DNA from: Diadema setosum
Taxonomy: Eukaryota > Echinodermata > Echinoidea > Diadematoida > Diadematidae
Assembly (NCBI RefSeq): GCF_964275005.1
Contig: NC_092685.1
Location: 12,874,571 to 12,938,570, forward strand
Reading direction: 5' to 3'
DNA: 64,000 bases
Part shown: piece by piece, positions 1 to 64,000 of the stretch
How the letters are laid out: the number at the start of each line of letters is the position of its first letter
Numbering within the stretch: the stretch's first letter is position 1
Position numbers and translations under genes: made by a program
The notes under the pieces: model-generated
The model's database searches: none
What the model was told of the DNA's origin: nothing
Seen by the model: only the letters and a program-made list of their open reading frames with translations

Positions 1-287
1 GACGAAATAATAGATGGTCCATGATGATATATATGATGATCGGCAACAGTTCGAAAATGTGAATTTCCCTGTGCTGCTCAACTACTCGATGAGTTGCCCG
101 CCAGCATTTTGTGAAATATCATCAAACAAACGAGAACTGTGGTCAAGAGCTGTAATCACTTTTTGATAACAAAACCAAAACTATGAACATTGAAAGAAAT
201 GACTTGAACTTCCAATGACTCTTCTTGCTTGAATCGTACTCAAGTACTTCACAATATATGACGATTTGTACGAGACGTGTGCCATTG
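1..287. other. unannotated sequence upstream of the transporter exons
   Basis: I see no exon with splice signals here. The missing N-terminal exons of the transporter gene that starts at 1027 would have to lie here or, more likely, left of the window. Confidence 0.5.
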
Positions 288-659
288 TTAAAGGGATGGT
301 ATGGTTTTGGTTGAAATGGGGATTCAGATTCATATATAACTAATTGATCGATTAGAAACCACTTATGAAATGTTGAAGAACATACAATTCTAAGAGGCAT
401 TCAAAGTTAATTTGATAAGATTCCTTTTTTGAAATGGCTGAAAATAAAGTAAAACAAAAGTGTCCTCATAAAAGCTGGGCCCCACCTTTTATTGGAACCT
501 CTTTATTCTTGGATACCTCAGTCATTTCAGAACCAATTTTCATCAAATAAAAACTTTGAATTTCCCCCTGAATTGTATGCTCTTTCATATTTCATAAGAG
601 GTTTTTCATGATCTCACAAAAAAGTTGGAAACTTGAAGCCCCATCTCAACCAAAATTAA
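288..659. mobile_element. family-B MITE, copy 1 (right end truncated)
   Basis: It begins with TTAA followed by AGGGATGG, a terminus shared with the copies at 6029, 34963 and 35364. The interior carries the family's two inverted landmarks: a phrase around GAAATGGCTGA near 433, and its complement around TCAGTCATTTCAG near 520. The right end stops at an ACCAAAA motif where the family-A element begins, so the last dozen or so bases of the expected terminus are missing. It has no coding capacity. TTAA target sites point to a piggyBac- or Kolobok-type transposase supplied in trans, which is an inference. Confidence 0.75.
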
Positions 660-1026
660 AGGGGATGGCTAGTAACTGATCAGTGAGAATCAGTGGGAAT
701 GCTTAGGGATGATTGTTCCAATTCTTGTGGGATTTATTTAAGAGTAGATTATATATCTATTGTTATGTGAAAATTATTTGCTTCAAAACGGTCTCATATT
801 CAAGTAATGTGCAGTTTAATGCCCCGTCACTGTACAGGCATGCTAACCTTGAAACATTAAACTGCAAATTACATGTACTTGAATATGAGACCATTCTGAA
901 GCAAACAATTTTCACACAATAATAGACATATAATGTACTCTTAAATGAATCCCACGAGGATTGGAACAATCATCCCCCAACATTCCCACTGATTTCCACT
1001 GATCAGTTACTAGCCATCCCCTTTAA
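656..1026. mobile_element. family-A MITE, copy 1 (long hairpin)
   Basis: Both ends read TTAAAGGGGATGGCTAG and its complement. The terminal repeats continue through ACTGATCAGTG, CAGTGGGAAT and a TTGTTCCAAT block, so almost the whole 371 bp folds on itself, with a short asymmetric centre near 820-850. Related copies are at 6761-7122 and 62419-62573. It has no coding capacity. It abuts the first recognisable exon of the transporter gene exactly. Confidence 0.85.
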
Positions 1027-1088
1027 ATGTCACGCCGTGTATGCCGATATGAGCCAGGCGGCTCCATTCCTGTTCGGACTATACGCAG
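1027..1088 (+). CDS. SLC51A-like: organic solute transporter alpha-like, partial gene, exon with uncertain 5' edge
   Basis: This short exon ends at a GCAG|GTATGC donor. Its reading frame leaves two bases that combine with the first base of the next exon (1361) to make an Arg codon. That phase match is the main support. It encodes the Pro/Arg-rich stretch VCRYEPGGSIPVRTIR, which sits where vertebrate OST-alpha has its Cys/Pro/Arg loop before a membrane helix. The 5' edge is unclear: an in-frame TAA at the MITE border lies directly before the ATG at 1027. A real acceptor would therefore have to be inside the exon, for example after TATGAG at 1053, unless the ATG is a start or the gene is damaged here. 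Confidence 0.5.
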
Positions 1089-1360
1089 GTATGCATTCGA
1101 CCTCTAATGATTTGGTGTTATTTCTAATATTTCACATCCTTATAGCTTTATATAGAAACATACTTGCATGGACCAAATAGTGCAAGGAAATGCATGAAGT
1201 GAGCAGTGATTCGATATATAAACTGACTTAAAAGAACACACATGTACAAAATTACTCACACACGATACATCACCCACAGTATCATTTTGTGTGTTTTACC
1301 TTTTCATGCTGTAACCCTTGCTATCTCTTCTATTCGTTTTGTGTTGTTTCGTTTCACCAG

Positions 1361-1484
1361 ATATACACTTCCAAAGTTTGTCAAAACTATTCGAGGGCTG
1401 GTTCTCCAGATTGCCATCATTAAACCCTTGTTCTACTTCCTTGGCGCCATTTTGTGGCTCAACGGAACCTACATTCCAGGCGAC
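1361..1484 (+). CDS. SLC51A-like: organic solute transporter alpha-like, membrane-helix exon
   Basis: The exon lies between a TTTCACCAG acceptor and a GAC|GTGAGT donor. It encodes a basic loop, then the hydrophobic helix QIAIIKPLFYFLGAILWL, then NGTYIPGD. This lines up with the vertebrate OST-alpha segment containing QYAFLKITLTLVGLFL and GIYDPAD. The family (Solute_trans_a; OST-alpha/TMEM184) comprises seven-helix membrane proteins. OST-alpha pairs with OST-beta for facilitated efflux of bile acids, steroids and related organic solutes at basolateral membranes. The family assignment is by recognition. The substrate in this animal is unknown. Confidence 0.8.
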
Positions 1485-2957
1485 GTGAGTGATCTCTGAC
1501 ACACACCATACATACAAAACATTTCCTTCTCTTTTACCAGAAGATACGAGCATGGAAAAGATATTAATTGGAATAGAAGATTTCTTTTATGCACGAAAGT
1601 AGGCTCCATCACTGAGCTAAAGTTATAGGTGTTGGAATGATTTATAATTAATCACACGGTTTATTGCGCTCTTATACGCAGAGAACTTTGGGTAGAAATA
1701 AATCACAAGTTGGGTAGAAATAAATCACAAGTTTCGATTTTGTTACTGATTCCTTGTTGTGGTCAGTGGATAAGACCACGGATTATCCATCGTGAGTTTC
1801 CTGAAAGTACACTTTTGTATTTCCTAATTGGCTACTTGCAATAAATCTAAACAACACAACCAAATAGTTCTCTTTGTCCAAACACTCTTTGCAACTCTCG
1901 TCTTATTCTTTTTTTGTTTGTTTTTTGTTTTTTGTTCCTCCACTTAATGGATCCCTTGAAAGATTAATGAGATTCATACTTTCCAAACGGCAATTTTTAT
2001 GCACAAATACACGTTCAACCAACCGTCGGTGCTCAATGATTTCCTAATTCCTATTTTCAATAATTCATTGATTCCTACCCAATTCGCCATTCATCCGATT
2101 ATCATCTCAAGAATTGTTTTGGCACAAAAATCCTTAAAACATCATGGCCCTGATATTTGGAATTTTTACCCGATAACCTTTTGAAAATTATTCAAAAGAC
2201 GGCTTAGAGAAATGATGTTTAACTCAATATGTGACAGAATGTTAGAGCATGTTGCTTTTTATCTGGGGTCATTCACTCTGTAGTTAAAGTAAGGGCTCCG
2301 AACTGAACGTACACAACAAACATGAACATTATCACGTATTCATAACTCATTTCCACGCAAACGCTTCACATTTTGTACAATGCACCGGGGCACTTTCTTC
2401 TTCTTTTTTTCTTCTTTTTTTCCCTCCTCATTCTTCCCCCCCCCCCTCTCTCTCTCTCTTTATCGCCACTCAGTGAGTGGTGACTTGAATATTATAATTA
2501 TTCTTAGTATGTCGTATTATTTAGACAATCATTTCTGAGGCCATTATCCTCGCCAAGCTTTCGCTTATGATGATGGTCTCCTGTATTTCTGTTACATCCA
2601 GAGTTGCTTAATTTGTCTTTTGAACGACAGATACACGGGATCCTATGTTTGCTTAATCATATTGAATGAAATTCATTCCTTCTTTAGAGCGTATATCGGA
2701 TTCATCAGCGTACAATAATCGTTGCAGATTCAAATATGACTAAAACTACGATACTACTTCATCGCAGGAACAGGCACCTCTGTGCAATTTACCAGCAGAT
2801 TATTATGATAGCACCTGAAATGAATGTAGACGTAGACCATATCTTTATGACGCTGAGTAAAAATTATGCATAAACGAACACGTTATTCATTATTGTTCAC
2901 AGCTCTGTTCCATGTCCGGGAGTCATAGTATCTGGAATATATTTAATTCCTTGACAG
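1485..2957 (+). other. intron of the transporter gene
   Basis: This intron of about 1.47 kb runs from GTGAGT to TTGACAG. It contains a 22-bp direct duplication at 1688-1731 (unit GGGTAGAAATAAATCACAAG plus two bases) and a T-rich stretch near 1908-1940. At 2397-2460 there is a T/C tract ending in an 11-base C run followed by (CT)n. I see no other gene in it. Confidence 0.75.
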
Positions 2958-3210
2958 TTTTCCAGCACCGGTACATACCTCTGGTTCAACGTCATCTACA
3001 TTGTCTCCACGCTGTTCGCTCTCAATGGCATCATCATTTTCTACAAGCTGTCGCGCGAGCCACTGAAGGAGTTTAACCTCACGCCCAAGTTCCTCACCGT
3101 GCAGTTCACACTCATCCTCACCAACGTCCAGTCGTTCACCATTGGTCTGTGCGCCATCACCGGCAAAGTGGCGTGCACGCCGCCTTTCCATCCAGGCCTG
3201 AGGGCGTTGT
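2958..3210 (+). CDS. SLC51A-like: organic solute transporter alpha-like, core exon (two helices)
   Basis: The exon is bounded by TTGACAG and T|GTGAGT, entered in phase 0 and left in phase 1. It encodes two membrane helices, LWFNVIYIVSTLFALNGI and FTLILTNVQSFTIGLCAI, separated by the charged loop KLSREPLKEFNLTPKF. It then reaches the family landmark GKVACTPPF, which corresponds to GQIACSPPY in vertebrate OST-alpha. Codons are GC-rich at third positions, in contrast to the surrounding AT-rich DNA. This exon and the next give the firmest identification in the gene. Confidence 0.9.
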
Positions 3211-3222
3211 GTGAGTATACTG

Positions 3223-3910
3223 TACAGTATGTCCCCCCCCCCCCCCCCAAAAAAAAAAAAAAAAACCCACAAAACAAAAAACAAAAACAAAAACAGAAAC
3301 AGGAACAAAACAAAAAAACAAAACAAAAAACAAAAACAAAAACAAAAAACAAAACAAAACAACCCCCCAAAAACAACAAAACAAAAACAAAACAAAACAA
3401 AACAAAACAACAACAACCCCCCCCCCCAAAAAAAAAAAAAAAAAAAAAAAAAAACATTACAATGGGATTTTCGCATCGATACTTTCCAATGTGATTAATC
3501 CGTCTGCATGCCGTTTCAGGGTCTTAGAATATAACATCTTAGCTATATTTTGCTGAAAACCCCATACAATTTCGTTAAGTGGTCACAGAGAAATGTGGAT
3601 CGTTGTAAAACAGGTCATGGGTCTGATTCTACCAAGTTTAGCACTTGGATTTTCTTGGAACTGCATGCGTGAACACAATGGACAGAACTTGGAAGGAAGG
3701 GATTCCTGACATGCTCTACAAAATTCCTCATTTCTCTTTGACCACAGAAGCAAATCGAATGTTTGTTTGTTTGTTTGTTTGTTGTTGTTGTTTTTTTTTT
3801 TGCAAAATGTGGGTAGTAAGTTACAGTGTAAAACCCTGAAATTGTATTTGGTTTGATTTACTATTTTTAAAGTTATTGGTTGTATTTGTTTTTGGGGGGG
3901 ACATACGGTA
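3223..3910. mobile_element. family-F mariner-like MITE, copy 1, with expanded C/A tracts
   Basis: The left end reads TACAGTATGTCCC followed by C and A runs. The right end reads T runs, then GGGGGGACATACGGTA, so the termini are inverted repeats bounded by TA, as in Tc1/mariner elements. The body from about 3573 to 3870 closely matches 44221-44500 in the second copy. The left third has expanded into about 230 bp of homopolymer C, homopolymer A and CAAAA-type repeats (3234-3454). It lies in a transporter-gene intron, starting 12 bp after the splice donor. Confidence 0.8.
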
Positions 3911-4694
3911 CTGCCTATCAGATTCCCTTTGTACCTTTCTAGTTGTGTACCTTTCTAGTACCCCTCTTCTTAACCGGTGAGCCTCGAAGTTCTCTCAGGT
4001 GGGCCTCGATGTCGCCCCTCCCCTCCCCCTCCCCCTCCCCCCCCCCCCCAAAAAAAAAAGAAGATAAATAAATGTTTGAAAATAAGGATTCTTTTGGAGA
4101 ATAGTAAATCTAATCTACTATTTCCTTCTCAATTTTTGAACTTTCAAAATGCTCAAAGGGAAACTGTGCTTGATCAGTATTCATCGTCTACCATTCTTAC
4201 TTTCGCAATTGCGAACTATCAACTAAATCTTGTCATGACGACATAATGAGATACTGCTAGATCCCTCTGAGTCCTACAAAGACATTCGTATCACTCAGAA
4301 TCAGAAGAATCTCGTTGAATGTTAAGAGGTCAAGGAGTTTCCGAAAACCACAAAATGTTGTATTTGGGGATTTTTTAGATCCTTTTAACTTTTGTCAATA
4401 ATCTGAAGAATGCATTTGACCTCACATATTAATTTCTCTTGTAGAGAGTAGAGGAACTAGGAGTTCTGAAATATGAAGGTGGAAACATATTAATTATCCA
4501 TAATATACTGTATATACCCAGGAGTTTATCAAACTATGGTACACGATATATACCTACTCCGATACTTCGGCACAGCAGGGCCACGGGAAACTCAGTTAAC
4601 ACAGTGATGAATCGTCCGAATTGTTATCCTGGGGCAATGAAAGAGTACTAGTATAACACTCTTGTCGTACCGTTTGTTTTTGACAATGCTGCAG
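3911..4694 (+). other. remainder of the transporter intron, with a C-run/A-run junction
   Basis: The intron ends at GCTGCAG. At 4014-4060 it has a CCCCT repeat passing into a C run and then an A run followed by GAAG, the same kind of junction seen in the family-F terminus. I recognise no gene in it. Confidence 0.7.
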
Positions 4695-5227
4695 ACATTG
4701 ACAACATGCTGAACATCATTGAAATGTTCCTCTTCAACGTTTTCGCCACTGCGTGGTACCGGCGTCTAAAGGGAAACATTGGGCAAGAACAGCTAGAGGA
4801 GCGCCTTTCCTACTCGCGACTCGGGAATAGTTCCTTCCGAAGCGGCGACCACGCCGTCCACATCCCGCTCGGTGACGAGAACGATAACAAGCCCGTCGTA
4901 GGAGGCGACTCGTCGCTATACAAACTGAGTCTGGACAGCGGCTGTCAGAAACAAAATGGCAGTGAAGGAATGAAAATCGCGACCCATAACGATCAGAATG
5001 CGATTTGGAAGCCGCACGAAAACGAGCAGACACAACCGTTCCTCCACGTGGTTGCTTCCCAGCCGAATGGAGATCTCAACTACAACGTAGCCGCTGAGCC
5101 GGCTTTGAATCACGCCAATCGACTGCCTCAGGGCGACACATCCGGAGAACATGTTGAATGTTCCTCTGTCAAATCCGGGTCACACCTTTGGAGTGGTTCC
5201 GGGTCGGATCGTGAAACTGATGTTTAG
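4695..5227 (+). CDS. SLC51A-like: organic solute transporter alpha-like, terminal exon with last helix and long cytosolic tail
   Basis: The acceptor GCTGCAG joins in phase, completing a Tyr codon, so the join reads ...ALYIDNMLNIIEMFLF. The last membrane helix is followed by AWYRRLKGNIGQE, matching MYYRRKDHKVGYE of vertebrate OST-alpha. This exon alone supplies 176 residues. The tail after the helix is about 145-150 residues: polar, rich in Asn, Gln, Ser and Asp, and without a recognised domain. Vertebrate OST-alpha tails are only a few dozen residues. The stop is TAG at 5225-5227. There is no perfect AATAAA in the first kilobase after the stop. Confidence 0.9.
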
Positions 5228-6028
5228 GACAGAATGTGTCTTTGACGCAACACAGACATTCCGTATTCCAAAGATAATATTTTGTTCGTTATTTTATGTC
5301 CGTCTGGCGATTTGACTCGTAGGAGGTGTGTGTCATAATAATGACATCGACAATGAAAATATCATTCTCTGTCCTATTATCTGATCCTCTTGTTATTGAA
5401 TTGGGTTTCCGAGTTCTTTAGATTGGGTCTCCTTCGATATTCATATCTTTTTCTTTTTCTAATTTCGGATTCAAATCAATCCATCATGATGCTCTTGATC
5501 AATTCAGTATGATATTTCTACAATTCAACAAGTATATACACATTGATTTTTTTGTTTGTTTGTTTTCTCGGCTGGTATGTTGCTTTCTTTTTCGATTGCA
5601 AGATTCAATTCAAGCATAATTATATGAATTCCTTCGCTAGGCGTTACTTAAATCATCATGCTAGTCTCTTTCTTATCGCTTTTAGTGTTTTCCTATCATT
5701 TGCCCTTTTACGAAAATGAAAGGAATCATCCGTCACTGGTTCATGTATCATCATTTCTCGTCTGCTATGTCTCGTCTATACCATTATCGATGATTGTTTT
5801 CCACAGTCGAGTATACAGTGATTGACATTCTTGATGCTTAATTGATTCCTCTAACAAGATGCAGAATAATTAGTTACGAGTCAACATGTTATGTGCAATT
5901 TGTCAAGCAACAAACGTGTTTTGATCCTTTACTGAGCTTGTTAGGAAAGCCGAAGTGTGTGCTGGAATAGCAACACTACGTTAAAGATATCTCGAGTTGA
6001 AAATTCATGGAAAGGCAATGTGATATAA
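5228..6028 (+). other. 3' flank or untranslated region of the transporter gene
   Basis: It is AT-rich with T-rich runs and no coding signal. It may be a long 3' UTR, but no clear polyadenylation site is visible. Confidence 0.4.
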
Positions 6029-6418
6029 TTAAAGGGTGTGTACAGTTCTGGTCGAGGTGAGGATTGAGCTTTTAACGTTTTGCGAGATATTCAGAAACCA
6101 CTCTATGAGATGTCAAAGAGCATGCAGTTCTAAGGGGTATCAAAAGTTTATTCGATGAAAATCGGTTTTGAAATGGCTGAGATATCCAAAAACAAGGTGA
6201 AACAAAGAGATCCTAATTAAGTTGTGGCATGTCGCCTTTTATTATTAGCACTTTTTTGGATATCTCAGCCATTTAAAAACCAATTTTCATCAAATAAACG
6301 TTGATTTCTCCTTAAAATTACATGCTCTTTCATATTTCATAAGAGGCTTTTTATATCTCACTTAGGAATGTTCAAAATATGAATCCCCACCTCAACCAGT
6401 ACTGTACAGTCCCTTTAA
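6029..6418. mobile_element. family-B MITE, copy 2 (both ends intact)
   Basis: TTAA flanks both sides. The left terminus AAAGGG and the right terminus CCCTTTAA are inverted. Inside, GGCTGAGATATCCAAAAA near 6174 pairs with TTTTTGGATATCTCAGCC near 6252. The 390-bp length and order match the other family-B copies. It has no ORF. Confidence 0.85.
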
Positions 6419-6760
6419 TAAGTCGCGGACGTGTTTCATAATGAACCTAGTCTACATCACACACCTTTGGCTTTGCATGATATGATTCAGTATGACGCGA
6501 GTCAATATAACATCGCATGCCATAATTTACAGTGGTTATATATTTGTGTGATACTGAACTTCCCCTTTAAGAATAAAAACGCATAACGTTACCGTGATGA
6601 TTCAACATATTGAACGATGCAGTCGTCTCATTCTGTACCGATAAGGTCCAAACTGGAAGGTGATTCAATTCCTGTATGAGATGATTTATTCCCAAGCTAT
6701 GGGGTCATCAAACTTATGCAATTGAGCTAGTGTGAAGTTCACGGTGTTTCTAGAAACACC

Positions 6761-7122
6761 AGGGGATGGCTAGTAACTGATCAGTGGGAATCAGTGGGAA
6801 TGTTGGGGGATGATTGTTCCAATCCTTTTGGGATTCATTTAAGAGTACATTATATATCTATTGTTGTGTGAAAATTATTTCCTTCAGAATGGTCTCAAAT
6901 TCAAGTAATGTGCACTTTAATGTTTCCAGGTTAGCATGCCTGTAACAGTGATGGGGCATTAAACTGCACAGTACATGTATATGAGACCGTTATAAAGCAA
7001 ATAATTTTCACACAACAATGGATATATAATGTACTCTTAAATGAATCCCACAAGAATTGGAACAATCATCTCCCAACATTCCCACTGATTCCCACTGATC
7101 GGTTACTAGCCATCCCCTTTAA
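6761..7122. mobile_element. family-A MITE, copy 2
   Basis: It carries AGGGGATGGCTAGTAACTG on the left and the complementary terminus on the right, with the same GAATGGTCTC and ATGAGACC inner landmarks as copy 1. The right end has a TTTAAA border. The left end lacks a clean TTAA. Confidence 0.85.
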
Positions 7123-8794
7123 AGAAAAAAAAACCACAGAACAGTGACCATTTCGCTAATTATTTGTAAAGTGAAATGTTACATAAAGATAAAGAGCATG
7201 CTAGTGATAATAAATTGTTCCTATACAACAATTAGATGCAGCGGATAGGTCATTGTTTTCTGCAACGGTATCACTAAGATAAGCTACCGAATGTGTGAGC
7301 TATTTTCATGTCCATTGCTATTAACATGTTGTCGTAATGTGTTTTTCCTTCAAAAGTTTTCTGTCCATTTTAGAACCGTCTGTAGAACACGCAATCAAGC
7401 GCACCAATTATCTCTGGTTCACAATTTCTTTATTTTCATCATTCTCGTGCATGGAAACTTGCTAATTTCATTTCTATCATTGTAGCCATGTCCCATACAG
7501 ACTAACTGTTCTGTTTTTTCTCTCCTTGTTGTTGAAAAACAAAGAGGCTTCGATTTATTTATTCTGAAATAGATTTCAGATGTTTGAAGAGGTTTATGGA
7601 TCGTCCAGTTCGTAGTTGTATTCAAGTCCCAAGTGCCTTATAGAACGCCAGCGTGGCCATGCTGACAGCCTATACCCGTGTATACGCGTATCCGAATGAA
7701 ATTAAATATATTTGATTAGACCAATGGTTACTCAGATACACTTGTGGAAAGCTTCAGATGAACTTCATGAATATTGACGCTCAATTTTTATTCGTCAGCA
7801 TTATTCTCAGTTTGTGTCATAATAATGGTGTTCTCTAACCAGGGTAGCCTCTTCATTGTTGCCACTGCTCTGTCAGATGGTCATTTATACAGGACTGAAG
7901 TAAAAGAAACAAATCTTCAAATTTCACTTTCCATGAACTAAATGCAGTAAAAGAGTTGATTTCATATGTAGTTATGACCTATTCAAACACACAGACATTC
8001 ATCTTAGCTAGGAAAGTGTGTATGTATTCACTAATCAGTGATTCCATTAGCGACACATGTAGCTGCGGCAAAACTTCAAAACTTCTCAAATGTCCGTCAT
8101 AATTTCCACAGTGGCATTACGTATACGATGTGTATAATATCATAGTCACAAACAGCGACATATTATAGTACATACATTCCATGACTTATATCTTTGCATT
8201 TTCGTATAATGTATACGCGAACCAGAATAACTATGCCTTGCTATGTCCCATTTGTGCCCTAATAAAGAAACTATGACGAAAACACTCGATTTGTCTTTGA
8301 ATGTTTCATTTCAGTACACCACTTGGGGCAGTCTAAAGAAAGAATAAACGGGATTGATAATAAAAATGATATACATGAAAACATAATAAGCAGCCTTTAC
8401 CCAGTTCGACCCTTCTCTCCCGCCTCTCACATAAAGAATAAATGTGTTTATTAACACTTTCAGTCCCAAGGGCCTCTCTGTTTTTGTACAACGTCAAAAG
8501 GATTTTAGGCTGATGTTACTGAGTGGGCTACTTGATGCTGATGGCTGCATAGACATATTTTAAAAATCGGTAACACTGTTACAATATTTAGTATGGGGTC
8601 CATACATCACAATGGTATAAGCCAGTTCGGAGTTAGCTCATGGGCACATTGGTACGAATGACCTTTCTTTTTTCTCAGTTGGTTAGGGGCACTTCACTCG
8701 TTTTCATACACCTGACATATGCATATAAGTTTTACGTAACAATTTATGGGATTCATCAATCCTGTTCAAACAAAGAATAAACTTGCGAAGACTA
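7123..8794. other. intergenic, nothing recognised
   Basis: It is AT-rich, with no coding pattern, splice-flanked exon or long repeat. A phrase near 8618-8650 (complement CTCCGAACTGGCTTA) recurs near 10211, so the end of this stretch may hold a repeat fragment. Confidence 0.5.
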
Positions 8795-9939
8795 AGACCC
8801 CGTTTACAGTGCGAGGCTCGGCCGCGGCCGAGCCGCGGCCGAGCCCAGCCCCGCTTGAGTGTAAACGCGCAAAAGGCCAAATGCGAGGCCAAAATTGGCC
8901 TCGCATTTGGCCTCGCTCTGGAGGTGGTCTCGGCCGCGGCCGAGCCGCGGCCGAGCCCTGCCTCTTCTTGGTGTAAACGCAAACTGGGCCAAATGCGCGG
9001 CCAATTGCGCGGCCAATTTTAGTCTGGCTTCCAAACCCTCTGCCTGTATCTTTCGCTATTCAGGATATCAACCCCCTCAACGTCGAAAACTAGTATAGTT
9101 TAAGGTGGTTTTGTCCTGCAAAGGATTTTTTTTTTCCTTCGGCAAAGGCCTTTACCCGAACGGCGACTTCGTCGCCACGGAATTCATTTGGCAAAGGGTC
9201 TGAAAACCAGACAATACCAAATTGCGTTTGTTTACAAGCAGAGCGCCACTACGACAAAATATTGAAAGGTTTGAATCAAAAGCGCGGCCGAGCCCAGCAG
9301 TGTAAACGGACAAAATTGCGAGGCTCGGCCGCGCAATTATGACCCCGTTTACAGTGCGGGGCCGGGCTCGGCCGCGGCTCGGCCGCGGCCGAGCCCGGCC
9401 TCAATTGCGCGGCCGATCGCAATTTTGTCCGTTTACACTGCTGTGCTCGGCCGCGCTTTCGATTCAAACCTTTCATTATTTGGTCGTAGTGGCGCTCTGC
9501 TTGTAAACTAACGCAATTTGGTATTGTCTGGTTTTCAGACCCTTTGCCAAATGAATTCCGTGGCGACGAAGTCGCCGTTCGGGCAAAGGCCTTTGCCGTA
9601 GGAAAAAATCCTTTGCTGGACAAAACCACCTTAAACTATACTAGTTTTCGACGTTGAGGGGGTTAATATCCTGAACAGCGAAAGACACAGGCAGAGGGTT
9701 TGGAAGCCAGACTAAAACTGGCCGCGCAATTGGCCGCGCATTTGGCCCAGTTTGCGTTTACACCAAGAAAAGGCCGGGCTCGGCCGCGGCTCGGCCGCGG
9801 CCGAGACCACCTCCAGAGCGAGGCCAAATGCGAGGCCAATTTGGGCCTCGCATTTGGCCTTTTGCGCGTTTACACTGAAGCGGGGCTGGACTCGGCCGCG
9901 GCCGAGCCGCGGCCGAGCCTCGCACTGTAAACGGGGTCT
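8795..9939. mobile_element. 1.15-kb CpG-rich giant palindrome (foldback element)
   Basis: The left end AGACCCCGTTTACAGTGCG and its exact complement at the right end bound two arms of about 560 bp each that are nearly identical when inverted, centred near 9367. Each arm carries several GTTTACA/TGTAAAC motifs, blocks of GGCTCGGCCGCGGCCGAGCC, and a unique stretch (left 9060-9290, right 9440-9680). The centre is asymmetric, with an extra copy of the terminal motif near 9343. A further terminal-like motif, GACTGTAAACGGGGTCC, follows at 9950-9966. The repeated GTTTACA-type termini suggest a foldback or hAT-like DNA element. Short translations across it are palindrome artefacts. Confidence 0.8.
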
Positions 9940-10059
9940 ATAGAGGCCGGACTGTAAACGGGGTCCAGATGAGCAGAATGATCACACTTGAGAAAGCATT
10001 CATTTCATTATTTGGCATTGGATGTATTGACAATCTCTTTTTATTGATATTGCCAAATA

Positions 10060-11159
10060 CCACGTTTGCTGTCAGGTGGATGTGCTGGCAAGCGGCATTT
10101 ATAAGGATTACATGAATAATCATTACATCACAGATGCTTATCCGAATGAATTTAAAAACCAACATGCATGTTGGTCCGAATGACCTTGTTTCTGCTCATG
10201 CGCAAAGTGGAACTCCGAACTGGCTTATTGCCAGCATACATATCATATACAAAATAGATTTCACACAGTTACTCTCTCTTAAGTTCGAGGTTATTCAAAT
10301 TGATATTACTGTTCGAGAATATTAATTGTTTTGATAGCGATGTCATGGACACTGAGACAAAATGTCTTTTGTTTTGTCAAGGAGGTTCAAGAGAATGGAG
10401 TCACAACTGTGGTATTTCCTTTGAAGTCACGTTTGATGCCGCCACTCGAAAGTATTTGAAGCATGTGGCAAACTGGATCTGCCGCGCAGATAGGAAGACA
10501 ATTGATTCATGTCTCATTGCATAATCATCAGCCACTTTCTAACGAAAATATGTCTTTGTGATGGTAATTACTTTTCGCCATCCCTACTTATAAAAGATAG
10601 GTGGTATATACTGGTAAAGACACGGGGATGCACGAATAGAAATTGCGCAAAAAATGATGAAATGAAAATGAAAATTACTCGACTGGCCGTGCCCGGCCAC
10701 TAATCTGATATATCTATTAATATTTAATTAATTAATATTAATTATACTCGAAGATTATTCCATATCAGTTTTATTTGGAGGAATCAAGTGGAAAAGCGAT
10801 AAAACCGGCTTTCCAGGAGGGTACAGTTTTAAACACTTTCACATGATACAGCTCTGATTTACACTTTTGCACATATTTCTTGAAGGGATTGACCTTTGTT
10901 TAATGAGCTTTATCATTAAGTGAGATTTCGTTTCATTTAATAGATAAACAAGCAAAATATAGCCAACATTAAGTTAACGTTCAAAATGAATCTTGCTCAG
11001 CAAGACGGCGGCATCAAACCCCGTCACCAAAGGCACAGATGCACCTGTGGAATTCGTTTGTACATCAATAGAAAAGTGACAACTGTTTGAATAATTACAG
11101 CCAGTTGGAACTCCATCTCTTAAACCTCCTTGGTTTTGTGTAGCCGTTATATTTTTCGT

Positions 11160-11223
<64 letters not shown>

Positions 11224-11490
11224 TAATTTTGCCTCATTCGTCAGATTTTATGGTTCTATTCAAATTCGATGAACCCTATCCCAAGACATCAATCTGTTTG
11301 TTTCTGAGCCCTGTTTTCCGCTGTCCCTCCCTCCGTACTGTGTGAAACAGCCCGTTGTTTCACTCTGCGCATGAGCAGAACGAACAGGCATGCTGGTTTT
11401 TATATTCACAGAGAAAGCATCTGTGATGCAATGATTATCCATGTATGCCTAATATGAATAGTGCTTGCACATCCTCCTGACAGCAACATA
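10060..11490. mobile_element. 1.4-kb terminal-inverted-repeat element (family D)
   Basis: The left segment from about 10063 (TTGCTGTCAGG, then GGATGTGC, AATCATTACATCACAGATGC, AAAAACCA and GCTCATGCGCA) recurs inverted at 11352-11485. The arms are about 130-150 bp and moderately diverged. The interior includes a (TA)n tract and an exon-like patch near 10380-10530. I did not find a target duplication, so the ends are approximate. Confidence 0.65.
11164..11223. repeat. (TA)n followed by (TATG)n microsatellite
   Basis: About 24 TA units are followed by three TATG units, inside the family-D element. Confidence 0.95.
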
Positions 11491-11902
11491 TTCATTAAAA
11501 CTTAGAATTTGGCAAAATTAAAATGTAAAAAAAAAAAAAAAAGTTTGTAAAAATATTCAATTCAAACTAAAGGCATAATTTCCCACTTGCAGATGAAACA
11601 AAAACCCAGCATTAGTGCTTCAAAATAGTTCTAAAATGTGAGTTAAGGATAGAAATAACCAATGTAAAAATTTGAACCAGTGTAAGCGATGTTATGTATT
11701 ATTAAATATACAAAATAAGAACAGTAGTTATGATAAAAATGTTTCGAGACTAAACTGTCTACAGTGTTATGGTTTAACAAGAAAAATAGTGATATATCCT
11801 TATATTTCAGTCTTTATTGAAAAATTTTATATGGCAGGATGTTTTGTGATACAACAGACCTACACATATGTATCAAAAGTGATATCTTGAACATTTTGAA
11901 AT
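11491..11902. other. spacer between two transposable elements
   Basis: It is AT-rich with an A run near 11528. A 72-codon open frame at 11672-11890 has AT-driven composition and no recognisable motif. Confidence 0.5.
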
Positions 11903-11919
11903 CACTGCTCTCTTAATTT

Positions 11920-12205
11920 CTAGGATTTATTTTTAAGTCCTAAGGATTTATTTCTTTAAGTCCTAGCGGACTGTAGATACGGACAGAACCTTAGGACTTA
12001 AAAGTAAGTCTTAGCTAGGATTTAAAAATTTAAGTCTATGTTCGACTTAAATTTCAAGTCTATAGGATTTATTTTTTAAGTCTTATTAGATTACATTTAA
12101 ATCTTTCTTAGACTTGTTTTTAGAATAAATCCAGCTTGGATTTAAACGACAAAAGACTTATTTTAAGCCTTCCTTGGATTTATTTCAAATAAATCCATCA
12201 TGGAT
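11920..12205. repeat. left subterminal motif array
   Basis: At least a dozen copies of AAGTCYTA, GACTTAAA, TTTAAGTC and GGATTTA-type octamers occur in both orientations within about 285 bp. The right end of the 7.2-kb element has a shorter version. Confidence 0.7.
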
Positions 12206-13589
12206 TTAAAATCAGACTACTGAAAATGACAGCCAGTTGATGCACTTTCTTCACATGTAAAGGTCTATTTATTTTAACAAAATCAAACTGATGCATTTTT
12301 CACAAACATCGATAAGTTACAAAATATAGAGATGATTGTCATACACATGTAGGCTCCAGAAAAAATGAAATACGACATGATGAAAACAGAGCATATTTTG
12401 CAATAGTCTCAGATGGTCACATCTTCACATTCATGTTACTGATGCTTTTTTCACTGTGTTCTGTAAACAAGTTACTAGACGACTGGAACCTTCATTGCCA
12501 AATAGATTACTTTTTTCACGTTTTTTTTTTAAATCTTGCAAGATGACTCCATACGACTCGATTCACTTTCATTTTATGTATTTCTTTCCCTGGTGAGCAT
12601 CGTTAAGTCGTAAGATGGAAACTATGAACAAATATAAGATTATATCATAATGAATTCTAATAACTTAAATTTTAGAAATGATGCTGTGTAATAAACAATA
12701 CAGCCTCCATTAAGTTGACGTTTAGATTTACACGATTTGTACGTCCCATGCATGCAATTTAAAGAATTATTTGATTTTTTGGAATGATGCATAGTATAAA
12801 TTTAATCAAGAGGGAAGTAAAGGCCAAAATTAGTGTAATCAAGAGAAGAAATTTCCCTACACAGAATGGTGTAAAGACTATGAAAATCAGCTACGAAATA
12901 AGGAAGATATGCCTCTTTTCAATTTCACACATTTCCAGAAAACAGATCTTGTCCAGTCTTTATGAACGTCCAAATGAGGGAATTGATGATGTCATTCCTT
13001 CAAAATATTTTTACACTTTTCACCTGCATGTATTTGCATATTCATGTTTTCTGAAAACGTGTTACATTTCCTTATTTCTTACCAGACTTTCCTAATTTTT
13101 CCACTATTCCGTAGAGAAAATTTACAATTGAATCCAAACTGTATTACATACAACAGTAGGGAGCAAGATCTATGTAAACTCTGAAGTAAATTCACCTTAA
13201 AACATTAAGAAGCTCAAATAACAATTAACATTCTAAACTTACTTCTAAAATTCCTTGAATATCGATTGTCTGAAATGGATTTACATAAGTACATTTCCAT
13301 ACTGCATTTTGGTAGACAAAATGTTTGACAAAAGAATATACAAATTCCTGCTTAATCTATTGATATTTAAGAATCCATCTCAACTGATGACAGGGAACCA
13401 TCTCAAGAGACTGTTCAAGTGAGATGGACCACTAGTTTCTTAATTACTTTGATGTCATATCTCGTAACAAAGCACTATGTTGAAGTGATGCAATCTGAAT
13501 TTTAAACTAGAATTATCACTCATTGTGATTAATATACCCCCACCCACAACTGAGGGAATTAGCTCAACCAGGATTATTTTTTCTTACTT

Positions 13590-14280
13590 TTTAATAAAGA
13601 AAAAAATTACCATGGCAATGCACTGTTCCACCTCTCAAATCAAGTGCTCAAAAATTGAGTGAGCAAGATAAATAAACTGACGATTTCTATGGTTTTTAAT
13701 TTTACTAAAAATTGTGTAACCATGGCAACACAATGTTGGACATTAAGAAAAAAAATGAAGTTTGCACAACTAAAGGCCCTATATCATAGCCGTCATATGT
13801 GCCAAATTTCAAGCTAAATGCTGAAAGGGTGAGGGGTTTAGTTGAATTCACATTACTGTATCATTTTCATGCAAAATATACTGTTACCATGGCAACACAT
13901 TTTCCACACTGACAAAAGATTTTTTGCACATCTAGGTAATGCAGAGGTAACATGTGCCAAATTTGAAGCCAAAATGCTCTGATGTTTGTATGATTTTCAT
14001 TGAAAATGCACCGTTACTATGGCAACACATTGTTTAACAATGATGAAATATGAAGTTTGCATATTTCTGAACTACAATGGTTGCATGTGCCAAATTTCAA
14101 GCCAAATGCTCAAAGACTGAGGGAGTTACCTGAATCCAAAATATTTTTGTACGATTTTCATTCAAACTATGTTGTTACCATGGCAACACAATGATCAACA
14201 ATGACAAAAGGTTAAGTTTGCACATCTACGTACCATAGTGGTCAGGTGTGCCAAATTTCAGAGTAAATAGAGAGTTTCAT
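13590..14280. repeat. diverged tandem array of X-box-containing units
   Basis: Five units of roughly 110-167 bp each contain a near-palindromic ACCATGGCAAC core, preceded by TTTTCATTCAAAATAT-like text and followed by ACAATG..GACAAAA, TTTGCACATCT and TGTGCCAAATTTCAAGC-like text. Cores lie at 13606, 13716, 13883, 14013 and 14174. Three (13716, 13883, 14174) fit the RFX consensus GTNRCCNNRGYAAC fully, one has one mismatch, and one is degenerate. All have the same orientation. Known RFX X-boxes drive ciliary and MHC-II genes. Whether these bind RFX is inference. Confidence 0.7.
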
Positions 14281-14584
14281 ATTAAAGTGTTTAGCCACAA
14301 CGTCATAATGAAAATAGCAACAAATCAGCGCTCAATAAATGTGATGGACAATGGCTCAACAACACTGTGGGAGTGATGAAAATTAGGTAATCTTTGAATA
14401 ATTACAAAAGTGTTCAGGGGAACTTAAAACTTTCTTCTTTCAATTTAAATCAATGCGGATCTGGCATTACTTTTTTTTTCATCATCAACCAGACATGATA
14501 TACAGAAAACAAGCCAAAGATGAACAATAAATAAATTGAAACTGGACGTGTATAAAAACTTGAAATATTGTTTAAATGTTCACG

Positions 14585-14975
14585 TAGCAATGCAAATGCA
14601 AAAGTGAGGCACACACATACATGATAGTACCTCTAAAGGTAACATTGCGGCATGAACTTTCCTTATTGTGTTATTTTCATTTAAAAATGCACACACAAAA
14701 AAAAATTACAAGGAAACTTTACTACAACCAGGGCATGACAGATATGCTTCTTGTGTGCATGGATTTGTAGCTCAATATAAATGGAAAAGTGAGGCACACA
14801 TAACATAATTCAATATCCATGAGTCAAACATTATGCATGATAGTATCTTCAAAGGAAATATTGCAGCATTTTACCTGTGTTACTTTGATTTAAGAATTCA
14901 CCGAAAATTAAGAAAACTTTGCTGCACATCAGGGCAAGTCAGATATGCTTCTTGTGCGCATGAGTTTGTGACACA
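14585..14975. repeat. tandem duplication of about 195 bp
   Basis: Two consecutive, diverged copies share AAAAGTGAGGCACACA, CATGATAGTA, CAAAGGTAACATTGC-like text, CAGGGCA, and AGATATGCTTCTTGTGYGCATG, in the same order. This explains a short open frame starting at 14833. Confidence 0.7.
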
Positions 14976-15390
14976 ATGTCGGAAAATCTTACTAGCATCA
15001 TACACTGACGTGTTCTTGAAGTTCGTGGCTAATGCCCAGAACGAAGCCCTCACTTGGGATTGTAGTAGTACATGAATATGCCGCCACAAAATCAAAGAAT
15101 GCTTCAAGCACCCAAGCATATTTGACGATGAAGACACAGTGGGCTTTAAAGAGTCTGTCAAATTCTTGCTTCTGGTCATCTCCAGCCTGGACTTAGTATG
15201 GTCTCGTCCAGGATGAGAAAATACTGGATGTACGTCTAGTCACTCCCTTATCTGACTAAGCAGGGCTGGCTGAAGGTGGCATCTTTAGCATCACTGAACT
15301 TCGCGCTTCTCGCTCGTGATGTATACGTTTGGCGCGGATCAACTTGACGTTTCCCGTTTGCTAGGGCTTTCAGGTGGGAGAATCTCCAGA

Positions 15391-15456
15391 TCAGAAGATG
15401 CTTGGGGCTGGGGTTGGAGTCTCTGCATCAGCAATGCCATGAACATTGGTTCCTAC
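15391..15456 (-). CDS. unknown element gene, terminal exon
   Basis: Read on the minus strand, a CTCTTTTCAG acceptor is followed by 21 codons and TGA. They encode VGTNVHGIADAETPTPAPSIF. The phase continues without adjustment from the exon at 16282-16413. I do not recognise the protein. The order of exons, the direction and the position inside the 7.2-kb element suggest that it is the element's own gene. Confidence 0.5.
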   Translation of the reverse strand, partial: VGTNVHGIADAETPTPAPSIF

Positions 15457-16281
15457 CTGAAAAGAGATTAAACATGTATAGCACTACTGATATTTCGAAC
15501 TAAATTTCACTTGAATCGTTTGAGCAAATGACAAAGACTACAATTATTATCAAATAAACTTTGCATTACATAGAGGGAAGTTAAGTTCTCAGTGAGAGGG
15601 CACTCTGGAGGGAAAAAATATTAAAATATAATTTTACATATTGATCTTAAATACAATATTCATCACATAACTTTTAGTTTGTGATGTACAAGTAAATATT
15701 TCTGATATATTTCAGAACATATTATTTTAAAACATTTTGTCTCATCTGGTAAACCTCAAAGCCTTGAAAAAAATTCCCAGAAATCAGATTACTTTTTGCC
15801 ATCATCGGGGTGGGGCCTACTTGATATTTACATGTTCCAGACTCATAAGATATTTGATATACATATTATTACAAATCAATAGAAGTCAGCATGCATTTCT
15901 AATCCGTAATTTAATGAATTTAAAAGAAAACTGTCAAAACACGGTAGATACCCCTACACAATACTCATTGCTGAATGTTCTAAAGTTTGTTTGAGAAGAA
16001 TCGCTTCAAAAACACTGATATATCAGAGAAGAAAACTTTGCATTTCTCACGACAGCATGAGAAATTCAGATTTTTAAATTCCACCTGTTACTGAGTACTT
16101 GCAGATTCTACACGAGTCTTGCTTTGTAAGATACGAAGCTAAAATATTCTTCTCTAAACATGAGCTGGTACTTAAAAGCCCAATGAAACATGCATATTGA
16201 TAATTCTCAAAATTGGAAGCTCAATGATTTGATCATAAACTGATTTCAAGTCTATAAACATTAAGCATATACTGTACTTAC

Positions 16282-16413
16282 AGGCACATAGTCATTCTGC
16301 ACCAGGTACTGCTGGGCATCCCTCGGGAGCATGAGAGGTCCTCTCCCTTTCTTGTACATGGGGATGTTGGGTCTGTGAAGCATCGCTGCAAGTAGTGACA
16401 TTCCACAAAATTC
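16282..16413 (-). CDS. unknown element gene, internal exon
   Basis: On the minus strand this is a 44-codon open exon between TTCTATAG and CCT|GTAAGTACAG, a perfect donor. It encodes FCGMSLLAAMLHRPN, IPMYKKGRGPLML and PRDAQQYLVQNDYVP. The composition is protein-like (Met/Leu-rich helix, then basic and aromatic residues) and unlike the AT-rich surroundings. Entry and exit are both phase 0 and join cleanly to 16715-16869 and 15391-15456. I know no family with this sequence, so no function is assigned. Confidence 0.55.
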
Positions 16414-16714
16414 CTATAGAATGGAACACAATACAAAATATTTTTTTTCAACTTTAAGTATTTCACACATTCTCTTTAACATATTAGATATGACGTATTG
16501 TATAAGCTCTGACAATCCCTAACATTCAGTTTTCGACTTATTATCAATATCAGTCTATGAAGAGCAAACTCGTACACATTCACTTTCCTGAAAGGTGTAA
16601 TAGCAATGAAGCATAAACAAATGAGTAAGTTTTACTCTTACACTTTGGACAGAAATTGTTCCAGTAATTATAATCAATGCCACAAGATCTATGAGGATTG
16701 GAGGAAGGACTTAC

Positions 16715-16869
16715 TGTCTCCATCCATGTCTTCACATCTTCTTACGATGTCTTGCAACTAAGGGTAGTTTCGCTTGGCAAGTGCAAGATTCTATTGACGT
16801 AAAATGGCCCCCATCTGTTCACCATCTCCTGCACTTTTCTCGGTACAACTGGGCAAAGTCCGCATTGAT
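16715..16869 (-). pseudogene. unknown element gene, upstream exon carrying a stop and a likely frameshift
   Basis: On the minus strand, a TTTATTTTCAG acceptor and an ACA|GTAAGT donor bound 155 bp whose last reading frame joins the next exon in phase. That frame reads VQEMVNRWGPFYVNRIL, then LPSETTLSCKTS, TAA (16742-16744), EDVKTWMET. The first part reads better in another frame, as INADFAQLYREK. The two meet at an AAAA run (16835-16838), suggesting a single-base indel. With intact splice sites but two lesions, this copy of the gene is probably dead. Confidence 0.5.
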
Positions 16870-18668
16870 CTGAAAATAAACACAAAAACTGTGAAATATC
16901 AGTGATAAGGAAGTGGAAAATGAAAAACAGAAACGCTTGACAAAAAAAAAAGGAAGAAAACAAATATGCTTCGGGGGTATAAACGGTCGCCATAGCCACA
17001 TTTTTAGATTTTTATGTAATTAATTATTTCTTATTGGTCTCGAGGGTTGTATTTCATGCTGGAGGAAAAAATGAGACCGATATCTCTGATTTTTGTTTCA
17101 GATGTTATCGTTAAAATCAATTTTTAGAAATACCAGGGATGTCTTGCATATCTAAACACCAAGAAGGGATAGTCCTGACAGAGTACTTCTTGGAGTACAA
17201 ATTATACAAATAACAGGTAATTTGCATTCCCTTTATCTTAAAAAATATCAAAAGTAAAAAAAGGCCTCCTATATTGTAAAACTTCACTACATTCTCTCAC
17301 TGGTGTATGTGATGCTTAAAGCATACATCTCGGCCAGAAGTGTAGATCTGTAGAATTTTTAAGTCTAGATCCTTCTACTCAAACACAGATCACCACATTG
17401 ATTATGCTACAAAGAGAAAGACTGGAGTAGAATGTCTTTATCCAGGTGCGAAATCTTGTTCCATTGCTCGAGTTAATCCCATACATTATTTGTTTCATAC
17501 AACGCCTTCAACAATAACACTAAGAGACGTACTAGTTCAAGAAAGAGTCTTGAATTCAGTGCAGAAATGGCAACCATAAGGCCTAGGTGTCCAGGCCTAC
17601 TACTGAGTGGTAGTAATAATAGTAGAAGTATTTTCATGGAATGCAAATCAGTAGCACAATCACATGTACGCAGCCGAGTGCAAGTAGCATTGAAGTTGAT
17701 TATTCCAGTAAAATGAGTGACATGATGCACGCTTGATAGTAAGAGTGTTGAGTGCACACGCCAAAGGTAATTGTTTATTGTGACATCAGACTCAGTAGAC
17801 CTAGTCATGCAATGGAACAGAAACTGTTTATTAATTGTAGACCCCCTATTTTAATATGGGAGTCAATGGAAATTGGTGATGTCAGCCAATATGGCCCATG
17901 CGATAGAAGTTTTTACAGTTCAGAGCTTGACTCCACTGCTCTGGCATTGCAACATTGGCGCCCTAAACCCTGGTGCGCTCATCACATAGCCTCAGGGGGC
18001 TTCGTGTTTGGGCTGGTCGCAGTTCTATTTTATTAGTGCCCATAGGGTCTACGTACTATTGGTGGCCTATAAACACAACATTAAAAATAAAACCCATCTA
18101 ACAGCATATGCCCTACATTTTATCACAGCATAGGGCATGATAAGGCCTAGAACTGTGCCTTTCTACGTAGAAATTGATAAATTAAACCTTACAAGAGTGT
18201 AGGAAGGGGTGAACTGACACTAACTTGTTACTGTTACTCAGTCAGTGTTAGACGACAGTTGAGTTAGGCCTACGCTACAGTAGCCTGTCGTTATGCCCAT
18301 AACCTTTACCTTTCAGTCAAGACACCAAAATCGTAAATCATTTAGGTCTATAGGTAGAATGGGCGCTTTATAAGAGTCCCTGTTACACTTGTACTTGCAG
18401 TTTCACTGAGATAGAGCCCCCACAATACTAGTATAACGTTAGCCTACATGTAACTTGCTACAATGTTTGGATAGACACATTAGCCATGAACAGCTAACGT
18501 TAGCACTGGCGCTTTCAAAGGGATGGACAGCGCTGTATACAGCGGCAAGGCTCAAACTCGCCAAAAATGTAGGGCGGTTAGTGCACATCTTAACATCTTT
18601 TATCTTTGGTTACTGAGTCCCAGAGTTATCAAACACGTTCTTAAGCATTCATACAGTAATATGCTCAC
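16870..18668. other. interior of the 7.2-kb element, no further exon resolved
   Basis: If the minus-strand gene is spliced from its right-end promoter, its upstream introns and exons should be here. I found several weak donor-like sites (near 18188 and 18306 on the minus strand) but no exon I can defend. Confidence 0.4.
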
Positions 18669-18880
18669 CTTTAAGCAACTTGGTCAAGCTTCCGTCAGAT
18701 CATGCCCTCAAAAAACTCCGGCCTGCATGACTTCTGCCTTCAAGACCAACTCAACTGTTCGAGTCAATAGCGTTTGTTTGCAAATGGTCGATGGTATAGT
18801 AGACGTCGACTGTGCACTGAATGTACAATATGTGTGTGTATGACTACGCTATCGCTAGCATCGCATGAAGCAAAGTGACG
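18669..18880 (-). other. possible 5' noncoding exon of the element gene
   Basis: On the minus strand, sequence downstream of the candidate promoter ends at CTTAAAG|GTGAGC, a good donor at about 18668. Its ATGs are followed quickly by stops, so it would be a leader exon. This is inferred from position only. Confidence 0.3.
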
Positions 18881-18889
18881 GCCAGCGCC

Positions 18890-18950
18890 AATTCCGGTTT
18901 TAGGCGGTTCAAGATAGCGCATGACGTCATTTACAAGTCATCTGATTGGC
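18890..18950 (-). promoter_or_regulatory. candidate CCAAT/CRE/ETS promoter
   Basis: Read on the minus strand, CAGCCAATCAG (CCAAT box, about 18942-18951) is followed by the palindrome ATGACGTCAT (CREB/ATF site, 18921-18930) and by ACCGGAATTGGCGC (ETS-like and E2F-like, about 18886-18898). The order, spacing and orientation fit a TATA-less animal promoter firing toward the minus-strand exons. It lies about 150 bp inside the right terminus of the 7.2-kb element. Confidence 0.45.
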
Positions 18951-19099
18951 TGAAAGTTTAAGTCCTTGTTAGATTTAGATTGCGAACAGCTTCAACACTC
19001 AACTTTTAATCGAAGCCACCTAAAATAAGTCTTAAAGACTTAAAATATTTTAAGTCGTAAGAAAGATTTAAAATTTAAGTCCTAGAAATTAAGAGAGTG

Positions 19100-19969
19100 G
19101 TCCCAAAGGCAGGACCTTCAAATGCACGTTTCCCAAGTAGTGTTCACCGACGGACCGCACTAGCAGGTTCATTCTTTGAACGTGAATTTCATAAATTGTT
19201 ACGTCAGGCAAACTTATCCATTATGCCGCTTGAAAACAAGTGAAATGCCTATTCAACTGATAATAGAGAAAGTTTATTATTGTACCGATGTGCACATGAG
19301 CCGACCATCAATTTGAAAGTGGAAAAGGACCGAACTCTCGTGTCTCACAGAAATAGCGCCATCTGTTGTCGTCTTTGGATCTTGCTTCAACCCTGTGGTC
19401 ACCAGCGAGTAATGGAAGAGTAATGCAAAAAAAAAAAAAAAAGAGAGAGAGGTAAATGATGATGATAGAAAGGAGGGAAAAAAGAGGCAGAAATATCATC
19501 GACATAAAGAACAGATCAAAAAATTTTGCTGATAACAATAATAGAGAACCATAAATATATTAAAAGATTTAAAAAAAAAAGCATCAGCAAAGTCGAAGAA
19601 GACGAAGAAAAAAAAAGAAAATAGCAAAAAAGGGGGAAACGTAGTCTTTTGAAATATTCACATGCATGAAAAGCCTGTGCGGAAAAAAAGAAGAGATTTC
19701 TACATGATAAATACTACTATTTATCATGGAATCATTTCAAGCTCGTGGGAGAGCGCCCCTTGAATTTACTGAAAGTAGTAAGACGAGTACATCCCTTTCC
19801 CCATCAAACACTTAAAAAAAAAATGGCCCGCTGTACACGTACAATGAATGTGCAAGTTTTCCATTTGACATGGCAACACATTATGTAGCTGTCTATTTAT
19901 TATTATAGTATTCCGAGGAGGCAAGTGATTCTTATTCTAGAATGGCACCAAAAGTACCTTCTTGATATT

Positions 19970-19971
<2 letters not shown>
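19100..19971. other. intergenic, purine- and A-rich
   Basis: It contains A runs and GAAGAAGA-type stretches (19427-19640) and a lone TTGACATGGCAACACA phrase near 19865 resembling an X-box half site. There is no gene. Confidence 0.5.

Positions 19972-20018
<47 letters not shown>
19972..20018. repeat. (CA)n microsatellite
   Basis: It has about 23 uninterrupted CA units. Confidence 0.95.
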
Positions 20019-20022
<4 letters not shown>

Positions 20023-22600
20023 AACAACAACCCTTTCAAGCCGACTACTTATTAAAAAAAAAAAGAAGCTGACTAAGGTAAATGAAATAAAACCAAATGG
20101 TGAACAGTAGTTATGGGATTTTGTGGGAAGTTATTGGATTTCAATTATTATAACACGTTTTCCTAATCAGTGATTTCATATAGTATCATCATAATGTTAT
20201 ACCTATATCTTATGCATATTGTGCAAGGTATTGATATTCTAGCCTAACATACAAACATTCCATTTCCCTTAGTGTCCTTTTATTTCATTCGAATGCAAGG
20301 ATATATGAAAGATTATGTCTCTTATATCAAAATGCGTCGAGGTTTCAACGATTTATATTTTTAAAAATGACTGTAAAAGAGAGGGCGTTCTTGTTGTCGA
20401 CATAAGGATAAATGCATTATGATTATCTAAGTCTGTATACAAACCATTAGAGGAACTGTGAGACAATGACATAGTTGCCTTGCACAAATTTGCACAAGCG
20501 ATTGTGACTTTTTTTGCCATATTTTTGTGTATATTATGTGTGTAAGTGTGTGTATGTTTGTGTTTGTCTCATTTCCCGTCATTTGACACGGGCTAGTCAT
20601 ACTGTTTATTTCCTCGGGTCAATTGCGGAAGTTCGAGCTTATATACCAGCGAGACAGCATGACGTCACTTTGAAGAATGCAGTGCTCTAGTTCGGCATAT
20701 TGCCTCAAACTCTTGTGACCCTTGCGTTGTTCATGTATATAAATATAATACATATTGGCATTGCAGAGAATAAGTTATTTCACAATGGTAAATCATAACA
20801 ATTATAGTCAGATTGTAAGATTACCACACATTTGAAAATAACATAAATGATGTAGAATCGCTTACCTCTAAATGACAAAGATATGACAAAGATATGCAAA
20901 AGGAAATCAGCCGAACAACGCTATGCGCAGAGGGAAAACACAGACAAATAATAAGTAGCAAATAAACAAAAAACTGGACGCGGGAAACAGAGCAAATCCT
21001 TGTGCATAAAGATAAATAGCGCCATCTATAAAGAAGTGGATCTTTAATCCGTGAGTTGTCCAGTGATCGTTGTCGCAACATAATTTTATCAACGGACATA
21101 ACGTTGCACTGTCGATGATTACATACAAAACTGTACACAGCAAGTAAGTGTAGCCTACCGTGTTTTTTTTTTCCAGTGAATCTGATCATTACTGACCTAA
21201 AGGCATCGAAACTGCCTCTATCTTCGTAAATTATACCTCTCTTTCTTTTATATCGTACAGTCAGCTATTGTGTACTCAAGATCATTTTGCAATTTTTGTA
21301 TATTACGTTATGTTCTAAAAAAAATGTTCTGAAGAAAATGAAAATAAATTCATATCATAATTATGATGGTTAATTTGTGTTTGAAACTGGAACCGCTATG
21401 ACAGAAGGAATACTGGATTGATTTAAACTAGCTAACCATATATACATACTCCCTTAATGCCTGTGATGAAATTGAAAAAATTTTGTTTGGTTTTGTTTTG
21501 TTTTGTGTACCATGTATGAGTAAAAAAAAAAAAGAAGAAATTTGCATGTAGTAGCAATGGCGATACTACTGAACCTATAGTAATAGTGATAAAGTTAATA
21601 ATGATTATAATAACAGTAATAATGATGATAATGGTAATAAGAACACCTAGTAATCATCATCATGATCAGGAGAAAAAGAAGGAAGAAGAAGAAGAAGAAG
21701 AAGAAGAAGAAGAAGAAGAAACGGAATATAATAAGAATAATGATGACAACAATACTAAACACCAATATGTCCCGCAGCCCGAAAGTAATATCGGCACAGG
21801 CCGAAAGATCGGAGGGTGAATAATCCTTTCGAACACGTACCGTGACAGTCACGTGACAGTCCATATCGTGAACACAGTTCACCAAAGTTTCCGACCAAGG
21901 CAACAGCCAAAGAAGCGTGAGAAAAATCTGGAACAGCCTGTCATTAAAAAATAAATAGATAAATAGATAAAATAAAAAACAAACAAACAACCAACCAACA
22001 ACAACAACAAAAAAAAAAATCGAATGAAATAAACAAATACCTATTCCACCTTCGCTAGTGAGACCAAGGAGATACTAGGTGAGACAATGCCTGTAGGTAC
22101 CTCTACCTTGGTGTGGAAAAAAACCCCAACATTAATTGCATTTAAAGGTTGAATCTAACCTCTGTAACGACATTTCGCGATGACTTAGCTTCAATGAAGA
22201 TGAATACAAAAATCATTCTAAATCGTACTGTAATGATACAGCGATTTTACTTTACAAAACAAGCATGGACCCAGCTTATGGAATGCTTGCCTCTGACCAA
22301 TGTGGTGTAATGCTTAACCTTTGTCATGGTATATGCGTGCTAATCATGAGAAGTAAAGAAGTAAACGACTCTATTGATATGATGTCATTTCTTAAAATAA
22401 CCCACAGCATGAACCAATCAGAAAAGCGATTAGCCTCATGAAAAGAGTTTGCGATGCCGTCGTGCGATTGTTTACACATTGCTTACGTTGTTGTTAATTG
22501 CTTGTTATTACTGTTGTCGTGGGATTACCGGCATAATTATGAAATGTTATCGCTAACTTGCTTCATTAGATCATCATTACTCTTTCCTTCCTCTTCATAC
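20019..22600. other. intergenic, with a GAA microsatellite
   Basis: No coding exon is supported. It includes (GAA)n at 21671-21720, a GTTTT repeat near 21486, and a GATA/AAAC-rich patch at 21945-22017. A TATA-like motif followed by TGACGTCA near 20638-20667 is noted but has no gene attached. Confidence 0.5.
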
Positions 22601-22605
22601 TACGT

Positions 22606-22634
22606 CCCCCCCCCCCCCAAAAAAAAGAAGAAGA
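22606..22634. repeat. C-run/A-run junction followed by (GAA)n
   Basis: About 12 C and 8 A are followed by GAAGAAGAAG. The preceding TACGTCCC recalls the family-F terminus TACAGTATGTCCC. Confidence 0.85.
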
Positions 22635-23999
22635 AGATATTCATACGTAAAGATGACGAAAATTAACTCGACCAGTATCTAGGCCTAGTTACTGGTACAT
22701 GACCACTATTTTCTATTTTCTGAAACAAAGTCCTTAAGCCTGAATGTAGACTTTGCTCAACATGTCATGCGTGTTGAAGCATGCGCAGTAGGAGAAGTAT
22801 GTGTTGGTTATACAATCATGTAGGAGGTGACCTCGTCGTTTGCAGTTCTACCAGTGTGTTGTGCCAGTCATCATTGTGTTCTGTTCTGCTCTATTCGGTT
22901 TTGTCCTGCAGCTTATACTCCAAACAATGCTGGTTCTGAGAGGATATTGATAGTTATGATTGAGGGAGGTGGTTGCGGTGACCAATTAGGTCCGTCCATT
23001 GTTTCCAGACAGACTTCCTGGATGTGTATCTGCTAGAGTCATTATTTTCCAGCAAAAGCACAAAACTAGGAAATAGGGCCAACGAGTAAGGATATAATAC
23101 CGATGTACATGATGTATAAGCGGTTATTCCCTCTTGAGAAAATCACATTATCTATGTAGCTTCATCATCTCGATCAGCATTGTGAATCTTTGATGCATAA
23201 TATCTGAGATATCAATCATTCCCAGCCATGAGCTGAACCTCTCTGTCTCGCATAATAACTTCATTATAATCGTTTAATGCTGAATAAATATTGTGGCTAC
23301 CCCTGGAATAACGTTTACGTAATGGTACAAAAGTAGTCTCCGCACAATGAGGCTGATGGCGCAAACGTGTTTGCGATCACTTTACCATTCTGTGAATAAC
23401 CGCAACAACCCAAACCATCACGTAGAAAATAAAACATGATAATCAATAATTATATGAACGGTATGCAATATGCAGGTGGGTTTTTAATTCGAAGAAACGG
23501 ATTAGATGAGAATGAATACAAGTTAGACGAGCGTTCGCCCATGTGTACTGCATTTGGTTTATCATATAGATTTCGTAAACTGCACACAGTTTCCTGTAAT
23601 TTTAAGTCTAACCAGATTATTTCACAATATTTGGCCTCTTGCCAGCGAGGTGTGCATTACGGAAACACACTGGATTGGATACCATTTAATACTGTAAATC
23701 TATTCGTGGATGATAGCCTGAACATCCGTATGGCATAAACATGTCTGCTACACCATTCGACCACAACAGAAGGAATTCGTTTTAACATTGATAACGATGT
23801 TTCATTGGTTCTCGTTTCCATCCACGTGAACTGAAAAAGAAAACAACAACATAATCATAACTTACATTTTATTTCGCAATTCACCAACAATACACTATGC
23901 ATACTCGTGTATTACAACCCTGGTAAAACAAACCATCAGAAGAAAAAAAAAATAACAAAGAATAACTATGATAACGATAATAATAGAAATGATGTCGAT
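22635..23999. other. intergenic, nothing recognised
   Basis: A 100-codon open frame at 23436-23738 has no recognisable motif and AT-biased composition. I do not call it a gene. Confidence 0.45.
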
Positions 24000-24063
24000 A
24001 ATGATGATGATGATAATAATAATAACAATAATAATAATGATGATGATGATGATGATAATAATG

Positions 24064-24121
<58 letters not shown>

Positions 24122-24122
24122 T
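24000..24122. repeat. (ATG)n/(AAT)n trinucleotide array
   Basis: ATG units interrupted by ATA/AAC are followed by about 19 pure AAT units. Confidence 0.95.
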
Positions 24123-26022
24123 AACCAACATAATGTACTGTTTACTTGCTATTGCTTGTTTATTTGAAGACAGCAATGTATACATAAAGTGGCTCTTGGC
24201 TTTCCTTCAAGGGGACAGTCTACTTATACTTCCCTCTGTGCAAACAGATAGTGAGGTCGGTGGTTACTCATACACTAATACAAATAGGCGTATAAACAGC
24301 AAGCACATGAACAGTACTGCAAATTCATCGGTACTGCTGACAAACACGAATGATTAGTTTCACCATTTTGAATGAGTGGATGGTGACTGATTAAGAGCTA
24401 GATGATTAAAAGACTGTTTTGACTGCGCGATTTTGGCAACAGAATATATTGTCGCATTGCAGCGTTGGTAATTGCAATCACGATTGAGCCAAAACAAAAA
24501 AACAAAACGCTTTAACCAAAACATCGACTCACTGACTATATCCTATGGAGTAATTCTAAGCCCTGACTATTAAAATTGAACATACCCACTTCTCTATAAT
24601 TTATGCTGTTTCTAATAAAAAAATATTTTCACAACTTAGAAGTGTGTATGACTCGTTAGTCTCATTAAAAATGTATCCATCTCGCTGCCTTATAGTTTAT
24701 GAGGCAGCGCATATGCAGCGCATCATGTTTACAGACGCATAGAGGGGCGCCATTTGCGGAATTACGTGCAGGTGTGTAGTTTTGATCAGTGCATGGTCAA
24801 GATTTACAGAGCCCTTTGAGTGCCACCGAAAAGACGAGATAAAGCTAATCCTTCTCCTTCTCGACCTTTTTAGGGTCCGAGAAGACAAGAAGAAGAGATG
24901 TGAGATCCCGTCCTCTCGATCTCTACGGGCGTCTGAGAAGGCAAGAAGACGAGATGTCATAGACATTATCTCACTTTCGCGCCTTCTTTGATCCGGGTAG
25001 ATTTAGTGAGAAAGTCGAGAAATCCGACATCATTAGCATCAATTTGAACACGATTATCACATCTCAAATCACGAAGGTTCCGATCCAAAGAGTTACGAAT
25101 TTGTATGATTACCTTCGACGTCTGCGAATTACGGTTAATTTCAATGATTATTTAATGAAACTGCGCTGTTTTCAATCTCTCGGATAAGTTCGTTATGTGA
25201 TCGCAAATTCTAATAGTATCAACGTAATCAAAGTATGGAAACATTACTTTCTCATGATCGTGCATCATGCTCATCGTCAGAGATTGCGAAATCATGATCG
25301 TGCGGAATTGAACGATTTGCCTCTGTAAAGTGGCAGTTTTTCTCGCTCGTGCGGTCAAAGCAAGTGGCAACGTGTCATGCGGCCATAAACGCAGCTTATT
25401 TCGTTCTTCTATGTCACCTTTAACCCTTTTTATGCCACACTTATTACCTGTCCATATACGTATCTGAAATATATATGTGCACATTTGTCTCATTGGCAGA
25501 GACAGGGTTAATCACTCTGGGTTTTTTTGTTTTTTTCTGCTATTGCCACGATCAAAGTTCACGCATTAGTGCTTTGCGTACTATATAGAATTTGGTTGAC
25601 TGCTAGCAAAATAGCTCCTTGCTGCCAGCAATTGTGGTGAGCGTTAAATCAGATAAGGTGTTGTTTTTCTGATTGGACTTTGTCCCAGGTTCACTGGGCT
25701 GAAATGGAAACCTTCAAATTACATAGCTCTTCAAAAAACAAACAAACGACAAACAAACAAACAAACCAACAACAACAGCATGACACTTCGGCGAAAACAC
25801 CAAAAGCTAGGAAATTCTCCTAATACATTAAACATTACATTTGACATTCGACTGAATTACCATCAAACAAAAGTAGCGACAATAACAAACAAACAACTAA
25901 AAAAATCCGACTTCCGAATAAATCTGAGACTAACCAGAATAGGTCTCAAGTTTCCCTCGCACAAAACCAAAACACTCGTCACACATCTGACGTCGTGTGT
26001 GCCCCTGCACACTTTGTGCATC
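24123..26022. other. intergenic left flank of the LTR element
   Basis: It contains a purine-rich minisatellite-like patch at 24825-24985, where GAGAAGACAAGAAGAAGAGATG-like text recurs as a diverged unit ending GACGAGATG, and an AAAC-type repeat at 25735-25770. No exon is supported. The last four bases before the LTR (CATC, 26019-26022) form its target duplication. Confidence 0.5.
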
Positions 26023-26757
26023 TGTAAGAGTGCTGGTTTTACTGTGTTGGTAGCGTGGTGTGCACTCTTAACTACAGTATACGATGTCAAGCCGCAGTCG
26101 AACATTAGTTAATGCAGGAGACAAGGTGGTGGTTCCAAGACATACAACTTAGTTTATTAGATATAATGATCAGGAATTCCAGAATGGTGCATAACACTGA
26201 CGAGGGAATATTGTTGGTAGTATATATAAAGAATACTGTTCCACTCCTTCTTGGCACATGACCGAACAGAGTCGGGGCCGGAGTAAGATTGATTCCTCAA
26301 CTCCAGAAGCATAATATATATAGGGACATGAATAGAAGTTAAGAGATTAGTAGGAGAGGGTCTATGACATGGGGATTATAGGTTCATTGAACAGTACTGT
26401 GTAAGGGACTGGTGGTGGGAATTGTAAACACAGTTGGTCTGAATTTACTTAAACTTGATTGAGGACAAAGGGAAGGATTAACTATTGAGTAGAGATTAAC
26501 CAAAGTAATAACAAAGATGGTTGGGTTCTGAATGGAAGTTTCATTGGAGGTTTGATGGTCTTGTTAATAAAAGGATATGAGACTATAAAGCTGGGAAGTG
26601 TTCATAGGGTTTGGATTGGACTGGTCGTATATCTAGACAGTATAATTGGGGCAGGAAATGAGGATAAATTCTTAACTTGGTCAATCAAGAGACACTTATA
26701 AATTACATGAGGTTTGTTCTGTTTTAAGGTATAAACTCCCTATTTCTCCATCTTACA
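26023..26757 (-). repeat. 3' LTR (minus orientation)
   Basis: It begins TGTAAGAGTGCTGG and ends CATCTTACA. On the minus strand it has a TATATATA-type motif near 26315 and an AATAAA signal at 26153-26158. The adjoining internal sequence lacks an obvious polypurine tract. Confidence 0.92.
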
Positions 26758-28279
26758 TTCGTCCAATCTTTCAAAAAGAAACGTCCTCGTTTCATAATTA
26801 TATACTGCAATATTTAAAGAGTTCAAACGATTGACAAATGAAGAAATTCTAATACATTTACGGAGAGAAAAAAAAACTATAAAAAACACTGTTGACATGT
26901 AAACATAATAGAAATGATTGCTACACAAAACATAATCAAATTGAGTAGCATATTAATAATTAACAAATTAGTGAGATAATAAAAAAAAAGATTGATGTGT
27001 ACATAAATCTTGCAGATGAGGTATTAAAAAAAATCACCAAAGAAACCTATTTTTCAGGGAACATATCATTGTCTTGAGAGGTGTAGGAAAAACAGCATGG
27101 CCTACACATAGCATGCATAGTAACCAATACATACCGAGGTAACAATATACATTAAATTTAGAATGGAAATAAAAGGGATAGGAAAATAAGAGATCATCAT
27201 AGTAATCCACAAACTGTATGTAAAACTCAAAGAACAATCAGAGGTCCAAAATTTGACAAAAATCATATTACCATATGTTAAAAAAATACACTTAACATAA
27301 ATGACAAAACTACAAACTAGAAGAATACACTGATTGCATACATCTAGTCTTGTGCACAGCAAATATGTTGAAAAATGAACAGTATAATAAAAAAAAACAC
27401 TTAAGAAGAGGAACAGACAGAGGAGAAAGGAGAATGAAGCAATTAGATTAAATGACCTAAATTATACAGAGTTGGTGTCTTTGAAATGCACCATGAAAGA
27501 AACTTGTAAATAATGATGTTGATGAACAACATGTAAAAAGATATCTGGCATCAAGAGTAATTCAAATTGTGTAGATAATAATATTATGTATAAGAAAAAG
27601 CTGGGCAAACAACAGGACATTTATATGTGGTGAAAATGTGCATATACTAGACTGCAACAAGTTTACTAATTGTACAATTTTTTTTCCTATACAAAAGCAA
27701 TTGATCAGAAAAACAACATTTCTCACAAAAAATCTAAAGTTACAACCATACTTAACTAAAAAATTTATGCTAGAAAGTAAAAATACTTATTAATCATGTT
27801 ACAAAAATTCTTTCAGAAATTAAACACAATACACATGCTAACAATGAAAAACCTAAATACCAAATAATGCTACAAATTTACATCAGAAGTTAAACTGACA
27901 TTATTGTTGAGCAAGAAGCAGAAATCGGGATATAAAACGGTTAAGAAAGGGGCAATTGAACGTGACAGAGAGTGAGAAGGAAAAAAAGGGGAAAGTATGG
28001 ACAATGCAGAAAAATGAATGAACAGCCATGTGGGACGGGGAGGAGTGAGCAAAATATCATTGAAGGTACAAAAAGAATGTATAAAATAGAGATGACATTA
28101 AAAACAAAGTTTCACTACTAAGAAATAGGAATTCAAGTGCCCACGAATCGGAAGGGATAAGGGAACTTGCCATAACTGCTCAATGAGGTTTAAATAATAA
28201 ATGAGAATCTTGAAATTTGAAATTTGGAAGTAAAAGAAAACAGGTTCATTATATCCTGTCGCAAATATGACATCATAAA
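26758..28279. other. 3' noncoding part of the LTR element
   Basis: It is A-rich on the + strand with no ORF of note on the element's sense strand. It lies between the stop of the single ORF and the 3' LTR. Confidence 0.6.
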
Positions 28280-29860
28280 TTATGATGGATCATAATCAGT
28301 TGGGGGATTAGGAAGCTGACTGCCGTGTGTCCGAACACTATCGGCATGGATCACAGCGTGTGGATCGTAAAAGAGGTGTAATGAGGCAATGGACATGTGA
28401 GAGGGGACCACAGAGTCCAAATTCGTGAAGTGGCTGGGAGAGGGCCGAGGAGAGTGAGAATGGGGCAGAGATGGGGGAAGGGGCTGAAATGTGTGGGTTT
28501 GCAAGGAAACAGTACAGTGAGCTTGAAGAGGGGGTTGGTAGTCGGACAAATCAGGAGGAGAAGAGGTGGAGAAAGGGGTGGAACTGTCCGAATCAGTCCC
28601 AGTGGAAGATGATGTAGGGGCGTCGGAGTCAGAGTCAAGGGGAGGAATGTCGCAGTCAATAGAAAGAGGGGAAAGTGGGCTAGAGATGGGAAGAGTGCAC
28701 TTTAGAGATCGGATTGGAGTTGGGGGAGATGGGGATGAGGGGTGGGAAATCACTGCACATGTTTGTGGTAGTGAGGGAGGTGGAAAAACTGAGGTGCGAT
28801 ATGAATTACAGGCCTCACAGTGAGAGCAGAGGTCCGCAATGTCTTTGCGCATCCCATGCCAGTAGCAGAGCCCTTCGATAAGCTCAATTGTCTTGGCTGT
28901 ACCAAAGTGAAAAGCTGACATGGAAGTATGCATGACAGTCAGGACAGTAGGGATCACAGAATAGGGTATGACAATTTGTTCTATCATTATCCCAGAGGGA
29001 TGTCTCTTCCGCCGACACAACAATCCATCACGAATTACGAAACGCTCAAACTGATGCCGGAACTTGAACAAGCATTCCTCGTAATGAGGGATGGCCGATT
29101 TTGGGGGTACATATCCAGAACGGATCCAGGCAGTGACCTGCCGGATGATTGGATTCTGGTGCTGAGCCTGATGAAGGCGTACACCATGTTTTAACAGAAC
29201 ACTACAAAAGGAGGAAACGTTAGTAGGAGGAGCGGGAGGAGAGGGAGGAGATGAAATTGACGATGAATCGGCACATTCTGACGCCGATGAAGGAAGTGAA
29301 GCTACTTCAATCGGTACAACTGGTGATGGAGACAAGGGAGGGGATGGATTATGACCTCTGTCTATTGTTGAAGGGAAAGATGAAGATACAGGTAAATCGT
29401 CATGGCCGCCTTTGTAATGACCACCAGGAGAAGGAGGCGGGGGTGGAGAAGAAAGCTTTCTCACACCGGGGATATCATGTGGAGGTGGAGGTGAAGAATG
29501 AAGTCTGGTGGAGGTTGGAGAGAATGTATGGGGGCCATATCGATAATGACTTGAATCATCATAACGATGATCGTAACCATACCGACTGGTTGAAGAGATG
29601 GAGTGGTTAGAGTAGTTAGAGTAATGATCAGGGGAAGGAGAACGCGAGTGATAGCGATGATGTCGGGAATAGGAAGAACTGTAGTCATGAGAAGGAGAAC
29701 GAGGGCGATAGTGTGAATGAGAATGGGAGTAGGATGAATGGCGCTCCGGGGATGGAGAACGGGAGTGATAGGGGGAGCGATAGGAATGATAGGAGGGTGA
29801 ATGGGGTCGAAAACTGTGAGATCGTTCTCGAGAGTCATTATGATCCCGGGAAGAATACAT
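28280..29860 (-). CDS. LTR-element ORF: RS/His/Pro-rich region fused to an integrase H2C2 zinc-binding domain
   Basis: The open frame extends to 29923 (547 codons). The likelier start is the ATG at 29858-29860, after a T-rich leader, giving about 526 residues. In 547-numbering, residues 25-140 are rich in Arg, Ser, His and Tyr with many RSPSP repeats; 140-235 are Pro/Ser-rich. Residues 236-375 match the region before a Gypsy integrase: HQAQHQNPIIRQVTAWIRSG, then FVIRDGLLCRRKR, QIVIPYSVIPTVL, and the zinc motif H332-x6-H339-x26-C366-x2-C369 with YWHGM. From 385 it is again Pro/Ser/Thr-rich low complexity. The DDE core that normally follows is absent. It might act as a Gag-like or nucleic-acid-binding protein, which is inference. 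Confidence 0.85.
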   Translation of the reverse strand: MYSSRDHNDSRERSHSFRPHSPSYHSYRSPYHSRSPSPERHSSYSHSHSHYRPRSPSHDYSSSYSRHHRYHSRSPSPDHYSNYSNHSISSTSRYGYDHRYDDSSHYRYGPHTFSPTSTRLHSSPPPPHDIPGVRKLSSPPPPPSPGGHYKGGHDDLPVSSSFPSTIDRGHNPSPPLSPSPVVPIEVASLPSSASECADSSSISSPPSPPAPPTNVSSFCSVLLKHGVRLHQAQHQNPIIRQVTAWIRSGYVPPKSAIPHYEECLFKFRHQFERFVIRDGLLCRRKRHPSGIMIEQIVIPYSVIPTVLTVMHTSMSAFHFGTAKTIELIEGLCYWHGMRKDIADLCSHCEACNSYRTSVFPPPSLPQTCAVISHPSSPSPPTPIRSLKCTLPISSPLSPLSIDCDIPPLDSDSDAPTSSSTGTDSDSSTPFSTSSPPDLSDYQPPLQAHCTVSLQTHTFQPLPPSLPHSHSPRPSPSHFTNLDSVVPSHMSIASLHLFYDPHAVIHADSVRTHGSQLPNPPTDYDPS

Positions 29861-29923
29861 TGTGTTGAAAAAAAAAATATGTGGAAAAGAAGGAATATCA
29901 GTGTACAGAATCAATATAACCAA

Positions 29924-30865
29924 ATGTCTAGAGTAACAATGAGGGGAAAAAAACAGCCAACTAAAGATAAGAACACCAACTACAAATAAGATGGCAAAAA
30001 AATAAATATCTAAATGTTATTTACACAATGGTAACACAAAAATGTCAATCAGGCCACGTTACCTCAAGGAATTCAAGAGAAAAAAAATGTTACAATTATT
30101 AAGTGTATCTACAACACAGTGTGTTGTGTAGATGAATTGATTCAGGGATCAACATGATATGGTTCAAGAAAATTCCAATGCAATTCGAATGCAAACGAGG
30201 AGGTGGGAATGATAGTGTGTCCCAAATTAAAAAAAAATAACTCAATCAGTGAACTTAGCTGCAACCATTTAGAACTGGAATTATTATGCAGGGATGTGGA
30301 GAATCTGGAGGACACGTGTAGGAGGAACCAACATGGACGCCGTCTGATAAAAGATATGGAGGTAGTGGAGATCCTGATCAGGTAGATACGCCAATGAGCT
30401 GAAGACAGGCCGTGAGCGAGACAGAAGAAGATGATATAGGGTACAATGACATCAGATAGGATGAAGCATCTCACACCAGCACAGGATTCGATGACAAAGT
30501 AGATATAACTGGGCAGGCCACTAGCGATGGACGTTCCAAGAAAAAGAAGAGGGCAGAGGTAGTGCAGGTATGAAGGATGTCAGAGAAACTGGTAAAGGAA
30601 GCGTGCAGGCATCCACAATGCAATGTAGAAACTTGAGTTCTATATGCATATGTATATGGTAAAGTCACAAACAGCAAAGCGTCCACCGATTGCAGTTTTT
30701 AGGCGCTGACCATTACCCACGAGAAATGCAATGGAATCCGGCAGCTCACAAGGTGAAGGTGTGAAACAGGATTCTCCAAAAACACCAGGGCAGCAATGTT
30801 GATATAATGTAGAAAGATGAACTCACAAGTTCGATCTCCGAGCGGGAAGCGATGGCCCCAGTTTA
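29924..30865 (-). other. 5' leader of the LTR element
   Basis: About 0.95 kb lies between the primer binding site and the ORF. Small open frames on the minus strand (30142-30474, 30471-30686) show no recognisable domain. The length is enough for packaging signals, but none can be read directly. Confidence 0.5.
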
Positions 30866-30877
30866 CCGCTGCCACCA
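30866..30877 (-). promoter_or_regulatory. tRNA-Leu-type primer binding site
   Basis: On the minus strand, one base after the 5' LTR end, the sequence is TGGTGGCAGCGGT. It is complementary to the 3' end of animal tRNA-Leu (…ACCGCTGCCA plus CCA) over about 13 bases. The tRNA end is recalled from known leucine tRNAs. The position and TGG start are as expected. Confidence 0.75.
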
Positions 30878-30878
30878 C

Positions 30879-31613
30879 TGTAAGAGTGCTGGTTTTACTG
30901 TGTTGGTAGCGTGGTGTGCACTCTTAACTATAGTATACGATGTCAAGCCGCAGTCGAACATTAGTTAATGCAGGAGACAAGGTGGTGGTTCCAAGACATA
31001 CAACTTAGTTTATTAGATATAATGATCAGGAATTCCAGAATGGTGCATAACACTGACGAGGGAATATTGTTGGTAGTATATATAAAGAATACTGTTCCAC
31101 TCCTTCTTGGCACATGACCGAACAGAGTCGGGGCCGGAGTAAGATTGATTCCTCAACTCCAGAAGCATAATATATATAGGGACATGAATAGAAGTTAAGA
31201 GATTAGTAGGAGAGGGTCTATGACATGGGGATTATAGGTTCAGTGAACAGTACTGTGTAAGGGACTGGTGGTGGGAATTGTAAACACAGTTGGTCTGAAT
31301 TTACTTAAACTTGATTGAGGACAAAGGGAAGGATTAACTATTGAGTAGAGATTAACCAAAGTAATAACAAAGATGGTTGGGTTCTGAATGGAAGTTTCAT
31401 TGGAGGTTTGATGGTCTTGTTAATAAAAGGATATGAGACTATAAAGCTGGGAAGTGTTCATAGGGTTTGGATTGGACTGGTCGTATATCTAGACAGTATA
31501 ATTGGGGCAGGAAATGAGGATAAATTCTTAACTTGGTCAATCAAGAGACACTTATAAATTACATGAGGTTTGTTCTGTTTTAAGGTATAAACTCCCTATT
31601 TCTCCATCTTACA
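30879..31613 (-). repeat. 5' LTR (minus orientation)
   Basis: It matches the LTR at 26023-26757 along its full 735 bp. The differences I noticed are CTACAG versus CTATAG near its left end, and GTTCATTG versus GTTCAGTG in the middle. AATAAA on the minus strand is at 31009-31014. Confidence 0.92.
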
Positions 31614-31617
31614 CATC

Positions 31618-32810
31618 TTTGACGTAACTTCAGTAATCGTCTTATTGCGTTGTGTCTTCTGGTTGTCTTTTATAAATTACATTTTTTTTTATTCAGAGTA
31701 TGATTTTACCCATGATTTCTTGTGAAAAGTCGAATTTTCATTTCTTGTTCACCTGAATAAGTCATAGAATCAATAAAGAGAAATGAAAACTAAATGATGG
31801 TTCGTTGATTGCAATTATCCACTGTGATGGTGACGAAGTATGGTGTAAAGTAAAAAAAAAATAGATTTGAATACAAAACAAAGCATGATAAAAGATGATA
31901 AAACAAAGATGATTAAAAAATGCGGCAAAAAATAAAAACAATCGTAGGCAATTAAAGATCTCTTTACACGCGCACATAATATGCCTGCAGGTGCACGATA
32001 TAATATAATAATATGCCTGCAGGTGCACGAGACAGTGTGCTCCTTATGTTTCGCACAATATTGTCTCGAAATGCTCATTTATGTTTATGATAATAATATT
32101 GATAATAATACATACATACAAACATACATACATACGTGTTTACATACACATGACTTATTTTGCGTCAAATCCACTGCAGAATGCTCAAGGCGCATACAGC
32201 TACTGTCAAGGGAGTTTTGTCACTCATAACCAGAAACTGATATTTCTCTTTACCGCTTAGGTATAGTTTGTTTGTTTTTGTTTGCCTGTGTTTGCCTTTG
32301 TTTATTTTCACATTGAGTCTAGTTGGCGATATTCGGTGATCGAAACGCCATCGTGCGCATAATTATGAATTTCGAAAATTTGTTCACTCGTTTGTTGTCT
32401 ATCTCTGATTTAATGACATTTGGTTCATACATTCTCGAAAGTTAAAGACAACACAATAATCACCATAAACACCCATCTTAATTCTGTCCATACTTTTAAG
32501 TATAGCCTTTACAGACTTGTATTTCATCTCAAAGTTTAATAGAAAAAATCAAGAACAAAAGCAATCATTGAACTCGTGCATATCAGAAATCATGATCATG
32601 ACGATAAAATTATGAAATGATATAGGGGAGAGTGTGGAAGGTTATACTTCAATTCTGGAAAAGCTGATACACGCATGGTAATGATGACCAAGTTTTGGGT
32701 AACAGTTCCTATAAATTATGGAAATAACGGCGGTAAATATATCAGGAGCATCTTAAATATCTCCCCTTCACACTCCTTCCTATACCCCCCCCCCCTCTCT
32801 CTCTCACATA
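31618..32810. other. intergenic right flank of the LTR element
   Basis: No gene is seen. A small direct duplication of AATATGCCTGCAGGTGCACGA occurs at 31978-32030, and CATACATA repeats near 32110. Confidence 0.55.
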
Positions 32811-32854
32811 AATGATGATGATAATGATGATGATAATAATACTAATACTATTAT

Positions 32855-32890
<36 letters not shown>

Positions 32891-33015
32891 CAATAATAAT
32901 AATAATAATAATAATGATTATAATAAAGAAGATAATGGCTAGTTTTTATTCAGCTCATTTCACACTTGTTAAGTATCTAAATGCGCTTTACAGATTATCA
33001 TTACTCCGGTTACTG
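32811..33015. mobile_element. trinucleotide array with a retroposon-tail remnant
   Basis: ATG/ATA repeats (32811-32935) are followed by TAAATGCGCTTTACAGATT, a phrase shared with the tail-like repeat at 48180-48250 (AAATGCGCTTTACC). Such a repeat beside ATTTA..TAGCGC..GCGCTTTAC text is typical of LINE or SINE 3' ends in animals. The family is not determined. Confidence 0.45.
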
Positions 33016-33043
33016 GATACGTTATTTTCAATAAAACAACAGA

Positions 33044-33067
33044 TATATATATAATATATATATATAT

Positions 33068-33116
<49 letters not shown>

Positions 33117-33163
33117 TATGTTTCTTTTTTTTTGGGGATTGAGTCATTTCTTTATTCAAGAAA

Positions 33164-33201
<38 letters not shown>

Positions 33202-33240
33202 TATATACGTGTATATACATATATATATATATATATATAT
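33044..33240. repeat. (TA)n blocks
   Basis: Two long TA arrays (33044-33116 and 33168-33240) flank about 50 bp of ordinary sequence. They may have fold-back potential. Confidence 0.9.
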
Positions 33241-33745
33241 GTGCAGATATCTGTTGTTTTTATTATCATTTTAGTATCATTGCTATCATTGTTATAATTT
33301 ATAGTCATCAGTGTCATTACTACAATGAAACATCCCGAGCAAGCAAGTAAATCCTGATAGTGATAAGGGGAGGCACAAGTCATGTTCAACATGGTACAAT
33401 AGGGTCGGAACATTATGCATGCTGTGCTTCTGTACCCAGGACAGCACAAAATTATGTACACTGTGTACTGTAGGTCTCTCCCACCCACCTCCCTGGGTCC
33501 ACCGTATTCAGCTTTGTTCGATTGTGTGCACGTGAGCAATGTGTGATCAGGTGAAAGAAAAAAAAAATCCCATCATGTGTTTTTCTACCGTAGCCACACA
33601 ACCGTGTCTACGGTAAACGCGAGCGAGACTACATAGTGTTCCTGTCCTATGCACCGTGCTGACAGTAGGAATAGTCTTACTCAACTAGTCCATTTGAAGC
33701 ATTAGAGCACATACTCTTGACGAAGAGCCAAACACTCGAGTCGAA

Positions 33746-33761
33746 GGTAACCATGGTAACC
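33746..33761. promoter_or_regulatory. palindromic RFX X-box-like site
   Basis: GGTAACCATGGTAACC is a perfect 16-bp palindrome fitting GTNRCCNNRGYAAC on both strands. No gene start is identified nearby, so its role is unproven. Confidence 0.4.
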
Positions 33762-33918
33762 GTTCATAATTATTGTCTTGATCCTCGGAATTAGACAGAG
33801 TATTGCAGCTCCTTCGTCTAATATAATGTGCATGTCCTTCCATATAGCTTCTTCGAAAGTAATTATGCCGTGTTTAATATTGCAATGATTTAATACCGTC
33901 ACAGTACGTCTTTGATAC

Positions 33919-34210
33919 CGTACATTATAGTATCAGTATGTTGGTTCCAATGCCATCTTGTGGTGTAAACACAAGCGTTATTTTCCTGTCGTGGTACGTC
34001 ATTCGTAATAAGACAGTGAGATCTAAGGAATTTAATATCACAGAGTTTTAATAACACATTGTACCTGTACATTACTAGTATGTTGGCTCCAATACTATCT
34101 TGTGGCGTAAACGTAAGCGTTTACAGCATTGCCATTGTACAGTATTTCATTCGTAAAACCATGGAGCTAAGGGAATATCATAGCACTGATACCGTATAGC
34201 TCCTTGGTAA
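33919..34210. repeat. tandem duplication of about 150 bp
   Basis: Two diverged copies each contain GTACATTA, AGTATGTTGG, TCCAAT, ATCTTGTGG, GTAAAC and CATTCGTAA in the same order (second copy from about 34068). No coding content is apparent. Confidence 0.7.
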
Positions 34211-34962
34211 GACGTGATATCCAGTCAGCGTCGAGGACATGGGAATACACTTGCACTATATAAAAATTCAATGCACAAAGGCGACGCTCACAGTCCGCCG
34301 CTCATCATCAGGCGTATCCACTGACCCGCAATACAGTAAGCGTATCACAGTATGTGCAAGATCAGTGAGTGCATCGCTGGGTGACGATGACTCCAGCATG
34401 TCCAGGGTGGCGCCATTGTGTAGAGGGGAGTGCAGCCCGGGCTTTGGCAAGCGGTCGACTCTTACCATAATTATTGTAAAACAACAACAAAACCCTTAAA
34501 AAACAAATCCTAAAATGGAAATATCAAAGAGGATGATTTTCTGTAATACATGTATATATATATATATATATATACAAAAAATATGTGTGTGTGTGTGTGT
34601 GTGTGTCTGTCTGTCTGTCTGCGTGTTATGTGTTAACCAGCAGGTTAATCAACGTTGTGTCCAATGTTACGTTACCGTATACCGGACCTTCTTATCTCTG
34701 ATCGTGTGTAACATTGAAGAGTTCCTGCACTGAACCCTTCACAAACAACATGTTTACTGTGTGAAAGGATCACACAATCATTATCTCACAGCTGACCATG
34801 AATACAGTAGAGTTTCAGAGGTCTTTACGGTTATAACACAATCATGTCCTTGTGATGGTAAAGATCATGTTAAAGTCGTCGTGTTTCATTGCCGTACAGA
34901 CTTCACTCATATCAAGGACTAGATTAGAGATGACTCGAGATTGAGGACGGATCCTCGGGGAA
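34211..34962. other. intergenic, with TA/GT/CTGT microsatellites
   Basis: It includes (TA)n(TG)n(TCTG)n at 34552-34620. A GC-richer patch at 34280-34470 is open on both strands, but I cannot choose a frame or splice sites. Confidence 0.5.
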
Positions 34963-35367
34963 TTAAAGGGGTAGTATAGTTTAGGTTTAGGTGAGGATTC
35001 AGCCTTTAACTTTTTGCAAGATACTTAGAAACCACTTTATAAAATGTTAAAGACCATACAATTCTAAGAGGAATTCAAAGTTCATTTCATGAAATTCGGT
35101 TATGAAATGGCTGAGATATCCAAAAACAAATTAAAACAGAGCGATTAAAATAAAAGGCAGGTCCCATTAGGATTGCCCCCTTTTTTGTTAATATCTCAGC
35201 CATTTCAGCACCAATCTTCATGAACTAAACTTTGAATTCCTTTTAGCATTATGTGCTCTTTCATGTTTCATAAGATTTTTCTCATTAGCTAAAAAAAATC
35301 ATCAAACAAAAAATAATAAGTTGGAAACCTGTAGCCCATCTCAACTGAAACTTTACCATCCCCTTAA
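34963..35367. mobile_element. family-B MITE, copy 3
   Basis: TTAA borders flank an AAAGGGGTAGTATAG left end and a TACCATCCCCTTAA right end, with the inner GGCTGAGATATCCAAAAA landmark at about 35109. It shares its right TTAA with the next copy. Confidence 0.85.
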
Positions 35368-35562
35368 AGTGATGGTATAGTTTTGGTTGAGATCGGGATT
35401 CAGATTTTAACTTTTTGCGAGATAATTATTGAAATATTAAAGACCTTACCATTCTAAGAGGAATTAAATGTTTATTAGATGCAAGTCGGTTTATGGGATA
35501 TCAAAAACAAAGTAAAAACAAAGTGGTCCTAATAAAGGTGAGACCCAGCTACTCGTATGTGT

Positions 35563-35594
<32 letters not shown>

Positions 35595-35852
35595 TCTGTG
35601 TTAACATGCAGGATTGTACAAGCAATAATGTGTCCAATAACGATATCGCACGGGTATCCATTTCTTATCAAGACCACTTAGTTTTGCTTTTTTTTTCATA
35701 TCAACCATTTCAAATCCGATTTTCATCACATAAACTTTTATTTCCTCATAGAATTTTATACTCTTTAATATTCATAGTAATGGTTTCTGATCATATCGCA
35801 AAAAGTTAAAGCTGAATCTTCCATCTCAACCAAAACTATATCATCCCTTTAA
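35364..35852. mobile_element. family-B MITE, copy 4, with internal (GT)n expansion
   Basis: The TTAA borders and both family-B ends are present. Between the arms there is a (TG)n array (35557-35594) followed by about 60 bp of foreign sequence, so the middle has been altered by expansion or insertion. Confidence 0.8.
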
Positions 35853-36155
35853 CTTTGCGCGCCAATCAGTCAAATGTATACAAATTTCACAAACATACCT
35901 GTCAACAGAAAATTAATGTTGCACACACAGGGTTAATAATGGCTTTACGGACAGGGACCAAAGGCCCCTTTGCCGAGCTGAACATAACGCATCACGCTGA
36001 GTTAGAAAATTTCAGTTTAGCAGGCTTACGCAATTCACAATGTTTGTGTTCGACTTTTTGCAACGTACAACATAGTACATTTCAGGTGAACATAATCATC
36101 CCTTCTAAATATTGTACTACAAGTATAACTCAAAGTGTTAGAATGCTTAACATGT
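35853..36155. other. upstream region of the cyclotransferase gene
   Basis: It starts with GCGCGCCAATCAG (35856-35868), a CCAAT-box-like motif. A promoter or upstream exon is possible, because the first recognised GGACT exon opens with a splice acceptor. I could not locate an upstream exon. Confidence 0.3.
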
Positions 36156-36495
36156 GAATTTCCATGAAAACGTTTTGTATTTTTTATAGCTGGGACGCTG
36201 AACACCCGAGTTTCCTATGAAATTTTATTTTGTTTTCAAATGAATATTCATTTTTTGGTCAGTTTCAAATCATTTCCGACCTCCATTATGCAGAAAACTC
36301 TTGATTTGCTTGGAAACCTGCAATTTGAATTTGCATGAAAACGTTTCGTATTTTTATAGCTAGGACGCTGAACGCCTGAGTTTCCTATGAAATTTGATTT
36401 GATTTTCATATGAATATTCGTTTTTGGTCAGTTTCAAATCATTTCCGACCTCCATTCTGCAGAAAACTCATGATTTGCTTGGAAACTTGCAATTT
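36156..36495. repeat. tandem duplication of 171 bp
   Basis: Two copies (36156-36326 and 36327-36495) are about 90 percent alike by eye, sharing GACGCTGAAC, GAGTTTCCTATGAAATTT and TTCCGACCTCCATT. Confidence 0.85.
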
Positions 36496-36782
36496 CTACA
36501 AGCTTAAGCTTTTCGGAGATTTCCTTCATGTTTCTCTATCTCTGTGCTCTTTTGCATCTCCGATATCATCAGCAAATGACCGTAAACATGCACACTTTTT
36601 AATCCATATTTTTGTGTGGTGTGATGTGTTTTGTCCATGCTATGTATTTTGTGTTACCACAAAGCATCATTTATCACTTTTTTGAGAAATATGAATTAAA
36701 ATAAACTGAAACTGAAATTTCAATAACCGACCTCTAGGGAACGTTTAACCTAGAACACTTATTATTTCCTCATTATTTTTAG

Positions 36783-37024
36783 GTGTACACCAGATGATGC
36801 TTCTCTACACCTGTAGTGTTGCTCTACGTCGCCATATCTCCACCACTGCCCCTTCCATGGCCCACAGGGTGTTTGTGTACGGAACGCTGAAGACGGGACA
36901 GCCAAACTACAGGTTGATGGCGGGCTTGCGTCTTATCGGCATCGGACGAACAAGGACGAAGATGCCACTCGTCGTCGCTACCGAGTTCGGCATCCCGATG
37001 CTACTTGATCACGAAGGAGGTCAC
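36783..37024 (+). CDS. GGACT: gamma-glutamylamine cyclotransferase-like, exon 1 of the recognised pair
   Basis: The protein is 182 residues across two exons. From the ATG at 36794 it begins MMLLYTCSVALRRHISTTAP, then at residue 22 MAHRVFVYGTLKTGQPN. YGTL (29-32) is the substrate-binding signature of the AIG2/GGCT fold. Vertebrate GGACT has the equivalent VYGTLKRGQPN. The enzyme releases free lysine and 5-oxoproline from gamma-glutamyl-epsilon-lysine, the product of degrading transglutaminase cross-links. The first 21 residues are basic and hydroxylated without acidic residues, like a mitochondrial presequence. A second start at 36857 would give the usual cytosolic length. A TTTTTAG acceptor precedes the exon, so an upstream exon is likely. 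The donor is CAC|GTGAGT, phase 0. Confidence 0.88.
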
Positions 37025-37065
37025 GTGAGTAGGCGGTCAACAAAATGGCCAATGGTTAAAGTAGC

Positions 37066-37494
37066 TTAAAGGTATTAGCCCACATTTGTAAACCTGCAGC
37101 AATTGGTCTCATAGTTAGCATGGAGTTTGGGTATGATTGCAGTAACACCTGTGCAAAATTTCGTTCCAATTAGTTCATTACTTTCATAAAAATAAATGAA
37201 AATGCACCGTAATCCGTATGCATGCGTATAACGCTCGCTAGCTCCGGTCCACGTACGTGTTACATGTACAATGTACGTAGCTATAGCCCGCGCTCGTAAT
37301 TCGATTTTGGGTCGGGTTGACCCGGTTTGAAAATTGATTTTAAAACGATGATTTTCTCTCTTTTATCGTATGGTATAGACAAAGAGCGACAGGTGAGGTA
37401 TGTTACTGTTATAACTTGTACTTGAAGTCATATTGGACCTGTTTTATGCAGTTTTGATTTTCGTGGGTTTGCAAATGTGGGCTAGTACCTTTAA
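37066..37494. mobile_element. family-C MITE
   Basis: TTAA borders flank AAGGTATTAGCCCACATTTG on the left and CAAATGTGGGCTAGTACCTT on the right, followed by inverted GTAAACC/GGGTTTGC extensions. It is 429 bp with no ORF. Confidence 0.85.
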
Positions 37495-37499
37495 GATGT

Positions 37500-37880
37500 C
37501 TGTTAGTATACAAATGATGCACAGGACAGAGTGGATCGGTGAGAATTGGAATCGCGAGTTTAACTTTGGAACTGTTTAAGCCCACGAGCGCAGCGAGTGG
37601 GTTTTAGACTGTTCCAAAGTTAAATGAGAGCATCCAATTCTCACCGATCCACGAAATTGGCCTGTGCATCATTTGTGTTATAAAACGGGCCCGTAAATTC
37701 ATAAAATACAGTCATTTTCCCCATCATGCGTCCGGTACGCCTACAACACTATACCAGATTTGAGCCATGCGTTCGGATTTTACCGGACGCATGGCTCAGT
37801 GTGGATCAGTAAAAATCAATGCGTGACAATTGACCAATCAGATTGTAGAGATTCTAAAGCCCATTTTATAAAACTTAAAG
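37500..37880. repeat. compound inverted repeat in the GGACT intron
   Basis: GGATCGGTGAGAATTGGA near 37530 and AACTTTGGAAC near 37563 recur inverted at 37604-37650, flanking a short loop with GCGCAGCGAGTGGG. A second inverted pair, CGTCCGGTA / TACCGGACG, lies at 37729-37791. TTATAAAACGGG near 37680 recurs inverted as CCCATTTTATAA near 37861. Confidence 0.7.
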
Positions 37881-38347
37881 GTTCATAAAAGACAAGGGCT
37901 TCCCCCCCCCTTTGTTTAGCGAGTGAGACAGAAAATGTAATGAGTACTAGTAGGCCTACATGAGTTTCGCTTGGTTAAACTATGGACCTACGTAGGTCCA
38001 TGGTTAAACTGTCTTGATCCATTTTGATAATTGATCTTCCTTGCCAATTATGAGTCATGATTTTGAATGTTGTCTGTTTACCTCAACATTTACACGAGTA
38101 TTCAACTGACAGCGCTGAATCGGTACCTGATATAAAAGTTGCTACATACAGACTAACAGGCGGTATGAACCATGATTCGCTTAGCAAAAATCTATTTGGG
38201 CAGTTCTTGCATGTAACTCACATGACATTGTAAGCGTTGCCTCGTTAACATAATCAATGGCGAAACTTTTCCTATTCATTAGTCATATTTATTTTCTTGT
38301 TTTTTTATCCTCTTTTTTCGCATTATTTTTTTATTTAATGTTTTAAG

Positions 38348-38665
38348 AATGTGGTCGGTGAGGTTTACGAAGTCGACGACGACAACCTGGCAAAGGTAGA
38401 TGCCCTGGAGAATTTCCCCGGCGGGTATTACGACAGAATGAAGATAGGTGTCCAGCTCGAAGACGAATACGCCGCCCCCGCGGGACAGGACGGGCTAACA
38501 GACTGTTGGGCCTATGTCGTGACGAACTTCAAGCCCTCCATGCTTGACCTGGAAAGATTCGAGAGCTATGACAGTGAGGGCGCCCACGGCAAGAAATATG
38601 TCAAACCAAGCGAGAGGGGCGAGGGCGCTGTTTCCAAGGTCAAAGCTGCCGTTTTGAAGTCGTAG
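38348..38665 (+). CDS. GGACT: gamma-glutamylamine cyclotransferase-like, exon 2 (catalytic part)
   Basis: It joins in phase 0 after CAC, giving GGH|NVVGEVYEVDDDNL. The general-base Glu of the family is E98 in DALENFPGGYY, aligned with DDFESCPALY of vertebrate GGACT. The C-terminal GGACT landmark SYDSEGAHGKKY is at 150-161, corresponding to SYDSEGPHGLRY. A Lys/Ala-rich tail of about 15 residues extends past the vertebrate end. The stop is TAG at 38663-38665. An AATAAA is at about 39175, some 510 bp downstream. The coding GC content and conserved landmarks show no break. Confidence 0.9.
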   Translation, partial: NVVGEVYEVDDDNLAKVDALENFPGGYYDRMKIGVQLEDEYAAPAGQDGLTDCWAYVVTNFKPSMLDLERFESYDSEGAHGKKYVKPSERGEGAVSKVKAAVLKS

Positions 38666-39610
38666 TACATTTCTTTTTTCATTTTTTTTCTCAATATTAT
38701 CTAACTTTATTTCATATCAAAGACTGAGAGGCTATTACTGCATATTTTGAATTAAGTTGAAATGGGGAAGCTATCTAGCTGTGGGGCAGATTTAAAAAAG
38801 CTACAAAGTCACTCAAATGCTTACGTTAATTTTGATGAAAACGAACGAGACAACACACATTTGTTCATTTTCATACTGAAATTAGACCAAAACATAATAT
38901 TTTTAGGGTTGTGTTACTTACAAACTTTAGGGTTGTGTTACTTATAAACTTAATATCGTAATATCGTTTGAAATTGCATTATGCAATGTAGATGATTGTG
39001 GTGATGGGTGATGTTATCAGCAGTATTCCTCATTGGTTTGTTTTAGTCTGTATACAAATCATTATTTTGATTGAAAAAAAAAAAAACCATGGCAACTATA
39101 TAGCTCTATAATACTTATCACCAAAAAGATCGTTATCATTAGTTTATTACATCTGAACAAAATAGCATAGATATAATAAAAAATATACTCGGTATTTTTT
39201 TTAATTGATTTCATTTCACGATGTGTACATGATACTAGTACTTTGCGTTTCTTCGTTCCACCAAAGTACTTAAGAACGGTATACTGTACAATTACAACAG
39301 TACTATAAAATTACATCAGTACTACGTAATAATTGCAAGTAATCTAAATTTCTCATAGTTTCCTTACTTTGCAAATGTTTACTATAGTATTGCTTCTGCG
39401 TCGATTGAATCCTCTTCAAAATAGAATAAGTTCATGAGGCCGCATATCGGTCCAATCAACATGAATTTTTATTGTTTTCAATCATTATTAGATGTATTAT
39501 CATGATATAAGAGGACAAAAGTGTAATTGGTTCATAGTCTACATGCATAACCGTCAACAATATGTTACTTTTCAATCCCACAGCTCACCCAAACTTTAGA
39601 CATTTAATTT
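38666..39610. other. 3' flank of the cyclotransferase gene
   Basis: It contains a direct duplication of TTTAGGGTTGTGTTACTTA (38901-38950) and several T/A runs. There is no other gene. Confidence 0.6.
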
Positions 39611-39945
39611 GATGTACTACAAGGCTCAATTCTAGGCGTATTATTGTTCCTCATTCGTGTTAATGATATTAATATCTTCTACGATTCCAAACTTCTATGT
39701 TTTTCCGATGATGTAAATATTTGAATCAAAATTTAGAAATTTCGACTGCCCAGCTAAAGTGTAAGATAGTGAAAGTCTCCGAATGATTTAAATCTAATAA
39801 TGATCAATTCATAACAGCAAAACAAAGCATATTAACACCCGGAAATTAGTAACATATCAATAGTTTTTTTATTTTCTTTCTCTCAGACTGGAAATAAATG
39901 TATCGGTGACTTCAATTCAATTCAATTCAGTTCAATTCATTTTTA
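39611..39945 (+). pseudogene. fossil LINE reverse transcriptase and 3' tail
   Basis: At 39611-39723 the + frame reads VLQGSILGVLLFLIRVNDI followed by CFSDDVNI and a stop. This is the non-LTR retrotransposon RT pattern (QGSxLGPxLFLxYxND and FADD), with D-D of the catalytic pair kept as SDD. The next part, with frame breaks, reads QLKCKIVKVSE and then FKSNNDQFITAKQSI, fitting the region after the catalytic motif. At 39906-39940 it ends in ATTCA-type repeats and TTTTTATTCGTCC, consistent with a LINE 3' end. It is heavily decayed. Confidence 0.7.
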
Positions 39946-41867
39946 TTCGTCCAATAAAAAGCATTACAGGAAACTCATCGCGGGATTCTCACATGTAAAT
40001 GACAAAGCATAACAAATACAGTATATACATAGAGAGAGAACATTACGGAATAGCACTTGACAGATAGATAAATAACCGGACATGTATGCAAGGTTAAACT
40101 GAAAAGAACAATCGTATAAAAACGTTGCATAAAAACGGACTCCATTGGCATGATGTTAAAAAACTTCAGAAACCTTCTCTGTTGTTCCGGAGTCCCAATC
40201 TCAGCCCTCTCCCCCCCACCCCCCCCCCCCCGTCAGCCCGTAATAAACTGAAACCGAAACCAACTCTCCCTGAAATACAGCATAGCAAACAAATCAACAC
40301 ATACAGAAACAATATCAGTGATTATATCATCATATCATATAAATTTCTTTCTAAATCCACCAATATTTTCCAGTGAAAATGGTAAAACTTCTTTGCTTTC
40401 ATTGTATTTGTGCAACTTCTTTAAAGATTATCGTGATCACTATGCTGTGGATTTATTTTGTAGATTTTTGTTCAAAAATATTTAGAGTTTATTTTTTACC
40501 ATTTTCACTGGAAAAAATCTGAAACAAAATCATATGTGAACTTATTTTTTTACAGTAATCGACCAATTTCTTTCTTGTTTACTGAAATCATTGAAAGTAC
40601 TTTTTCCTAGTATTTATGAACAGAAGTTTGACAAAGTTATTTGCATGACTTTATGTATGTAAACTTGTACAATACTGTATTCTTTGAAACGATTGATATG
40701 TGACGAAATTTTTTTTTTTATAAATTTCAACAATCTACAGTGTATATTTCAATAGAAACATGATAAACATATATATACCTATAATGTGCAATATCTTCGG
40801 AAAGAGGCTATGAGTAGGCAGTTACTGACATTTTGAATGAAACGAACTCAATGTAAGGACATCTATATTTCCTTTTTTCAGTATTACCACGATTACCTCG
40901 GAAAATATATCTGCAGTTTATCCATGGCAAATCACTGTCACGAAACCAAGGCAGCACTGCTAGAGAGTGTATCACGTCAATAAGTGTGTGTATACAGGAG
41001 CAGCCCATACAACGGTTGCATTCACAGAGTATGTTGCATTATGAAGTGCAGTGTATAATACATACGGACGAATGATGCAGTAATAAATGCTCTCTCCTCT
41101 CAATGCATTTTCATGTCGCTTGCCACGCTTTGTAAATACAATGAACTAGATACGCGATCTGTATGTATCTGCATACAGTGTACCTACTCTTCCTTTTGTT
41201 CTCTCTACTTGTATTGTATCATTATTGTACATTAAGAGATGGATGAAACAGCTATTTTGACATATGGTTGTAAGTACAAGTACTATAGGTATGAAATAAT
41301 ACACTTCATATTGGCTTGATGGTGTTGGATATAATTATGAATTCTTGTCTGATAACATGTCATATACAGTGGTTAATCCCTTCACTGTGATGGTGCTGTT
41401 CTCTCATGAGTCCGCCCATTCACTTGGCATCATACTTCACTCATGTGGTTGCAGACTTCTAATCCAGCTTACCGCAGCTGGCAGCAGCTTGCCATAGTCG
41501 TCAGGTGTCAACAAGGTCGACGACTTTACGTCATATCTAAAAATAACCCCTGAGAGGCAACGTGCACTTGCGCGGAGTTCAGGAGCAGTTCGTTGTGACA
41601 GAAAAGCAAAATAACATCTTTGTTGTGGTCACTATGAATTCGCCATGTGATTCACTGCCTAGATGTAACTCTGTGATCTTTGATATCGAAATATGAAAAA
41701 TTAATGTGAAAGGGAATCGGAACGAAGGGGCAGATTTGTGACACGCCGCGAATCAAAACCGCGCGTGCCATTTACATGAGCTGGGCGTATGGTTATGGGG
41801 CATGTATTTATCATGCGAATGAGCCATACTTTTTACATTTCCTTGCATGAGGTCACAAATCCTGTTC
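39946..41867. other. intergenic
   Basis: It has a C run at 40206-40231, and a short inverted pair, TTTTCCAGTGAAAATGGTAAA (near 40365) and its complement near 40497-40515, about 150 bp apart. No exon is supported. Confidence 0.5.
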
Positions 41868-41899
41868 CCCCCCCCCCCCCCCCTCTCTCTCTCTCTCTT
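41868..41899. repeat. C run followed by (CT)n
   Basis: About 15 C are followed by eight CT units, the same composite as at 2436 and 32787. Confidence 0.9.
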
Positions 41900-44090
41900 T
41901 CTGTCTCTCGAACACAGTGCTGGTACTAGGAGTCACAGTTCATGTACATTACTCGTACTTTAGCTGAGCAAATATTTGAAAAATAGGCCAGTCTACTCAT
42001 AATTTGAACTTTGTCATAATTTTTTTTTTCTACGATCTATAGTAACTAGCTTAATGTATCGCTTGAAATCCAGGTTGTATCTATGCGTAAATTGCTATTT
42101 GGTCAATCACCATGCAAATTATCTGGTTGTCGATCTTTATACAACTTTGTTAGAAAATACATAGTAAGCATCAAATATGGCTAAAATGAATAATGTGTTT
42201 GCTGAAATGATAACAATAATGATAATAAAAAAAAGGTAATATACCAATTACCAAAATTGGCAATTCTTTGGCGCCATGACTCTTAGGCTAAAATGGTTAC
42301 GTTTCTATCACTTCTCTCTGTTTGTTTGTTTGTTTGTTTGTGTATGAACAAATCGTATTTTACGCTGTGCCTCTTCTTTCATCTGTATAATTTTCCACCT
42401 GTCTATGAATGTATACGGATTTGTATGCGTATGTCCTTTGTGGATGTATGTGTGTTCATAACTGTTATTACTCTTGTTCTATTTCGAAATAATTATCATC
42501 AAAGAAGAATTCAAAAAAGAATACCAGGAATGATATATCAATGGGTAATAATTATTTACTAATGGGACTCAGATAAAATGTATGTGTGTCATGTGGCGAT
42601 AGTCCAGAGTCATCATCTCAGCTGAAAATAGTTTTCGGCAGACCTCATCACTGTGGTTTGGATACCTCGCTGATGTTGCGTGTGAACTCCCTCGTGGAAA
42701 ATATTCTGCTTCCAAGCCACCGCTTCCCACGCTATATGATGTGTGCTGGGGTATTGTAAATCCATGCTCTTTCGTGTACACGCCTCCGTGGAATTATCCG
42801 CAAATATCACATCAATGGCAAACAGTACCGCGTGTCGCCAACTTTGAACAATAGCGTTTCTTTAAAGTGCGATTCCCCTTCCATGTACACGTTAATTACT
42901 TTGACAAATGAAGTTATGCCAAGTAAACGTAACAGTGAAAGCCTAATGGCATCCATCATGTAAACAAAAAACAAACAAACAACAAACAAATACACAACCT
43001 ATCAACAACAACAACTGAAACACAAATTGGCAGAATCTTAAGAACTCATTCAAATTATCGCGGTATTGATCACATTCGCTTTGTGTGAATTAAATGAAAA
43101 AGTGACGTCATAATCTGCCAAGTGTCCCCTTGACATGAGCTCAAACTCTCGACTTTTATTCTTTATGAGGCATGAAAAAGCAGATAACTTGTCATATGCA
43201 TCATTGATAGCATATTTAGTCATTTAGTAACAGTCACTCTTTAAAGGGGGAGATTGTAATTGGTTTATCAAATTTTTATGTTACGAGACTTATCTAATTA
43301 TAGATAATGATAATACATGATTAGTAGGACCGATGCCATTGTTCCTATAGCAAACACGATAAACTTTTAAATTCCAAAACTCTCGTAATACACTTATTGC
43401 TCTTCAAACATTGGATCTTCTGTTTGTTTAACCAGGGAGGTGGATTCCACCTCCCTGCTTTGACATTACTTTCTTTACCCAAGCCAACTCAAACATGGAA
43501 TAACGTCTCATTTTGATTAAAAAGAAAAAAAAAAAAACCTCTATGCCAGTAACTTTCAGTGACTCCTATACAACACCTATACAACAGTTTTATTTTTTTT
43601 AAAGCACCATTTTTGTGTGTGTGTCTATTGTTATGAAGTTGGGAAAGTTTAACTGGAAACTGGCGGAACCACTGCCTGCACGAGTTCTTGTCCCGTGATT
43701 GACCGCTGTTTGAATAGTCAGGAGTAATCTGACTCACACCATACAAATGAGAATCTCTGTACTTCATTTTTGTAGAAAGTTCTTAGAACTTTGCTAGAAC
43801 CAAAATGCACTTTCCCTCTCTATATTCTTTCATTTGATTTGCTGAGGTTGTTATTATTTCGAAATGGCAAATAATCCCGAGCGCCCCGAGTGTCTAAGCA
43901 GACGAATCAAGACGAAATACTTTTTTTTTTTTGACTACGGTCATATTGGCAGTTATAAGTTATCGGTGATTAGAAAGAAAGCCAAGTCTGTAGGCTTGTA
44001 CTGTGTAGGGATATACCGTGCGTGAGCACAAGTTTGTGTGTGTGTGTGTGTGTTTTTTTTTTTTTTGTGTGTGTGTATTATGTATGTTTA
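41900..44090. other. intergenic
   Basis: It has GTTTGTTTG repeats near 42321, an AAC-rich patch at 42962-43015 and T/GT runs near 43921-44075. A patch open on the minus strand at 42620-42800 has some protein-like composition but no splice signals I can defend. Confidence 0.45.
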
Positions 44091-44559
44091 TACAGTATGT
44101 CCCAAATAAAAAAATACAATCAATTTTTTTTTTTGCATTGATAACACCCAATATGATTAAACTGTCCAAATGTCTCTTAGCTATATTTTGCAAAACAAAA
44201 AACAACAAAAAAAAAAACGTTCAATTTGGTTAAGCGGTCACAGAGAAATATGGAATGTTGTAAAGCATGTCATGAGTCTGATTCTTCCAAGTTTAGCACT
44301 TCGATGCTTTTGTGTGTGAATATAATAGACAGAATTTGGAGGGAAGAGATTCTTGACATCCTCTACAAAATTCCTCATTTCTCTTTGACAACTGAAGCAA
44401 ATCGAATGGGGTTATCTGTAAGATGTGGGCAATGAGTTATAGTTTCATACCCTGAATTTGTATTTGGATTGATTCACTATTTTTAAAGATATCATTGCGG
44501 AGGGTACCGTTGTATTTTTTTTTTTTTTTTTGGGGGGGGGGGGCGGGGGACATACGGTA
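44091..44559. mobile_element. family-F mariner-like MITE, copy 2
   Basis: The left end TACAGTATGTCCCAAA and the right end GGGGGACATACGGTA are inverted and bounded by TA. The body shares GGTCACAGAGAAAT, AAGTTTAGCACTT and CTACAAAATTCCTCATTTC with 3223-3910. This copy keeps the probable original short CCCAAAA left terminus, while its right end has expanded T and G runs. Confidence 0.82.
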
Positions 44560-45161
44560 TATGTGTGTAGATATCTCTGTCTCCGTAAATGAATGATGAG
44601 TGATCTCCAAAATGCTGTGACGAAATATTGGACAGAGAAAAATTAAAGAAAAAAAGTAGCTCTATACATTATGAATAAACTATCGTTCCTATATTCATTG
44701 TATCTAATGTCGAGACGGCTTAAAAGCAGCGGCACCTGGCCTACTTGTGCGAAAGTTTCCGATCTGGAAGGGGTAATAGGGCAGGACTTCAGCTTTAGAA
44801 TGTATTGGCAGTGACCCAAGTCTATTCCATTTAGAACTAGGAGCGTATGGTATAAGTGCGGTAGATAATCTGCACACGACATCGCGCGCTGACAAAAATA
44901 ATCTCTCCGAGTTAAAGATACCAAGTGAGAAAAAAGAACTAAAAGAAATCAATGATGTCATTTCTATTTTTTTCGTAATGCAAAACTGCTGGCACATTCG
45001 ACCTTTATCGTACTCGCTCTGCATGCAAAATAATAACAGTATGATAAAGCATCAACTGTTTAGTGGTTGTGTCAACATGACCCTATACCTTGAGTGGGGG
45101 TAAGGGGGTTGGTGTTGGAAATGGACGGAATGTACAATCTCTCCTCACCGTTTATCAAGTT
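44560..45161. other. intergenic, nothing recognised
   Basis: Overlapping open frames on the minus strand (44643-45024) lack motifs and splice signals. Confidence 0.45.
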
Positions 45162-45228
45162 GAGAATTTTTGCTCAGTTGAGATACCATATATAAATAAT
45201 CAGGTATAATCAGGCATATACTAGTATA

Positions 45229-45266
<38 letters not shown>

Positions 45267-45317
45267 TGATTATACCTGATTATTTATATATGATATCTCA
45301 AATGAGCAAAAATTCTG
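45162..45317. repeat. AT-rich inverted repeat with (AT)n centre
   Basis: GAGAATTTTTGCTCA, GAGAT and ATATATAAATAATCAGGTAT on the left recur inverted on the right around a central TA array of about 15 units. The arms are about 60 bp and nearly perfect. Confidence 0.85.
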
Positions 45318-47236
45318 ACCCTTGTGAAAGGATCAGAAAGAGACAGACGGATTAGGAGGGTTTTTTTCTTATTGAGTAGGGAGAGTTGTTTTTTCCTCCC
45401 CGTTTTATATGAATCTATTTACCTGTTTTAACTTCCACTTTCTTTCCTTTGTTCGACATGGATCTATCCTTTTTGATAAATTCTTCTTTCTCTTTGCTCT
45501 TCCTTTATACCTCAAGGCATCGAATGCTGCATTCAAACACGGCACGTCAAAGAGATTAGAGATAGAATTTTACCCTGTATCCAAACAGAAAGGAGTTCAG
45601 GGTTGCGACGTAACGCGCATGCTCGGAAGAAACTGCCCGTCGACGGTCCAATAGGCGAGAGACTTATCTCCGTGCCTTAACAGGCAGTATAACCAATGGG
45701 CTATTTTCGACGCACGGCGTCATGATACCTTAATGGTAACGTATTGTGACTCGTGCGCACAAGACAAGACATGCGATGCCCCCCCCCCCCTTTTTTTTCC
45801 GTCTGCTTAGCAGTTATTCTTGGCAATCTAAAGAAGGAAAAACATGCATAGACAAAAACAAAAACATACAAACAAGAAAACTAAATGCATAATGTCTTTT
45901 AGTGGTTAAAAGAATCGGGGAATGCCCTCTTTCTATTTTTCCACTGCCCCCCCCCCCCCCCCAGTTCCTTTCCCCCACCCGTCTCTCTCTCCCTATCACT
46001 TTCTCTTCCTTTCCCTCCTTCTGTGACCTCCGCCATATCTGTCTAAAATTATGATTATTTATGATACACATTGTGAGATTTTTTTTCCATAATATAGTTG
46101 CGATGACCTAGATAACAACTGCTTTTCATTCAATTGCACTTATTCTGGCATCGTTGGAACACGCACAGACACACGATTATAGACAGACACAAAGACACGC
46201 GCAGGCAGAGCATGCAGAGAAACAAAGAAATAATCAAACCTAATAATCTATGAAATTAAATTCGTTGACGCCCAACAGATTGCTATACTCCATTGAGGGG
46301 TATAATTTATCAAGTTTTATATTCTCATTTAGGGCAGAGAGAGAAAGAGAGAGAGAGAGAGAGGGAGGGGGGAGATAACACTGAATGTACAACCTGATAA
46401 AAATAGATGTGAATTGTGATATTTCCATAATATTTTGCAACAAATGCTTTCACGTTTCCCTCTTCCTCTCTCTGATGCCCTTCCTCACATTATCTTTAGA
46501 GATCTTATATGTATGGGTGAGATATCTGGAGCACCTAATTTTTCTTTTTGTCAACGCCCCCCCCCCCCCCAAAAAAAAAGGAGAGAATGAGAGAGAGAGA
46601 GAGAGAAAAAAAAAGAGAAGATGACGAGAAAAAAAAAATCCTCCAAAACATAGATTTGAAACATTATCCGCACTGTTCATTTGATGCGCCTTTCCTGAAT
46701 CCTCTGATAAAAAAAAAAATACGAATTCCATATCTTTGTTTACAATGTCATAGCCTCTCGGTGTTGTAAATCGACTGCGTTGATGTGACGTCTGATGAGA
46801 TGTGATCCAATGAGAGGTATGATTACATTGATCTGGCTTGTTTTCTTTCCTTCAATGTTATATCATATTCATACGGTGCTTTCGTTTTTGCACACTTGTT
46901 TTCCCAGCCTGTATATAGCTTCCGACAATCTATGTTGTACTTGCAAATAGATCCGATATCGGAGGAAGTGACCAAATGCCAGAGTTATCGCACCATCTGC
47001 TGTTAGTTTTGCTTTCTGCCTCTCCCATAGTGTCTTCAAGAGACGTGATGCTGTAGACATGTTGGACAACTAACCGTCAGCTGAACATGAGGACGTCATT
47101 CCCGTCCTATATGACTACGAGACCGTGTATGCAATAACCTATGACTCAGTGTAACGACAAAGCTTCGTAGTAAGTTTCGAATCAAAAAGTCCCTCACGTA
47201 ATATATTGTACATGCTTCTGGAAGTTTACGGATGTA
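45318..47236. other. intergenic, homopolymer-rich
   Basis: It has C/T run junctions at 45778-45797, a C run at 45946-45961, (GA)n at 46335-46372, and a C-run/A-run junction at 46557-46578 followed by (GA)n and A runs. No exon is supported. Confidence 0.5.
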
Positions 47237-47250
47237 ATAATTATGATAAC

Positions 47251-47281
<31 letters not shown>

Positions 47282-47313
47282 CATGTAATGATAATAATAA
47301 TAATGATAATAAT

Positions 47314-47373
<60 letters not shown>
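47237..47373. repeat. (GATAAT)n and (CAT)n array
   Basis: GATAAT-type repeats on the + strand switch to about 15 CAT units, so the two halves are partly complementary and could pair. Confidence 0.92.
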
Positions 47374-48138
47374 TATAATGATTGACCGACGTATCCGAGA
47401 TCGAATACACAATGTCACGCCAAAATCTCTGTCCATCATTAGTGTTGTGTGTCAGCTACAGATATAGCCAAAATATACGATCAAACACAATAGTCATGAC
47501 ACACGCATATACAATTTGTATGCATAGCCGGCCTATTCGTTAACGAAATAATTAGTGCAAGGCACTCTTTTTAACATTTTGAGTGTTATAGATTGAAAAT
47601 AAAGTAAACTTTCACAACCGGTACGTACAAGGTGCATTGCTTCACTGTGAATGATCGCTAATAATGAAAGCTTTCGAGGTATAGTGACCAAACGTGTCAT
47701 CGCTGAAAGTGAGGGCTGAGCTATTTCAATTCCCCACCACCCACACGATGGTGCAGAAAATGACGTTGCTAGGGAGTTTGTTGGCTTGGTATGTGTCAGC
47801 AAGAAACCACTAAAGCATACCCCTGAACTACCCCCCCCCTCCCCACCCGAGAAAAAAAGATAAAAATCGTATTTGTCAGATCTATGCAAAAGGGAGATAA
47901 TCATTTGGCGTTGATACTAGTAACACATGCACCTACACATGTATGCAAGTATAAGATTTGAAAGAAAACGTAGTAAAATTAACCATGAGCGTGCTGCAGC
48001 AACAACGGAAAGGACATTGCGCAATATTTTCTTTGTGATATCGAATTGTTCCCTTCTTTTTTACGCGCAATATAAGCGAGTGATGTGATCCTCGACATCT
48101 AATCCCAAGTCCTCGGTCTGCTGTTGACAGCGTTGTGT
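47374..48138. other. intergenic, nothing recognised
   Basis: A C run at 47830-47840 lies beside an A run. There is no gene. Confidence 0.45.
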
Positions 48139-48362
48139 GTAACAGATGATGATGATAAGGATGATGATAATGATAATAATGATGATGATAATAACACATT
48201 TACATAGCGCATTTTCCATGAAGGTACATGTTCAAATGCGCTTTACCATTGGATCATTGATGAAACAAGTGAGTTTTTAGATGTTTCTTGAAGATGATGA
48301 GAGACTATTGGTTGCGACGAGTTTGGGGCAGTTGATTCCACAGTTTGGGAGCAGCAGATGAA
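48139..48362. mobile_element. retroposon-tail-like repeat
   Basis: GATGATGATAA repeats lead into ACACATTTACATAGCGC, AAATGCGCTTTACC, GTGAGTTTTTAGATG, and TGGGGCAGTTGATTCCACAG. The order resembles common animal LINE/SINE 3' regions. A related copy follows at 48775. Confidence 0.5.
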
Positions 48363-48619
48363 AATGATAAGCATTAGATATCATTTAAAGCGCGTAATGC
48401 TGTGTTTGTACTTACTAATACAGCGGACTACACTCCTCATTAGTTGCCTTCAGAATAGAACAGGTTTGCAATCAGGAAAATTAAAAATAGGAGGGAGAGA
48501 GCCGAAAAGAAGCAACCACGCAACACATTCACATCGAATCACGCAATGTCTTTGCAATGGCGATGACTCACTTTTTCATTTTCTTTTTGACATAGAATTG
48601 ATCTAACGCTTATGATACC

Positions 48620-48651
48620 ATACTTGATACTTGATACTTGATACTTGATAA
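48620..48651. repeat. (ATACTTG)n heptamer repeat
   Basis: About four ATACTTG units run in tandem. Confidence 0.9.
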
Positions 48652-48774
48652 GGTTATCCCTCTCGAAACTCCAAGAAGCTACGCTGGGATGAACTATTAC
48701 ATGTTAAGAGGAAGTGTCGTGTTGCTGACATCTCATCTACAATAACAGACCATGCGCTGCGCGAGTAAAATCTG

Positions 48775-48920
48775 GATAATGATGATGATGAAACAGCGTT
48801 TAGATAGCGCCGTTTATCTGTATAGAAACATTCAAAGGCGCCCGGCTCCCACAATGTGTCACACATCATTCACAAAGTTGCTAGAAAAGATAAGTCTTCA
48901 GTTCAGATTTGAAGGTATTG
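48775..48920. mobile_element. second retroposon-tail-like repeat
   Basis: ATGATGATGAAACAGCGTTT, then AGATAGCGCCGTTTATCTG, CAAAGGCGC and AGTCTTCAGTTCAGATTTG appear in the same order as in the copy at 48139. Confidence 0.45.
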
Positions 48921-48957
48921 AGGTTGTTACAATTCATTAGTTACGATACATGTTGCT

Positions 48958-49495
48958 TTAAAGGAAACCAAAGCTCTATCCTATAACATAATAAATGTGG
49001 ATTTAGTGAAAGCAGTAATATTAGAAGAACACATCAGTGAAAGGTTGACGAAAATCAGACTAGCGATTCAGAAGTTACGAATTTTTAAACTTTCAGTACC
49101 GCCATCGCTGGATAAGAAAAACTACTACATTTCATGACGTCATTACGGGCAATAATATAAAGAAAATACAAAGAAAATTCAATAGTATTTTCACTTTTCT
49201 AGCATTAGGAAAGCGCATTAATAGGGAGCACGGGAATAATATTACTCTTAAATAACAAATCAATGGAATGTGTACTTTTTATGAAAATGACAATTTTTAT
49301 GGCATTCTCTTTTTGATATCGTTGTCGAAATGACGTTAGGAAATGTACTAGTCTCCTTATCCAACAATGGCGGTGTCGAAATTAAAAAAAAAAATGCATA
49401 ACTTTTTAGTTCATTGTCCGATTTTCCTCAAATTTTCACTCATGTGTTTTATTAATATTGCTGCTTTTACTCAATTCTCATATATTTCGTCTCTG
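48958..49495. mobile_element. foldback element, family E
   Basis: The left end is TTAAAGGAAACC. AGTGAAAGCAGTAATATTA, AACACATCAGTGAAA, GAAAATCAGAC and CCGCCATCGCTGGATAAG on the left (49007-49120) recur inverted on the right (49310-49475). The TTAAAGG start resembles families A-C. The right terminus is not clean, so its end is approximate. Confidence 0.7.
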
Positions 49496-50833
49496 GAGAT
49501 TCAGGAGGCGGCAAAAAATTTAGGATGCAATACATGACGGCGCAACGATGCTTTTCACATGACGACGAAATAAAAGCATTTGGTCAGGATGACGATAAGA
49601 ACAGGACAAATGTAGGAACTAATAGGCAATATTTACAATAGCAGGATGAGTTGCTGATTGTCATTACGATAAACCAACGCGAAGGCATCCGGGTATCGTG
49701 GACATCATGGGATCTGCTAGGAAAAGTTTTAATGCTACGTCCCTCTTATTGGATTTCACTGGTCATCGCCACATCAGCTCTGTCATCTGATTGAACAACG
49801 ACTGCGTCATGCTTTGTGCTAACAGGACATCGATGGAGAATGCAAGGTACTTTCCAAAATGACCATCACAACTAGCCTGATGTGCATTTGACGTAAACTA
49901 TTAATGTCTAATTCACTGTTTGGTTTTGAATAGTTTGTAATCGTTCATGATTGCACACACTTCCTTCTTAACATCTGTTAGTGTGAATTTGAAGTAAGCT
50001 TGCAAGGTTGCTGACGTCAGTTTGGACTTTTAAATAGGTATTTTTTTGAACTCGCAATCATTTGAAAGATGTTCGGAGAACGTCACTTGACTTTGGTAAA
50101 TGATTAGAAAAAAAATAGGACCATAGGGCAACAAACAATTAACTGAAGCGAAAGATTTCTGCATCAACACTTATCGGAATTTAATGAGCAAGGAGACCCA
50201 TGATGATGCTTAGGTCTGTAATGCTGTGAGGCTTACGGTTCACATGTCCATGTAATGATATAGTACATGTGTATGTAGGTATATATAGGCTTGTGTGTAT
50301 GTTATGTTATATCATAACTATATATATGTGTGTGTGTGTGCGGGTGGGAATGCATACATATGCATACATATAGGCCTCTATATTGAAATATCTACATGTG
50401 TGCAGGTGAATGTTACTGTTGTATGCCAACTAATATTTCATACTCAATCAGCACGATTGTATGTCACATTAACATAATTTATGACATCAGTGCCCGCAGG
50501 CGATCGTATACCTGCGAGATGCTTTTCCATTTTGGCATCGCTCTTTTCCCGCGTAAAGCCACAATGCCAGTCAGAAGACCTCGGCGGTGCGGAATCTCCT
50601 CGCCCGCTGACCAGTACCCATACATGGCGATGGGGAAATTAACGAAGCGGTGAATGAGTCATCAGCGACAAAAATAACACGACGTCGTTCCGCAGTCACG
50701 ATCACAATCGCCTCAGTGGATCTTACCACGTAGCATCATCAAGCTCCGTATAGACTGAGCTTATGGTAGATTGCAGACAGTAATACAGCAAGGTGCTTAT
50801 CGTCTGCTTCGGAGAGGTCTTTTTGTGGTGATT
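49496..50833. other. intergenic
   Basis: No exon is firmly supported. A GC-richer patch at 50490-50655 is open on the + strand, ending with RRPRRCGISSPADQYPYMAM-like text, but I see no splice or start evidence. Confidence 0.4.
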
Positions 50834-50921
50834 TTTTTTTTTTTTTTTTTTTTTTTGCAGTTGCTTCTTCTTCTTCTTCTTCTTCTTCTTCTTCTTCTTC
50901 TTCTTCTTCTTCTTCTTCTTC
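50834..50921. repeat. T run followed by (CTT)n
   Basis: About 23 T, a short spacer, then about 18 CTT units. Confidence 0.95.
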
Positions 50922-53540
50922 TCTTCTAATGGCAATTGCCTGCATTACATTCTTTTCCCTCGTATCTCACACATTTTGTACATATCATGTAGATAATGAT
51001 ATCATAATACATTTATACAACTTTTTTTTTCAAAAGAAAAAAAAAATCATTTGCACTTGGTTCAAAAGAAGCGGAAAAAAAGTCTGGTGTATTAAAAAAG
51101 CAAACCGATCCTACACGTATGTTTTCCTGGCTTTATACATAGATATTGAACAACCCTTTTAATCTCTTCATTGCCTTGATGTGCATTTAGCATGCACTGC
51201 CGTTTCCTGCACTAAATCAAAATAGTGTTAGCATTCGTTACAATCAACACGAACTACTCTTTAAAAAACAGAATTTAGTGAGTCTTGAATCTGCCCAACT
51301 GTAGTTGAATCTAGATATTTCTCTTCTGATGTCAGTATGCCGCAAATGCTCCCTCACCTCAACGTCAAATCTTATGTTAGTTTAACCATGTGGAAAAGGA
51401 CAATTTTTGTCGAGGAAGTCGAGCGATTAAGTTCATGCATGGCGTCACAAACAAAATTTTATTCATGACTTCCTTCGACGTTCTTCCGGTTTAGGTGAGG
51501 CGCTCTTCAGAGTCTCCTACGAGAAATGGACGAGTTGATGTCATCAGTCTTGACCGCCGAGTTCAGAGCTTTCCTGGTTTCTCCGATGAGCCTTTATGTT
51601 TGCCAGATGGGATTGGCTTGTTTCCACAATATTATGCATGCTGTATGGGGGGGGGGGGGGGGGGGTGGGGAGTGTACAGAGGAGAAATTAAAGGGGAGAG
51701 GAGGTATGTATAATAGATAGATCAAGTCAGATGTAACAACAATTATGCATTACATACAGATTGAGAGAATTATATCACGATAAAGATTGATGAAGAGATA
51801 AATCAATAGATTTTACATATAAAGATAGGAAATGGCTGTACAGATTAATAATTATGTAACTCATAATAATAACAACAATAATAATATAATTGTTAATTAT
51901 ATTGATAATTATGACGGAAATGGCAATTAGAGAGAGTGTATATAAATATATATATACATATATTTGACAGAAAAAGAACGGAGAAGGAATATAAGGAGAA
52001 TATAGAAAGATTGGTTATCTCTGCAAGCATCGAAGGATCAAACTTTCTTTTGAAGGTAATTGAATGAATAGTTGATTGTGGAGTAATATGCATACACAAT
52101 ATTTGTTTGAATCATTTGGAGTTCATTTAAACTTGTATTCTCTCTCTATTGAGCAATTTGTGCTTTTATCACAATGCATCTCATACTCAGATCATATTTA
52201 TTATGTTTGTTTATCTGCTTTCATCGTAGTCGCGCAATATGGGCACATAATGTATCTGAAAAACCAAATAGGAAGCTTCATGATTATACTACAATGTAGT
52301 ACCTTTGTAAAACTGTAGTTTAACATAATCATTGCATACAATCAATATTCTTTATTATTAACATTTTGTTCTGCACCGACATACGTGAGACTCACTGCAT
52401 ATAGCGACAAGCAAGCATCTAAAAATGAAAAAGAAAAAAAAATGAAGGAACCCCAGAGAATGATGGCATACAAGATACAGCCTTTAACAAAGGGAGTCGA
52501 AGAAATTTCGGCCTGACATACCACACCAATCCACTTTCCGATGCTTGAAGCAGTACAGTTAAACGAACTAACGCTGGCAGTAAAAGAAATAAGGACGCGA
52601 CAGGAGTACAATGTATACATCAATGACACCAGATTTTTATACTGTGATTATAATAATGTGCTGATTCCTTGCAAAGATGATAGGATTTTACTTTCTTTAA
52701 GATTAAAATTCGTTATATCTAACTAAACTTTTGTCAAGTTGAAAGGGAACAAAGGCGATCATTTCGTAAATCCCGTACGAATGAGGAAATGCAAGTATCG
52801 CTGCCACTATCATTATGCATGAGTAATAAAGAATCCAGAGGGGAATTTTCTTACATGGCCCTGTTGCTTGTGTGTCAAGAGCACCAGCTATTTTTGTTTT
52901 CATTTGTTTTGTTTAGTTTCTGTATTGTATTGATTTTTTGAAATTATATTCCTTTGTCCATTCATTTGCCCTTACCAAGTCCAAAGTATATTTCACTTCT
53001 GTTGCTGCTTTGGAGCAGTGTGTATATTTGCAGGCAGATACAGTATAGTGAAAGAAGGTGGGAAAGATTAAAGATAGAAGAACTGAAAACACAGATGCAT
53101 GAAACACGCGGTGCATATTAAACTCAGGGAAGTGGTATTTTATTTATTTTCATTTCATTTATTCATTTTCGTTTTTGTTCAACAAAGAATACAAGCGTTC
53201 AAAACATGCTAAAAGGGGTTATATAGATATCATTCATCTCAAAATATAGAATAATCACGCAAAATAGCCTGTGAAGTCAAGATGCATGATATTTACAAAA
53301 TAATGTTAACAATGGAGGGGAGTTAGCTATGAAAGAAAGCTTGTAATATGCATTCGCCTCAAAACCATTATTAATAAGGGTAATACAGAAAAAAAATGTT
53401 GGCCACATTATTAAAAGGCGCAAGGTGAAATTCATAAAAAAAATTTAGCGCAAAAAACAACAAAGAAACACAGTACGAAATTATTGTTTGAAGATCATGA
53501 ACAATTGTGTTCAACTGTCAGTTAAATCTACATAAGAAAA

Positions 53541-53544
<4 letters not shown>
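50922..53544. other. intergenic
   Basis: It has a G run of about 20 at 51646-51665 and scattered A/T runs. No gene is recognised. Confidence 0.45.

Positions 53545-53581
<37 letters not shown>
53545..53581. repeat. (TA)n microsatellite
   Basis: It has about 18 TA units. Confidence 0.93.
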
Positions 53582-53582
<1 letters not shown>

Positions 53583-55217
53583 CATAAACCGGTGACTAAA
53601 AATGAGGAGCATAAAATGACTTCAGCAAGTGCAACCAAAAAACTATCTAAGAAAGGACCTACTCTGCATACTAATAAAGGCAGATGTACTGATGTCTGTG
53701 CAATCCACTGGGTCAATTATGATGTCATTGTTATTCATCGCGAACAAAAGAACCATCTCCACTCGGGTTGGTCTCTCCGTTATCTCTCCGTCTACCTTAA
53801 TGAGCAACGGTTTGCGCATCGAATAGGTTGACGATTTCCCGGTTTACCACGAAAGAAAAAGCCACGCAGGAGAGCATAAAATTGATAGGCAAATGGGAGA
53901 AGGTCTTTACTCACGTGTCATGAGTCACAAAGATTAAGTACAACGTGGATATAAAGCGTTATTCCCAGTACTGACATATTATGTATGATACAAATCAATA
54001 AGTAAATGTATATTATATACATACATGTTCCTGAGGGGGGCACTCATAACGTCACTCCTTGCGTACGTCATCTTTCATGTCTTTAGCCCCCTTTAGTGCC
54101 AATTATCACGCGTACAAAGTGGTCTATAGTGCCAATGTCATGGGTATTCGAAAATGGAACAATTATTGCCTCCTTTACAATAAATCTCCATTTTGACTGC
54201 TTTCATTTAGTTGTGGCCTCATGGTTATCATAGTTGTTTGTATCTACATGATTCGAATCTGTTATTTTGCAAGCTGTTTATGGGGCATTTCTTTTTGTGC
54301 GTGAATAAATAGCGTCTAATATGATGAATTATTGCTAAGTATTATGAAATATGATATATTAAGAAAATTATGCTTTGACTTGATTTCATTAAAGTGCTAT
54401 CATGTATTTAGTGGGACTGCAAATAGTTTGCACTCACTGACAACTGTGGATAAGGGACAAAAAGAATCAAAGTTACTGTTTACCATTGGGAGCAGTGATT
54501 AAAAAAAAAAATGTGCGAGTTTACATATTTAATGCATATGTGTAGATCAGTTGTATCACAAAACATCCTACCATACAAAAATTCGCAATAAAGCCTAAAA
54601 TATAAGGAGATATCATTACTTTTCTCAATAAACCATAACTGTAGACGGTTTATTCTAGAAACAATTTCATTATAAGTATTGTTTACATTATGTATATTTA
54701 CCAATACTTGAAATTGTCTATACTGATTAATATTTTTACATTGGTTGTTTCTATCTTTAACTCACATTTTAGAACTATTTTGAAGCAGTAAGGCTGGGTT
54801 TTTGTTTTATCTGCAAAATGGTAAATAATGGCTTCAATTAGAACAACAGTCCTCCGAAGTCCTGGTCCTGGCAAGTCTTGGTCCTCGGTAGCCACACAAT
54901 CATCAATAATAATTATGTGTCAAAAGCAGAGAAGTGGAAAGACAATACATCATTATGTAAATCTGCCATGGATAGTACCCGATCGCTTGTCCACTATACT
55001 TATCTCACGATTTTTAATGATTTTACTTAACCCCCAAACACCACAAGCCATCCGTTATTAGCCCCGATTTTACTTGTAAATACATTTTAATGCGTCTTGG
55101 TAAAGTATAAAATGTATACATTCTGTCAAATCGCATGTCTACATCTTAAATGATACGTGTGAAAGCTGTTTTAGTTTAGTTTTGTTTTGTTGTGTTTTGT
55201 TTTGCTGTTTTGCTTTA
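53582..55217. other. intergenic, nothing recognised
   Basis: It is AT-rich throughout. There is no splice-flanked exon and no repeat family found elsewhere in the window. Confidence 0.45.
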
Positions 55218-55262
55218 ATGTGATGATGATGCTGCTGCTGCTGCTGATGATGATCATGAGGT

Positions 55263-55321
<59 letters not shown>

Positions 55322-55350
55322 CCGATGATGATGATGATGGTGGTGGTTGT
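55218..55350. repeat. (GAT)n array with GCT and GGT ends
   Basis: About 20 pure GAT units have GCT units before and GTG/GTT units after, giving long artificial open frames on both strands. Confidence 0.95.
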
Positions 55351-58300
55351 TATTGTGGTTGTTTTTGTTTTTGTTGTTGTTGTTATCAGATTTTCGGGCA
55401 CTACAAGGATGAGTGTTGCTTGTCAGTCAACAATATTCATGATAAAGATCAAGATCTGAGGCACCGACTGAATGCACGAACGGACCAGTAATCATTCCTC
55501 CCTTTTCTCTTCTCCGCGTGACATTAAAATGTCCATAAACAAAGATGACCTCGAAGAGTACAGCTCTTCTATGAGTCTAATCTTCTAGATAGCCACAATT
55601 ATGCATCTATATCAGAATGCATGTTCTTTGTCGGGTATTTATTACCACCCTGAGGTAATAATTATGTACAAATTGTAAAGTGCTTTTCGATATTTGGTGA
55701 CTGTTTGCATGTTGTTGTGTTCAATCAGCCATATCCCAGTGAACCAAGGCGTATCCATGTTTACACAGCGCCATGTGTTCCATCTGCTTAATTGCAAAAG
55801 AATAAAAAAAAAAAGATAAGATAATAATAGGAAATCAAGGACATCATGTCATGTTTTGAGGGGTAATCCCCGTGTCAGTCTACACGGGCTACACCTAGGA
55901 ACTCGAGAAACCGTCACAACAAACTGTAGTCTTTCGCAACTCGCTTGACATTTCAGACAATTACTTTCCTCTTTTTCACTTCCTTTTGCTCTCTGAGAGT
56001 AGCGATGGATGGTGCCAATATAAGGGTTCTGTTTCTTTTAAAGAGAATGGAACGTGCTGTACACTCACATCAATGGCAGGGATTGTGACAAGTTCATACT
56101 CAACTCTCGGTTGAGTGTTTCATGTCATAAGTGTTCGCTTTGAGCATTAAAAGGCCGTCTGTATTATAGCAGGACAGGAAAAGAAGGAAGTTTCGATATT
56201 TAGTTTACTATCATATAGGTTTAACACAACAGACTTGTGCGAGGAACAATGTAGATGATCAATGAAAAAGCTTACAATTGTTTCAGTTGAACAATAATGC
56301 GTCTCATATACACTCCTCAACCGAACGCACCGTCAATCTGTTCTGTGAACATTTAAACGAACTTTTTTTTTTATTTGCATTTAACTGAATCGTACGATCC
56401 TATGCTATTTATGAAAACCTATCCCAAAGACATTGCCTAAAGATCAGTAGGTTGTTTCCCGCTGCTTTCGCCGGAGTAGAATTTGCTCGATATAAACACC
56501 CATTTAATAATCTTCGTGACACTATCGGTTAACCTTTAGAATGTATTCAAATCCCCAACTCATGAAAATCTGCTTCCCATTCACAAATAAACTATAGATG
56601 CCCACATTTTCTATATTACTTTATCTATCGCGTGCTACGAATGGAATATATTCCGTTGAACCGTGACTATGGACTTTGCTCTCATTGAAGAAAGCATGCA
56701 TTAAAAGGTAAATCAACAATGCTACCTCCTCCCCCCCCCCCCCCAGCACACACACACACACAAACACACATTCCCCATCCATGCTTTTTGATATCAGCGG
56801 CTGATGCGTGTGCATCAGGTAAGCAGGTCTGGATATATATAACAAAGGATCATGATGATCGGGGGTATTTTCCTGTCCCATAAGATGGCGTTGGTAAACA
56901 GAGGCAAGGTACAGCGTGACTGTGGAGTCACGTTGTTGCAGATACGAGGCACGCATTTATGGCGATGTTCCTGCACTCTTCGCTTTCTTTATAGAAAAAA
57001 AAAAATAAAAACTATGTCACTGACACAGTCTAGTTTCATCGTGTTCATGCTTATTTTTTGTTTTATGTCTTATTTCATCCAGCAAGTACTGACAATTAAT
57101 TTTTGGCAATACGTTTCATCACATCAGGTGGATGTTGGGTTGCTATCTTGCTCTGGTTTTGATGATCTTCTCTATAGTTCGAGGTGTGTTCAAGTTGGCT
57201 TTTACTGATGAGTAGAGCAAAACCACCAGAAGAGTTGAAACTTCATCAAAATCGGACCGAAAGTTGAAGAATTTTCACATGTTTTCACGAGAGAGCGATA
57301 TTAGTTATAGTTATAACCGAATGTACATATTATAATCTAATCAGGTGGTGATGCCATCCTGGCCCCAGAAGTTACAATTGCCATTGCAATATCATTGACC
57401 AAAATCATGATATGGTAATCATTCGCGATATTATTTTTTCCTTTTTTTGTGCTTAGGTCAGTATGTTCATGGCAGCCTAATATTCTCAGTTGATTATACA
57501 ATGTGTCGATCATTGTGACCGAGTCACTTATCTGTGAATAGGCGAAGAATGAAACAAAAAGAATAACAACAAATCATGATTTTCTTATCGTACGTCCAAT
57601 TTCAATGAAACTTCCAACATAAACTGTTCGACTGTCAACTTGGAACATAATTATGCAGTGGAGCTGCAACAGAATTATCTGTAACGATACAATATATAAT
57701 ACAGAACGTAAAAATGTTTGCAATGGGCGTCATGTCCCTCGCAACTTCCCCAGTGCGAAGGTATGTTGTCCTTTCACAGAAAAAGAGGCACATATATAGA
57801 AATATTGACGCTCTTAGCGATTTGTTCGAAATGGAAAGTCCCTATATGAGAACTGCGTTGCTTAATGTTTCGTGCTACTGTTTTGCATCTATATTAAATT
57901 TTTGAAAAGCGATTTTGATTTCAAACCCCGTCATTATAAACACAGAATAGCGATTAAAATGTCAATACGGAAGAACGTGCAGGTGTGAGTGCGCAGGGTA
58001 GTTGTTGTCTGTCTGTCTGTTTGTCTGTCTGTATTTCTCTATACGAGGTGAATGTATATGTGTGTGCATACATACGTGTGTATGTGTGTGGGTGTTTGCA
58101 ATAATGGGCGTGTGTGCGTTCAGTGCGTTATGTGTGCATGTGTTAAAGATGACACGTGGAGGGGGTAACAATTAAGGAGGGGGTGTTGCCGATAACGTCA
58201 CCATAGGGAAGTCCCGGTAAATATAATAAGTATAAGAATCGCGATGCACATATCGTTATATTTTTCGTTATTCTTCGCTTGATCTCGAAGCCCCACCCTT

Positions 58301-60789
58301 TCCTCTGATAGTCTGTGCAGCTGTGCAAATACAATATAAAGCAATATGAATTACAATATGTATATAATCACTATCATTGTAATTAACATCATCGTTATGA
58401 CCAAACCCATCACTGTCACCATCAGTATCATTATCATCAAAGATTAAACTTCTAGTCAAGATCCATTTATCTTTGGAGTTATTTTTAAGGAAAGAACTGC
58501 AACAACCATATACATTCAAAAGGACGATTACAGGACTAATTTTGTCAACCTTCATATCCCATCTGCTGTACCAAGGGGTGATAAATGATGTATGAGGAGC
58601 ATATAACAATAGCCATGGGTATTTCTTCGTGTGCATCATCCTTTCGAAAATAACTTCGTGACAAATCATACTCTAAGCGAATGAATGAAGGAATAAATTT
58701 TTACCATGAAATATGAAGTATGAAATACGTGTAAACATCAAAGACATGTCAAACTACAACATGAAAGAAATTGAACGCTGTATGTAGAAACATATCAATT
58801 GATGTTAACCTAATATATAAGTAAATGGAGAAATTAACAATGAATAAAAGCTCATTAAGTTAGTACTGTTATGAATCATTTCTCACTGAAAGTTGACTGA
58901 CCGCTCAAAATGATTTCGTCACAAACAAAGGAGATGTAAAAGTTAAAACTTGGGCAATAATCATAACACTCCAGGAAATGCATGCATAACAACAGTATAA
59001 TGAGAGACTTTGCAACCTCATACATGTCATAGATATATACTATAAAACCTGTCTACACATGCATGACATGTTTCAGAACCAAAGACCTCATTTGCTGTTT
59101 GTTTGTTGTTGTTTTTATTATTTTCATTCTGTTTGAAAGGTATGTCGAGACGAGTTCTGTTCACTGGGCTGGGAATTCCCAAGTATTGTTCATGCAATAT
59201 GACAATTTCAATTTCGTTTAAAGGCTGATCTGGTCTGAATCGTAGATTCCCTACACCATCTATATGTTTGTGTGTTGTCGGATTTTTTTTTTCTATTTTG
59301 TATGTTAGATTGACCAAGTTCTGCATGTTTGTATAAGTGACATTGTGTATATTCGCCCTGCGTGTATGGTCTGCATTGTTTGATAAAGAATGCTTGTTTT
59401 CCTAGGTTGCTTCTAACTTGGCTAGACGCTTGTCTCAGATACGTTTTATTGTCATTTCGGCCTCATAATGATAATCACCATCTTCCTTGGTGTAATGTTT
59501 CATGAAGACACTCATAGAGATGCGATGATCTCATGCGAGAGGATTGTAAGCACGCTAGTTTTGCATCTATGATATCATAATAACGAGGGAGTATCCCACC
59601 TCCCTGGTACAGAGGACCTCCAGGTAAACTTATCGAAACTGTGAGATCCAGGCAATGCCAAATTCAAGGAATTCTTGGCTCTCGAGTTCGAGCGGACAAT
59701 GATATATAAAACCACATTCAAGTTTTGATTCCACTCGCTTTTCATTTCTCGCGAGTTATAAGTGGTGCTTTATGATAAGTTTCCTTATGTAATATGATGT
59801 AATAAGAATCGCGTCTCTTCATTTAATGCAGTCTACATCCTGATGTTTGTTTGTTTGTTTGGTTGTTGGAAACTATACGCTGGAAACGGACGATTGATTA
59901 TTCTGAATGTCATAGAGCACGTCATTCTCATCTGCCACTGAGTATTCATATGTCAATTATCTGCAAAGCATGTTTTGAATAGTATGCATTCATCGTTTGT
60001 TTCTTGTTTTTTAATGCGTTTCCATGGGGATATAAAGCAGTTGAAAGCTTCTAAAAAGATTGCTTTTCGAGATACTATTTCATGGTCGAGCTTTGAACCC
60101 CTGTCGTTATTTTGCATGCCACCAGATTAAATTGGTCCACCAATCCTGTAGCGCACAATTCTGCATCTCCTATTCATTTGTGTCCTTTTTGACCTATAGG
60201 GCATGAGGATTCTACTCTATCGTTCAATACCTCGCTGTGACCCAGATTTACTCAGCACTGAATACAAGAAAAAAAAATGGTGCAAAGGGTGAGGGATTTC
60301 TTTCCTAGTCATCTTTGTTCTGCATTCAGCGATGCCCCACTTGGGTAGCTGACCTGAAAGACTCTTAGCCATCTCCATCAAAAAATAAAGAGCGTAATTG
60401 TACAGCTATGGAATCAACCTCCTTTCACCCTTTGGGTGATACAGTTTTGAAATTGTCTTGTGTAAATCTACATGAGAATTCCTGCTTATACTGACAGAGA
60501 GATTTTGGGTGCATATTCATTAATCTAGTACCCTTCAGATCGACGTAAGTTAGGAGTACAAAAGGATTCATGAGACATTACGTCTCCTAGTACAAAAGTA
60601 GTAATGCCAAGTCTTGTTAGCAGACGATACGGACGAGTTCTGGTTTAGTCATTGTGCAGCGCGAAACGGGTTTCCCTGCCTTGACTACACGACGCTGTCA
60701 CTCATCCATAAATTCGATGGGTTCATGTCATGCACGCATGGTTCAAGTTGCAAATGTCACAACATATTGCAAGCTGTATTAATAGCCTG
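55351..60789. other. long intergenic stretch
   Basis: I found a C run plus (CA)n at 56730-56762, (CTGT)n at 58007-58032, GT-rich sequence at 58055-58140 and GTTTG repeats at 59843-59861. Open frames such as 59027-59326 (minus) have no recognised motif. Confidence 0.4.
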
Positions 60790-60941
60790 TCAGTCGTGCA
60801 GCTGCCAGGAGGTTGTCATGCATGGTCCTACATCACTCTCTCCATGGAGGGAGCTCCGTGCTCCCTCCAGACTTTTGCCAGAGTTGACGGGACCGCGGGG
60901 AGATCCAGTGCTGTCGCTGTAACCCGAATCGTCTTCTGGTA
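60790..60941 (-). CDS. possible terminal exon of an unrecognised minus-strand gene
   Basis: On the minus strand, a TTTACTAACAG acceptor is followed by about 50 codons and TGA. They encode PEDDSGYSDSTGSPRGPVNS, then GKSLEGARSSLHGESDVGP and CMTTSWQLHD. It is GC-rich, acidic and Ser/Gly-rich, like a disordered cytosolic tail. The opposite strand is open too but less protein-like. Upstream exons would lie to the right. I could not identify them, nor the protein. Confidence 0.35.
60845..60869. repeat. perfect 10-bp stem hairpin
   Basis: TGGAGGGAGC and its exact complement GCTCCCTCCA surround a five-base loop, TCCGT. It lies inside the putative exon 60790-60941, so it constrains codons there. Confidence 0.85.
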
Positions 60942-62279
60942 CTGTTAGTAAAGTTACGCTTCGCAACATAAAGGAGTTAACGTCTGGTAACTCCTTGATC
61001 ACATTGACCTGTTCACGCTTTACCTATCAGGGCAGGAATGGAATATTTCATTTGATCCATTGGTTTCTGTGGCAGTATTATCATGCGATCGCGGGAAACA
61101 CGAATCTTTTGTGTACGATAACAATGCCCTTGATGTGCTTGAAGACCTTGTAGCAAATAAAGTTTATTGGTCATACGAGTGGAGATGTAATAGCTCTGTG
61201 TCTTCACTTTGCGAGAATTGACAACTTGCACATTCCTTCTGAAATATGTTTCGTCCCACATAAATACGTGCATTTTATCTTGCCTTATCATCTTTTTTTT
61301 TAATCTCTCCAGATCAGATAATCTAATCTATAGGCCTATAGGCCCACATCACTCGTCTGTATACTAAACCTCTGTTAGAGGAGTTGTAATCCGCGTTGTA
61401 ACTTTTGTTAATTTGTTTGCTTGTATCATTTCTATCTGAGAAGAAGGCTGGATAGCCCATATTCAGCTGCAATAGCTCATCTTCCATGGACTCTCCAATA
61501 CGCGCGTGTGCTTTGGTTCTTCCTCCCCTCTGCTTGCTTTGATGATCATCCTTTATACTTCTCAAAATGAAGGGCAGGATTTTTGACCGGAGAACTCGTG
61601 CGTTTGAAATACGCGTAAGTCGTTTTGAGGGCTGTTTTATTTTTTTCAGATGGCTTTTCGTCACACCGTTATAGTATGATCTGAGGCGAAAGGCTGATGC
61701 AGTTAAATGCTCGTGAAAGTGAGATATGAGAAGACAACAGTAAGAAGGATGCGTACAATGTATGAGCTCTCCGGTGGTTCTCGTTGCATGTACCCCACAT
61801 GGTTAATGACCTCAACATCTCGCTGTGACACTCGCCTACACGTACACGTGCTTTATACCAAGGAGGCACCATGTCTCCTCGGGAAAACGTACACGAGCAC
61901 GCGAACGTGAGCACCATACACACTCACCGTATGTTGACAGAGCATACTAATATTTGCCAAAACAAACAGATGACATACAAGGACAGAAATAGCTAGCGTT
62001 CGATGGATTGGATCCAGACTAAGGCAAAGCTCATGTCCTCATTAAGGCTCTCGCACACACGCACACGCACACGCACACACACTCACACCTCCCTCGATGT
62101 CTCCAATTCATCCTCCCTCATTTCTCAGTCCATCAATCAAACTGCGCTTGGATACGATAAAGCGGGGGCGATGATGAAGCATTTGGTGTAATAACTTGTT
62201 GGTGAGCGTATCAGTTCGCGGCGTTCGTCCCCTCTCCAGCTTCTCACGTGTTTCGTTTTACAACACACAAATTCATACA

Positions 62280-62332
<53 letters not shown>

Positions 62333-62418
62333 TCACACATTATCATGTCATCATGTGATCATCACGTCATCATCAGCATCATCACCGTCATCACACTAGA
62401 TCTAGGAACCGAAAGGTC
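60942..62418. other. intergenic or intronic
   Basis: Minus-strand open frames at 61013-61291 and 61323-61664 could belong to the gene ending at 60790, but I cannot find joining splice sites. CA arrays lie at 62054-62088 and 62277-62331. Confidence 0.4.
62277..62331. repeat. (CA)n microsatellite
   Basis: It has about 25 CA units, preceded at 62054 by a shorter, interrupted CA array. Confidence 0.95.
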
Positions 62419-62573
62419 TTAATGGGGATAGCTAGTAACTGATCAGTGGGAATCAGTGGGAATGCTGGGGGATATTTTATTGTTCCAATCCTTGTTGTTG
62501 TGTGAAAACTATTTGCTTCAGAATGGTTAGCATGCCTGTACAGTGACGGGGCATTACTAGCCATCCCCTTTAA
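62419..62573. mobile_element. family-A MITE, copy 3 (internally deleted)
   Basis: TTAA borders, GGGGATAGCTAGTAACTG on the left and ACTAGCCATCCCC on the right match copies at 656 and 6761. Only 155 bp remain because most of the right arm is missing. Confidence 0.85.
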
Positions 62574-63455
62574 TTCCATCCTTCGTAAGTGTGTGCATAA
62601 GCCTATAATAAGAAAGAAATTCAATACATATATCAAACAAAGATTTAAAGTGAAAACATAGTTCTGGTATTCTAGGGTTTGAGAACCCGTCTTGCACCAG
62701 TTCATGCTTGCAATATATCGAAAGAGTCTACCATGCAAGAAACTTACCTGGCTGACGCGATTTGCTGAGAAGATGAGTTGTTTTGGAGTATTTTGAGATC
62801 AAAAGTGTAGAATGATAAAAGTCTGTATGTCGACGTTTATTCCAGAAGGATCACGAATCTAACAAAAAAGAAAAAGTTTCATAGGATGCAATCACGTATG
62901 TAAATAAGATGACGTCATTGCCTCACTACTCTCCCATTGGTTTCCGCAAACAAATGCGGAAAAAGTGTCATGTCGATAGAATTAGCAACGTTATCATTTT
63001 TCCTTAAAAGATGATTACTAAGTTATTAATGATAATATAATGATTGTTTCATTTTCCAAAAATGAGAAATTCAGTGAAAATATGTGAGAAAGGTGAAGAG
63101 TAACATGAGAGGCAATAACATCATCACCGCATCTCATTAGCATAGAGGTTGGGACCAGTATCACTATTAGCCCTGTCTAACAGACACTAGCAAATCAAGC
63201 TATACATCAGTCATCAATGTTATAAGCATGCACTTACGCAGTTGCAAGCTATGCGTTTGAGGTTCCTTCATATTTCACATCTTATTGAGAATAGTCTTTT
63301 GTGTAGATTTCGTACGCTGACACGCTTTCTAGTCACGGTTCACTGTATATCTATATTTTGTTCAGTATGTTTACTCCATCAAAGTGAAGTGAAATATGAA
63401 AATAAATGTGCTATAACTGTCCACTAAGGGTGTATAATACTTGTGAAGTTTCAGT
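62574..63455. other. intergenic, nothing recognised
   Basis: It is AT-rich with no supported exon. Confidence 0.45.
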
Positions 63456-63653
63456 AATTCAATTCGATTCAATTTGATTCAATTCAATTCAATTCAATTC
63501 AATTCAATTCAATTCAATTTCATTCAATTTGGGATTCAGTTTGATTCAATTCAATTCAATTCAATTCAATTCAATTCAATTCAATTCAATTCAATTCAAT
63601 TCAATTCAATTCAATTCAATTCAATACAATTCAATTCAATTCAATTCAATTTA
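63456..63653. repeat. (ATTCA)n pentanucleotide array
   Basis: About 35-38 ATTCA units run with few interruptions (near 63520-63545 and 63625). The same pentamer ends the LINE fossil at 39906-39940, so it may have grown from a retroposon tail. Confidence 0.95.
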
Positions 63654-64000
63654 ATAACGTGATTATGGTCTACGAAATGATTTGAAAGAGGTCCCGCGTT
63701 CAGAGGAGCGAGGAATCCAGCCTTCTTACTTCAGGTGCATTTAAGATATTTCTTTCATTATTATTAATATTGTTTGGATTCCTTGTCACTGATTAAGTAG
63801 GACGATTGTTACCATCTCGGGGAAAAAATAAACAACAACAGAATGCCATTAGCGCTCTGCTCCGGTTGCGGATACGCATTGTATACAAATTTGACGATAC
63901 TTATAAAACAGCATTTTCATTATTCATCAAATGTAAAATATACCGTGTAGTAGAAATTCTACGTCGGAGGAGGAGGATCGAGAGGACGTGGGGATCATTA
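63654..64000. other. right edge of the window
   Basis: No gene or repeat family is recognised. Confidence 0.45.

Follow-up and report, generated by a model that had tools for sequence, protein, structure and literature searches.

Two LTR retrotransposon families of Diadema setosum each keep an integrase-derived protein without a catalytic core

Introduction

Non-autonomous LTR retrotransposons with one open reading frame (ORF) are known as a kind, and non-autonomous LTR elements are usually seen as cis sequences that borrow everything. LARD, TRIM, and TR-GAG are types of such elements, and TR-GAG keeps one ORF. The element reported here has in common with these types LTRs, a putative primer site, a target duplication, and no reverse transcriptase (RT), but differs from TR-GAG and the other types in that its single ORF is integrase-derived and core-less and is not a Gag.

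Parts of Gypsy-type integrases are reused, with the HHCC finger kept, in the host genes GIN1 and GIN2 (PMC3424704) and in Ginger transposons (PMC2836005). According to passages of these two papers, the core region is also kept and the carriers are host genes or DNA transposons, whereas the gene reported here lies in a recently moving LTR element. LTR elements of bdelloid rotifers with a captured ORF3 likewise have an unusual extra protein, but gag and pol are still encoded in them as described in an excerpt of PMC5408684. When compared with the integrases of Gypsy/Ty3 elements, the present protein shows an HHCC domain that passes the Pfam cut-off, an extension-like linker, and, in one of two families, a GPY/F-like stretch, whereas approximately 90 residues rich in Ser, Pro, and Asp stand in place of the core and there is an additional low-complexity tail. 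No LTR element with a core-less integrase was found in the literature searched, which was largely that outside subscription journals. In the present case, two LTR families each keep one integrase-derived protein without a catalytic core.

Results

Structure of the element

The window, which is the whole stretch of 64,000 nucleotides of D. setosum contig NC_092685.1 that was analysed, contained a complete LTR element on its minus strand (Table 1). The first-pass annotation of this DNA had described near-identical LTRs around a single long ORF, and this was borne out by two LTRs of 735 bp with 2 mismatches and by an ORF that was the sole frame of at least 180 aa in the whole 64 kb. The LTRs had TG...CA ends, and a 4-bp target duplication, CATC, was present at both outer flanks. 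With its LTR pair, its duplication, and its recent insertion, the element is a young LTR retrotransposon.

Table 1. Positions of the LTR element and its parts within the 64-kb window
Feature	Position	Strand	Remarks
LTR element, whole	26023-31613	minus	5,591 bp; complete
5' LTR (TGTAAGATGG...CACTCTTACA)	30879..31613	minus	735 bp; 2 mismatches vs 3' LTR
3' LTR	26023..26757	minus	735 bp
Putative primer binding site region GTGGTGGCAGCGGTAAAC	30861..30878	minus	adjoins 5' LTR directly
Conserved stretch GAAACGAGGACGTTTC...GGACGAA	26758..26797	minus	before 3' LTR; common to family B
Untranslated leader, allele 1	29861..30860	minus	allele 2 at the same place in other family A copies and 10/10 family B loci
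ORF from first ATG	28280..29860	minus	526 aa and stop
Ser/His/Tyr/Arg/Pro-rich tail with RSPSP motifs	29471..29860	minus	aa 1-130; in-frame length variants in sister copies
Integrase N-terminal extension and zinc region	28745..29203	minus	aa 220-372; lowest pN/pS within the protein
Integrase_H2C2 (HHCC) zinc domain	28793..28966	minus	aa 299-356; Pfam
Ser/Pro/Asp-rich C-terminal part, family A	28283..28744	minus	aa 373-526; first ~55 residues common to family B

Thirteen bases of the putative primer-site core, TGGTGGCAGCGGT, which we presume to be complementary to the 3' end of animal tRNA-Leu, were found in 13/15 copies of the window element's own family (family A) and in 7/8 copies of a sister family (family B) among the copies displayed. 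The conserved stretch before the 3' LTR was 91% identical between families A and B over 46 bp, LTR start included, and is probably the plus-strand primer region. Membership of the Troyka superfamily, for which 3-bp duplications and CG...CG ends are given in an excerpt of PMC12440569, was ruled out by the 4-bp duplications and the TG...CA ends. Long simple repeats, including ATATAT tracts with arms that were 75-77% complementary, were observed at positions 32766-33280 of the window.

The encoded protein

The minus-strand ORF at 28280-29923 was open over the annotated 547 codons when counted from a TTG; the ATG at 29860 is the likely start, giving a protein of 526 aa. Pfam identified Integrase_H2C2 (PF17921) in this protein with an E-value of about 3e-14 (2.8e-14 at aa 299-356; 53.3 bits versus a cut-off of 25.5). 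The complete H-x6-H-x26-C-x2-C pattern that had been annotated was legible directly in the protein sequence, and a second CxxC (CEAC), three residues further on, fitted the zinc motif equally well. There was no other Pfam match to the window protein up to an E-value of 1, and none of the six other ORFs of the element had a match above the family cut-off, the best being DUF6933 at E 0.044. A protease, RT, and an integrase core, the absence of which had also been annotated, were not seen when the ORFs of the window element were searched with Pfam, and neither the window protein nor any of four family B proteins matched the rve core (PF00665) at an E-value of 1 or less. In the same Pfam searches, no other ORF of the element had a Gag match, and the proteins scanned showed neither a capsid nor a zinc-knuckle signature.

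The protein consists, in order, of the tail, a Ser/Pro-rich stretch, an extension-like linker, the HHCC zinc domain, and a Ser/Pro/Asp-rich end. The linker upstream of the zinc domain resembles, by eye, the N-terminal extension of integrases, and no match to a GPY/F domain was found in the family A protein. The window protein is thus an integrase without a catalytic core, joined to a low-complexity tail. Since Integrase_H2C2 was the sole match above its cut-off, the element is not an autonomous Gypsy/Metaviridae element.

The first-pass annotation had called the protein RS/His/Pro-rich. The tail is indeed rich in Ser, His, Tyr, Arg, and Pro, with one to three RSPSP motifs per tail (two or three in 18 of the 20 copies counted), but its RS character was not upheld: the first 130 residues contained 11 RS/SR dipeptides against a shuffle mean of 9.4, and 1590 of 5000 same-composition shuffles reached 11. 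Because this count was no higher than composition gives, we do not call the tail an RS domain. The net charge of the tail was +6 over 130 residues (His not counted). Its length varied by whole in-frame blocks of approximately 45-50 codons between subfamilies of A and B (29461-29599 and equivalents), and introns were rejected as the source of these variants because the differences were in frame and no GT...AG was seen at their borders by eye.

Copies in the genome and family A

One search of the genome (912.7 Mb, 102 contigs) yielded at least 51 matching pieces, and all 51 belonged to the window element or to 32 further stretches (L009-L040). These held at least 33 copies beyond the window copy (34 in total by reading), nearly all in two LTR families. 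Family A comprised the window copy, L009-L026, and the shortened copies L037-L039, and L040 was a diverged relative with a shorter LTR. Versions of 573 and 570 aa with an end as in the window protein were encoded by L023 and L025, respectively. The frame of L024 was open over 564 aa and had an altered end, and the ORFs of L022 and L026 were interrupted by nested insertions.

The two LTRs of a copy differed at 0-6 positions in 14/15 measurable copies (at 11 in L022), and differences this few indicate that each copy is young. An exact 4-bp duplication accompanied 13 of the 15 copies with two measured full LTRs, the exceptions being L025 and L037. A full pol in other copies had been named in the first-pass annotation as evidence that would speak against a protein kept for use; among the frames of L009-L036, by which this was judged, no full pol appeared, and the longest frame was the tail-zinc ORF, whole or broken. 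An open frame of 781 aa was noted on the minus strand of L038 (2167-4509), inside an interrupted family A copy, and its last residues look like what we take to be a non-LTR reverse transcriptase. Viral contigs (IMG/VR) were considered as relatives and gave four pattern matches, none of which was confirmed.

Sister family B

Family B comprised ten loci (L027-L036) with 11 copies, two of them in L031. Its LTR, of approximately 830 bp, was different from that of family A, and the LTR pairs were 98.9-100% identical in the eight loci with a single clean pair. The ORF was common with that of family A from its start to approximately 75 residues beyond the zinc domain. The domain is followed in family B by approximately 90 Ser/Pro/Asp-rich residues, the first part of which is common with family A, and then by a stretch like the end of a Gypsy integrase that contains KWKGPYR and NRLKPY. 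This C-terminal stretch matched MLVIN_C at E 0.0017-0.011 in 4/4 proteins scanned, all below the Pfam curated cut-off, and appears to resemble weakly a GPY/F domain, with the core again absent. Structure prediction of the integrase-like part reached a mean pLDDT of 35.8 and gave no usable model, and a comparison of PDB sequences with the alignment profile gave 0 matches up to E 1. The frame was open from ATG to stop in 6/11 copies (589-640 aa) and was not intact in the other five. The core-less integrase thus exists in two versions, of which the first-pass annotation had pointed out one. In L031 (3189-10000), two neighbouring family B copies were found, of which one is truncated, and a repeat of 1,947 columns had 99.7% identity.

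Frame conservation and selection

For the analysis of selection, set A consisted of the 14 copies whose DNA matched over the full length (the window copy and L009-L021), leaving out L022-L026 (two longer, one with an altered end, and two with nested insertions) and the shortened L037-L040, and set B consisted of the six of 11 family B copies with an open frame. The frame from ATG to stop was kept in 14/14 copies of set A (514-531 aa) with no stops or frame shifts, although the sets were picked for length or intactness, so that this count does not come from a random sample; this choice biases in-frame indels and pN/pS less than open-frame counts. All 6 distinct indels in the ORF of these 14 copies were multiples of 3, compared with 30/107 in the 1,450 bases downstream of the ORF and 9/46 in the 620 bases upstream, the latter count being too high because four copies have another leader allele. 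Substitutions relative to the window copy amounted to 2.4-5.0% in the ORF and to 3.3-8.5% downstream in 11 of 13 copies; the remaining two, at 17% and 34%, hold insertions, and nested insertions were seen in the flanks of L017 and L020. Because the divergence of the ORF far exceeds the differences between the LTRs of a single copy, it was built up over many rounds during which the frame was kept. The proposal that the element has kept this protein for use thus gained support, and random stops in sister ORFs, which had been named as contrary evidence, were not seen in the 14 full-length-match copies.

Pairwise dN/dS of the whole protein was 0.52 in family A and 0.42 in family B, and in the extension and zinc region it was 0.30 and 0.25, respectively, and 0.27 from A to B; the A-to-B value for the whole protein was 0.71, the C-terminal ends being unlike. 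Ratios below 1 across copies, as the annotation had anticipated, were thus obtained and were clearest over the zinc region. Site-wise pN/pS, in which each variable site was counted once and for which the p-values are guides only, as the copies are related and the numbers small so that independence is overstated, was 0.68 (p 0.008) in A and 0.57 (p 0.004) in B for the whole protein, 0.63 (p 0.03) and 0.78 (p 0.48) for the N-terminal part, 0.41 (p 0.01) and 0.28 (p 0.012) for the zinc region, and 1.02 and 0.59 (p 0.053) for the C-terminal part. The zinc region is under purifying selection in both families, and the C-terminal part of family A showed no residue-level signal of selection at 1.02. 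In the zinc region of family A, changes found in at least two copies gave 0.32 (p 0.02) versus 0.54 (p 0.2) for singletons, which fits copies being selected while they replicate and decaying once they are inserted; there was no such contrast in family B (shared 0.26, singletons 0.28).

Probable leader exchange and replication in trans

Two leader alleles were distinguished. Allele 1 was present in the window copy and in 11/18 of the loci L009-L026, and allele 2 in the A-type copies L009, L011, L018, L021, L022, L024, L037, and the shortened L039, and partly in L026. Allele 2 was also the leader of 10/10 family B loci, at 90-97% identity to that of L009. An allele common to A and B is most simply explained if RNAs of the two families were packaged together and the template was switched between them, and its presence in both LTR families suggests shared particles. 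Since no RT was seen in the element, its copies must need help in trans. L039 (4,230 bp) had lost the tail and zinc codons, and its LTRs were identical (0 of 735 positions differing) with a duplication of CTAC. This copy moved without the tail-zinc protein, which indicates that the protein, should it be required, need not come from the copy that moves.

In L040, pieces of a degenerate integrase core and C-terminal end (824-2164) lay directly before a short relative of the family A LTR, and an A-type leader and tail followed beyond this LTR. The rve fragment (E 0.0018) and the MLVIN_C match (E 0.0055) were both below cut-off, and the C-terminal stretch of family B had 40.6% identity with the L040 piece over 101 columns. 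L040 could consist of two elements in tandem or of one element that is permuted, and is a possible trace of a partner.

Discussion

The element seems to use its ORF while borrowing the remaining copying machinery. Recruitment of a partner integrase and substitution for Gag, the two roles put forward in the first-pass annotation, are conjectural. We tentatively favour, at somewhat less than even confidence, a young non-autonomous Gypsy-type LTR element whose core-less integrase acts in trans by joining the integration complex of a partner, with the tail as a handle. The RNA of the element would be copied and packaged by an autonomous partner, with RNAs of both families entering common particles, and the core-less integrase would be produced in the same cell. 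By way of its zinc and GPY/F-like parts, the protein would then associate with the partner integrase at the ends of the cDNA, as a subunit without catalytic activity, and the Arg/Ser/Tyr/His-rich tail would be used for import into the nucleus or for tethering to chromatin, so that more cDNA of the element would be integrated. Defective copies could profit too, since the protein is proposed to act in trans. What is conserved is the binding and multimerizing part of an integrase and not its cutting part, which favours a non-catalytic subunit or adaptor. In passages of the literature, multimerization is attributed to the GPY/F motif (PMC2836005), and binding of DNA or RNA is proposed for the HHCC fingers that domesticated integrase genes retain (PMC3424704). 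An RS-type host factor, CPSF6, is described in part of PMC8147801 as an import cargo of transportin-SR2 on which HIV-1 complexes depend to reach nuclear speckles. The analogy to the tail is a loose one, as CPSF6 in HIV contacts capsid, and one model in the same text dismisses integrase.

Should the protein function within the integration complex, the structural and catalytic roles of integrase would be separated in nature, and an element without enzymes could influence its own integration. A bolder form of this reading, which we regard as doubtful, is that these are LTR parasites with an integration adaptor of their own, the zinc and C-terminal parts of which enter the partner complex while the tail directs the cDNA into the nucleus or towards particular chromatin; at integration, the parasite would then be a competitor of its helper. 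Several results speak against an adaptor. The family A frame is open without a GPY/F-like stretch and with a C-terminal ratio of 1.02, the GPY/F-like match in family B is below the Pfam cut-off, dN/dS between the whole A and B proteins is 0.71, and RS/SR dipeptides are not enriched beyond composition. The non-intact 5/11 family B copies, the movement of L039 without the protein, the lack of a contrast between shared and single changes in the family B zinc region, the family B structure model at pLDDT 35.8 with 0 PDB matches, and the contact of CPSF6 with capsid point the same way, and the trans machinery of the partner is assumed. As the families are young and have many copies, the idea is directly testable.

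It is somewhat less likely that the ORF is useless to the copies and is refreshed from a partner, the selected tail and zinc parts of an autonomous element being recopied by template switching. The leader allele common to A and B makes recombination likely, and in L040 the core and C-terminal remnants and the leader and tail flank a short LTR, as would be expected of a tandem or permuted element with both. However, in L009-L036, with two types of LTR, the longest frame is a fusion of tail and zinc domain, intact or disrupted, and no pol frame was seen; the C-terminal end of family A is also open although it has no Pfam counterpart.

A Gag-like or RNA-binding role, in which the tail and zinc domain would bind the RNA of the element itself and bring it into partner particles or condensates, is unlikely. 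It would agree with the Ser, Tyr, His, and Arg content of the tail and its net charge of +6 (His not counted), with the DNA or RNA binding suggested for retained HHCC fingers in passages of PMC3424704, and with the lack of a Gag match in any other ORF of the element. Against it, Pfam showed no capsid or zinc-knuckle signature, selection was strongest on the integrase unit and not on the tail, and family B retains a stretch like the C-terminus of an integrase, which would not be needed for packaging.

We consider it quite improbable that the core-less integrase interferes, either by poisoning competing or partner integration complexes or by limiting copy number. Truncated Gag limits Ty1 in a parallel manner, and multimerizing parts without a catalytic core would have the classical dominant-negative form, but insertion of the element itself by the same partner should suffer too, and the copies are many and young.

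That the element is a plain deletion derivative, an internally deleted Gypsy element whose frame is open through chance and youth, is the least probable explanation by our estimate, since the youth shown by LTR pairs with 0-6 differences in 14/15 copies, the C-terminal ratio of 1.02 in family A, the 5/11 family B copies that are not intact, and a neutral simulation in which 51% of single copies stayed open at 1.5% substitutions are set against an ORF divergence (2.4-5.0%) far above the LTR differences and hence many rounds with the frame kept, 6/6 indels in frame, a zinc region ratio of 0.28-0.41, and a simulation at 3% substitutions and 0.001 indels per base that left 8% of single copies open.
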